A stretch of DNA of 34,815 bases from a virus, in IMG/VR virus record IMGVR_UViG_3300017917_000490, positions 1 to 34,815 of that record; one strand, written 5' to 3'. Numbering within the stretch: position 1 is the first letter of the stretch; every line of letters starts with the position of its first letter. Both the position numbers and the translations under genes were made by a program. Positions 1 through 34,815 of this stretch are shown one piece after another. The notes beneath the pieces were generated by a model. It was not told where the DNA came from. It ran no database searches and saw nothing but the letters and a program-made list of their open reading frames with translations.

Positions 1-183
1 ATCTTTTGCAGGATTTTTACTCACAATATTATTGATGTCATTTTCAGTTTGCTTTTCTATTGCTACTCGGGCACATTCCCGAACAATCAACTCGGCGAAC
101 TTTTCGGAATTATCGATGCTCATCCATTTGCCGCTACTGTCAGTACCGGCTTGTTTCATCAACTCTTTTACTTTTTCTCTCAT
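1..183 (-). CDS. Small phage protein, 3' end outside the window
   Basis: The reading frame starts at ATG 183 and stays open to the left edge, giving 61 residues (begins MREKVKELMKQAG, then EKFAELIVRECARVA). The start overlaps the stop of the upstream gene as TAATG, so the two are translationally coupled and share the consensus promoter at 1365-1393. The EKFAELIVREC motif is a recurrent element of short uncharacterised proteins in tailed phages (family memory). No catalytic motif is visible and no function is proposed. No strong Shine-Dalgarno precedes it, which fits coupling by re-initiation. Confidence 0.7.
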   Translation of the reverse strand, partial: MREKVKELMKQAGTDSSGKWMSIDNSEKFAELIVRECARVAIEKQTENDINNIVSKNPAKD

Positions 184-1340
184 TAAAATGCTTTCAGAAT
201 AATCATATTTTCATTGAAGCGACCATTGGGGGTAGTCGCAACTGCCTTGATACTATCAAAGAATTTACGTGCCGCGGGCTTAGAACCCATGACCTCTTTG
301 ATTTGTTCACCCGGCTTACGCAAGGTCTTGATTTCGGATTTGTTAGTGTCAAAGCCAAGAATAGTATTACCCTTGACAGTAAAACTCTTGCTGTACTCAT
401 CCGCAATATAGTGATGGAGCTTACGTTTAGCAGTGTCATACACCCATGCCTCACTTGCTCCGTGAAGTTTAGTCGGATGTACGCTAATCAGATCCAACTT
501 GTTTGCGGCATCTTTGAATTCTTTGAGGTACTTGAGTTTAGCCACAACCTTTTCAATCGGCACAGCTTTCTTCTTACGAGGAGCTTTAGCCGCTTTCTTA
601 ATGCTGATGTAGCTATTCAGATCGCCCAAGACTTGGTCAATAAACTTGAGCAGATTCCTGAGTTGGACTTTGCCCATGTCACGATAACCTTCTTTGATTT
701 CTTTGTCACCCTCGGAAAGGCTAGTAAATTCTTCCTGCTTACGTTTCCAGTATTCAACAATCATAGGGATGTGTTGGGGCAGTACGTTGAATCGGGCAAC
801 GATATCAACTGTCTTTTGACTGGTCTTACCATCAAGGAAATATTCATCAAACATGCCTTCAAGTTCGCCGGCAGCTTCGCGGGCTTTGTCACGCATGATT
901 TCCTGAACATTAGGACGATTACTCGGCTTTTCTTCCTCTTTTTCAACTACTTCTGGCTTTGCGATAAGTTTAGAAAGCCTGGCAATCTCATTTTCTAGGG
1001 TAGCTGTTTCATGCTCAGACAGTTCCAGACCGCGCAGTGACATGCGAGCCAGCCAGCACAACGTCATCAAAAATTCTTTTTCATCAACCTTACGCAAAAT
1101 TTTTGCTTCATTGGTACGGTTGTTATGATCCAAATACTGGCAAAGCATTTCACGGGCATCTTTTTTGCCGTAAAATCGGTTATACCACGTAAATCCTCGA
1201 CCCAAAGCAATCCTTCGCTCAATGTCTACAGGTTGAGTGGGGAAGAAAGGTTCGTCACCCAAATACTTAGTATCCGGATCACGGGGATTCAATGACTTGA
1301 TAAAATGGTCGTCAGTCTTTTTCGGCTTGCGAGTTGCCAT
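183..1340 (-). CDS. Conserved phage protein of unknown function
   Basis: This is a 385-residue, lysine-rich, soluble protein with no membrane segment. I choose ATG 1340 (MATRKPKK) because AGGAG sits five bases upstream; a GTG six bases earlier is in frame but lies between that ribosome site and the ATG. The middle (about residues 120-140) is Glu/Lys rich and about residues 240-260 are strongly basic (KKAAKAPRKKKA), suggesting nucleic-acid contact, which is inference. The C-terminus carries a pattern (LRKPGEQIKEV then NGRFNENMIIL) that I associate with uncharacterised proteins of large phages. It has a perfect sigma70 promoter and a base and codon composition less AT-rich than its neighbours, like the ATPase gene at 24556-25578. 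Probably an early gene. Confidence 0.75.
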   Translation of the reverse strand: MATRKPKKTDDHFIKSLNPRDPDTKYLGDEPFFPTQPVDIERRIALGRGFTWYNRFYGKKDAREMLCQYLDHNNRTNEAKILRKVDEKEFLMTLCWLARMSLRGLELSEHETATLENEIARLSKLIAKPEVVEKEEEKPSNRPNVQEIMRDKAREAAGELEGMFDEYFLDGKTSQKTVDIVARFNVLPQHIPMIVEYWKRKQEEFTSLSEGDKEIKEGYRDMGKVQLRNLLKFIDQVLGDLNSYISIKKAAKAPRKKKAVPIEKVVAKLKYLKEFKDAANKLDLISVHPTKLHGASEAWVYDTAKRKLHHYIADEYSKSFTVKGNTILGFDTNKSEIKTLRKPGEQIKEVMGSKPAARKFFDSIKAVATTPNGRFNENMIILKAF

Positions 1341-1364
1341 GAACACTCCTATTAAGATTCATCT

Positions 1365-1393
1365 ATTATATATGAAGTACCATTTTTTGTCAA
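1365..1393 (-). promoter_or_regulatory. Consensus sigma70 promoter
   Basis: TTGACA (1388-1393) and TATAAT (1365-1370) are separated by exactly 17 bases on the minus strand, about 25 bases before the start at 1340. Both hexamers are perfect. It implies early transcription by unmodified host polymerase. Confidence 0.85.
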
Positions 1394-1415
1394 GTTCTAG
1401 CGGTAGTACTTTTGT

Positions 1416-1423
1416 CATAAATA
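1416..1423 (+). promoter_or_regulatory. T4-type late promoter (CATAAATA)
   Basis: CATAAATA lies 20 bases before the gp14 start and matches the motif found upstream of other late-type genes here. It faces away from the sigma70 promoter at 1365-1393. Predicted start about 1429, in a GTATAC palindrome. Confidence 0.6.
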
Positions 1424-1443
1424 ATAAGTATACGGATTAAGAC

Positions 1444-3345
1444 ATGCCTAGATTATCGCTTTACCGCCCAGAAAAAACCAAAGATTATAGATTCCTTGAC
1501 AGAACAATTAAGGAAATGTTTGTTGTGGGTGGAACGGATTTATATGTTCACAAATATTTAGGCATTCCAAATCAAGGACCTAGTCAAGATTTTACACAAC
1601 CGCAATATGATACATTAAATCCAAAGAACATACAAGATTTATTATTCCTAGAAAATAGAGATAGAGTATATGATAAAGATATCTATAGATTGCGTGGGCA
1701 TTATAACGTACAAAATTTAGATTTCGATTTAAGTCAGTTTGGATTATTCTTAAATAATGATATTATTTTCATAACAGTTCATTATAATGAAATGATTGAA
1801 TTGTTGGGTAGAAAATTAATGGTGGGAGACGTATTAGAATTACCTCATTTAACTGATTATCATCCATTAAATGAAACTATCCCGATAGGATTGCGTAGAT
1901 ATTATCAAATTACTGATGGTAATTTCGCTAGTGAAGGATTTAGTCAAACATGGTATCCTCATTTATGGCGTATTAAATGTGAGCCATTAGTTGATAGCCA
2001 AGAATTCAGTAATATATTAAGTCAGCCAATTGAGAAGGATAATTATTTAGGTGATTGGGATCCTAATAAAACATATGTACCGGGGTATACCGTTACATAT
2101 GGTGATAAAACATATACTCCTAAACAAAACGTGCCGGCCGGAATCGCTCCAACAGATCCATTGTATTGGCAATTAGATACTGCTGATAATTTACGTGACA
2201 TTATAGGTCGTTACAATGAAAATATTGCTATCAACGATGCGGCTATAGCTGAGGCTGAACGCATTGTTCCTAAGACAGGTTACGATAGAAGTCAATTGTA
2301 TCTTGTTCCTACATTTGATGGTGAGCCTGCTCCTCCGGTAAACGTAATTGTACCAAACGGCGCCCCTATTCCAGGAAACGTTCAATTTGTTTTTAGTGCT
2401 CAATATAAAAATCCTAGTCCAGTTATTAGAATAGGTGCTGAAGCTAGAAAGCGACTATGGCAATTAACTGAACAAGAAACTGATGCTTTAAAAAAGCACG
2501 TAGGTTTGTTACTACAAACAGCTAAGTTACCACCAGAAAGAACTGACACTGGTAGTGGACAAGTAGATGGAACGTTAGTGTTAACTGCTAAAGCAATGGG
2601 CGAGATTACAGGCCCATACGGTACTGCTGACAATACATATTCTACTGCTGATAACTTCCCACCAATTTACATGACCAGTTTAGAGGTACCAATTGGAAGT
2701 ACAGTGATTAGCGCACAAGTAGTACCAAAAGAAATTGTACATGAAGTAGACATTGTTGCTAGAACATTAAGCCCCAACGGAACAGAAGTTGATATATTTG
2801 CTCCCGGAACATTTGTAGTTGGAGTTGATTATTTAAACAACACATTTACCGTTAATATTCCTACGATAGCTTTCATGCCCGCCGGTACTGAGATACAAGC
2901 GGCAGTTGCTAGTTTTGAACAACAAGGATTTGTTGTCTCTCAACAAATGGACTTTAGAGCGGACTGCGATCCTAGATTCCAATTCATAGCCAGAGTTACA
3001 CCTGAAGGATTTGGTTATACAAATGGATACATGATTGGTGATGGTACTGCTCCTAACGGACTTCCAGTAGGTTCGGGTACTACTTTCCCAGCTAACCCTT
3101 CAGTAGGAGATTATTTCTTACGTGTTGACTATCTGCCTAATCTCTTATATCGTTGGGACGGAGGTTTATGGATAAGAATTGGTATAAGTTCTAGAGGTGG
3201 GGTAGCTTTCGATACTACTGTACCAGGACAACAATCACAATTAGCAAGTTTTATCAACAACGAACAAACATTAACACTAACGGATGGCACTGTAGTCCCA
3301 CAACAGCAGCCACTAAGCTCATTGTTCAAACTAACACCAGATTAA
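1444..3345 (+). CDS. gp14: gp14-like neck (head closure) protein with extra domains
   Basis: This is a neck protein that joins the filled head to the tail. Residues 1-200 read like T4 gp14: an N-terminal segment with a conserved YVHKYLGIP element, then LFLNNDIIFI and a VGDVLELPH stretch comparable to VGDLIYFP in gp14, and a YYQITDG segment. T4 gp14 is about 256 residues (family memory); this protein has 633. Residues 201-245 (GDWDPNKTYVPGYTVTYGD, a later W) match the pattern of a CBM5/12-type carbohydrate-binding module. Residues 548-582 contain a VGDYFLR...LYRWDG.LW module seen in phage structural proteins. gp15 follows four bases after the stop. The identity of the N-terminal third is fairly secure; sugar binding is inferred from pattern only. 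Confidence 0.8.
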   Translation: MPRLSLYRPEKTKDYRFLDRTIKEMFVVGGTDLYVHKYLGIPNQGPSQDFTQPQYDTLNPKNIQDLLFLENRDRVYDKDIYRLRGHYNVQNLDFDLSQFGLFLNNDIIFITVHYNEMIELLGRKLMVGDVLELPHLTDYHPLNETIPIGLRRYYQITDGNFASEGFSQTWYPHLWRIKCEPLVDSQEFSNILSQPIEKDNYLGDWDPNKTYVPGYTVTYGDKTYTPKQNVPAGIAPTDPLYWQLDTADNLRDIIGRYNENIAINDAAIAEAERIVPKTGYDRSQLYLVPTFDGEPAPPVNVIVPNGAPIPGNVQFVFSAQYKNPSPVIRIGAEARKRLWQLTEQETDALKKHVGLLLQTAKLPPERTDTGSGQVDGTLVLTAKAMGEITGPYGTADNTYSTADNFPPIYMTSLEVPIGSTVISAQVVPKEIVHEVDIVARTLSPNGTEVDIFAPGTFVVGVDYLNNTFTVNIPTIAFMPAGTEIQAAVASFEQQGFVVSQQMDFRADCDPRFQFIARVTPEGFGYTNGYMIGDGTAPNGLPVGSGTTFPANPSVGDYFLRVDYLPNLLYRWDGGLWIRIGISSRGGVAFDTTVPGQQSQLASFINNEQTLTLTDGTVVPQQQPLSSLFKLTPD

Positions 3346-3349
3346 TAAT

Positions 3350-4723
3350 ATGGCAAAATTTTTCTATGACAATCAGATACGCAGATTTTTAGTACAATTT
3401 GCGAGAATATTCAGTAATTGGCAAGTTACTAAAGGTAAAGACCCTGCCGGAAATGATATTCTAATACGTGTGCCTATTATGTACGGGGACAGTAGCAGAA
3501 TGGCGGCGGCTGTATTGAATGAAAATAGCCCTAGCAAATTGCCTAGTGCTCCATTGATTACATATTATATTACTGGTTTAGAGTATGACCAAAAGAGAAC
3601 TCAAGATCCTTACTTCATTGATAAGGTCAATGTTCGTCAAAGAAGCTATAATCCAGAAACACAACAATATCAGACAACACAAGGTCAAGCATTTACTGTA
3701 GAACGTGTAATGCCTGTACCCTATACATTGAGAATTACAGTAGATTTTTGGACTACAAACTATAATCAAAAACTTGAATTGATTGAACAGTTGGGAGTAC
3801 TTTTTAATCCTAGCATGGAGATTCAGTCTACGGATAACTTTATTGACTGGACCTCTTTATCCGTTGTATATCAGGACGGATTAACATTTAGTAGCAGAAC
3901 AATTCCTCAGGGCACTGGTAACCCCATTGATGTTATGTCATGGAAGTTTTATATGCCTATATGGATAAGTTCAAGTGCTAAAGTTAAGAAGCTCGGTGTT
4001 ATTCATAAGATTATCGCTAGCATATTCAAGGGTAATGCTTTATCAGATATGCAGGATGATGACATGCTATTGGGGACCAGACAAAAAATAACACCATATG
4101 GATATAAAATTTTATTCATAGGCAATACATTACAGTTAGTGCCTAGTAATCAACCATTTAATCCGAATAATCAGAATTTAGATTTGCCAGCTAGCCCCAA
4201 CACTGAAATATATTGGCAAAGTGTATTAAACGTATACGGCACAGTAAGACCTGGAGTTAGTCAGATATGGTTACAAAATCCATATATGGATACAGAAATA
4301 GTAGGTACTATTGCTTTCAATCCAACTGATGATAGATTGTTAATCTTTAATGTAGATCCTGATACTTTACCAGAAAATACATTAGACCCTGTATTGAGCG
4401 TCATTAATCCATTGGTCAAAGGACCGGGTGAAGGACTCCCTCCTGCTAATATAGGACAGCGTTATCTTATTGTAGATGATATAGGTAGTGATACTAATAC
4501 TAACGGCGGTTCTTCTGCCTGGGGTAATGTAGTAGCATTAGCCAATAGTATCATTGAATATGACGGAACTGATTGGCAAGTTAGCTTTGATTCTCAGTAC
4601 CTACACGAAATACAATACGTAACCAATTTGAACACAGGCGTACAATATCGTTGGGCTGATGGTGCTTGGATGAAGAGTTATGAAGGTTGGTATGATGAGG
4701 GTGACTATAGTATTGTAATATAA
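3350..4723 (+). CDS. gp15: gp15-like tail sheath stabiliser/tail completion protein
   Basis: The N-terminal 230 residues read like T4 gp15, the ring that caps the tail and stabilises the sheath. FFYDNQIRRFLVQFARIFSNWQV parallels YFYNSSFRRYATLMGDLFSNIQI in T4, followed by RVPIMYGD (T4 RVPITYAS), PYTLRITVDFWTTNYNQKLELIEQL and an FNPSMEIQ segment. T4 gp15 is about 272 residues; this one is 457. The extra C-terminal part holds a GQRYLIVDDIG...EYDGTDWQVSFD module and ends in a Trp/Tyr-rich segment (YRWADGAWMKSYEGWYDEG). It is co-oriented with gp14 and no Shine-Dalgarno is visible before its ATG, so coupling to gp14 is likely. The role of the extension is unknown. Confidence 0.85.
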   Translation: MAKFFYDNQIRRFLVQFARIFSNWQVTKGKDPAGNDILIRVPIMYGDSSRMAAAVLNENSPSKLPSAPLITYYITGLEYDQKRTQDPYFIDKVNVRQRSYNPETQQYQTTQGQAFTVERVMPVPYTLRITVDFWTTNYNQKLELIEQLGVLFNPSMEIQSTDNFIDWTSLSVVYQDGLTFSSRTIPQGTGNPIDVMSWKFYMPIWISSSAKVKKLGVIHKIIASIFKGNALSDMQDDDMLLGTRQKITPYGYKILFIGNTLQLVPSNQPFNPNNQNLDLPASPNTEIYWQSVLNVYGTVRPGVSQIWLQNPYMDTEIVGTIAFNPTDDRLLIFNVDPDTLPENTLDPVLSVINPLVKGPGEGLPPANIGQRYLIVDDIGSDTNTNGGSSAWGNVVALANSIIEYDGTDWQVSFDSQYLHEIQYVTNLNTGVQYRWADGAWMKSYEGWYDEGDYSIVI

Positions 4724-4740
4724 TATCTTTATGCTATAAT
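4713..4740 (+). promoter_or_regulatory. Extended -10 sigma70 promoter placed for a leaderless start
   Basis: TTGTAA (4713-4718), a 16-base spacer and TGC-TATAAT (4732-4740). The Nudix ATG is six bases after the -10 box, so the predicted first transcribed base is the A of ATG. No ribosome site precedes the ATG. Confidence 0.6.
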
Positions 4741-4746
4741 ATCTAT

Positions 4747-5160
4747 ATGAATATCTCAGCCGGAATCTTTTTCTATAGTGAAAACACAAATCGTTTCTTA
4801 TATTTGCTACGCAATGACTTGAAAAACCCAGGTAATTGGGGAATCCCCGGTGGTAAGATAGAAATGGGCGAAACCTTATTAGAAGGTGTAGCAAGAGAAT
4901 GTATGGAAGAAATAGAATTCTTTCCGAATAATGCTAAACTGATACCCATACAAAAATTTGTCAACAACCAATTTGTTTATCATACATTCTTTTGTAGAGT
5001 TGAAGATGAATTTATACCCATACTCAATGATGAACATTGTGGCTATTGCTGGGTAGATCCAGAACATTATCCTAAGCCACTACATCCCGGATTATTTAAT
5101 ACAATTAATTTTGAGGTTGTACAAGAAAAATTAAAAGAGTTAATAAAAAAAGCCGCATAA
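4747..5160 (+). CDS. Nudix hydrolase (MutT-like)
   Basis: A 137-residue Nudix protein that would hydrolyse a nucleoside diphosphate linked to another moiety; the substrate is not predictable. The Nudix box runs from G36: G-x5-E42-x7-R50-E51-x2-E54-E55-x2-F58. All metal-binding glutamates are present, but the usual glycine two residues after EE is Glu57. WGIPGGKIEMGE before the helix is typical. T4 encodes a Nudix enzyme (NudE), so the family fits the phage type. No Shine-Dalgarno precedes ATG 4747; the -10 box ends six bases upstream. The stop codon TAA forms the loop of the terminator that closes this transcription unit. Confidence 0.9.
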   Translation: MNISAGIFFYSENTNRFLYLLRNDLKNPGNWGIPGGKIEMGETLLEGVARECMEEIEFFPNNAKLIPIQKFVNNQFVYHTFFCRVEDEFIPILNDEHCGYCWVDPEHYPKPLHPGLFNTINFEVVQEKLKELIKKAA

Positions 5161-5172
5161 TGCGGCTTTTTT
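5145..5172. terminator. Bidirectional rho-independent terminator
   Basis: GCCGCA (5152-5157) pairs with TGCGGC (5161-5166) around a TAA loop that is the stop codon of the Nudix gene. A run of six T follows on the plus strand, and seven A precede it, giving a T run on the minus strand. It separates the converging gp15/Nudix unit and the 5189-6310 gene. Confidence 0.9.
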
Positions 5173-5188
5173 GTTGGGTAGATGCTAA

Positions 5189-6310
5189 TTAAGCACTTCT
5201 GATATCTACACCAGCATAGTTGATGCCGGCAGCCGCGTTAGCAGCAAAAGCACCATTGAATGTGGCATAGAAATGTGTACCTGAGTTTTGATCGGTACCA
5301 TTGTTTGTGAAGTCAGTGATTTGATGACTTGTTAAACCATCAACGTAGACAGTATTTGTATCTGCTTTAGTAGCAAGAATATTCATTGTGTTTAATGTCA
5401 ATGCGTTATTTGCTAAGTTGGCAGTCTTACATACGCCTACTAGATGTGCTGTACCAGTTGTCGTTAATCCAGTACCATTAGCAGTAGCAGTAAATACCTT
5501 TCCTGCGGCTGCATCAGGACCAGCGCCTAGTGCTTGCCAATCAGTTGTACCAACGCTAACAATACGATAAGCACTTCCAGTTACAATATTTTCATCATTT
5601 ACGGTAGTGCCGTCAGCTACCAAGAACTTACGCTTACCACGCTGACGTAAAATATAACCGGCCGCGTTGTCAGCATAAACAAATGGCTGATCGGCTACTG
5701 TTTCTGTAGCATTGGCAGCAAGTGTTAATGGTTGTTGGTTTAAATTAGCAGTAATACCGTTTTGTGTAGTAACAGCGACTGCTGGACCACCTAATGTTGT
5801 AGAAACGGTAAAGTGAGTTGCGTTAGCAACACTCTTGATATAATAAGGTGTGTTAACACTAATTGCGTTGAATGTTGTATCAAACCATACTGGTGTACCT
5901 GCTCCACCTGAAGTTTGAGCATTTCCTGAAGTAACAATGAATGAACCTGTTGCTACAGTATTGGTGATTGCTAGAAGAATTCCAGATGGTACACTACCAC
6001 TTACTTTTCCTAAGTCAACAGTAGATCCTGTACTATCTACATATCCAACAGCACTGTTAGCTGACAAGAAAGATAGATTTGTAACCATACCATATGCTGT
6101 AGCATTACCGGCAGTTGTATACAATGTACCGCTTACAGCGGGTTTAGCAATAGCTACACGTGGTAGAATCTGTTCACCAGTAATACTGGTTGCGCCACCA
6201 ACGATACCATATGTATTGCTAGAACCATCTGGGTTATTAAAACCAGAGTCTACTAAACCATCAGGTACTGCAGCAGCGTTTGTTTTTACTATTTTTAATT
6301 TAGAGGGCAT
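5189..6310 (-). CDS. Virion structural or fibre-like protein
   Basis: This 373-residue protein is rich in Ala, Thr, Gly, Asn and Val and poor in charged residues, as in beta-rich phage surface proteins. It contains recognisable phage structural modules: TPYYIKSVANATHFTVSTT (middle) and YRIVSVGTTDWQALGAG with a following FTATANGTG (about residues 250-290). The start at 6310 has AAGGAA eight bases upstream. It has its own late promoter (6380-6387) and ends at the two-way terminator. It could be a head decoration, tail fibre or tail tip protein; composition and modules do not decide between these. Confidence 0.7.
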   Translation of the reverse strand: MPSKLKIVKTNAAAVPDGLVDSGFNNPDGSSNTYGIVGGATSITGEQILPRVAIAKPAVSGTLYTTAGNATAYGMVTNLSFLSANSAVGYVDSTGSTVDLGKVSGSVPSGILLAITNTVATGSFIVTSGNAQTSGGAGTPVWFDTTFNAISVNTPYYIKSVANATHFTVSTTLGGPAVAVTTQNGITANLNQQPLTLAANATETVADQPFVYADNAAGYILRQRGKRKFLVADGTTVNDENIVTGSAYRIVSVGTTDWQALGAGPDAAAGKVFTATANGTGLTTTGTAHLVGVCKTANLANNALTLNTMNILATKADTNTVYVDGLTSHQITDFTNNGTDQNSGTHFYATFNGAFAANAAAGINYAGVDIRSA

Positions 6311-6363
6311 TTTTTATTCCTTATGCGACCGTTCTAGGGCCCATACTCACCGAATGTGATATG

Positions 6364-6387
6364 AGTTCAATGAACTATGTATTTATC
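6364..6387 (-). promoter_or_regulatory. Late promoter (GATAAATA) with palindrome at its start site
   Basis: GATAAATA at 6387-6380 on the minus strand, 70 bases before the 5189-6310 gene. The expected start (about 6374) falls in the palindrome AGTTCAATGAACT (6364-6376). Confidence 0.65.
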
Positions 6388-6390
6388 AGA

Positions 6391-7665
6391 TTAGTTTAAA
6401 TCTATCCAAGCAGAGCCATCATATCCTTGGAATTTAGCTCCGGTCTGGTTGAATACCAGCATACCTTCCGCAGGGGAAGTAATTGCAGCATCTCTAGCAG
6501 TATCATCAACATATACCGGTAGTTGAATGAAACCTGTAGCAGTAAGATTAACTGAACTAACATTGTTGGCAGAACCTTCATCAAATGCTACGTTGCCTGT
6601 TACATTAATATTTCCGGTAACATTAACGTCTGTACCTACATCTAAATTTCCAACTACATTAGCGTTATTATTTACTTGAATGCTTGTGAATGTAGCATTA
6701 TTAGGTGTGGATGATCCTATTTCACCATCGACATATCCTATTACATTACCATTAACAAATCCTGTTATGTTTAAGTCACCGCTAATTGCTAATACGTTAG
6801 TAGTTTGGTCAAAAGTTAAAGCACTACTTCCACCTAACGCTGCGCCAGTATCGTTAAAGAGAATCTGGGTATTGCTAGTACCAACAAGTGTAATGTTTCC
6901 AGTTGGTGTGATTTGTCCTATAATGTCAGCAGAGTTTGCAGTATATCCAGCCCATAAAGGATTGTATCCTATTTTACTAGTAGCTGACGCCACGTTACTT
7001 TCGTCGTGTATTGTAAACGTTGTATTTGAAACTCTCGCTACATAGAATTGGTTTGTTGCGCTTACACCTGATGTTTGAATACTACTACGTACTGCTCCTG
7101 AAGGTAACACTCCGCTAATAGTGACGCTAGTTCCTGTACCAAAAAAGTGAGGAGTGCTTGTTGTCACTAGTGTGTTTCCGTCACCATTGTCAGAAAACCC
7201 TTGAATCTTGTATGCTAGTGCCCCGTTTGTAACCCAACTAAGATTACCTGTACCATCTGTTGCTAATACAAAACCATTTGTGCCACCAGTTATTTTCATA
7301 TTAGCGGCAGGACCTAAATTAATTTTGTTACTACTATATAAGAGATTTCCGTCGTAATTTTTTACGATGTTTCCTATGTTTGAATTGTAATCGATTACTA
7401 GTGTTTGACCAATTTGTATATTACTAGTGTTTAATGTTAAATTGCTAGAGCCAGTGATTTTTCCAAAACTTAATGGACTAGCGTCTGTTAGAATTTCAGT
7501 TTGTGTTGTTGCGCCAGGACCAACTGGAGGAATAATCGTAGGATCATTACCTATATATAAACGTTGCTCGTCTGTAGCAAAGCCCAACTCGCCTATGTCA
7601 AGTTGAGGCAAATCTACATTAGCCCCGGTTCTATGCTGAATTTTTGAAATCTGTACAATAGCCAT
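6391..7665 (-). CDS. Tail fibre/receptor-binding-like structural protein
   Basis: A 424-residue Asn/Thr/Gly-rich protein. The N-terminus (QISKIQHRTGANVDLPQLDIGELGFATDEQRLYIG; quoted here only as its key elements RTG, GELGFATD and LYIG) is the pattern found at the start of many phage fibre and tropism proteins. The centre has repeated GNI/GNV beta-strand-like steps (DLNITGFVNGNVIG, NVTGNINVTGNVA). The C-terminus has the module RDAAITSPAEGMLVFNQT and FQGYDGSAWIDL, common at fibre ends. It is preceded by a late promoter and a hairpin. It stands near the neck genes and another structural gene, which fits a late virion protein. The receptor is unknown. Confidence 0.7.
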   Translation of the reverse strand: MAIVQISKIQHRTGANVDLPQLDIGELGFATDEQRLYIGNDPTIIPPVGPGATTQTEILTDASPLSFGKITGSSNLTLNTSNIQIGQTLVIDYNSNIGNIVKNYDGNLLYSSNKINLGPAANMKITGGTNGFVLATDGTGNLSWVTNGALAYKIQGFSDNGDGNTLVTTSTPHFFGTGTSVTISGVLPSGAVRSSIQTSGVSATNQFYVARVSNTTFTIHDESNVASATSKIGYNPLWAGYTANSADIIGQITPTGNITLVGTSNTQILFNDTGAALGGSSALTFDQTTNVLAISGDLNITGFVNGNVIGYVDGEIGSSTPNNATFTSIQVNNNANVVGNLDVGTDVNVTGNINVTGNVAFDEGSANNVSSVNLTATGFIQLPVYVDDTARDAAITSPAEGMLVFNQTGAKFQGYDGSAWIDLN

Positions 7666-7666
7666 A

Positions 7667-7689
7667 GTATAATCTTTATTTGATTATAC
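7667..7689 (-). promoter_or_regulatory. 5' leader hairpin next to the fibre start codon
   Basis: On the minus strand GTATAATC (7689-7682) and GATTATAC (7674-7667) form a perfect 8-bp stem with a 7-base loop, one base before ATG 7665. The late promoter directly upstream would start inside the first arm. Confidence 0.65.
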
Positions 7690-7697
7690 TATTTATC
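7690..7697 (-). promoter_or_regulatory. T4-type late promoter (GATAAATA)
   Basis: GATAAATA abuts the hairpin at 7667-7689. By T4 geometry the start is near 7684, about 19 bases before the fibre-like gene's ATG. Confidence 0.65.
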
Positions 7698-7702
7698 GCT
7701 GT

Positions 7703-8389
7703 TTACAGGAACTTGGAATAGTATTCTTCTAACCTGCGGAACCAACGTGTTGTCCATTCATCAAATTCATTGCCCTCTACAATGAATTCCTGATATTCAT
7801 TGGCCGCTGAACACATAAAAATAACACCTTTTCTAATATTAGTTCCGTGAACTTCATTGTGAGCATTAGCGTAGGCAGCTAATTGTAGGAAATAATCCTC
7901 AATCCATTCACGTTTTTTAGGTTTATTTGTTTGTTTGTGGTCCATTATACATTCTAAGCCATCATGAACTCCTACTAGGTCAGTTGTACCTGCGTAAATT
8001 TTAGGGAAATACAATGGAACTTCTGTACCCCAAAATTCTGTACATTTACTCAATCCTCTTTCAATAATAGATTGAGCCATTTGATGTGATTGTTTGCTGT
8101 ATGGGTTGCTTCCGGGTTCACCGGTGGCGCCAGTTTTGACGTAGTTTTCTAGCCACTTGTGCATTCGTGTACCACGGCCCGCAGCCTCTGTAGTAATAGC
8201 TTGAGCCTGTTTATGACCCACTCTATTTCGCCATTCGTTTAGTTTTTCTATTTTTTCTTTTGGAGTTGTTGCGGAAAGTATTGTTGTTACGCTGGGTAAC
8301 TTTTCTCCATCAGGGGTAGCATATCGTCTTCCCTCTGGGGTGTCTATTCGATTGATAGACACATAATTAAATTTATTAGGTATGTACAT
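7703..8389 (-). CDS. PD-(D/E)XK nuclease (RecB/Cas4-like exonuclease fold)
   Basis: A 228-residue protein with the RecB-family nuclease motifs in order: His77 in GRGTRMH, Glu123 in GTEVPLYF, Asp137 in GTTDLVG, Asp150-x-Lys152 in CIMDHKQ and the Gln169-x3-Tyr173 motif in LQLAAYA. These are the metal-binding and catalytic positions of the family. T4-like marine phages carry similar single-domain nucleases (family memory). A role in DNA processing or host DNA degradation is plausible. The gene lies among late genes. Its ATG follows a hairpin and a seven-T run and has no Shine-Dalgarno, so its expression is unclear. Confidence 0.8.
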   Translation of the reverse strand: MYIPNKFNYVSINRIDTPEGRRYATPDGEKLPSVTTILSATTPKEKIEKLNEWRNRVGHKQAQAITTEAAGRGTRMHKWLENYVKTGATGEPGSNPYSKQSHQMAQSIIERGLSKCTEFWGTEVPLYFPKIYAGTTDLVGVHDGLECIMDHKQTNKPKKREWIEDYFLQLAAYANAHNEVHGTNIRKGVIFMCSAANEYQEFIVEGNEFDEWTTRWFRRLEEYYSKFL

Positions 8390-8425
8390 AAAAAAATTGT
8401 ACTACATATTTCTACATAGTACAAT
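8390..8425 (-). terminator. Rho-independent terminator directly abutting the nuclease start
   Basis: On the minus strand a perfect 9-bp stem (8417-8425 with 8396-8404; ATTGTACTA and its complement) is followed by seven T, immediately before ATG 8389. It would end transcripts coming from 9499-8434, or act as an attenuator for the nuclease gene. Confidence 0.65.
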
Positions 8426-8433
8426 CTATTTGG

Positions 8434-8769
8434 TTACAATTTATTCGCTTGCTTCTTTGCCATTTGTTGTCGTGTTTTTTCTAAATCACTTTGTTTAGGT
8501 TCAGCTCCCATTTGTTCTGCTCCTTCTTGACCTTTGAATATCACTTCATCTTTATTAACATTATGTATAATATTTTTTAATGGTTCTTTTTTAACTATAT
8601 CAAATAAATCAGCTTTGTCTAGTACAATATCATTTGCTTTTAAAAAGTCTAATAATTGGTCCGTTGATATTGTTTGACCAGCTTGGACAATACGATTTTT
8701 AAGTTGGTCGGTAACTGCAACCAACTTAACTCTTAACGGATCGTCATCAGCAAACTCAAACAGTTTCAT
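8434..8769 (-). CDS. Unknown small late protein with MKLFEF N-terminus
   Basis: A 111-residue hydrophilic protein, basic at the C-terminus (RQQMAKKQANKL). I choose ATG 8769 (MKLFEFADDDPLR), one base after the upstream stop, over a GTG 21 bases earlier. This gives an N-terminus like that of the neighbouring protein (MKLTEF) and resembling the T4 internal head protein start MKTYQEF. The body looks helical. It sits downstream of 8771-9499 in the same late unit and ends before the terminator at 8390-8425. Function unknown; an internal head protein is a hypothesis. Confidence 0.7.
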   Translation of the reverse strand: MKLFEFADDDPLRVKLVAVTDQLKNRIVQAGQTISTDQLLDFLKANDIVLDKADLFDIVKKEPLKNIIHNVNKDEVIFKGQEGAEQMGAEPKQSDLEKTRQQMAKKQANKL

Positions 8770-8770
8770 A

Positions 8771-9499
8771 TTATCGTGTTGAGCGACCAATACTTGCTAC
8801 TGGTTCTTCTTCATCAGGCTCTTCAGGTAAATCACCTAATTCACTATCAGGTTGCTCACCGCCTAATTCTTCCATGTCGCCACCTAACTCATCGCCGGCG
8901 GCCATTTCATCACCACCTAATCCCATTTCTGCTCCCATGTCTCCCATTGGAGCGCCTTGACCAGTAATGGATCCTAATGCTGATTTTAATGTGCCTTGTG
9001 TTTGTGTTAGTGACGCTTGTAGCGAAGCTAGAGCCTCAGAGACTTGTTGGTTAAATGCTTCACCTTCATTAGTTCCAACTTCACTGTTAACTCCGTCAAC
9101 GACTGCTGGTAGTTCTTTGACTAACATATCGCTGACTTGCTCAACCATTTTCTGAACTGCGTCCACCATTTCTTGGGCAGCTAAAATAACTTGAGACTTT
9201 TCAACTTCTTCGTTTTCAAATACTAGACGAGTGTTATACATAGGTAGAGCTTTTAATTCACCATAGTGATGAATTAATGCTTGTTCCATAAACACTAATT
9301 TCAAATAAGCTGGATTGTTTTCTGTATTCAATCCGTTGCTTCTCTGACGCATTTCATTCATAAGGCCGTTAACCTTACGCATCATGCGCTGTGTGTCGTA
9401 TAGACTCAATCCTTCTAATTTAATGTCGGTGTTGAAATGCTCTTTTAAAGCCTTCTTAGCGACCATAGATGGTTTTGCGTTAAATTCTGTTAGTTTCAT
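8771..9499 (-). CDS. Unknown late protein, helical with acidic Gly/Met-rich tail
   Basis: A 242-residue protein starting MKLTEFNAKPS at ATG 9499 with TAGGAAAG upstream, 19 bases from the expected start of a late promoter. Residues 1-165 are largely helical; residues 115-160 resemble a coiled coil (VDAVQKMVEQVSDMLVKEL). The last 60 residues are highly acidic with Gly and Met (GDMGAEMG, GGDMEELGGEQ). The N-terminus fits the capsid-targeting pattern discussed in the findings. No enzyme motif is visible. Candidate head-internal or assembly-related protein; function unproven. Confidence 0.7.
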   Translation of the reverse strand: MKLTEFNAKPSMVAKKALKEHFNTDIKLEGLSLYDTQRMMRKVNGLMNEMRQRSNGLNTENNPAYLKLVFMEQALIHHYGELKALPMYNTRLVFENEEVEKSQVILAAQEMVDAVQKMVEQVSDMLVKELPAVVDGVNSEVGTNEGEAFNQQVSEALASLQASLTQTQGTLKSALGSITGQGAPMGDMGAEMGLGGDEMAAGDELGGDMEELGGEQPDSELGDLPEEPDEEEPVASIGRSTR

Positions 9500-9523
9500 A
9501 GTCTTTCCTAGTAACTGATTATG

Positions 9524-9531
9524 TATTTATC
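9524..9531 (-). promoter_or_regulatory. T4-type late promoter (GATAAATA)
   Basis: GATAAATA on the minus strand, 24 bases before ATG 9499, leaving a short leader that begins just ahead of the TAGGAAAG ribosome site. Confidence 0.7.
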
Positions 9532-9537
9532 AATTAA

Positions 9538-10014
9538 TTAATATTTGGTGACCTCAGCGAACCTTCGCTCTTGCCACCTTTTTGTTTCTATAGCGTATTC
9601 GTTTAATTTTTCCATAGTATGGCGTTTTTTGACGTTGCCCTCATTGTACTTACATACGTATAGAGATTTTTTATCTAAATCTACGGCTCTTTTGGTTAGT
9701 TCAGCATAGTGCTTTATACTATAGACTGCGCTAGCTAATTTATTGTCCAGACTTAACACATCTTTAGCTTCTACTGTTTTGTTCCTCTTGTCCAGACTTA
9801 TCCAAATTACAGCATTTCTTATGCTAAAGAACAATTGGTCTAGATGTATGTTTTTCTTGTTCACTACATATCCATGCTCAGTTTTCTTTATGGTATATTG
9901 ATTGTATAATTCATAGACACCGTTGTTATCAAAAACAATGTTTTCTGATAGATATTCTACTTCTGACTTGTCAACTAATCTTTTTAAGATTTTAAACATT
10001 TTAGCTTCATTCAT
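9538..10014 (-). CDS. Unknown phage protein
   Basis: A 158-residue protein, lysine-rich and mostly helical by composition. ATG 10014 overlaps the end of the upstream gene by eight bases, and GAGGTT nine bases before it provides a ribosome site inside that gene. No recognised motif or membrane segment. The pairing with 10007-10465 and the shared promoter suggest a functional link, but nothing in the sequence shows what it is. Confidence 0.65.
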   Translation of the reverse strand: MNEAKMFKILKRLVDKSEVEYLSENIVFDNNGVYELYNQYTIKKTEHGYVVNKKNIHLDQLFFSIRNAVIWISLDKRNKTVEAKDVLSLDNKLASAVYSIKHYAELTKRAVDLDKKSLYVCKYNEGNVKKRHTMEKLNEYAIETKRWQERRFAEVTKY

Positions 10015-10465
10015 TTACTATAACCTCAAAGTAAATATTTCGCATTTCAGGGCTAGTGTCCAAATGATGCGGTAATTTTTCCCATTCTGTCCCTACCTTC
10101 AGCATGGGCACCTCATGACAATCGTTATACAAGGATCCTAAATCTTCTATACCGTTATCAAAAACTCCTATGTGTGGGACGGAAAATGTGAAACTATAAG
10201 ACAGTTGGTCTTCCTCTTGTTCAAATAAAAAACCATAATTTTGAAATTCTTCAAAATTAATTTTGTTAGTTGTTATATTTGATATTTCTTCAGGCAAACT
10301 ACGCAAAGATATTAATTGAATTATTGTGTCAAAATTAACCTGTCTATTTCTTTTTTGTTGTAATTCAATTGACTCTTTCTCCGATATATTACTAGGAATT
10401 CTACGATTTAGAACCCCCGTTCTAGTAATATCAAACAAAGTGTGACAGCGTATAATACATGACAT
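10007..10465 (-). CDS. Unknown conserved phage protein, probably leaderless late gene
   Basis: A 152-residue protein. The opening CHTLFDITRTGV followed by a basic stretch and a LISLRSLPEEI segment is a pattern I associate with uncharacterised proteins of T4-like marine phages. The C-terminal half looks like beta strands and ends in NIYFEVIVNE. ATG 10465 lies four bases after a TATAAATA late promoter and 22 bases after the preceding terminator, so the message would begin at or within one base of the start codon. No in-frame alternative ATG exists nearby. Confidence 0.65.
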   Translation of the reverse strand: MSCIIRCHTLFDITRTGVLNRRIPSNISEKESIELQQKRNRQVNFDTIIQLISLRSLPEEISNITTNKINFEEFQNYGFLFEQEEDQLSYSFTFSVPHIGVFDNGIEDLGSLYNDCHEVPMLKVGTEWEKLPHHLDTSPEMRNIYFEVIVNE

Positions 10466-10469
10466 ACTG

Positions 10470-10477
10470 TATTTATA
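10470..10477 (-). promoter_or_regulatory. T4-type late promoter (exact TATAAATA)
   Basis: Perfect TATAAATA on the minus strand between the terminator at 10483-10509 and ATG 10465. It is the only promoter candidate for the 10465 gene after that terminator. Confidence 0.7.
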
Positions 10478-10482
10478 GCGGT

Positions 10483-10509
10483 AAAAAAGCCCGAGAAATT
10501 CTCGGGCTT
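10483..10509 (-). terminator. Rho-independent terminator of the 10527-10907 gene
   Basis: GCCCGAG (10489-10495) pairs with CTCGGGC (10501-10507), extended by A/T pairs, with a six-T run on the minus strand. It follows the stop at 10527 directly. Confidence 0.85.
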
Positions 10510-10526
10510 CTTGTGACTAATTAAAA

Positions 10527-10907
10527 TTAGTTGCTGAATGTAGCTACTGCTGTTGTAGCACCACCTGCCCAACCGCCGCCTAGACCTTGTAAAGCTGTGT
10601 CTAGTGTAGCTGTTGTCCATGCGGATACTGGATATACTGCGAAAGCTAGAGTATCAGCACTGCCACCGTTAGCACTGTACTCATACAAGTAAACAACTGC
10701 TAGTTGTTGGATTGTTTGAATACCAGCTGCGATTTCAGCGGTTGTTAGTGCGCCGGCTGCTGTATATGTGAAAAAGTCTAGTTTTGGACCTTGTGGTTGA
10801 ACTGCTTTTCCATCTGTAACTGCGTTTAATGCGCCAACTGTATAGTCAGGAGCATCGTAGTTCATTACTTGTTGAAAGTCACCGTGTACTTTTGTTACTT
10901 GTGCCAT
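10527..10907 (-). CDS. Small virion structural protein candidate
   Basis: A 126-residue Ala/Thr/Gly-rich protein with few charges (TYTAAGALTTAEIAAG, GLGGGWAGGATTAVATFSN), typical of small phage decoration or tail proteins. It forms its own unit: late promoter (10954-10961), a hairpin leader, a strong ribosome site (GAGGAAAA before ATG 10907) and a strong terminator. This isolated, strongly signalled arrangement suggests high late expression, as for a head decoration protein. I cannot assign it to a named T4 protein. Confidence 0.7.
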   Translation of the reverse strand: MAQVTKVHGDFQQVMNYDAPDYTVGALNAVTDGKAVQPQGPKLDFFTYTAAGALTTAEIAAGIQTIQQLAVVYLYEYSANGGSADTLAFAVYPVSAWTTATLDTALQGLGGGWAGGATTAVATFSN

Positions 10908-10937
10908 TTTATTTTCCTCTTAGAATTTAGTTGAAGC

Positions 10938-10961
10938 ATGTAGCTTCTACATTTATTTATG
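10938..10961 (-). promoter_or_regulatory. Late promoter (CATAAATA) with start inside a hairpin
   Basis: CATAAATA at 10961-10954; expected start about 10948. ATGTAG (10952-10947) pairs with CTACAT (10943-10938) around AAG. An alternative GAAGC/GCTTC pairing overlaps it. Confidence 0.6.
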
Positions 10962-10983
10962 CCTGTTGTAAAAAAATATGGGT

Positions 10984-12174
10984 TTAGCGTCCCAATAGAT
11001 TCTGTCTACTGAAGCCCATTCTATCTACAAACTTGAATCCGTAAGCTACAAATCCTTCGTGTGTTTCAGTACCGTCTTGTAGGTACCCCTTGACAGGACT
11101 CTGTTCGTTCGCTCTGTCTAGTTGGGCTAAGATATTCATTTTTATCTTGTAAATGTCTATCCAAATTCTAAAGGCCGCTTCCATAGCAGGTTCGTATCTT
11201 TCTAGGTGGCCAGGATGCCATGTTCCTGAGTCATCTTCATAGCCAAATAATGACATTCTGACTTTATCGCTCATAGGTCTTGTACTTAGATATTCGATAA
11301 AGTCATCATATAGATTTTCAAATGACCCTTGTCTAACTTTTTGATTTATATAAACTGTAAACAAATTGCTGTTTAGAAAGGATTTCGTTCCTTCCGGTGG
11401 GGATAACATTGCGTCAATTTGTTGTCCGTACTTGTTTATATAAGATAACGCATCATTTATTAACGAATTATCGATTGTTAACTTAGGAGTTATCGGCATT
11501 TTGCTAGGTAAAATAGCTACGTTACTATTATTCTTTAATTGCCCTAAGGATCCCTCTAGACTTTTACCATCATCGGTGCTCTGAGCATTAGCGGGAAGAT
11601 ATGTATGAACTGCTATACCTGCTACTTTGTTTTTCAGTAGTTGACCATAATATTTGTCATTAGCATCTACTTTATAAGTGATTCCGTTTGGGTTGGCTCT
11701 GAATGTATAGAATCCATTCTTTTCTTGTAGAGGTTGTTTGAATAATAAATCTCCCCAATAGTATCCCGCAGCCTGATCTTCTTTAGCAAGACCTTCCCAA
11801 ATAGTTTCTAACGTCTGATATAAGTCACCCCTGTTAACGCCGCGATCAGCATCGTATTTCATAAACATTTCGGGGGTATAACACATTCTTCCCGTACCGT
11901 CTTTTTTATTGAACATGTGCTTATCCATCATGGCGAACTTACCGTTTGGACCTCTACCAAAGATAAGAGCAGGATAACCGTCCCACTTAATAGTGACTAC
12001 TTGAGGATTTTTAACTACATTTGTTATAGATTGTAAGGCAGTCTTAGCGTAACTAGACCCACCTAGAAAAATAGAATCTTCTGGATGGTCTATATGTCCT
12101 TTTGCTTCATTTAATTTTTGAAGTTGAACTTTGCTATTTTCTAAAAGACTACGAAAAATATTTAAAGATTCCAT
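10984..12174 (-). CDS. Ligase-like nucleotidyltransferase, unassigned family
   Basis: A 396-residue protein with elements of the covalent nucleotidyltransferase (DNA/RNA ligase and capping enzyme) fold in order: motif I Lys63-Trp-Asp-Gly66 in VTIKWDGYPALIFGR, a motif III-like YYWGDLLF (residues 138-145), and near the C-terminus Glu373-Gly-Phe-Val with Lys381 in GFKFVDR, resembling motifs IV and V. The family would adenylate Lys63. Preceding residues 28-40 (HIDHPEDSIFLGGSS) are conserved in phage relatives by memory. The protein starts MESLNIFRSLLENS, with LLE near a possible prohead-protease site. ATG overlaps the upstream stop as TAATG. It is in a late-promoted unit, unlike the early T4 ligases. 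Activity is inferred. Confidence 0.65.
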   Translation of the reverse strand: MESLNIFRSLLENSKVQLQKLNEAKGHIDHPEDSIFLGGSSYAKTALQSITNVVKNPQVVTIKWDGYPALIFGRGPNGKFAMMDKHMFNKKDGTGRMCYTPEMFMKYDADRGVNRGDLYQTLETIWEGLAKEDQAAGYYWGDLLFKQPLQEKNGFYTFRANPNGITYKVDANDKYYGQLLKNKVAGIAVHTYLPANAQSTDDGKSLEGSLGQLKNNSNVAILPSKMPITPKLTIDNSLINDALSYINKYGQQIDAMLSPPEGTKSFLNSNLFTVYINQKVRQGSFENLYDDFIEYLSTRPMSDKVRMSLFGYEDDSGTWHPGHLERYEPAMEAAFRIWIDIYKIKMNILAQLDRANEQSPVKGYLQDGTETHEGFVAYGFKFVDRMGFSRQNLLGR

Positions 12175-13187
12175 TATTTTCTTCTATAGAAAGGTCTATT
12201 TTCTGCTACCTTAGGACTACGTCTTGCGGGTACTTCTGGATTTCTGTTATTTTTCCAAACCGCAGGGGAAGGATTTACTTTAGTAAACGGCACCATATTT
12301 TGTTGTGCGTTACTTGCCGCAGCAGCTTGTTTTTGCTGTCTGATTTCGCTAGGTATAGGTCCTGAATTAGCAGGTAATTTACTAAACGGAATCATGTTTT
12401 GTTGTGCCGCATCCGCAGCAGTCGCTTGTTTTTGCTGTCTAATTTCACCCGGCGTAGGTTCTGACTTAGCGGGTAATTTACTAAACGGAGTCATTTGTTG
12501 CTGGGCGTTAAGAGCCGCTGCCGCAAGTTTTTGTTTTCTTATTTCAGCAGGATCTTGTGGGTTTACGGCACCTAATTTTTTAACATCAGATTTGCCGGTC
12601 ATAATTTCTTTGTACAACTCTGTATAACGAGCAGGATTTTGTTTATATAACTGACGCATAGCGTTTTTAGCTATTTGTTCTAAATCGTCATAGTTATCTT
12701 TGCCAGTCAATTTACTAATTTGCTTAATAGTTTGCTGTGTGGGTTGACTTAATTCGGGCGCGGGTTCTGCTTGGGCCATTTGACCTCCAGCTTGCCCCCC
12801 TGCTTGTCCACCAGCTGGTGCTGCCTGTTGTCCACCAATTACGTTACCTGTCTTGGGATTGCGAAGTTGCTTGCTACCCATATAATACATGTAGTTAGCC
12901 AACTCATCGATATCTCCTCTAGAAGCCATATCTTGTATTCTAGCCTGATCTTGTGGATTAGCGACCCAACCATACTGACTTAAGTAAGAATTTGCCAACT
13001 CAGGCAAATCAAAGTATTTTCCAGCAGATTGTTGATTCAACTTAACTTGTTGCTTGAATCTTTTTAAAAAATTATCTTTGGCGGCAAGTTCATTGGCTTC
13101 AGGACCACCAATACCTAGGTTACGGTACATGCTAGTACGTATTTGATCTATGGGTCCTAACTCTGTGATAACTTCTTTAAGTTTCAT
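12174..13187 (-). CDS. Repeat-containing Gln/Ala-rich late protein
   Basis: A 337-residue protein starting MKLKEVITELGPI at ATG 13187, preceded by GAGGAAGAAGG inside the upstream gene (11-base overlap). Residues 1-110 are helical. Residues 117-148 form a Gly/Gln/Ala/Pro linker (GGQAGGQAGGQ). Residues 212-310 are three tandem 33-residue repeats with the core EIRQQKQAAA...NMxPFSKLP. The tail is basic (RRSPKVAENRPFYRRK). Low complexity, repeats and a basic end suggest a flexible DNA-contacting or scaffold-like virion-associated protein; this is inference. It is followed by the ligase-like gene with a TAATG overlap. Confidence 0.7.
   Translation of the reverse strand: MKLKEVITELGPIDQIRTSMYRNLGIGGPEANELAAKDNFLKRFKQQVKLNQQSAGKYFDLPELANSYLSQYGWVANPQDQARIQDMASRGDIDELANYMYYMGSKQLRNPKTGNVIGGQQAAPAGGQAGGQAGGQMAQAEPAPELSQPTQQTIKQISKLTGKDNYDDLEQIAKNAMRQLYKQNPARYTELYKEIMTGKSDVKKLGAVNPQDPAEIRKQKLAAAALNAQQQMTPFSKLPAKSEPTPGEIRQQKQATAADAAQQNMIPFSKLPANSGPIPSEIRQQKQAAAASNAQQNMVPFTKVNPSPAVWKNNRNPEVPARRSPKVAENRPFYRRK
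12258..12554 (-). repeat. Three tandem 99-bp coding repeats
   Basis: Three in-frame copies of 99 bases encode 33-residue units aligned at Glu215, Glu248 and Glu281 (EIRKQK, EIRQQK, EIRQQK; then TPFSKLP, IPFSKLP, VPFTKVN). The second and third copies are closest, suggesting a more recent duplication. Confidence 0.85.
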
Positions 13188-13422
13188 CCTTCTTCCTCAG
13201 ACTTTTACTGAATCTACCTTGGTCTCTAGACTTAATAGCACTGAGGAGTTTTCGCTCTAAAATTTGAGCTTTTTCTTGGTCATAATGCTTATTAATCATT
13301 TCTAATAGATTAATAGCACTTGTGATAATATTGTGTGCGCGGCTTTCTATGACATGTTTAGTATCACGGTTGTTACCGATCGCTTCCAATTCCTCTAATA
13401 GGCTACGAGTTTTTCTCTGCAT
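13177..13422 (-). CDS. Unknown small late protein
   Basis: An 81-residue, highly charged, helical protein (MQRKTRSLLEELEAIG...; basic end RFSKSLRKKDET). ATG 13422 is preceded by AGGA and by a late promoter at 13442-13449, so it opens the unit that continues with the repeat protein and the ligase-like protein. Its stop lies 11 bases inside the next gene. No motif recognised. Confidence 0.6.
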   Translation of the reverse strand: MQRKTRSLLEELEAIGNNRDTKHVIESRAHNIITSAINLLEMINKHYDQEKAQILERKLLSAIKSRDQGRFSKSLRKKDET

Positions 13423-13441
13423 AATGTAGATATCCTATTAG

Positions 13442-13449
13442 TATTTATG
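13442..13449 (-). promoter_or_regulatory. T4-type late promoter (CATAAATA)
   Basis: CATAAATA on the minus strand, overlapping the last codons of gp41 and 20 bases before ATG 13422. It would uncouple the late unit 13422-10984 from helicase transcription. Confidence 0.6.
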
Positions 13450-14863
13450 CTTTTTTAATAGAGTTGAGTAATGATTGAAGTTTGGCACCTTTAGCGTCTA
13501 CAACTACTTTTTTCTGCGGAATTTCGATATTTCCAACAATTTCATTTACTGTACTTTGTGGTTTTAATTTACTCATTATATCGTTGGGGCTAGGCTGAGG
13601 ATTATTTCCCCTAAACCTCGCTTGTTCAGGATCTTCTGGATTGGGGTCTGTAATCCTTAGTGTTTCAATGTCAAACGCTAATTCAATCTTTTGTCCTACA
13701 CCAGAACTACTACGTGTTTTCATCAACTGTAATTGATACTGACCACGCTCACGCATACTACGACTTGTAAAGATACCAAACACGTTGTCAGCAGTATTAA
13801 TCTTTGAGATACCACCTGAAATATGACTATGGTCAAATTCAATTTCTTCAACTGCCGATCGGTTCAACTGAGATGCTGTGACAAATAGCACGTTTAATTC
13901 TTTAGCTAAATTACGCAATTCCTCCGACACATACTTGTCCTTAACGAACAAGTCTGATGGGCTGACTTTTGCGCTGACAGGCATAAGCAAGTCTAGATAA
14001 TCGACACACAAAAAGTCAATCTTTGTTCCTGTCTGAATTTCTAATTCTTTACAATAGGCCCGTAAGTCATTTACTGTCGATTGTGCTGGCATATACTTGA
14101 TTCGTAATTTACCAGATTTCTTAGCAATCATTTTAACTTTCATTTCAATCTCATCAATTGACTTGAAAATCTCACGGCTACTTGTCTCAGTCATCATACT
14201 ATCAATACGCATCGAACAAAGTCCTTCACTTAGTTCAAGCGTAACATATACACCATTCAAACCCATGTGAGTCCAGTTAACTGCTAAGTTTTGCATAAAC
14301 AGACTCTTACCAGAACCTGAACCACCTGCGAAAATCTGTAGTTCTCCTCGATTGAAACCCCCATATAGTTTCTGATCCATACAAGGCCAGCCTGTAGAGT
14401 TTTGTCCGTTGTTGCTTTTTAGTTGCATTAGTCGGGCTCTCGGGTCAGCAAAATAATCTGTACCCATGTCTCGTTGTAGACTGATTTGGACAGCATCTTT
14501 AATCAATTTCTCTACAGGATCATATTCGCCCTTCTCAAGTAAATCGGCTGACTTGAGAATCGCACGTTCTAGTTCTTGGCGCTTAGTAAACTTTTCGAAC
14601 TCTGTCAAAAACCATTCATAATGACCATCGGACAAATCTTCCAATGGTTCGATGTCCATATCTGTTGTTGCCTTAATCTGTGCTGTATCTGGAAGAACTT
14701 TATATTTGTCAGTGTGTTCCTTGAAGAACTCGGCAACTGGACGCAGACTCTTATCGAAATTTGCGACATTCATAATGTTAGCTACACGGGTATACAACTC
14801 CGCATTAGTCAACATCATTCTGAGAAATACCTTTTGTACTTCTACGTTATATTCCTTTAGCAA
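13445..14863 (-). CDS. gp41: gp41-like replicative DNA helicase (DnaB family)
   Basis: A 472-residue hexameric 5'-3' helicase that would unwind DNA at the phage fork together with the gp61 primase. Residues 1-130 match the N-terminal domain of T4 gp41 in layout. The RecA-like core has Walker A GGSGSGKS (180-187), the ELSE element after the next strand, and Walker B FLCVDYLDLLM (about 281-291), followed by TASQLNRSA and QLMKTRSSSGVG motifs of DnaB-like proteins. The start is TTG 14863: AGGAAG lies upstream inside the primase gene, and the residues after this TTG match the family's start. It overlaps gp61 by 17 bases. The C-terminal 60 residues are Pro/Asn-rich. Confidence 0.93.
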   Translation of the reverse strand: MLKEYNVEVQKVFLRMMLTNAELYTRVANIMNVANFDKSLRPVAEFFKEHTDKYKVLPDTAQIKATTDMDIEPLEDLSDGHYEWFLTEFEKFTKRQELERAILKSADLLEKGEYDPVEKLIKDAVQISLQRDMGTDYFADPRARLMQLKSNNGQNSTGWPCMDQKLYGGFNRGELQIFAGGSGSGKSLFMQNLAVNWTHMGLNGVYVTLELSEGLCSMRIDSMMTETSSREIFKSIDEIEMKVKMIAKKSGKLRIKYMPAQSTVNDLRAYCKELEIQTGTKIDFLCVDYLDLLMPVSAKVSPSDLFVKDKYVSEELRNLAKELNVLFVTASQLNRSAVEEIEFDHSHISGGISKINTADNVFGIFTSRSMRERGQYQLQLMKTRSSSGVGQKIELAFDIETLRITDPNPEDPEQARFRGNNPQPSPNDIMSKLKPQSTVNEIVGNIEIPQKKVVVDAKGAKLQSLLNSIKKA

Positions 14864-15815
14864 TTTGTTTCTTCCTCATCTCTATTTTTATCTTACTCAT
14901 TGTAGCTGATTCTAATATACTTAACAACGTAGGTAGTCTTCCATATTTTAGTACTGCGTCATTAACATCTTTCACATCTTCCCAATTTGGAAGACTCACG
15001 TGGTATCCTAATTCTAATGCTCTGTCAGTTATCTTTAAACCAGACTTATCAAAATCCGGTACTACAATTATTTTTCTATTCAACTGTGCCAGTAACATAG
15101 CTTGTTCTTTGCTTATGTCATCGTGCATCAAAGCCACGCCGTTTATACTTAACGCATCAAAAATACCTTCAGTAACAATACAAACTTGATACTCAGGTTT
15201 TTGATTGTCTATATTAAACACATATCCCGGCTGCTGGTCATTAATATATTTTGGAATCTTGTTATCTACGAAACGTGTAGTATTCCCTACAATTTTTCCC
15301 TTGTAGTAATATGGGATAATGATACCAAACTGATTTCTATGTTTAGCATCCGGGTTCACATAAAACTCAGAAGAATCTATGTCGATTCCTCGCTTCTGTA
15401 AATAATCGACATAAAACTTATGTCTAGGATTAGCTTTTTCTAATAATTCGCTATCTGGAAGTTTTTTCGTTTTGAACTTGATATTTTCTATCTTTTTCTT
15501 TTCCAGAACTATTTCTAACAAATCTCTATTCTGTAGGCTTTCAAAGCTCCACTTTTGTATTTGTTCTTCATCTACGCCGCACCATTTTAAAAATGTTCGT
15601 GATTTAGGACTTATAGATTTACCTACTGTAAAACTACAACTATAGCCACAGTTGAAGCAGTGCATAACCCAATTAGGTCCGTCGAACTTCACTCCTCCAC
15701 GTTGGCGTGTGTCTGCTCTATGTCCGCGGTGACCACAACAAATAGCGTTAAAACTAGTCCAACCGCTACTTGTTTGTTTTTTCTTACCTGGAATAAGTGA
15801 CAGAATATCGAACAT
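14847..15815 (-). CDS. gp61: gp61-like DNA primase
   Basis: A 322-residue primase that would make RNA primers on the lagging strand. The zinc-binding domain uses Cys26/Cys27, His29 and Cys53-x2-Cys56 (HCFNCGYSC). The TOPRIM domain has the Glu216 strand (CIVTEGIFDALS) and the Asp254-x-Asp256 motif (VVPDFDKSG). Length is close to T4 gp61. It directly precedes and overlaps gp41, the usual partner. A sigma70 promoter at 15822-15850 places the -10 box six bases before ATG 15815, and no ribosome site is present, so the message is probably leaderless. Confidence 0.92.
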   Translation of the reverse strand: MFDILSLIPGKKKQTSSGWTSFNAICCGHRGHRADTRQRGGVKFDGPNWVMHCFNCGYSCSFTVGKSISPKSRTFLKWCGVDEEQIQKWSFESLQNRDLLEIVLEKKKIENIKFKTKKLPDSELLEKANPRHKFYVDYLQKRGIDIDSSEFYVNPDAKHRNQFGIIIPYYYKGKIVGNTTRFVDNKIPKYINDQQPGYVFNIDNQKPEYQVCIVTEGIFDALSINGVALMHDDISKEQAMLLAQLNRKIIVVPDFDKSGLKITDRALELGYHVSLPNWEDVKDVNDAVLKYGRLPTLLSILESATMSKIKIEMRKKQIAKGI

Positions 15816-15819
15816 ACTA

Positions 15820-15850
15820 ATACTATAGCATAGTATGTATCAAAATTCAA
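15820..15850 (-). promoter_or_regulatory. Extended -10 sigma70 promoter with palindrome, leaderless geometry
   Basis: TTGAAT (15845-15850), a 17-base spacer and TGC-TATAGT (-10 at 15822-15827), six bases before ATG 15815. The -10 lies in the palindrome ATACTATAGCATAGTAT (15820-15836), a possible operator. Confidence 0.65.
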
Positions 15851-15852
15851 TC

Positions 15853-16608
15853 TTATCTGGCTAAAATTTGTGTGACGTTACCCTGAGTGCTGGTAAACTC
15901 TAATCGGACATATGGATGAAATCCTTCTACCATGTAACCGTCTGATAAAGTCGCATCCAAATAAGTATTATTTTGAATGGTATACCATTGAGACTGTGTT
16001 ACAGAACCTTGTACTGTAACATTTCCCGAATAGTTGCTTAGCCATGTTTGAATGCTTAATAAAGGGCTATCATTAGTATAAAGAATACTGCTTGTATATG
16101 TAACCGTATTACTATTTGGTAATGGGTGCGATGGTATCGTTACGTCTACTGCGGGCACGAAACTAGGAAGAACACTGTTGACTACTCTAATAGATCCTCT
16201 CGCTCCGGCTTCGCTATCTACAAATACCGGTAAATCTAATCCGGCAGCAGAAGTTTCTAGGCTATAACTACAAAATTGAACATCTATTTCTTCAATTTCA
16301 GCCGAAGTTACAATTAACTCTGCTAATCCATTTAAAACTAAAGTAGGAGTCAATGCTTTTTGTAGCAAGGTTCTTTGGCCATCTTCACTTATTAGTCTAA
16401 ATGTTATTTGATTAGGGAACGTTGTTTGTGCGGTAATATTTACAGGTTTTTGTTCCTGATTTAAGAACTGAAATTGTATTTTATTATCTACACCCTTGTT
16501 TATTGTTAAAGTCTTTGCGTACACTAGTTGATACCTCCTAGGCGAGTTTCCACTGAGCACCACAACATGCTGTCTTTGGGTATATAAATAAACACTTGTT
16601 GAGTACAC
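15853..16608 (-). CDS. Virion structural protein candidate (beta-rich)
   Basis: A 251-residue protein rich in Thr, Ser, Val and Asn. The segment TINKGVDNKIQFQFLNQEQKP with following PNQITFRLIS looks like the N-terminal immunoglobulin-like domain seen in phage baseplate and receptor-binding components (family memory, weak). The C-terminal half has VTYTSSILYTND and VTVQGSVTQSQWYTI, suggesting a second beta domain. GTG 16608 is the start: AAGGAG is six bases upstream, and the exact late promoter TATAAATA (16626-16633) is 18 bases upstream. Probably a late tail or baseplate-associated protein; not assigned further. Confidence 0.65.
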   Translation of the reverse strand: MYSTSVYLYTQRQHVVVLSGNSPRRYQLVYAKTLTINKGVDNKIQFQFLNQEQKPVNITAQTTFPNQITFRLISEDGQRTLLQKALTPTLVLNGLAELIVTSAEIEEIDVQFCSYSLETSAAGLDLPVFVDSEAGARGSIRVVNSVLPSFVPAVDVTIPSHPLPNSNTVTYTSSILYTNDSPLLSIQTWLSNYSGNVTVQGSVTQSQWYTIQNNTYLDATLSDGYMVEGFHPYVRLEFTSTQGNVTQILAR

Positions 16609-16625
16609 ACTTGGCTCCTTTATTG

Positions 16626-16633
16626 TATTTATA
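16626..16633 (-). promoter_or_regulatory. T4-type late promoter (exact TATAAATA)
   Basis: Exact TATAAATA on the minus strand. The expected transcript starts near 16620, directly at the AAGGAG ribosome site of the 16608 gene. It is back to back with the plus-strand late promoter at 16658-16665. Confidence 0.75.
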
Positions 16634-16657
16634 AAAATATATTGGGATACCGAATTA

Positions 16658-16681
16658 GATAAATAAACCGTGTACTAGTAC
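16658..16681 (+). promoter_or_regulatory. T4-type late promoter (GATAAATA) with downstream palindrome
   Basis: GATAAATA at 16658-16665; expected start near 16671, immediately before the palindrome GTACTAGTAC (16672-16681). The gene starts at 16687. Confidence 0.6.
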
Positions 16682-16686
16682 GCTTT

Positions 16687-17067
16687 ATGGTTAATAACGA
16701 TTTTTTTAAAAAACTAGCAGAAAATCATCCGTTCATCACAGTTTGTTCTTACGCCGGCCAGGATTATGTAGGAATAGTCCAAAACCGTGATGATATTGTC
16801 ACCACTATATACGATTATGGTTCTATAGTGGATCAGATATTACGTGAAAGATTTTTAGAATTAGGAGATACTTGGTGGTGGGAATCAAATAGATTGGTTC
16901 CCATTAATATGTTCTTGAAGGAAGAATGGGACTTATTCAGACCCTACATAAGAACATTCAATAACAAAAGTCTAACAATTTTACATGGTCCTGTTTGCAG
17001 TATGCTAGAACTAAGCAAACGTAAATCTAAAAGAAAATCAATCACTCTCGTTAAACGAATGTCCTGA
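16687..17067 (+). CDS. Conserved phage protein of unknown function
   Basis: A 126-residue protein and the only plus-strand gene between 5160 and the right end. The pattern GQDYVGIVQNRDD, then YDYGSI, FLELGDTWWWESNR and GPVCSMLEL is one I associate with uncharacterised proteins of T4-like phages. The C-terminus is very basic (SKRKSKRKSITLVKRMS). It has its own late promoter but no visible Shine-Dalgarno. Its last 30 bases overlap, tail to tail, the end of the DnaE-like gene on the other strand. Function unknown; the basic tail could bind nucleic acid. Confidence 0.7.
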   Translation: MVNNDFFKKLAENHPFITVCSYAGQDYVGIVQNRDDIVTTIYDYGSIVDQILRERFLELGDTWWWESNRLVPINMFLKEEWDLFRPYIRTFNNKSLTILHGPVCSMLELSKRKSKRKSITLVKRMS

Positions 17068-17628
17068 ATTTAACAAATTCATATGGACTACGACTAGATG
17101 AGCATACGCTATTGCGTGACTTTTCTTAAAACTATAACCGTCGGTTCCCTTCTCCCATACAGTTTTTGAAACCTCGTGCCAAGGAAGCCCAATCAAGTGT
17201 TTTTTACCGGGGCGAATAACAGCTAAGAACATAGCTAATCTAGGAATACTATTTATAGGTTCGGGCATACGCTGAATTCTATCATAGTGATTTCCCAAGT
17301 GTATTAATTTTTCTACGAACTCACGTTCTTTAAGTTTATCCCAGTCTGGTTCATCCATCAATTCTATAAGATGGATTTCATCTTTTACCTTTTCGTATAC
17401 GTGTACATTCAAAAAATCTAGTTTTAAATATCCTCGTTGTTCCGCTTCGTTGTAATCAATGTTGGCCATACTATTGATACTATCGTATGGAACATCTGTC
17501 ACATAGATACCCGTAGAATGTTTTCTAATAGGATTTACATTACGCATAGCGGCAGGAATATGACGGATATGTTTTAATATCTCGTCACGATTGCCAAAGT
17601 CAATGTCAATATCACTATTGAATTTCAT
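17038..17628 (-). CDS. Miniature DnaE-like (DNA polymerase III alpha-related) protein
   Basis: A 196-residue protein that keeps DnaE core motifs in order while being far shorter. SDIDIDFGNRDEIL (residues 5-18) matches the catalytic PDxDxDF motif of DnaE; KHSTGIYVTDVP (36-47) matches the HAAGVVIAP-like segment; GYLKLDFLNV (66-75, Asp71) matches KFDFLGL with the third catalytic Asp; FLAVIRPGK (134-142) matches ALYRPGP; YSFKKSHAIAYA (166-177) matches the F-x-KSHAxAYA finger motif. The corresponding E. coli region is roughly twice as long (family memory). There is no PHP, beta-binding or OB domain. ATG overlaps the exonuclease stop as ATGA. Catalysis is unproven; it may be a regulatory or degenerate derivative. 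Confidence 0.75.
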   Translation of the reverse strand: MKFNSDIDIDFGNRDEILKHIRHIPAAMRNVNPIRKHSTGIYVTDVPYDSINSMANIDYNEAEQRGYLKLDFLNVHVYEKVKDEIHLIELMDEPDWDKLKEREFVEKLIHLGNHYDRIQRMPEPINSIPRLAMFLAVIRPGKKHLIGLPWHEVSKTVWEKGTDGYSFKKSHAIAYAHLVVVHMNLLNSGHSFNESD

Positions 17629-18185
17629 CTTTCTGCTAAACCTGCTTTTATTAATTTCATATAACCTTGCTGTACAACAATTGCTTGACGTTCAGCATCT
17701 TCTACGGCTTTGTGTGTAGTTGTATGCCCGCCATCTTTTAATTTGACACCTGCTATTTCGTATAGTGTTCGTGTGTCTCTTACTGTATAAAAGGGCCAGG
17801 GTATAGGATTAGGATATTCAGTAAGTGTTTGACGCATTCCCGTTTCACAGGCTACAATATCAAACGCCGCACCATTAGACCACACAGCACGGCGATTCCA
17901 ACAGAACTTATAAAGGGTCTCCATGCATTCTCTAAATGATGTACGTCCCCTGTCTCCCAATGCTTCTTCAAGTGCCTCAGGGCTCTGTTCTCCCCACCAT
18001 CGTAGTGTATCTTCATTAATCACCCTATTATGAATTTCTGTTTGATCCTCAATTGTAGGACGTAATTCTAATCTTTCTACTACTCCCTGACCTCTAGGAT
18101 CGAACCTAACAGCACCTATTGTTAGAATCACACAATAAGGTGTCGTGTCAAGTGTTTCTAGGTCAATCATTATATCATTTGCCAT
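17625..18185 (-). CDS. DnaQ-like DEDDh 3'-5' exonuclease
   Basis: A 186-residue exonuclease of the DnaQ/RNase T superfamily. Catalytic residues are visible: Asp8-x-Glu10 in DIMIDLETLDT, Asp109 in SNGAAFDIVACE, His158 and Asp163 in HKAVEDAE (DEDDh spacing of five). The opening pattern YCVILTIGAVRFDP resembles the exodeoxyribonuclease VIII/RNase AS type subgroup. I choose ATG 18185, which overlaps the previous stop as TAATG, over a GTG 12 bases earlier. It is followed with a 4-base overlap by the DnaE-like gene, recalling a proofreading pair, although stand-alone RNA or DNA trimming is equally possible. Confidence 0.88.
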   Translation of the reverse strand: MANDIMIDLETLDTTPYCVILTIGAVRFDPRGQGVVERLELRPTIEDQTEIHNRVINEDTLRWWGEQSPEALEEALGDRGRTSFRECMETLYKFCWNRRAVWSNGAAFDIVACETGMRQTLTEYPNPIPWPFYTVRDTRTLYEIAGVKLKDGGHTTTHKAVEDAERQAIVVQQGYMKLIKAGLAER

Positions 18186-18439
18186 TATCTCTGCCACATT
18201 TCATACATAAATTGTAACTTATTTGACCAAATAAAGATAGTGAGACTTTTCCCAGAACCAGCGAAATCCCAACCATCTCCTCGTTCACCGAAGTTTCTAC
18301 GACACCATTTAATGTGTTCTATTGAATCTTTGTTTTCTACTACGTATTGTTTTTTACTTGCGTAATCGTTATTTTTACGAACTACATCTACATATTCGAT
18401 AACGGGGTGAAATGAGCCTAATTCTTCAGTAATTGCCAT
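18185..18439 (-). CDS. Small protein, divergent last member of the LRW-type array
   Basis: An 84-residue protein. The segment HIKWCRRNFGERGDGWDF matches the W-C-x2-N-x-G core shared by the neighbouring small genes, and TIFIWSNKLQFMYEMWQR replaces the usual F-x-F...F-x-LRW ending. It thus looks like a diverged member of the family. ATG 18439 has AAGGA six bases upstream, provided by the last codons and stop of the preceding gene. It overlaps the exonuclease start by one base. Function unknown. Confidence 0.65.
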   Translation of the reverse strand: MAITEELGSFHPVIEYVDVVRKNNDYASKKQYVVENKDSIEHIKWCRRNFGERGDGWDFAGSGKSLTIFIWSNKLQFMYEMWQR

Positions 18440-18442
18440 ACA

Positions 18443-18667
18443 TTATCCTTGTGGAAATTTAAGTAAAAAGAAAGTAGCATAGCGTTCATCTTGAAAAGTC
18501 AATGTCCAACGTTTATTCACCATGTTAGGTTCCCATTCATGTTTAGCAATCCAGCCTTCGCCACCTATACTATTGTGTATGTAGTGTAATCTGGGCCCTA
18601 TATTCTTTGCCAGCCATTGTTCGTATTCTGGATTCAGACCATGTTTAAGATTTATACTTATTGTCAT
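18443..18667 (-). CDS. Small LRW-family-like protein (ends LLKFPQG)
   Basis: A 74-residue protein with the family core YEQWLAKNIGP and a later TLTFQDERYATFFLLKF, which aligns with the F-x-F-x2-E-x-x-A-x2-F-x-LRW ending of the array but has LLKF in place of LRW. ATG 18667 lies 23 bases inside the upstream gene and has no clear ribosome site. The final codons CCA CAA GGA provide the Shine-Dalgarno (AAGGA) of the next gene. Function unknown. Confidence 0.65.
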   Translation of the reverse strand: MTISINLKHGLNPEYEQWLAKNIGPRLHYIHNSIGGEGWIAKHEWEPNMVNKRWTLTFQDERYATFFLLKFPQG

Positions 18668-18869
18668 ATACTAACAAATCAAATGCTGTAGCGTATTGTA
18701 CTTCAGGTTCCATATGAAAGCCTTTGCCCCACACTACCCATACTTTACGTTTATACGCTTTCTGCCAAAAGATTCTTTTTCCTGTTATAGTAGTGGCCCA
18801 TGGCCACCAGACAAACACTTCTCGCCAAGGATAACAATCTGCTCCATTTTCAATGATAGTATATTCCAC
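18645..18869 (-). CDS. Small Trp-rich protein inserted in the array
   Basis: A 74-residue protein unlike the flanking family: EVFVWWPWATTITGKRIFW, then YKRKVWVVWGKGFHMEPE and QYATAFDLLVYD. I recall similar Trp-rich small proteins in T4-like phages but no function. It starts at GTG 18869, one base before the upstream TAA, nine bases after the GAGG of the upstream LRW codons. The downstream gene begins inside it. Confidence 0.6.
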   Translation of the reverse strand: MEYTIIENGADCYPWREVFVWWPWATTITGKRIFWQKAYKRKVWVVWGKGFHMEPEVQYATAFDLLVYDNKYKS

Positions 18870-19067
18870 TTATAACCACCTCAACATAAAGAAGGTATAG
18901 TCTTGTTCACGCTTGAATGCAAAGTACCAAATATCGTTACGCCACTCTTGAGTTTTGAGATTTTTATAACACCAACGCTCTAAATCTTGTATGGTACACT
19001 CTTTATCAATGACTTGTGTATCTAATCTAACTTGATAAGGCCAATATTTTTTATTGAAATACCTCAT
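18870..19067 (-). CDS. LRW-family small protein
   Basis: A 65-residue protein (MRYFNKKYWPYQ...) with core LERWCYKNLK and ending YFAFKREQDYTFFMLRWL. I choose ATG 19067, which overlaps the upstream stop as ATGA and sits right after GAGGTGG; an earlier in-frame ATG at 19088 would place that ribosome site inside the gene. Its own LRW codons (TTGAGGTGG) form the ribosome site for 18869. Function unknown. Confidence 0.7.
   Translation of the reverse strand: MRYFNKKYWPYQVRLDTQVIDKECTIQDLERWCYKNLKTQEWRNDIWYFAFKREQDYTFFMLRWL
18876..18882 (-). promoter_or_regulatory. Shine-Dalgarno embedded in LRW codons (for 18869)
   Basis: GAGGTGG within TTG AGG TGG (Leu-Arg-Trp) at the end of the 18870-19067 gene. 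GTG 18869 is nine bases after GAGG. Confidence 0.75.
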
Positions 19068-19336
19068 AGCCACCTCAAAATGAACCACTCAGCATCTTTT
19101 TTCTTACGGAATACAAAGTAACTATTCAAACGCATCCACTGTTTTTCTTTTACATTAGCCTCAATCCAATTTAAAACATCAACAGAATGTTCACGCCCTG
19201 TATAATAATATTCTACTTCAGTCCATCCACCATCAACTAAGCAGGCTCGCATAACGTCATTGTCAATGCTTCTTGTCATTTCATCAAGTTTTTCTTTAAC
19301 TATGTTATCTATCAACGATATATCAGACTGAACCAT
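19064..19336 (-). CDS. LRW-family small protein
   Basis: A 90-residue protein (if started at ATG 19336) with core VLNWIEANVKEKQW and ending YFVFRKKKDAEWFILRWL. It follows the one array gene whose ending is LIYR instead of LRW, so no ribosome site is encoded there; accordingly the best start is ATG 19336, 25 bases inside the upstream gene, with only a weak GAAGAA before it. A TTG overlapping the upstream stop is possible but has no ribosome site. Function unknown. Confidence 0.65.
   Translation of the reverse strand: MVQSDISLIDNIVKEKLDEMTRSIDNDVMRACLVDGGWTEVEYYYTGREHSVDVLNWIEANVKEKQWMRLNSYFVFRKKKDAEWFILRWL
19070..19076 (-). promoter_or_regulatory. Shine-Dalgarno embedded in LRW codons (for 19067)
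   Basis: GAGGTGG within TTG AGG TGG (Leu-Arg-Trp); ATG 19067 begins five bases after GAGG and overlaps the TGA stop. Confidence 0.85.
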
Positions 19337-19530
19337 GTCGCTAATTCTTCTTTATAAAACGTAAAAACTACACTTCTATTATACACTGCATCGCCGGAAA
19401 AACTATCAAATTTGGGTGGATGGTATGTAAAGTCAAAGTCTATACCTTGAACGTAGCCTTTTAATCGTACATCCCTAACGATGTCCATAATCTCATTTAC
19501 TGAGATATCCAATAGTTTTACTTCTATCAA
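19312..19530 (-). CDS. LRW-family-like small protein ending LIYR
   Basis: About 72 residues, with ending VVFTFYKEELATWFSLIYR, which keeps the F-x-F-x2-E...F-x-L frame of the family but lacks Arg-Trp. The start is probably TTG 19530, overlapping the upstream TGA as TTGA five bases after GAGG; GTG 19533 is the alternative. Function unknown. Confidence 0.6.
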   Translation of the reverse strand: MIEVKLLDISVNEIMDIVRDVRLKGYVQGIDFDFTYHPPKFDSFSGDAVYNRSVVFTFYKEELATWFSLIYR

Positions 19531-19739
19531 CACCACCTCAACTTAAATAAAATTACATGTTTTTCTTCTTTAAAGAACCATGTGCTTCTAGTATCCCCAT
19601 TTATCCACATTAATGGATCAATGCCTAACTTATACCAATCTTTATCAAAATCTCCGATATAACAACTACACCAATCTTGAACTATACTCCAATCAGGTTC
19701 AATGATAGTGATATGGTATTTCCATTCAGGACCTAACAC
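19527..19739 (-). CDS. LRW-family small protein
   Basis: A 70-residue protein (GTG TTA GGT CCT...) with core IVQDWCSCYIGDFDKDW and ending WFFKEEKHVILFKLRWC. GTG 19739 overlaps the upstream TAG stop by one base and follows GAGGTGG. The TTG AGG TGG codons at its end serve the next gene. Function unknown. Confidence 0.65.
   Translation of the reverse strand: MLGPEWKYHITIIEPDWSIVQDWCSCYIGDFDKDWYKLGIDPLMWINGDTRSTWFFKEEKHVILFKLRWC
19533..19539 (-). promoter_or_regulatory. Shine-Dalgarno embedded in LRW codons (for 19530)
   Basis: GAGGTGG within TTG AGG TGG; a TTG start is five bases after GAGG, overlapping the TGA stop. Confidence 0.7.
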
Positions 19740-20002
19740 TATAACCACCTCAACGCAAACAACATCGCTTTCTTTTCATCCTCTATAAAAATAGTAGGAA
19801 CATGCCTTGTGCCCGAATCTTTTGATGGGTCATTACTAGGTATTTCATACGTCATACGTTTATAGAACCAAATATCATTTTCATTTCGTTCTTCACGGAT
19901 ATTGGAATAGCTTCCTAAATGCATAACGTTTCCTGGACCTATATTGTCCCATAACCATTTAACACATTCTCTGGGTACGCCTTGATTGAATTCGAACTTC
20001 AT
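19739..20002 (-). CDS. LRW-family small protein
   Basis: An 87-residue protein (MKFEFNQGVPREC) with core CVKWLWDNIGPGNVM and ending PTIFIEDEKKAMLFALRWL. ATG 20002 overlaps the upstream TGA as ATGA, just after AAGGTGG; a GTG six bases earlier lies inside that ribosome site and is rejected. This is one of the clearest members of the family. Function unknown. Confidence 0.7.
   Translation of the reverse strand: MKFEFNQGVPRECVKWLWDNIGPGNVMHLGSYSNIREERNENDIWFYKRMTYEIPSNDPSKDSGTRHVPTIFIEDEKKAMLFALRWL
19745..19751 (-). promoter_or_regulatory. Shine-Dalgarno embedded in LRW codons (for 19739)
   Basis: GAGGTGG within TTG AGG TGG; GTG 19739 starts eight bases after GAGG. Confidence 0.8.
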
Positions 20003-20238
20003 GACCACCTTAAGACAAAATAAATAGCATCTTTTTCGTCATAGAAATTAAACTCCATGTATTCTTCATACGGATGCCATTCGTATTTGCTTCCCGGTAA
20101 TCCATACGTATCTATAGCCCAGGCACATATTTCATTCCATTCTGAAACAGAGCCTCGTCCGTCACGCCAGTTGATTTTAACTTTAGTAACCGGCTTCTCT
20201 AAGTGTGTCTTTGATTTTGTTTCGTAAGTCTGGTTCAC
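19999..20238 (-). CDS. LRW-family small protein, first of the array; start uncertain
   Basis: Up to 79 residues. Core EICAWAIDTYGLPGS and ending NFYDEKDAIYFVLRWS place it first in the array. The only usual start codon in frame is GTG 20238, which overlaps the zinc-finger gene by 56 bases and has no ribosome site; family members would be expected to begin nearer VKINWRDG, where only Val GTT, Ile ATC and similar codons are available. The true start may be non-standard. Its last codons TTA AGG TGG supply the next ribosome site. Confidence 0.6.
   Translation of the reverse strand: MNQTYETKSKTHLEKPVTKVKINWRDGRGSVSEWNEICAWAIDTYGLPGSKYEWHPYEEYMEFNFYDEKDAIYFVLRWS
20005..20011 (-). promoter_or_regulatory. 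Shine-Dalgarno embedded in LRW codons (for 20002)
   Basis: AAGGTGG within TTA AGG TGG (Leu-Arg-Trp); ATG 20002 is five bases after AAGG and overlaps the TGA stop. Confidence 0.85.
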
Positions 20239-20881
20239 GATGAAATTTCAATGCCCATTGTTCTGGATCGATGTAATCAATTACTATTTTAACATGATCC
20301 GGATTTAAGTTATCTAAGAACTGGGTGCCGCTATCACTACAATACAACATCCATGGGCTTATTTTACCAGTTGTTATACCATAACATATTCTATTCGGGT
20401 TCCCATACCTCAAAACATCATGTATTTGTATCCTATCTTGCTCCGCTAATTCCATACAGTACTCTACACTTCTGGCAATGGCATCAAATGGATCTTCGTT
20501 TCTCAAATACTCAATTAAAAATTTTGTGTAGTTAGAATCTTGTGCCCAGTTATCTAGTTTTATATTGTCTTTCAACAACCAATTAACGTATCGATTTACG
20601 TTTACTACGTTTGTACCAATACAGTAATTACCAAATTTTACAAAGGCAATATAGTAAGGACTCTTTATGAATTCTTCGTATGTCTTTTCTTTTTTAGCCG
20701 CAGAATGCTTTTTATAAAACTGTACATAGGTTTGAAACCCTATCTGATTTCCGCGTCTATCTTTTTCTAGCCAACGATGTTTTGTTTCACAAATATGTGT
20801 AAGTAGTGTTTTTTCTCTTACAAATTTGCGATTACAAAATTCACAACTATATGTTGAATTAGTTGCCTCGTCCTTTTTCAT
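20183..20881 (-). CDS. C2H2 zinc-finger phage protein, function unknown
   Basis: A 232-residue protein whose first 36 residues hold a C2H2-type zinc finger: Cys13-x2-Cys16-x12-His29-x5-His35, with KF and LLTH as in classical fingers. The remainder (TYEEFIKSPYYIAFVKFGNYC, LRYGNPNRICYGITTGKIS, GTQFLDNLNPDHVKIV, DPEQWALKF) is highly patterned and, by memory, conserved across T4-like cyanophages as an uncharacterised protein. I prefer ATG 20881 to a TTG nine bases earlier. It overlaps gp62 by 23 bases, so it is coupled to the replication genes. A nucleic-acid-binding role is inferred from the finger. Confidence 0.8.
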   Translation of the reverse strand: MKKDEATNSTYSCEFCNRKFVREKTLLTHICETKHRWLEKDRRGNQIGFQTYVQFYKKHSAAKKEKTYEEFIKSPYYIAFVKFGNYCIGTNVVNVNRYVNWLLKDNIKLDNWAQDSNYTKFLIEYLRNEDPFDAIARSVEYCMELAEQDRIQIHDVLRYGNPNRICYGITTGKISPWMLYCSDSGTQFLDNLNPDHVKIVIDYIDPEQWALKFHREPDLRNKIKDTLREAGY

Positions 20882-21449
20882 ATTTTTCAATATCTTCTTC
20901 TGTGACTAACTGTGCCAATAAATCAATGTCGCTATGCTTAAGCTCCGGGTATTCTTTTGCTAGATATACTTTTTTACGCTGTTCTGTTACATAAGCATCA
21001 GTGATTGCTTCTAAGTCATCGCTACTTGCTTTAGGATAAACTTTAGAAAAGTATTCATTAATTTCTTTATGTGTTGCCTTTTCTTTAAGAGACCTTACTG
21101 ATTTGCTTATTTGCGGTATCCATTGATGACGTTTAGATCCTAGCCCAGGACTGCTAGCACACAACATCATCCATTGTAACTTAGGATGCTTAATTACATT
21201 TTCATTGAACAAGTGTTGATTAGCATAATAATCTACGCTACGCACATAATAACCCTGAACGCCACCGTTATCTTTAATCTGACTCATCCACTGTGTCATC
21301 ATAAAAGGCACAAACTTCTTTTGTTGTTCTTCTGTTAGTTTGTCAAAATAGAAATAATCTTTTTTATCTAGTGCCGCTAGAGCCGGAAACAACTCAAAGT
21401 CTTGTTGTTCAAACTTTTCATCTGTAGGTGTTGATTTCTTAGTTGCCAT
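20859..21449 (-). CDS. gp62: gp62-like clamp loader small subunit
   Basis: A 196-residue protein that reads like the gp62 subunit of the T4-type clamp loader, which with gp44 loads the gp45 sliding clamp. Features recalled from T4-like phage gp62 proteins are FELFPALAALDKKDY, FVPFMMTQWMSQIK, LFNENVIKHPKLQWMMLCASSPGLGSKRHQWIP (key element MLCASSPGLG) and DAYVTEQRKKVYLA. T4 gp62 is 187 residues, close in length. ATG 21449 overlaps the upstream stop as TAATG. gp44 and gp45 are not in this window. The assignment is by pattern, not by a catalytic motif. Confidence 0.75.
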   Translation of the reverse strand: MATKKSTPTDEKFEQQDFELFPALAALDKKDYFYFDKLTEEQQKKFVPFMMTQWMSQIKDNGGVQGYYVRSVDYYANQHLFNENVIKHPKLQWMMLCASSPGLGSKRHQWIPQISKSVRSLKEKATHKEINEYFSKVYPKASSDDLEAITDAYVTEQRKKVYLAKEYPELKHSDIDLLAQLVTEEDIEKYEKGRGN

Positions 21450-21949
21450 TACCAAGCCTGTTGATAGTCTACGATTTCACAATTTCTACTAATCTCTTTT
21501 ACGAAATACACACATCTAGGTTTTTCTTCATCGTCAATAGGAACACACAAAAATTGTCCGTTCTTTAACCTAGGAGCATACCACGTAACATCATGGTATA
21601 TATCTATTATTTCTATATCTTGAAAGCTAGGTCTAAAAGCAGACAATGGATTAAATTCAAATGCTTTAAAGCCCCTGTCATTTATACTTGTTAATGGTAG
21701 TGTCTCTAAGTCGCCTATCTCTGGTTCACCAATTAAGATTTGCCAGTCTACAGGCATCTTGATAGTACGATCTCCTATACGCAATACTAAAGCAGGACTA
21801 TTGAAACTCTCTAAGAAAATTAATGGAATATAATGATAGTCAACATTCTGAGGGTTTGAATTGTCAAGAATAGCAAAACGCAAATCATCTACTTCTTCTG
21901 GTAGCGTTTCTAAATTATAATAGTGATTGTCTAATGTTAAAATTCTCAT
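21449..21949 (-). CDS. Conserved unknown protein upstream of gp62, probably leaderless
   Basis: A 166-residue protein. Patterned segments FLESFNSPALVLRIGD, MPVDWQILIGEPEIGD, PLTSINDRGFKAFEFNPLSAFRP and CVYFVKEISR are, by memory, conserved in T4-like marine phages next to gp62, without known function. The message start predicted from the promoter at 21956-21984 coincides with ATG 21949, and no ribosome site is present. Translation is coupled to gp62 by a TAATG overlap. The context suggests a role in replication control, but nothing in the sequence proves it. Confidence 0.7.
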   Translation of the reverse strand: MRILTLDNHYYNLETLPEEVDDLRFAILDNSNPQNVDYHYIPLIFLESFNSPALVLRIGDRTIKMPVDWQILIGEPEIGDLETLPLTSINDRGFKAFEFNPLSAFRPSFQDIEIIDIYHDVTWYAPRLKNGQFLCVPIDDEEKPRCVYFVKEISRNCEIVDYQQAW

Positions 21950-21955
21950 AGTAAT

Positions 21956-21984
21956 ATGTTATCACAATTTGTTCAGTATGTCAA
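21956..21984 (-). promoter_or_regulatory. Sigma70 promoter with leaderless geometry
   Basis: TTGACA (21979-21984), 17-base spacer, TAACAT (21956-21961), then six bases to ATG 21949. The -35 box overlaps the end of uvsW. Confidence 0.6.
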
Positions 21985-23427
21985 CTTTTCCAAATCAAAT
22001 GGGTAGTTGGCTTCTTTATAATATGCTTTTCTTTGTGTCAAGTGACGTTTAGCAAACTTACAAGTACTTGTTATGTCCCAGATTTGGACAAAATCCTTGT
22101 CTTCCGCTTTTCTGATGCCACGACCTATTGACTGAATAACTCGGACAAACGATTTGCCAGGCTCCAAAAGAACCAAGTTAAAGATGCGAGGTATATTAAT
22201 ACCAACAGCCGCGACACCATAGGTTGCGACAATAATTTTGTTATTCGCTGTTGCCACTTCATCATATTCTTCTTTTCTCTCAGTTAAATTAGTTTCACCT
22301 GATATGAACACAGCATTGGGTAATCGTTCTATAAGTTCTTTTCCTGCGTTAACACGGTCAACTAATATAAGAGTGTTGCCTGTATCTTTGATTTTTAAAA
22401 TCAATTCAGCAATCGTATCTAAACGTTTTTTATCCTCTAATAGATGTTTTAGTTCGCTTTGATAGTTTGTAAACTCTACATCATCTTTAAGTTGTACAAT
22501 GTTTACATGACAGTTAGCAAGAACACCCCTGTCTTGTAATTCACTTGCTTTAAGCCTATTAATTACAGGACCTAATGAAACAAAAATTGCTTTGTAGTCA
22601 AACTCTGCTTTTGGAATAGTACCAGTTAGTCCCCAACGAATTGGGATATTACTCATGACACCGGATAATAACTCTTTTAACACATCAGCTTTAGCCATGT
22701 GTACTTCATCCACCATCACGCATACTACACCTTCTAAAAACTCGCCTATGGAAATATCAGCTTCTCCTGCCTTTGTTTTCTTTAGCATGTTACCTAAACT
22801 CTGCCATGTACAGATGGTATGCGTTTTACCATATTCTTTTCGATCACCAAAGTAGACACCTACGTCTAGACCCACGTTGATGTAATCACGTTCTGTTTGT
22901 GTTACTAGGTCCTTATTGGGTACGATAACGATTGAACGACCATATGCTTCTACTGAATAACTAAGTGCGGCAGTCATAATAGTTTTGCCGGCGCCTGTAG
23001 CAATCTCTTGTAATGCTTGTGGGTTCTTTAAAAAGTTGTTGATAATCTCAATCTGATAATCACGCAACATAACAGGCTCACCTGCTTTAGGATGTTTATC
23101 AGGCCATACATGTGCGGCAAAACTATCTTCTTTTATTTCTTGAAAGCTAAATGTTGTAGTATATTCTCTAAGGTCTTCTAGTTGAATGTCATAACCTGCT
23201 TGGTCTAGCAAGGGAAGAATTTCGGGTAGCAAATTCACATAAGTAGAGCCACCTAAACTAAAATAGCTTACCTTACCATTCCACCGACCTAATCGGACAC
23301 TTGGCAAATATCTTGCCCCGGGTTTTTCATACTCAAACATTTTCATCAATGTTTTTCGGTCGCTGAGTTCTAGACCTTCAATCTTTACATTGACTTCATC
23401 TTTGATGATTAATTTACATTCTTTCAT
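21973..23427 (-). CDS. uvsW: UvsW-like superfamily 2 helicase
   Basis: A 484-residue ATP-dependent helicase acting on branched DNA and R-loops in T4 recombination and the switch from origin- to recombination-dependent replication. The N-terminal DNA-binding part (residues 1-110, with ARYLPSVRLGRWNGKVSYF) is typical of UvsW. Helicase motifs: LRDYQ (Q-motif region, 121-125), Walker A ATGAGKT (143-149), DEVH (240-243), LTGT (267-270) and QSIGRGIRKAED in the C-terminal RecA domain. Length is close to T4 UvsW. ATG 23427 overlaps the upstream stop as ATGA. Confidence 0.93.
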   Translation of the reverse strand: MKECKLIIKDEVNVKIEGLELSDRKTLMKMFEYEKPGARYLPSVRLGRWNGKVSYFSLGGSTYVNLLPEILPLLDQAGYDIQLEDLREYTTTFSFQEIKEDSFAAHVWPDKHPKAGEPVMLRDYQIEIINNFLKNPQALQEIATGAGKTIMTAALSYSVEAYGRSIVIVPNKDLVTQTERDYINVGLDVGVYFGDRKEYGKTHTICTWQSLGNMLKKTKAGEADISIGEFLEGVVCVMVDEVHMAKADVLKELLSGVMSNIPIRWGLTGTIPKAEFDYKAIFVSLGPVINRLKASELQDRGVLANCHVNIVQLKDDVEFTNYQSELKHLLEDKKRLDTIAELILKIKDTGNTLILVDRVNAGKELIERLPNAVFISGETNLTERKEEYDEVATANNKIIVATYGVAAVGINIPRIFNLVLLEPGKSFVRVIQSIGRGIRKAEDKDFVQIWDITSTCKFAKRHLTQRKAYYKEANYPFDLEKLTY

Positions 23428-24467
23428 TTTATATCTATCGGATTACTATTTACTAGTGATACTACCTTTGCTACTTTTCTAGGAAGCAAGTTAGTGAAGG
23501 GTATACCACTTGTAATGTATACTGGAAATTTACTTGTACCAATATCAATTACCTCAGATATATTTGAATCCATACATTTAATATTATTCTTTTCCAAATT
23601 ACTTCTGATTTCGGCAGCAGGAATATTCGGGCGGACTCTAGCCGATGTGCTAACTGAGAAAACAACTAAATCAGGTTTTATTGAAACAAGTTTACTGACG
23701 ATAGAATTGTCATCCTTTTCAATTCTAGGATTATCTTCTAAGGCAAAGTCCACCTCTGCCTTATCATATTTCTCCAAGTACATATCTATTACAGAATCAT
23801 CTATTTGTATGCCATACCTCGTTAATCTAAACAAGCTACTAAGAGTCCAATCATTGGGAATGTCTTTGATTGCTTCAAATAATGTTTCGGTAATACCTCC
23901 TATTATTTGATTTCCGTTTATACAATAGAGTGTAGGGTTCCAGCAATGGGTGTCGTTATAGATATCTAACTGTGATAGAAACTCCTGTAGAGCATCACAA
24001 TAATTAACTTTGGTATAATGCTTCTCGACACATTTTTTCACTTCCCTGAATGTGAAGGTATTGGCTGGCATTCTCCAAAACTTGTCACCATGTACCCATG
24101 TTGTAGAAATGTCTAGTGTCCTAAATTCTTTTACAAAGTCTTTTTTGTAGGGACTACGTAAAATGATTTCGTCATCTACCAAGAATAAATGTACCTCAGT
24201 GAATTGTGGACTACTTAGAATAGGCTGTGTAGTCCATGGTAACGATATCAATTCATCTGAATCTATCTCTAATTTTCTAAGTTGCCTAGAATAACGCAGT
24301 ATTATTTTATCCAATAAATCCGCTTGATTTGTGGTCAGTGGTTTTCCTAAGGTAACATTCATAGTCTCTAAATTGGTTAGAAACTTCTTATCATATGTTC
24401 CTAAACTTATATTAGAAACAAGAAAAAATATTGTTTGCTCCTTAGTTTTTGGCTTCACTTTTAACAT
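23424..24467 (-). CDS. Unknown protein coupled to UvsW
   Basis: A 347-residue protein with no Walker motifs. Residues 1-60 (LGTYDKKFLTNLETMNVTLGKPLTTNQADLLDKII; key element GKPLTTNQADLL) and WRMPANTFTFREVKKCVEKHY recall accessory regions of DNA-annealing helicases, but the resemblance is weak. The last 100 residues contain DLVVFSVSTSARVRPNIPA and IDIGTSKFPVYI. It overlaps uvsW by four bases, so a recombination or repair role is likely from context. Its ATG lies six bases after a TATAAT box and has no ribosome site, so it is probably leaderless. Confidence 0.7.
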   Translation of the reverse strand: MLKVKPKTKEQTIFFLVSNISLGTYDKKFLTNLETMNVTLGKPLTTNQADLLDKIILRYSRQLRKLEIDSDELISLPWTTQPILSSPQFTEVHLFLVDDEIILRSPYKKDFVKEFRTLDISTTWVHGDKFWRMPANTFTFREVKKCVEKHYTKVNYCDALQEFLSQLDIYNDTHCWNPTLYCINGNQIIGGITETLFEAIKDIPNDWTLSSLFRLTRYGIQIDDSVIDMYLEKYDKAEVDFALEDNPRIEKDDNSIVSKLVSIKPDLVVFSVSTSARVRPNIPAAEIRSNLEKNNIKCMDSNISEVIDIGTSKFPVYITSGIPFTNLLPRKVAKVVSLVNSNPIDIK

Positions 24468-24473
24468 TCTATT

Positions 24474-24503
24474 ATTATATTACTTATGTTTACTGACAGT
24501 CAA
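24474..24503 (-). promoter_or_regulatory. Sigma70 promoter with leaderless geometry
   Basis: TTGACT (24498-24503), 18-base spacer, TATAAT (24474-24479), then six bases to ATG 24467. It lies just after the terminator of the ATPase gene. Confidence 0.65.
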
Positions 24504-24513
24504 ATATAAAGGC

Positions 24514-24540
24514 AAAAAAAGGAGACCTAAGTCTCCTTTT
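24514..24540 (-). terminator. Rho-independent terminator of the AAA+ ATPase gene
   Basis: AAAAGGAGAC (24517-24526) pairs with GTCTCCTTTT (24531-24540) around CTAA; the minus strand continues in a T run to 24514. It follows the stop at 24556. Confidence 0.85.
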
Positions 24541-24555
24541 GTAGTGCGTAATAAT

Positions 24556-25578
24556 TTACGCAGATTTCATACAAGTCGCCTCAGCAAGCGATTTCCAATT
24601 GTTGCTAATCTTAACCAGATCAGCAATTTTCAAACACATACGAAGGCTGATTTCACGCAGACGGCTACGATTGGTCCACATGAAGTCCATGATTTCTTCG
24701 GCTTCATTGTTTGCGAAACCATAATCAGCAAACAGGTTGCTATCACGGTGAACTTGCTTGATACGCAACAGTTTGTCACGGTCGCTGTTGATAGTCAGGT
24801 CAAGAAAGTGACAACGAGATTGGAGAGCCTCGAGGTGATCTTGGAGCTTCTTAGACTTGAGGTTTTCAAATTTCAGGTTTGTGATAAAGATGCACGAACC
24901 ATTGAAGGTGAAACTGTTAGGAATACCTTCGTCACGCAACAAGCGACTATCACTATTCCAGCAAATTTTGCGGGTCTTGCCGGAGTCCAGAGCAGCCTTG
25001 AGAATGTTAAGTGCGAGGTCGTCAACAAAAACGCTATCGCAGTCATCAAACACCAGAACGTTCTTGGCATCGGAATACTTGTACAGTTGTGCGTACAGAC
25101 CCAAAGCAGTCATAGCACCTTTGACCACTTCATAGCGAACACGCTTGCCAGCAAGTTTGTCAAACATGCTTGCCTTTTCCATTTGTCGCTCGACACCATA
25201 ACTCTTACCTACGCCCGGGGGTCCTGCGACAATCATAGCACGAATGTCACCACTGATACAAGCCTTGGACATTTCATCAAGGACCTGAAAACGATTAGCG
25301 ATACGATCCATCGCTTGGTCATCGGACTCAGTAGCGACTTCGGGTTTAGTTTTAAATTCTACAGTATTAGACACTGCCTCTCCATTGATAAATTGAATGT
25401 CCTCGATGCTATCAACCTTAATTTTGACCTCAGAAATGTTGACAGCAAAATGACCTTCGTTCTTTACAGTAACATAGTTACCTTTTTTACCAGTCTGAAA
25501 ACCCTTGACCAGATTGAAAGTCTGGTTGACGACGGGTTGATTACGATAAGAACCAGAAAGAACACGAATAGACGACAT
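24556..25578 (-). CDS. AAA+ ATPase, function unknown
   Basis: A 340-residue protein with an N-terminal domain of about 95 residues of unknown fold and an AAA+ module: Walker A GPPGVGKS (119-126), Walker B VLVFDDCD (174-181), sensor 1 FITN (231-234) and a candidate arginine finger Arg255 in ALQSRC. It is not gp44: the usual clamp-loader SRC context is partly similar, but the N-terminal extension and C-terminus differ. ATG 25578 has GGAGC upstream. It stands alone between a consensus promoter (25611-25639) and a terminator. Base and codon use are less AT-rich than in the replication genes around it. Possible roles are remodelling or loading of a protein complex. Confidence 0.85.
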   Translation of the reverse strand: MSSIRVLSGSYRNQPVVNQTFNLVKGFQTGKKGNYVTVKNEGHFAVNISEVKIKVDSIEDIQFINGEAVSNTVEFKTKPEVATESDDQAMDRIANRFQVLDEMSKACISGDIRAMIVAGPPGVGKSYGVERQMEKASMFDKLAGKRVRYEVVKGAMTALGLYAQLYKYSDAKNVLVFDDCDSVFVDDLALNILKAALDSGKTRKICWNSDSRLLRDEGIPNSFTFNGSCIFITNLKFENLKSKKLQDHLEALQSRCHFLDLTINSDRDKLLRIKQVHRDSNLFADYGFANNEAEEIMDFMWTNRSRLREISLRMCLKIADLVKISNNWKSLAEATCMKSA

Positions 25579-25610
25579 TTTTGCTCCGTTAGTTAACTGT
25601 CAATACAAGT

Positions 25611-25639
25611 ATTATAGCACCAAACCCATTTATTGTCAA
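25611..25639 (-). promoter_or_regulatory. Consensus sigma70 promoter, copy A
   Basis: TTGACA (25634-25639), 17 bases, TGC-TATAAT (-10 at 25611-25616). The TGA stop of the 25636-25845 gene lies inside the -35 box. Nearly identical to the promoter at 25857-25885. Confidence 0.88.
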
Positions 25640-25845
25640 CCGCGCTGATATTGGGCTTGACTCAGATATTCCAGATCAGCATTGATATCCTCAATCAGGT
25701 CGTCAATCTGGTTAGCGGACATGTGATAAGCATCAGTATCACCTAGGGCTTCCTTGATCTGGTACTTTGCGTATTCCAGAGTATTGATGGCTTGTTCCAA
25801 TTTGAGAACTTTTTGATTACGCAATTTGCGACTCCGTTTTGTCAT
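25636..25845 (-). CDS. Small helical protein of unknown function
   Basis: A 69-residue protein with a basic N-terminus (MTKRSRKLRNQKVLK) and two predicted helices (QAINTLEYAKYQIKEAL; QIDDLIEDINADLEYL). It has its own consensus promoter (25857-25885), with the -10 box 11 bases before ATG 25845 and no clear ribosome site. Its stop codon lies within the -35 box of the AAA+ gene. Composition resembles that gene rather than the neighbours. No function proposed. Confidence 0.7.
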   Translation of the reverse strand: MTKRSRKLRNQKVLKLEQAINTLEYAKYQIKEALGDTDAYHMSANQIDDLIEDINADLEYLSQAQYQRG

Positions 25846-25856
25846 TCAATACATGT

Positions 25857-25885
25857 ATTATATGCCCAAAACGATTTATTGTCAA
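25857..25885 (-). promoter_or_regulatory. Consensus sigma70 promoter, copy B
   Basis: TTGACA (25880-25885), 17 bases, TATAAT (25857-25862). The TGA stop of the 25882-26790 gene is within the -35 box. Matches copy A at 36 of 42 aligned bases, including the region after the -10. Confidence 0.88.
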
Positions 25886-26790
25886 CCTTGTACCAACTTC
25901 CACTTATCGATACTAAAGTATTCAAAATCATCCATTTTCATTCTAGTATATCTACCTTCAATTTTTAATACTTTTTCAGTATTAAATAAATGATTCCAAA
26001 TATGCTCTAATGGGTTATCTGTAGATAGTGAAACTAAAATACCAGCATTTAATGTATCATCACGTAACCAGTATTGACTAGATTTTACACGCTTGCGATT
26101 TTTGAAAACATGTTTTACTGGAGTAAGATTACAAACTAAATTTAATGAATGTGGTTTTCTTTCTTCATCTAGTTTTTTAAAATTTTGATTTATAGTGACA
26201 CAACTTTTTACATAATCAATATCACAATCATAATTGTAAAATTCTGGTAGATAGTAAATCATCCCTAAAAGATTTTCTTTAACCATTTTACCATCACTAT
26301 TAATTACCTTGATTAAATCTTCCCTGAATGGAGTCATACGGCGCTCATCCTTCAATTTAATCATCATAATTTTTTTACTATAATAATCACGAATAGCATC
26401 GGCTTGAGTTCTATCCTCAGTTGTGATTTTGTCAAATAGGCTTTTATGTAGTACTGAGTGAATCCCAGATGATTCTTTTTTGTCACGTAGCCTTTTCCAA
26501 GTTACGCTCAAAGCCAAAATATCTTCCGGGCTTTCATAGATTTCATATTTTTTAATTTCAGGATGTTGATTAACAATCTCATCCAAGCTATGTAGACTTA
26601 TGGTATTGATATTCAAACCTGATCCTATTGTCAATGTGGGTGAGGGAGTATGTAATGACATATTAGAGGTGCTTGACGAACCCACTGCCCCAGTTAAAGT
26701 AATAGTTTGTGCTTGTCCAGCAATAGAAGAATTATAATTCATAGATTGATGTCCAGTAAATTGTTTCAGTCCTTGTCCTTGATATTTCAT
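25882..26790 (-). CDS. Unknown phage protein with Ser/Thr-rich N-terminus
   Basis: A 302-residue protein. Residues 1-65 are low-complexity Ser/Thr/Gly/Gln (GAVGSSSTSNMSLHTPSPT), probably disordered. The rest is a globular Lys-rich domain with LDEIVNQHPEIKKYEIYES, VTWKRLRDKK and FEYFSIDKWKL. No enzyme motif is visible. ATG 26790 overlaps the upstream stop as ATGA, so it is the last gene of the uvsX unit. Function unknown. Confidence 0.65.
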   Translation of the reverse strand: MKYQGQGLKQFTGHQSMNYNSSIAGQAQTITLTGAVGSSSTSNMSLHTPSPTLTIGSGLNINTISLHSLDEIVNQHPEIKKYEIYESPEDILALSVTWKRLRDKKESSGIHSVLHKSLFDKITTEDRTQADAIRDYYSKKIMMIKLKDERRMTPFREDLIKVINSDGKMVKENLLGMIYYLPEFYNYDCDIDYVKSCVTINQNFKKLDEERKPHSLNLVCNLTPVKHVFKNRKRVKSSQYWLRDDTLNAGILVSLSTDNPLEHIWNHLFNTEKVLKIEGRYTRMKMDDFEYFSIDKWKLVQG

Positions 26791-27242
26791 ATTGTAATGT
26801 CTTCCATTCCTGCTGTTCGTAGTCTAACAATATGACCCATTTGCCATTGTTTAGCTTCTAAACCTTTCATTATACCCAACCATTTATTTCTTAGCAGGGC
26901 AACTTCATTGATTATGGTTTCAAAGTCAATGACTTCTTGTTCGCCGTCTACATATTTTTCCGCATCACGGCTCGTCAATGCTCTATTATACGCCTCTAGG
27001 TATTTTTGAAAATGTTTTCGGCGAATTTTCCGAAGTTGAATATTGAGGTAGTTCAGTACAGCCTCAATCTCTTGTAATTGATTGAAACGGTGTTCCGTAA
27101 GACCGGGTAAATTGGCAATGTTCTTTTCAACATTGCCATATATTTTCACATCATTTTTTGCGGGAATTAACTCGCCTTCATAATGTGATATGAAGTCCGG
27201 TATCACAGAAAGGTCTTGTGATATTCGGGTATACCAGTTCAT
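26787..27242 (-). CDS. Helical phage protein near UvsX; possible UvsY-like mediator
   Basis: A 151-residue, mostly helical protein (NQLQEIEAVLNYLNIQLRK, KHFQKYLEAYNRALTSRDAEKY, LLRNKWLGIMKGLEAKQWQMG). The size (T4 UvsY is 137 residues), helical content and a C-terminal segment with a D-x-x-K-Y...L-x2-L-x-I layout recall the UvsY recombination mediator, which helps load UvsX on gp32-coated DNA. The gene lies two genes downstream of uvsX. The resemblance is at the level of layout only, and I would not rename it without a structural comparison. It starts immediately after the upstream stop (TAAATG). Confidence 0.6.
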   Translation of the reverse strand: MNWYTRISQDLSVIPDFISHYEGELIPAKNDVKIYGNVEKNIANLPGLTEHRFNQLQEIEAVLNYLNIQLRKIRRKHFQKYLEAYNRALTSRDAEKYVDGEQEVIDFETIINEVALLRNKWLGIMKGLEAKQWQMGHIVRLRTAGMEDITI

Positions 27243-27488
27243 TTAATCCCAATCATCTTGGTCTTCATCATCGTATTCTTCATATTCTTCTTCTGGGAAG
27301 TTTTCCTCGGCATAACCCTTTAGTGCTAAGGTAATGTCCTTATCTCTAAACTCATCTTTGATATCATCAATCTCATAATTGTTGTCAATCAAAAAATTAA
27401 CTAGAGTATCTGCCGCTGAACCTCTCTCGTTCAAATCGATATGTTCACGCAATGCTTCCCAAACTTCTGAAATTAAACCTAAACTCAT
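27243..27488 (-). CDS. Small acidic phage protein
   Basis: An 81-residue protein with ISEVWEALREHIDLNERGSAADTLVNFLID and a strongly acidic tail (EEEYEEYDDEDQDDWD). The first part is a pattern I recall from small uncharacterised proteins near recombination genes in T4-like phages. ATG overlaps the uvsX stop as TAATG. Acidic tails of this type can mimic DNA or bind gp32-type partners, but that is speculation. Confidence 0.65.
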   Translation of the reverse strand: MSLGLISEVWEALREHIDLNERGSAADTLVNFLIDNNYEIDDIKDEFRDKDITLALKGYAEENFPEEEYEEYDDEDQDDWD

Positions 27489-28555
27489 TATTCTGACCCC
27501 TCCTCTACGGGTTCGTCAGTACTTATCTTATTTTTAGGTTTTTCACTAAACTCTTTCATCACGGTATCCAAGCATCCATTCTCGTTTGATTCCCAACCTT
27601 TACGGAAGAATTTAAGAATTTCACCATCCATTGTTGTGTATGAGAGTCGATTTCCTTCTTTAGTCAACAGACCTTCACTCTCAAACAAGTCAAGTAGACC
27701 GGAATATGGATTCATACCTGTTTCATAAGGAATCTTAACTTGAACAGATTCAAAAGGCTTTGCGTAACGAGTTTTCATAACCTTACAAGCTGAACGTATA
27801 CCTCGCACATCAGATACCTTGTTGCCATCTTCATCTTCTTTAAGTTTGAGTTTACGCATAGCAACAACAATACTTGAAGCATAGATAAAGCCTTGACCAC
27901 CACTGATTTTATCATCGGGGTCAAACATATCTTGTGATGCGTATGTGTGATTAGTTGCGACTAAACCAACATTATGACTACCGAACATGTTAACACAGTT
28001 ACGAACTAGTGCAGTAAGTGCTTTAGGTTTGCGACCCATGTCACCTTTCATATCACCTGCTTCGAACTGATTAACGTCAGTTGGTGTCAACAACATACCA
28101 AGACTATCAATAATGAACAAAACTTTAGGCTTATCTTCTGGGGGAAGAGTTTTGTATGATTTCATAAATTCGCTAATTGTCTTAGCAACATCATCAATCA
28201 TAGCCATATTCAGTTTTAATAGTTTTTCTTCGGATGTATCAACTCCCAGATTATGGAGCCAGTCTTCGTCAAGCGCATTTTCTGTGTCAACGAGTACCAC
28301 AAAGATACCTTGTTGTTGTGCATGTCGAACCAGATTTCCTGAGCAAATGTAAGACTTTCCTGAACCACTTTCGCCAGCGAATACAGTAACCTTACCCAGT
28401 GGTACACCCTTAGCAAAATCACCGCTAATGAGATAATTAAGGGCGTAATTTCCTGTAGATACCCAGTCTGTGGGGTCGTTAAATCCAATGCTCAATCCTT
28501 CAATACTTTTTGTAATTTCTTTTCTAAATTTAGAAACATCAAATGGTTTTACCAA
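27488..28555 (-). CDS. uvsX: UvsX recombinase (RecA family)
   Basis: A 355-residue strand-exchange protein. Walker A is GESGSGKS (61-68), the LVDTENALDEDWL segment follows (88-100), and Walker B is VLFIIDSLG (145-153). GLVATNHTY and the ISGGQGFIYASS segment correspond to the L1/L2 DNA-binding region. The acidic C-terminus (TDEPVEEGSE) is usual for UvsX. The start is TTG 28555: AGGAG lies six bases upstream and no ATG is in frame near the family's start. It heads a tightly coupled run (27488, 27242, 26790). Confidence 0.95.
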   Translation of the reverse strand: MVKPFDVSKFRKEITKSIEGLSIGFNDPTDWVSTGNYALNYLISGDFAKGVPLGKVTVFAGESGSGKSYICSGNLVRHAQQQGIFVVLVDTENALDEDWLHNLGVDTSEEKLLKLNMAMIDDVAKTISEFMKSYKTLPPEDKPKVLFIIDSLGMLLTPTDVNQFEAGDMKGDMGRKPKALTALVRNCVNMFGSHNVGLVATNHTYASQDMFDPDDKISGGQGFIYASSIVVAMRKLKLKEDEDGNKVSDVRGIRSACKVMKTRYAKPFESVQVKIPYETGMNPYSGLLDLFESEGLLTKEGNRLSYTTMDGEILKFFRKGWESNENGCLDTVMKEFSEKPKNKISTDEPVEEGSE

Positions 28556-28573
28556 TTTGTTCTCCTATCTTAT

Positions 28574-28807
28574 TTACCTGTTTATTAGTCCATTAGTGTA
28601 CACACTAAATGGCTCTTTGTCTAGTAAGTCGGGACATTTCTCTGCCATTCTATCCAATTCGTAATCGCTTGGGAAATGACGTAGTGCCCCTCTTGCTCTG
28701 TCACGGACGATGCTGGGTACTCTAGGAGTTTTGCCAGGATCGCATAATTCTTCCAATAGTTTTTTACCTTGCTTTAGAGCACGGTATCTTTCGTCTGGTA
28801 GTGTCAT
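28574..28807 (-). CDS. Small conserved protein (BPSL0761-like)
   Basis: A 77-residue protein. MTLPDERYRALKQG, then LCDPGKTPRVPSIVRDRARGALRHFPSD match a small family I know as BPSL0761, found in proteobacterial genomes and phages and without known function. ATG 28807 has AAGGAG upstream. It lies between gp32 and uvsX, so it may be co-expressed with both. The presence of a family mainly known from proteobacteria is a mild hint about host range. Confidence 0.8.
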   Translation of the reverse strand: MTLPDERYRALKQGKKLLEELCDPGKTPRVPSIVRDRARGALRHFPSDYELDRMAEKCPDLLDKEPFSVYTNGLINR

Positions 28808-28825
28808 GGTATTCTCCTTTGACTA

Positions 28826-28846
28826 TAGGGGAGTTTCCTCCCCCTA
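28826..28846 (-). ncRNA. GNRA-capped hairpin between gp32 and the next gene
   Basis: On the minus strand GGGGAG-GAAA-CTCCCC forms a 6-bp G/C-rich stem with a GAAA tetraloop, extended by a UA pair across a one-base bulge. No T run follows, so it is not a simple terminator; it may stabilise or process the gp32 message. Confidence 0.5.
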
Positions 28847-28850
28847 CCAA

Positions 28851-29861
28851 TTAGGCAGTTTTATTTTGACGGGCACGAATCATTGCTAGAATGTCTTGTG
28901 CTTTGTCACCGCTTGGAGTAGACTTAGGAACTTGAATAGGAGCAGATGCTGTTTCTGGTTCTTCTACATCAAATGGGGGTGTAGACTCTGCTACGGGCGC
29001 AGTTGCGGGTGCCTGGCTAGCCTTAGAGGTAGTGGCTGATGTTGTATCCGCTGTCGAGCCTGCAGGGGCTTCTAGACCATATGGACGATAGTATTGTCCC
29101 CAACGTTCTACATCATAGGGACGACCATCTACGCTTGCTTCAAACATTTCTTTGATAATGCGTAGTTCTGCTTCATTAGGTTTCTTGGGTAAGAAATCTG
29201 TTAGATTAAACAAACCATGTGCTTCAATAGCTTGTTGTTCTGCCTCAGTTAGAGGACTTTCTTTACGTGCCCAATTACTTGTGCTGTAATCAGCGTACCC
29301 GCCTTTGCTGGTCTTCTTAACGTTGAAGTCAACACCACGAACAAAGTCAGTTGGCAATTCTTCCATTTCAGGATCCATCAAGCTAGACTTGATAATGGAA
29401 AAGATTTGAGGGCTGATAATGAATCTGCGAATTGGGTTACTAGGAGTTTTATCATCTCCAATTGGATTCTGCCGAACAAAACCTTGGAATAGATAACTAC
29501 GCTTCTTCCAATATTTGTTTGCCATTTCTTTCAAACTTTCATCCTTATACCAAGGACGAACTTCTGCTAGAATAGGGCAGTTGTCACCATACATTTCAAC
29601 GCAAGGAACTTGAACTTCAACACGCTTCATATTAGCGTCACCTTTAACACCGTTGAAGGGTAGCTTAATGATTTGACGTTCTACCCAGAAAAAGACATTA
29701 CTGCCGTTTGCGTCAGGAAGGAAGCGAATAGTAGCAGTTGTACCTTCGTCCATGTTCCAGTGGGGATAGATTGCGTTATCAGATTGGGTTCCAGAACCCT
29801 TGTTGTTTGACTTGTTTTCTTGTGCCGCAATACGGGCACGAATTTCTGCTAAAGATGCCAT
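28851..29861 (-). CDS. gp32: gp32-like single-stranded DNA-binding protein
   Basis: A 336-residue protein that coats single-stranded DNA and organises replication and recombination. The N-terminal basic segment (ASLAEIRARIAAQENK) corresponds to the cooperativity region; the core contains YPHWNMDEGTTATIRFLPD and FFWVERQIIKLPF, then EVQVPCVEMYGDNCPI with Cys residues in the place of the T4 zinc site, and YLFQGFV, FIISPQIFSII, DFVRGVDFNVKKTSKGGY. After residue 275 there is a long Ala/Thr/Pro linker and a KAQDILAMIRARQ end typical of T4-like marine phages. ATG 29861 has AAGGAA upstream in an A/U-rich leader. Confidence 0.93.
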   Translation of the reverse strand: MASLAEIRARIAAQENKSNNKGSGTQSDNAIYPHWNMDEGTTATIRFLPDANGSNVFFWVERQIIKLPFNGVKGDANMKRVEVQVPCVEMYGDNCPILAEVRPWYKDESLKEMANKYWKKRSYLFQGFVRQNPIGDDKTPSNPIRRFIISPQIFSIIKSSLMDPEMEELPTDFVRGVDFNVKKTSKGGYADYSTSNWARKESPLTEAEQQAIEAHGLFNLTDFLPKKPNEAELRIIKEMFEASVDGRPYDVERWGQYYRPYGLEAPAGSTADTTSATTSKASQAPATAPVAESTPPFDVEEPETASAPIQVPKSTPSGDKAQDILAMIRARQNKTA

Positions 29862-29882
29862 AATATATTTCCTTATAAAATT

Positions 29883-29923
29883 GAGATGGTCTCTGTTTAA
29901 GTTGTCGCTACACCCTATGTGTA
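29883..29923 (-). promoter_or_regulatory. Structured gp32 leader, candidate autoregulatory element
   Basis: The leader contains two short hairpins: TACAC/GTGTA around five bases (29909-29923) and GAGA/TCTC around three (29883-29893), followed by an unstructured A/U-rich stretch covering the ribosome site. T4 gene 32 uses a pseudoknot plus A/U-rich leader for self-repression; the layout is similar, the pseudoknot itself is not shown. Confidence 0.4.
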
Positions 29924-29939
29924 ACTAACGCTTGTAGTA

Positions 29940-29968
29940 AGTTTAGCAAATCTTATTACTAACGTCAA
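29940..29968 (-). promoter_or_regulatory. Weak sigma70-like promoter for gp32
   Basis: TTGACG (29963-29968), 17-base spacer, TAAACT (29940-29945). The -10 box is poor; it could work as an activator-dependent promoter. Confidence 0.4.
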
Positions 29969-29971
29969 TAG

Positions 29972-29979
29972 TATTTATC
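29972..29979 (-). promoter_or_regulatory. T4-type late promoter (GATAAATA) upstream of gp32
   Basis: GATAAATA on the minus strand, about 110 bases before ATG 29861. T4 gene 32 also has late transcription (established knowledge). Confidence 0.55.
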
Positions 29980-29990
29980 CCAGATGTGGG

Positions 29991-30014
29991 AAACCTCACT
30001 TTTTTGTGAGGTTT
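29991..30014 (-). terminator. Hairpin after the 30019-31521 gene, probable terminator
   Basis: A perfect 9-bp stem (AAACCTCAC, 29991-29999, with GTGAGGTTT, 30006-30014) lies directly after the stop at 30019. The minus-strand T run is only three bases, so termination may be partial; the plus-strand T run is five. Confidence 0.55.
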
Positions 30015-30018
30015 TTGT

Positions 30019-31521
30019 TTACCAACCACCGGATAATTTTTTCAACATAGATTCATAATGGGTCAATAATGATTCACTTATTTTGTCAGTTCTGATACGA
30101 GGTATGGCTGGTCCGGTAATTCTTTGTCTAGGAATTTGTTGTCTTAATGGAACCTTACCACCAATCTCATCATCCATTTCAGGAAACTCAGGATTAACGG
30201 GTTTTGTTTTTCTTAACCAACGGCGTGCTCTTTCCAAATATGCGTAAATTCTATCATTGGTAATTTCACCTACATAAATTAGTAATCCACCATCTATTGT
30301 TCTTCTTATGATTTCTAATAGTTGCTCTTCGGACCACTGATTTAAATCTTCTGGATATCTGTGTTTATAAATATTGACCAATGCCGGTATAATTTTTTGT
30401 TCTATCTTATCTTCTTGCATACTCTCACCTAGCTTTCTTGGTTTATTTAATAAATCAGTTATGCTATCTATTTCATCCTCAGGATTAGTTTTAGCAACAG
30501 GTTCAGATATGTCTGTATCATCTGGGTCTAGACTGAAAGGCTCATTCGCAGATTTTGCCCAAGTAGATTGAACCTCGTCTTGGTCTACTGTATTAGATGC
30601 CTGTGATATCGGTTCGTCTAATTCTGAACCTGCTTGTTGTCTTACATCAGGATTCAATCTATATATTAGTTGAGTCAATCTATTAATTTTGTCCTCAGCA
30701 TCATCATTGGCGCCATCTAAACGCTGTATAACTTCTTCCGCTCTATTTTCTAATCCTGAAATTTGTGTATCTAACTCTTTGAACTTGTTGCCCCATTTTT
30801 CTATTTTTTGAGCGTTGTTAGCCAAACTCTTTTGGAATCGTTTTTCTTTAGCCATTAACTCTTGTTGAGTTTTTTCTAACTGGGATAGTATCTCGCCTTT
30901 TTCAGATGTTTCTTTTTCTGTTTTTTCTAGGCGAGCTATAAGTTCTTCGTTAGAGATACCATCGCTATTTTTTGCTGAGGCTAAAGTTGCGGCTAATTTT
31001 TTTAACTCGTCCTGAGTCTTTTGACCTTGCTGTGCCTTTTGTATTTCTTTTTCTAAACGTTGTATAGCTTCTGGATCAGAGTTTTGTTTTTCTTTTACAG
31101 CGTTCAAATCAGCAAGCATTCTAGTAATTTCTTCTTGTGATGCCTTTACTAATTGTTGTTGGAGTTCGCCGGCTGGTTTTAATTTTGCGCTTAAATCACG
31201 TAGACGTTGAACTTCACGTTCGGTATCTGCCGCTGTTCGTTCGTGGGTCGATAACTCATTGGCCAAATCTCCCAACGACCTACGTAATTTTTCGTTTTCA
31301 CGTTTTGTGGCATTGATTAATTTATTTTGTTCAAAGTCCATTTTTTCGTTATCAGCCATTTTGTTTGAAACAAATAACTGTAATGCTTGTTCTGGACTTC
31401 TGTCGGGGAACATACGTGAAGCCTGATATTGGATATCCTGACTTCTAGCCAATGGACGATCTTCAATGCGTTCAGCAATAATACTATCTGCCCAGGATTC
31501 TAATATCTTTAATTCTTTCAT
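30019..31521 (-). CDS. Long coiled-coil protein, virion-associated candidate
   Basis: A 500-residue protein. Residues about 58-275 form a long, charged coiled coil (LINATKRENEKLRRSLGDLAN, LQQQLVKASQEEITRMLAD, IARLEKTEKETSEKGEILS; shown only by key parts). A Ser/Asp/Pro-rich linker follows to about 365, then a helical domain (QWSEEQLLEIIRRTIDGG, RIYAYLERARRWLRK). The N-terminus MKELKILESWADSI resembles LEEWASGVLE of the neighbouring 31518-33380 protein and contains I-L-E/S, the type of site cut by the T4 prohead protease. ATG overlaps the upstream stop as ATGA. Together with gp17 next door, this suggests a head-internal or packaging-related protein; unproven. Confidence 0.65.
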   Translation of the reverse strand: MKELKILESWADSIIAERIEDRPLARSQDIQYQASRMFPDRSPEQALQLFVSNKMADNEKMDFEQNKLINATKRENEKLRRSLGDLANELSTHERTAADTEREVQRLRDLSAKLKPAGELQQQLVKASQEEITRMLADLNAVKEKQNSDPEAIQRLEKEIQKAQQGQKTQDELKKLAATLASAKNSDGISNEELIARLEKTEKETSEKGEILSQLEKTQQELMAKEKRFQKSLANNAQKIEKWGNKFKELDTQISGLENRAEEVIQRLDGANDDAEDKINRLTQLIYRLNPDVRQQAGSELDEPISQASNTVDQDEVQSTWAKSANEPFSLDPDDTDISEPVAKTNPEDEIDSITDLLNKPRKLGESMQEDKIEQKIIPALVNIYKHRYPEDLNQWSEEQLLEIIRRTIDGGLLIYVGEITNDRIYAYLERARRWLRKTKPVNPEFPEMDDEIGGKVPLRQQIPRQRITGPAIPRIRTDKISESLLTHYESMLKKLSGGW

Positions 31522-33380
31522 TTTTCTAATCCTGAAAGTTTTTTAATTCTGTCTAATACTTCTTCACTCTCGCCTACTAATTTGCCACGAAGTCCCTTTT
31601 GTGATTGCAACTTGTTACCTAGTATAGGTCCAGTAGACACTTTTTGTTCAGCATCAAAATAATCACCGGGCTTACCTGCTGGACCAGCTTCTTTAACAGG
31701 TTGTTCTTTTTCATCTTTCTTCATCGCAGCCTGTAATCTGCGAGCCAAATCGGCTAAGTCAACTGGCTTCTTTTTTTCTTGTTCTTTGGCTTTTTTCTTA
31801 ACTCTGAGTACCATATCATCAAAATCATCTGGATCATAGAGTCCTCCGATTTTTTCTGATTCATTCATGCCCGAGAGCAATCCTTCTACTTGTCTTACCC
31901 AACCACTAACATCACTAGTACCGATTTCTTCAACGTCACCTACACCGTCAGCGATTTCATCAATTGCTTGACCTACTTTTTCAGGACCGTATTTCGCTAA
32001 TAAATCTGTTCTGGTCATTAGTATTCTACGTGTGATTGCTTGCGTTGCTGGACTGTGATACTCACCTGGTCTATGTACTGCTACTTCTTTAACATCTTTG
32101 TTTAATTCTTTTTCAGCCTCATCGTCACGTTTTTTATCACGTTCGTACTCTTGCTTTTCTAACTCATGTTCTAGATCACCAGGTTCACCTTCTTCTAAGT
32201 TAGGACGATTTAATTTATACTCACCTGAATTTACTTTTCCCCAAGCATAGTCAACATGCTTGCGTAATATTTCTGGATCTAACTTTCTAATTCTAGCGAT
32301 GTGGTCAAAGTCTGCTCCCTTTAAAACATCCCTAGCACCCTGTTCATATCTTTGCTTTTCGGTGTTTGCTTGTATGGAAGATTCAAGTACACCGGATGCC
32401 CATTCTTCTAGTTCTTTTACCTCAGAAACTTCTGCTTCTGTAATGTTCTTAGTTAATTTGCTTAGTATAGGCATTACACTTTCAATTCTAGGATCAATAG
32501 TGGTCTGCGTAAACATCTCGCTTAAGTCAATTGATCCTTCATCTTCTAGTAATGAGGGCTTATAATTTTCAAAATATTCTCTGTAGCCACGTTTACCCGC
32601 CATCTTGTGTAATGTTTCACGCAAGTTATTGTAATGGTTCATACCAGCTTCTAATATTGGCTGGGCAGATTCATTAAATTGTTTATTTTTCGTAGCACGA
32701 ACAAATCCTGCCATTTTACCATATTCTTCACAAAGACTGGTAATATGTTGCCCTCTTTCATCGTAGGGGGTACCGCCCTCAGCAACATGTCTTGCGTAAA
32801 CTCTAGCTAACCCTGGCTTAGTGGTAGGTAATAAGAAACGTTCGCCGTTGATATTTTCTACAAATATTTTAGCGATATTGCGATATCTTTGTTCGCCTTC
32901 TTCAATCTGACGATTATGTTGTAAAATAATTTTAGTAGTTGGTACATTGTCACTGTATGATTTCATTTTACCCAATGGGTAATATCCCTCATTGAGTCCT
33001 TCTCTTTTATTATGTTCACGCTTTGCCATATCTGCTTCTAAATCGTCTTGGTCACTTAATTCGAAACCAAGTTGTTTATTCTTTGCCCAACGTTTCATGT
33101 GCTGTAACAAACTACTAAAACTTTGACTATCATGGGAATCTGCCTTAGGGCTGCTCTCCACATCATCACCATAGTAAATTACTAAACGATGTAGTCCGTC
33201 TATTGTTACATGGACCTTTCCATAGTTGGTTCCGTCTTTTATAAAATCAAACTGAAAAACTTCTGCCTCATCAGGAATAGCTACTTTTTTCCCGGCACTA
33301 GTATACATGTCAGGTCTATATCCGCGACTTTTCAAAATTCCGTATAATTCTTTGTTAAGTGATTCTTGGTTTACTGGCAT
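31518..33380 (-). CDS. Large unknown late protein downstream of terminase
   Basis: A 620-residue protein behind a late promoter. Residues 1-110 form a domain (FIKDGTNYGKVHVTIDGL, MKRWAKNKQLGFEL). Residues 125-300 contain the segments EGYYPLGKMKSYSDNVPTTK, RFLLPTTKPGLARVYARHVA and GQHITSLCEEYGKMAGFVRA, a pattern I recall from uncharacterised proteins of T4-like aquatic phages. Residues 315-440 are helical with LEEWASGVLE and a Glu/Lys-rich stretch; the C-terminal 120 residues are Lys/Glu-rich and end in LDRIKKLSGLEK. No enzyme motif. Position between gp17 and the coiled-coil protein suggests a virion or packaging role. Confidence 0.65.
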   Translation of the reverse strand: MPVNQESLNKELYGILKSRGYRPDMYTSAGKKVAIPDEAEVFQFDFIKDGTNYGKVHVTIDGLHRLVIYYGDDVESSPKADSHDSQSFSSLLQHMKRWAKNKQLGFELSDQDDLEADMAKREHNKREGLNEGYYPLGKMKSYSDNVPTTKIILQHNRQIEEGEQRYRNIAKIFVENINGERFLLPTTKPGLARVYARHVAEGGTPYDERGQHITSLCEEYGKMAGFVRATKNKQFNESAQPILEAGMNHYNNLRETLHKMAGKRGYREYFENYKPSLLEDEGSIDLSEMFTQTTIDPRIESVMPILSKLTKNITEAEVSEVKELEEWASGVLESSIQANTEKQRYEQGARDVLKGADFDHIARIRKLDPEILRKHVDYAWGKVNSGEYKLNRPNLEEGEPGDLEHELEKQEYERDKKRDDEAEKELNKDVKEVAVHRPGEYHSPATQAITRRILMTRTDLLAKYGPEKVGQAIDEIADGVGDVEEIGTSDVSGWVRQVEGLLSGMNESEKIGGLYDPDDFDDMVLRVKKKAKEQEKKKPVDLADLARRLQAAMKKDEKEQPVKEAGPAGKPGDYFDAEQKVSTGPILGNKLQSQKGLRGKLVGESEEVLDRIKKLSGLEK

Positions 33381-33400
33381 AATCTTGGTCTCTAATTAAT

Positions 33401-33408
33401 TATTTATC
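33401..33408 (-). promoter_or_regulatory. T4-type late promoter (GATAAATA)
   Basis: GATAAATA on the minus strand 21 bases before ATG 33380, just before the gp17 stop in reverse orientation. It would drive the two large genes 33380-30019. Confidence 0.65.
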
Positions 33409-33410
33409 AA

Positions 33411-34815
33411 TTATCCCAGGACCGCAAAGAAGGGCAAAGGTTCTATGATTTCATCGTGGTCTCTGATATGCTGGTCTAAATCGTAATTAAAATCGCTTAA
33501 TTGCTGTAAAATCCTTACAATTAGTAAACTTGAAGTCACTAAGTCATCAGTTTCGCCTATTTTTGCTTCATAACTGCCGCCCAAAGCAACAAAATTCTTT
33601 AGTTCTGATACCAGACTTCTACTATTGATTTTTAGCTTTCTACTCTCTACGAGCGTTTTAAATTTAGCACAAGCTGTTAATTTACTCTTGTTTGTAGTGT
33701 TGAACCCACGTTTTTTCTTTCCCGGTTCACTTAAAAATATTCCCGGAATGTTCTGATAACCGTACTCATTTAGAGATACTAAAGCCGCCTCCCCTACCCC
33801 GTTAACTTCAACTGAATAGTATAAGTTATCGGGTTCACCGGTACACTCAACAATATATTTGTTTATTTGTGCTATTAACTTAATCTGTTTAGGAATGTCT
33901 GTTTGATTGTGTTTCCACTCACCAACTTGTGTCGTAGTATTCGCTTCATATATTTGTATAGCGGCATTGTCTCCACCGGTACCTACAGCAGGATCTAGTG
34001 CTACAACGTAAACATTTCCTTTCTCAGGTTTTTTGTACCAACGTATTTGCCCTTGTCTAAATGTAGGTTCTATTCCTTCTAAGTCTACTAGTACGCTAGG
34101 AGCAATTAATGTTTCGTCAGCAATAATAAATTCACAACCAATTTCTCGTCTAAATCTATCATCACCCAACTGGGCTTTCATTTGTTCGGCCCATTTTTCA
34201 TCACGCTCAGGATGTTCTTGCCAGTATGCTCTATATGCTCTGAAACCATTCACACCCAATTCAGTTGTATTTCCATATTCATCTTCACACTTGTTGGCTT
34301 GCTTCCAGATTAAAGCAAACTGGTCTTCGTCACTGTTTGGGGTAGATGTTATAATAGCTTTACCACCTGTCGCTAATGTTGGGGTGATAGAAGTCCAGAA
34401 CTCCTGTGCTATGGTAGGTCTAACGAACGCAAATTCGTCTAAGTATAATAGTGTGATAGACATACCACGACCTGTATTTTCAGTCGTTGTTGCTGATACA
34501 ATACGAGATCCGTTTTCAAAATCTAACGAACCCTTGTTATATGTTGTTACTCCCGCTTTGATATGATCGGGACAATTTTCATACGCATATCGTATACGCT
34601 GCATTATTTCCTGAGCACCAGTATACTTGTGCGCCGCAATAAGAATAGTACTGTCTGGCACGAACATAGCATACCATAATAGATACCCGGCAGCACTAGT
34701 AGACTTACCTGTTTGCCTAGGCATTAGACTAATCGAATAACGATATTTGTGATAAGTTTCAATTAGTCTTTTTTGATAGTCCCATGGATGATATAGCATC
34801 GAACCTCTTGTAGGA
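33411..34815 (-). CDS. gp17: gp17-like terminase large subunit, N-terminus cut off
   Basis: The packaging motor ATPase and nuclease. Counting from the internal Met at 34799: YHPWDYQKRLIETYHKYRYSI with Walker A MPRQTGKST (residues 26-34), Walker B LLYLDEFAF (Asp122-Glu123), coupling motif TSTPN (about 151-155) and the RNase H-like nuclease strand VVALDPAVGTGGDNA with the first metal-binding Asp (about 270). These match T4 gp17. The frame remains open upstream of that Met to the window edge (encoding PTRGS before it), and T4 gp17 is about 610 residues, so roughly the first 100 residues lie outside. Confidence 0.95.
   Translation of the reverse strand, partial: PTRGSMLYHPWDYQKRLIETYHKYRYSISLMPRQTGKSTSAAGYLLWYAMFVPDSTILIAAHKYTGAQEIMQRIRYAYENCPDHIKAGVTTYNKGSLDFENGSRIVSATTTENTGRGMSITLLYLDEFAFVRPTIAQEFWTSITPTLATGGKAIITSTPNSDEDQFALIWKQANKCEDEYGNTTELGVNGFRAYRAYWQEHPERDEKWAEQMKAQLGDDRFRREIGCEFIIADETLIAPSVLVDLEGIEPTFRQGQIRWYKKPEKGNVYVVALDPAVGTGGDNAAIQIYEANTTTQVGEWKHNQTDIPKQIKLIAQINKYIVECTGEPDNLYYSVEVNGVGEAALVSLNEYGYQNIPGIFLSEPGKKKRGFNTTNKSKLTACAKFKTLVESRKLKINSRSLVSELKNFVALGGSYEAKIGETDDLVTSSLLIVRILQQLSDFNYDLDQHIRDHDEIIEPLPFFAVLG

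Follow-up and report, generated by a model that had tools for sequence, protein, structure and literature searches.

A phage DUF6267 protein is a predicted nucleotidyltransferase of the ligase superfamily with a putative head-packaging segment

Introduction

What kind of enzyme is encoded by the minus-strand gene at positions 10984-12174 of a phage genome fragment, and where might it act? The window that we analysed is the whole 34,815-nucleotide stretch of IMG/VR virus record IMGVR_UViG_3300017917_000490, a 34.8-kb fragment. The first-pass annotation, made from the letters of the DNA, described the product as a late-expressed, ligase-like nucleotidyltransferase of no known group that might be packaged and act at entry, for example in DNA end or RNA repair.

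A gp30 ligase is missing from cyanomyoviruses (PMC2984593), a gap that would be closed by assigning this protein to the ligases; the assignment would also add an architecture that has an inserted helical domain and no OB domain. It would further make it possible to test concretely whether DNA-repair enzymes are injected by phages. Injected repair enzymes would matter for virions damaged by UV or oxidation in surface waters.

Family membership

The open reading frame is present as the annotation had described it:

10984..12174, minus strand: predicted DUF6267 ligase-like nucleotidyltransferase, 396 aa, ATG start (Pfam, AlphaFold2 model and fold matches)

A Pfam scan placed the protein in DUF6267 (PF19782) over residues 27-393 (E = 4e-40), scoring 138.8 bits against a curated cut-off of 27 and covering profile positions 3-372 of 376. 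The protein also matched PHROG 455 (phrog_455, E = 2e-30), and the P-SSM4 member of the family is annotated T4-GC 71. The match to the family is full length; the window's clade adds a putative N-terminal propeptide that marine cyanophage members do not have. The statement that the protein belongs to no known group thus holds for function and not for family: DUF6267/PHROG 455 is already named, and neither Pfam nor PHROGs assigns it a function. DUF6267 was not mentioned in the full-text literature that we searched.

The family is widespread. The window protein found 261 phage records by tblastn, and a cyanophage member found at least 470, mostly marine cyanophages and nearly all T4-like cyanophages, in which the gene is annotated 'hypothetical protein'. 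Scanning IMG/VR with the single window sequence returned no relatives, and scanning it with an alignment returned 531. Known ligase families were not recognised by sequence. A Pfam scan of 63 DUF6267 members matched no ligase family, and PF09511 (T4 Rnl1) and PF09414 (Rnl2-type RNA_ligase) were absent from the 25 families listed for these members. Likewise, phmmer and profile searches of PDB sequences gave no match to the ligase-like family up to E = 10, and PF01068 (DNA_ligase_A_M) had no match anywhere in the window.

Conserved motifs

The ligase reading originated in four words, KWDG, YYWGDLLF, EGFV and FKFV, that occur in the order of ligase or capping motifs I, III, IV and V. All four are real; YYWGDLLF spans residues 138-145 and FKFV spans residues 380-383. 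The motifs lie at the following positions, with III and IIIa assigned by eye:

11977..11988, minus strand: motif I, K63-W-D-G66, with the predicted nucleophile Lys63 (K63, D65 and G66 in 63/63; hhalign)
11743..11754, minus strand: motif III-like G141-D142-L-L (D142 in 63/63, G141 in 61/63)
11047..11058, minus strand: motif IV, E373-G-F-V376 (E373 and G374 in 63/63)
11020..11034, minus strand: motif V-like K381-F-V-D-R385 (K381 and R385 in 63/63)

Conservation was assessed in an alignment of 63 IMG/VR homologues with a mean column identity of about 25-26%. Only 20 positions in the whole protein are invariant in this alignment, and seven of the 20 motif residues named in the first-pass annotation are among them (K63, D65, G66, D142, E373, G374 and K381; hypergeometric P = 1.4e-5). 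Lys63, whose loss in homologues would have counted against the ligase reading, is thus present in every member. W64 is kept in 61/63, as is G141, and V376 and V383 are each kept in 60/63. Further invariant residues are K85, R385, H190, N277 and K345. The seven invariant named residues appear to sit where motifs I, III, IV and V of a ligase are expected, and even the shortened cyanophage member from P-SSM4 retains K63, D65, G66, E373, G374 and K381.

Some positions depart from the usual pattern. Polynucleotide ligases usually carry Arg or Asn at the position matching Pro68, which stands two residues past the KxDG glycine, at the motif I arginine position. Motif III carries Asp. The two lysines of a KxK motif V were not found, as the second position is Val (V383) in 60/63 and Ile in the rest. 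With V383 in place of the second motif V lysine and with Pro68, sealing chemistry could be lost or altered. The protein could then have kept the ligase fold and no longer ligate: it could transfer NMP to another acceptor, such as an RNA 5' end, a small molecule or a protein, or serve as a packaged structural protein. The single motif V lysine, the motif III Asp and the missing motif I arginine all fit this reading, as does the fusion of some members to a HIGH-type NMNAT/cytidylyltransferase-like domain, a type known for small-molecule chemistry. However, the main catalytic positions are all invariant at about 25% identity, which argues for catalysis, and linkage to a Pol X-like gene (see below) argues for nucleic-acid ends. 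We consider loss of ligation quite improbable.

Predicted fold

Structure prediction had been proposed as a check on the ligase assignment. The AlphaFold2 model of the window protein is confident (pLDDT 93.4, pTM 0.88) and shows a ligase-like fold. Foldseek found nothing significant in the PDB, its best match being a tRNA ligase adenylyltransferase domain at E = 0.21. When the Foldseek candidates were compared by VIA, ligases made up all of the best 50 rows (50/50, Z 5.4-7.8). Naegleria RNA ligase was the top match (Z 7.8, 4.0 Å over 176 residues), followed by trypanosome REL1 (7.0), T4 Rnl1 (6.9), T4 Rnl2 (6.5) and Trl1 (6.3), and DNA ligases scored about 5.4-6. The tool itself rates a Z below 8 as middling, and we therefore rely on the ligase-only list of rows together with the invariant motifs. 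The folds matching the window protein are those of ATP-type ligases; no capping enzyme was among the best 50 VIA rows, a result that leaves room for a capping (GTP) identity. The same fold is found in BFVD in independently predicted cyanophage proteins, and in one of them, from S-PM2, it is fused to a cytidyltransferase-like domain.

The model also shows an unusual architecture, with a long insertion and almost nothing after motif V:

11107..11469, minus strand: helical insert, residues 236-356 (about 120 residues), before motif IV (DSSP of the AlphaFold2 model)

The protein ends 11 residues past R385, and the single short helix after motif V leaves no OB domain of the DNA ligase type and no C-terminal domain of the Rnl1/Rnl2 type. 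The window protein shares its fold class and motif order with Rnl-type RNA ligases (T4 Rnl1, Rnl2, NgrRnl-type, REL1 and Trl1). It differs from them in the insert before motif IV, the lack of anything after motif V, the single motif V lysine, the Pro in place of Arg after KxDG and the lack of a Pfam match. ATP-dependent DNA ligases (T4 gp30, ASFV ligase and LigIV) share the catalytic-core fold, and the sister-clade linkage of DUF6267 with a Pol X-like enzyme is a further likeness; unlike them, the window protein has no duplex-clamping C-terminal OB domain and no PF01068 match.

Profile comparisons provide a second link to known ligases. In hhalign, the family aligned weakly with NgrRnl-type phage RNA ligases with motif I in register (P = 0.0077), and the other profile-profile pairings gave P = 0.03, 0.81 and 0.79. 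The jumbo phages Atu_ph07, Phosso and PA5oct, which we reached through the Pol X-like partner, encode a ligase-like protein next door to it. In these proteins EKLDGS or EKIDGY is followed by a basic segment, and EG(V/Y)V and K-(I/V)-V-D-K come after it. Against Pfam RNA_ligase (PF09414), the Atu_ph07 protein gives E = 0.002 over profile positions 3-169 of 171, below the curated cut-off, and the Phosso protein gives E = 0.085. The two are related to each other at 1e-23, and PA5oct joins them at 1e-5; the E = 2.5e-5 from the jumbo-phage comparison applies to a set of 38 proteins. The PA5oct ligase-like protein EST35_0228 scored 15.0 bits with the DUF6267 HMM, compared with at most 9.0 in 5000 shuffles and at most 7.4 among 1537 other proteins:

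L186:3306-4646 and 5902-6615: PA5oct ligase-like and Pol X-like genes (EST35_0228 and EST35_0231)

The jumbo-phage cousins and the profile comparisons that are in register at motif I weakly tie DUF6267 to the ligase superfamily, in steps that are each weak and mutually consistent. Taking the fold and the invariant motif residues together, the window protein is very probably a covalent nucleotidyltransferase of the ligase superfamily, as the first-pass annotation had proposed.

These matches also bear on the substrate. A head-packaged RNA (tRNA) repair ligase could act at entry against RNases such as the anticodon nucleases of the host, with a Polβ-type partner restoring lost nucleotides, as proposed for RlaP beside phage RNA ligases. 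The nearest solved folds among the best 50 VIA rows are RNA ligases, a jumbo cousin matches Pfam RNA_ligase, a relative (L038) weakly matches RNA_lig_T4_1 (PF09511, E = 0.051), and the model has no OB domain. The partner genes described below weigh on both sides of this reading.

Late unit

In the window's clade the gene order is primase, helicase, an 81-aa gene, a clade-specific gene, the DUF6267 gene and 3-5 small genes. Beyond these comes a PD-(D/E)XK exonuclease, at window positions 7703-8389 (phrog_298, E = 5e-56); in most clade relatives it lies a few genes past the ligase-like gene. The features upstream of the DUF6267 gene are:

12174..13187, minus strand: clade-specific upstream gene, 337 aa, with low-complexity stretches and no family (homologous group UPS33)
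13177..13422, minus strand: 81-aa virion protein family (phrog_11854 'virion structural protein', E = 3e-18), which opens the unit
13442..13449, minus strand: late-promoter-like CATAAATA, 27 bp before the start codon of the 81-aa gene
13445..14863, minus strand: DnaB-like (gp41-type) replicative helicase of the neighbouring unit (DnaB_C 2e-20, phrog_19 2e-68)

UPS33 lies directly upstream of the DUF6267 gene in L008, L026, L033 and L034, and the 81-aa gene is directly upstream in 59 of 86 loci. A conserved [IV]IES site is also present in the 81-aa family, around residue 24, and the 337-aa protein has a prohead-signal-like start. TAAATA occurs no more than 60 bp upstream of the 81-aa gene in 54 of 57 relatives, compared with 8.6 expected by shuffling, and before the helicase in 1 of 44. 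The exact T4 late promoter TATAAATA is at chance level in the window (5 found, 4.7 expected) and no copy precedes the ligase gene itself; only a comparison of relatives at the first gene of the unit brings out the signal. These data support the earlier claim that the DUF6267 gene would belong to a late unit in the window's clade.

A tree separates the window's clade, a Pol X-bearing sister clade and the marine cyanophages. Across clades, the helicase and the DUF6267 gene keep the same relative order. In the large sister clade a Pol X-like gene of 230-310 aa stands where the window's clade has its 337-aa gene. Marine cyanophages have a HIGH-type cytidyltransferase/NMNAT-like gene directly after the DUF6267 gene.

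N-terminal segment and packaging

The protein begins with a segment that the first-pass annotation took for a possible prohead-protease site. LNE|A is present, and the position of the site is conserved:

12106..12174, minus strand: N-terminal propeptide or capsid-targeting-like segment, residues 1-23, with a predicted cut at LNE|A (residues 21-24)

The cleavage consensus of the T4 prohead protease is of the [LIVM]xE|[AGSD] type. Homologues carry IKE|D, LVE|A or ITE|A at this position, just before a K-G-H-(L/I)-D-H-P-E-D block, and pLDDT in the AlphaFold2 model is low at residues 17-24. We scored [LIVM]xE[AGSD] within the first 35 aa. This signal was present in 64/86 DUF6267 proteins, 26/28 Pol X-like proteins and 10/12 HIGH-type proteins. 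Among controls it occurred in 1/49 helicases, 3/30 primases, 0/46 c3 proteins and 1/45 proteins of another neighbour, and random internal windows of the three families gave a background of 0.06-0.12 (0.07 for DUF6267). Marine cyanophage DUF6267 proteins have no such segment, and their start corresponds to the predicted mature N terminus of the other family members. Likewise, jumbo-phage Pol X-like proteins start with M-GG-x-x-F or M-S-G-x-x-F, exactly or nearly where the mature form of their T4-like counterparts is predicted to begin (E|GGNVF). These starts suggest that the N-terminal segment comes and goes as a unit.

In T4, a capsid targeting sequence has a packaging role (PMC3012670). The T4 internal proteins and Alt resemble the DUF6267 protein in their short N-terminal segment with a prohead-protease-type site and their late expression (PMC3012670); there is no sequence relation between them, and DUF6267 packaging is a prediction from sequence. 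Several partner proteins have been detected in virions, in proteomes that come from phages outside the window's clade. By mass spectrometry, the HIGH-type protein was found in virions of S-SM1 (PMC3037559) and S-SZBM1 (PMC9146016). It was also found in S-CREM2 virions, where the authors did not exclude contamination (PMC10665884), and an NMNAT-like protein was detected in S-SCSM1 virions (PMC9602691). The PA5oct Pol X-like protein (EST35_0231) is annotated 'structural protein, ESI-MS/MS'. The HIGH-type neighbour in S-SZBM1, which starts MRFRQFIIE|A, is in the virion list of that phage, and the DUF6267 protein SSZBM1_141, which has no segment, is absent from the same 30-protein list (PMC9146016), weak evidence in itself. 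This single comparison fits, weakly, with the N-terminal segment deciding packaging. In the window's clade, the DUF6267 protein is probably packaged in the head.

These observations can be set against another proposal, that the protein is the 'missing' gp30, an ordinary replicative or repair DNA ligase that acts in the infected cell and is not virion-borne. The gene shares its neighbourhood with the gp41 helicase and the gp61 primase. Cyanophage versions lack the packaging signal, and SSZBM1_141 was not among the listed virion proteins. No g30 homologue has been recognised in cyanomyoviruses, and a review allows for distant homologues that have escaped recognition (PMC2984593). DNA_ligase_A_M and NAD-ligase families, the canonical ones, were not found in P-TIM40, P-SSM4, S-SZBM1, Melnitz or two long contigs of the window's clade, the completeness of these contigs being unproven. 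However, 4 of 10 genomes bearing DUF6267 also have a canonical DNA ligase, and in the window's clade a late promoter and a virion gene precede the DUF6267 gene, whose product has the packaging-like segment. In addition, the host ligase can substitute for gp30 in T4 (PMC2984593). We regard this proposal as improbable.

Partner genes

The Pol X-like partner of the sister clade keeps three Polβ-type active-site aspartates (GS/GT...SGDxD...VQxD). Its AlphaFold2 model (pLDDT 89.4) matched Pol mu in Foldseek (E = 1.7e-4), and family X was matched over palm and thumb, with VIA Z of 9.5-10 to Pol lambda, beta and mu. Pol X entries are very many, so other Polβ families may be crowded out of this list. 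A profile search of PDB sequences gave one irrelevant match only, and two partner sequences matched AbiEii (E = 0.0034). In an independent search for Pol X-like genes, 72 of 74 were either fused to DUF6267 or followed by it on the same strand; for one of the remaining 2, the contig ends too soon to tell. The small polymerase at L041:1286-2053 and about 100 relatives are unnamed in Pfam, PHROGs and NCBIfam; they have a capsid-targeting-like N terminus, and in nearly every case they precede DUF6267 or are fused to it.

Fusions of the Pol X-like and DUF6267 proteins occur in L038 and L067. L073:3817-6006, one reading frame open at the contig end, joins Pol X-like, DUF6267 and HIGH-type parts, starts MLNE|S, and would be a direct handle for biochemistry. 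Neither partner was found in the window or in two long contigs of its clade (completeness unproven), so that the partners' function is not simply transferable to the window's clade.

The partner bears on the choice between RNA and DNA. Polβ-superfamily RlaP enzymes beside RNA ligases are an accepted phage RNA-repair theme (PMC7824862), DUF6267 likewise has a Polβ-superfamily enzyme beside it, and the AbiEii matches also favour RNA repair. By fold, the partner looks like Pol X, as family X DNA polymerases are matched in both palm and thumb, with the caveat that other Polβ families may be crowded out. No end-healing kinase or phosphatase was recognised beside the DUF6267 gene. Moreover, a phage of the window's clade (L013's phage, L163:419-1453) has a separate NgrRnl-type RNA ligase, so the DUF6267 protein is not its sole ligase-like protein. 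An RNA-repair kit was our first guess and was demoted once the partner's fold proved Pol X-like. An RNA repair ligase is, in our view, unlikely.

For DNA there is a precedent. Phaeocystis globosa virus, a giant algal virus, has a PolX-ligase fusion that combines gap filling and sealing (PMC5537341). A Pol X-type core and a ligase share one protein or operon there, as in L038, L067 and L073, but that ligase is of the NAD+-dependent family, comes from a giant virus and has no prohead signal, unlike DUF6267. The Pol X-like partner and this precedent favour DNA, and the fold ranking and the RlaP-RNA ligase modules (PMC7824862) favour RNA. On balance, we somewhat favour DNA as the substrate.

Proposed role

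The family, invariant motifs, fold class, late unit, propeptide-like segment and sister-clade Pol X linkage were all found by computation, and from them we infer catalytic activity, an AMP donor, cleavage, packaging, a DNA rather than RNA substrate and action at entry. Lys63 would accept AMP from ATP and transfer it to a nucleic-acid end that bears a 5'-phosphate, after which the nick or join would be sealed. For the window's clade, we propose late synthesis, then entry into the prohead, directed by the N-terminal segment, and trimming by the prohead protease at Glu23|Ala24. The protein would be delivered with the genome and repair broken phage DNA as it enters the cell. The result that no canonical DNA ligase family was found in the two long contigs of the window's clade agrees with this role. 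The sister-clade proteins may do the same job with the Pol X-like gap-filling polymerase, adjacent or fused. We give about an even chance that the window protein is a divergent polynucleotide ligase, packaged in the head, that seals nicks or ends at entry, and a slightly smaller one that what it seals at entry is DNA.

A broader and more tentative possibility is that T4-like and some jumbo phages pack and inject a three-enzyme end-repair kit that mends the genome before gene expression. The kit would consist of a Pol X-like gap filler, DUF6267 as a new family of minimal ligases and a HIGH-type nucleotidyltransferase, and the window's clade would have the ligase alone.

Two further loci with Pol X-like genes encode unusual neighbours. 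In Atu_ph07, a tandem array of four genes lies downstream of the Pol X-like one (L188:6603-9980); their products share 'PLYRG' motifs, have prohead-signal-like starts (M-R/K-W-x-Q-L-x-E) and are perhaps packaged ADP-ribosyltransferase-like enzymes. In Flavobacterium phage immuto (L189:4914-7637), the Pol X-like gene is followed by a 907-aa protein with a Polβ-type NTase, a HIGH-type NTase and a metalloprotease-like region.

Follow-up and report, generated by a model that had tools for sequence, protein, structure and literature searches.

In a rapidly diverging family of tiny proteins from large aquatic phages, the C-terminal helix ends in a conserved Leu-Arg-Trp (LRW), and the codons for these last conserved residues very probably double as the initiation region of the overlapping next gene. 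Two modes are proposed, with the synonymous choice set by the successor. In the SD mode, (T/C)TG-AGG-TGG would provide a strong Shine-Dalgarno sequence (SD) 5–9 bases before the next start, usually at an ATGA or TAATG overlap. In the start mode, NNA-TGG would itself carry the next start codon ATG (rarely GTG, in NNG-TGG), with a 10-base overlap and no SD. The Leu and Arg synonymous choices would switch with the gene that follows.

The window, a 34,815-nucleotide (34.8 kb) IMG/VR virus fragment, comes from a large T4-like phage and shows synteny, in the helicase, the primase, and the genes around them, with jumbo phages 121Q, PA5oct, SCTP-2, Atu_ph07, and Phosso. A PHROG 11058 protein conserved in jumbo phages (20183–20890) directly precedes the tiny-gene run and has a weak C2H2 zinc-finger match near its N-terminus. 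The run was not found at this location in the five cultured relatives compared, although three of them have family members elsewhere (31 matches in Phosso, 4 in Atu_ph07, and 3 in PA5oct). No tRNA genes were found across the window.

All genes of the run lie on the minus strand. Each of the five LRW endings in the window is spelled TT(A/G)-AGG-TGG, with the next start 5–9 bases further on. The first family gene (19999..20238, ending YFVLRWS) probably begins further upstream than first read, at GTG 20238 within the preceding gene; homologues share this N-terminus. At its junction, CTTAAGGTGGTC then ATG 20002, AAGGTGG (20005..20011) covers the Leu-Arg-Trp codons as the putative SD for gene 2, with an ATGA overlap. 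Gene 2 (19739..20002, ending LFALRWL) closes with TTGAGGTGGTTATA then GTG 19739, and GAGGTGG at 19745..19751 (dG -8.5) would serve gene 3. Gene 3 (19527..19739, ending LFKLRWC) closes with TTGAGGTGGTG then TTG 19530, the candidate SD for gene 4 being GAGGTGG at 19533..19539 (dG -7.3). Gene 4 (19312..19530) has the variant ending WFSLIYR, and its successor has no SD (dG +0.6), as the sequence-only reading had stated. For that successor, gene 5 (19064..19315, ending WFILRWL), the probable start is TTG 19315, which matches the beginning of the aligned orthologues. Its own junction is TTGAGGTGGCT then ATG 19067, with GAGGTGG at 19070..19076 (dG -6.9) as the putative SD for gene 6 and an ATGA overlap. 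Gene 6 (18870..19067, ending FFMLRWL) closes with TTGAGGTGGTTATAA then GTG 18869, preceded by GAGGTGG at 18876..18882 (dG -8.5). The gene started there, MEYTIIENGADCYPW (18645..18869), lies outside the family, and its orthologues come after many different predecessors. A weak family member ending FFLLKFPQG (18443..18667) follows; its orthologues elsewhere begin MAITINLK and use the start mode.

The sequence-only reading had described these five junctions and the use of AGG at each, and all are present. Of the 428 Arg codons in the larger genes of the window, 7.2% are AGG, so that AGG at five of five would arise by chance with a probability of about 2e-6. The string (G/A)AGGTGG occurs seven times on the minus strand of the window, five of them at LRW junctions. 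At four of these five, AGGTGG contains a GTG that shares the reading frame of the successor, so start assignments there are not unique.

Relatives were gathered through the upstream neighbour (45 loci) and two orthologue groups, and family members were collected with a C-terminal profile (consensus F.F.DEKDA.WF.L). This yielded 548 non-redundant members, 392 with an LRW ending; downstream sequence was sufficient for 536 members at 124 viral loci. Members stand in runs of up to 13, and paralogues are about 20–35% identical. The AlphaFold model of gene 6 (pLDDT 86.9) has the order beta-alpha-beta-beta-alpha, and its last helix ends with LRW. The tiny proteins form one family with this predicted fold. 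Pfam and PHROG scans and PDB profile and fold searches with the tiny proteins gave no usable match, and tblastn of gene 1 against INPHARED found nothing. Matches in a viral fold library were uncharacterised phage proteins only, two of them from Atu_ph07.

Across 384 C-terminal LRW motifs, Arg is encoded by AGG (215), AGA (115), CGA (36), CGG (9), CGC (5), and CGT (4). AGG thus reaches 56% versus a genome baseline of 8%, the other baseline frequencies being CGT 35%, AGA 33%, CGA 12%, CGC 10%, and CGG 2%. Internal LRW motifs use AGG in 0 of 20 cases. The Leu codon beside AGG ends in G in 87–88% of cases versus a baseline of 30%, an association that holds in held-out loci collapsed at 80% identity (p 2e-13); beside AGA, CGA, or CGG, Leu is mostly TTA or CTA. 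Codons for the conserved upstream F, E, K, and D are near baseline, which confines the bias to the two positions, Leu and Arg, just before Trp. Among variant endings, WRW has TGG-AGA, giving GGAG, in six of seven, and LTW, LVW, and LIW mostly keep NNA-TGG, as LKW often does.

Selection for an SD was assessed by comparing anti-SD duplex energies with those of synonymously redrawn last codons, with hosts and anti-SD assumed. At ATGA/TAATG junctions, the energy for LRW-AGG is -7.18 kcal/mol versus -2.56 for the synonymous null, and LRW-NGA gives -2.38 kcal/mol with no excess. The SD within the upstream coding sequence therefore exceeds synonymous expectation at LRW-AGG junctions, 89% of which are individually significant, versus 15% of non-family junctions. 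These comparisons support selection on the LRW synonymous codons for an SD. The pattern could instead be a genome-wide habit in which all tightly packed genes have an SD within their neighbour's end. Such placement is known in prokaryotes (PMC2784483, PMC6728339), and non-family junctions here exceed their null too (-2.86 vs -1.48 kcal/mol). The LRW-AGG effect is nevertheless three times larger, strong SDs are present at 97% of its junctions versus 23% of non-family junctions, and a habit of this kind does not predict the start mode, which makes it an unlikely account of the whole.

The two modes separate by Arg codon. At AGG endings, a start lies within SD range in 200 of 215; the ATG is at Arg+8 in 116 and at Arg+11 in 53, giving overlaps of 4 or 1 bases. 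At NGA endings (n=151), an ATG lies at Arg+2, in the same frame as an ATGA start. Here (A/C)GA-TGG holds the start codon of the next gene without an SD, and CGG-TGG analogously holds an inner GTG. The inner ATG is the sole start within reach in 59 of 151; no start was found in 9, and 83 have the inner ATG and another ATG further on, either of which could be used as far as the sequence tells. At NGA junctions with TAA stops, the next gene begins at the inner ATG, and proteins beginning there start with MA or MG. The overlap is fixed at 10 bases, ATGGNNNTAA, and an SD sought ahead of the inner ATG was not found (-1.80 vs null -1.94). Given the fixed overlap, the lack of an SD, and what is known of overlapping gene pairs (PMC6728339), initiation at the inner ATG most likely relies on ribosomes that have just finished the upstream gene. 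Across the junctions, the computed sequence statistics show the codon association, the excess of SD energy over its synonymous null, replication in held-out loci, and tracking of the successor; ribosome use of both signals, coupling, and the choice between two in-frame starts are what we infer from these patterns.

In held-out loci collapsed at 80% identity, which corrects for the kinship of the sequences only in part, the ratio of junctions with a start in SD range to those without is 81:3 for AGG and 32:30 for NGA, about half of NGA having the inner ATG only (p 7e-11). The contrast persists when held-out loci related to the discovery set are removed (p 3e-8). CGT and CGC are absent (0 of 85) from LRW junctions without a start in SD range, though they form 45% of Arg codons. 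Since possession of the inner start is what places a junction in the inner-ATG-only class, the informative observations are the AGG/NGA contrast and this absence of CGT/CGC within the class. CGN codons before adjacent genes, which the sequence-only reading had regarded as evidence against dual use, do occur; CGA and CGG, however, form ATG or GTG within CG(A/G)TGG, and CGC and CGT account for 9 of 384 endings. Its proposal of joint selection on a protein motif and a translation signal is supported: AGG and G-ending Leu accompany a start in SD range, the association replicates in held-out loci, and copying is not the explanation.

An SD at a fixed distance from ATGA would always read as xRW, so LRW might be a by-product of frame, a ribosome site and no protein motif. 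ATGA geometry does set AGGTGG in frame, and family members of Sinorhizobium phage Phosso keep FKL while the following Arg position is free (T, A, E, R). Arg and Trp are, however, retained as CGA, CGC, CGG, or AGA where no SD results, and F.L and the preceding helix are conserved upstream of any SD. RW falls within the last four residues at 42 of 524 other junctions, and the cases listed are mostly family-like proteins outside the collected set. This makes a pure by-product of frame improbable. The preferred reading remains a protein motif with a second use, and the variable position in Phosso is a hint that Arg in the window's relatives is kept partly for the signal. A stronger form, in which the initiation needs of the next gene largely keep the conserved Arg, so that the ribosome signal shapes conservation of the whole family and its members are exchangeable links in a chain, is suggested tentatively and is doubtful on present sequence comparisons.

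Gene order varies enough to ask which gene sets the codon. Across phages, one and the same gene can have as many as about 20 different successors, and about a third of successors lie outside the family. Pairs with the same successor and different predecessors share the mode in 70–73% of cases (chance 51–54%), and pairs with the same predecessor and different successors do so in 53–61% (chance 51–54%). Behind ten different predecessors the MAITINLK gene uses the start mode, and behind seven another successor gene uses the SD mode. With equal weight given to each cluster, a predecessor effect also passes a permutation test; it is weaker than the successor effect and not absent. Position by position, agreement with the predecessor holds for codons as far as -1 and again for the residue after Trp. 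The Leu and Arg codons show no such agreement, and at the Arg third base the tendency is toward the successor (0.65 vs 0.53). By these comparisons, the Arg codon goes with the following gene more than with the gene in which it lies. Block transfer, with a recombination boundary before the motif and the signal moving with the successor, was considered as a source of this pattern. The residue after Trp still follows the predecessor, so a single synonymous base that has adapted to whichever gene follows, with no copied block, fits better.

Identity by descent is a further alternative, in which recent tandem copies share junction DNA and TTGAGGTGG is a copied string that was not selected. Such copying would suit a single paralogous family whose many members stand in runs as long as 13. 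The low identity of the paralogues (about 20–35%) and the near-baseline codons of other conserved residues (F, E, D) stand against it. The Leu and Arg codons of orthologous predecessors also match no better than random pairs, while neighbouring codons do agree. Identity by descent is thereby largely refuted and has only the slightest probability. The sequence-only reading had further proposed a self-propagating cassette, each gene bringing the SD for whatever inserts behind it. Orthologous genes with up to about 20 different successors and the frequency of strong SDs would suit a cassette, but the mode switches when the successor differs and does not belong to the predecessor, and about a third of successors are non-family genes. 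Tracking of the successor supports dual use and does not support a copy that brings the ribosome site for its successor; with the synonymous base adapted to the next gene, the cassette idea is reversed, and we consider it very unlikely.

Several known systems resemble these junctions in part. An SD that lies inside the upstream gene and affects its codon use is known (Palleja 2009, PMC2784483), and the same intragenic constraint is attributed there to Eyre-Walker 1996. As in LRW junctions, that SD overlaps upstream coding sequence and constrains synonymous codons; here, in contrast, it lies in a conserved motif shared by one large family, where an embedded start codon can take its place. Termination-reinitiation coupling occurs at ATGA/TGATG overlaps, where an SD in the upstream gene is frequent and helpful but not essential (Huber 2019, PMC6728339), and SD removal lowers reinitiation, often without abolishing it (PMC6728339). 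The LRW junctions have the same overlaps and by analogy may be coupled; they differ in that a further class of junction lacks an SD and overlaps by 10 bases. In fusellovirus SSV4 and archaea, GGTGA makes the stop codon part of an SD (PMC2784483). SSV4 likewise has a compact viral genome in which a gene end is reused as SD, whereas LRW junctions use sense codons before the stop. An SD of the SSV4 type was rejected for the LRW junctions, AGGTGG ending before the last sense codon.

In open-licence papers, no conserved amino-acid motif was found whose codons supply either an SD or a start codon depending on the gene that follows, and this aspect, two interchangeable initiation signals in one conserved motif, looks new. 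Hundreds of junctions with one motif amount to a large natural experiment in which the neighbouring gene sets a single synonymous base. The same three codons with two alternative signals provide a clean case of SD-led versus SD-less initiation at overlapping genes. They also warn that, at the ends of proteins, the gene downstream can account for codon bias and even for conserved residues.

Other variants were observed. In some loci the first family gene ends LTCG or LTRG, with Cys or Arg in place of Trp (L099, L108, L116, L117, L148, L165, L008, and L025); TGT-GG or CGT-GG there contains a GTG that opens a conserved downstream frame (MADVILYI.., MDKCL..), a putative third embedded start variant. 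An exception to the SD mode is an orthologue group of 12 loci in which AGG persists with the next start as far away as +46 (L003, L004, L012, L015, L057, L058, L066-L068, L070, L071, and L088, after the first family gene). This group keeps AGG-TGG-TTA-TAA-TA(G/A)TGT, including a TATAAT string, and a conserved promoter-like or other signal may hold its codons. At L130 (about 3100–3145), an isolated intergenic AAGTTGAGGTGGTTGTGAG, which would read KLRWL*, lies after a family gene ending LKWI* and before the next gene; it may be what is left of a family gene that was deleted, retained as an SD. In Phosso, a tRNA-Arg(CCT), the reader of AGG, adjoins a family gene; the phage also has a gene with the annotation translation initiation factor IF-1 (L218:1322-1396 and L219:4148-4366). 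PA5oct carries a phage gene annotated as 30S ribosomal protein S21 (L221:6456-6662) close to family members in the same genome.
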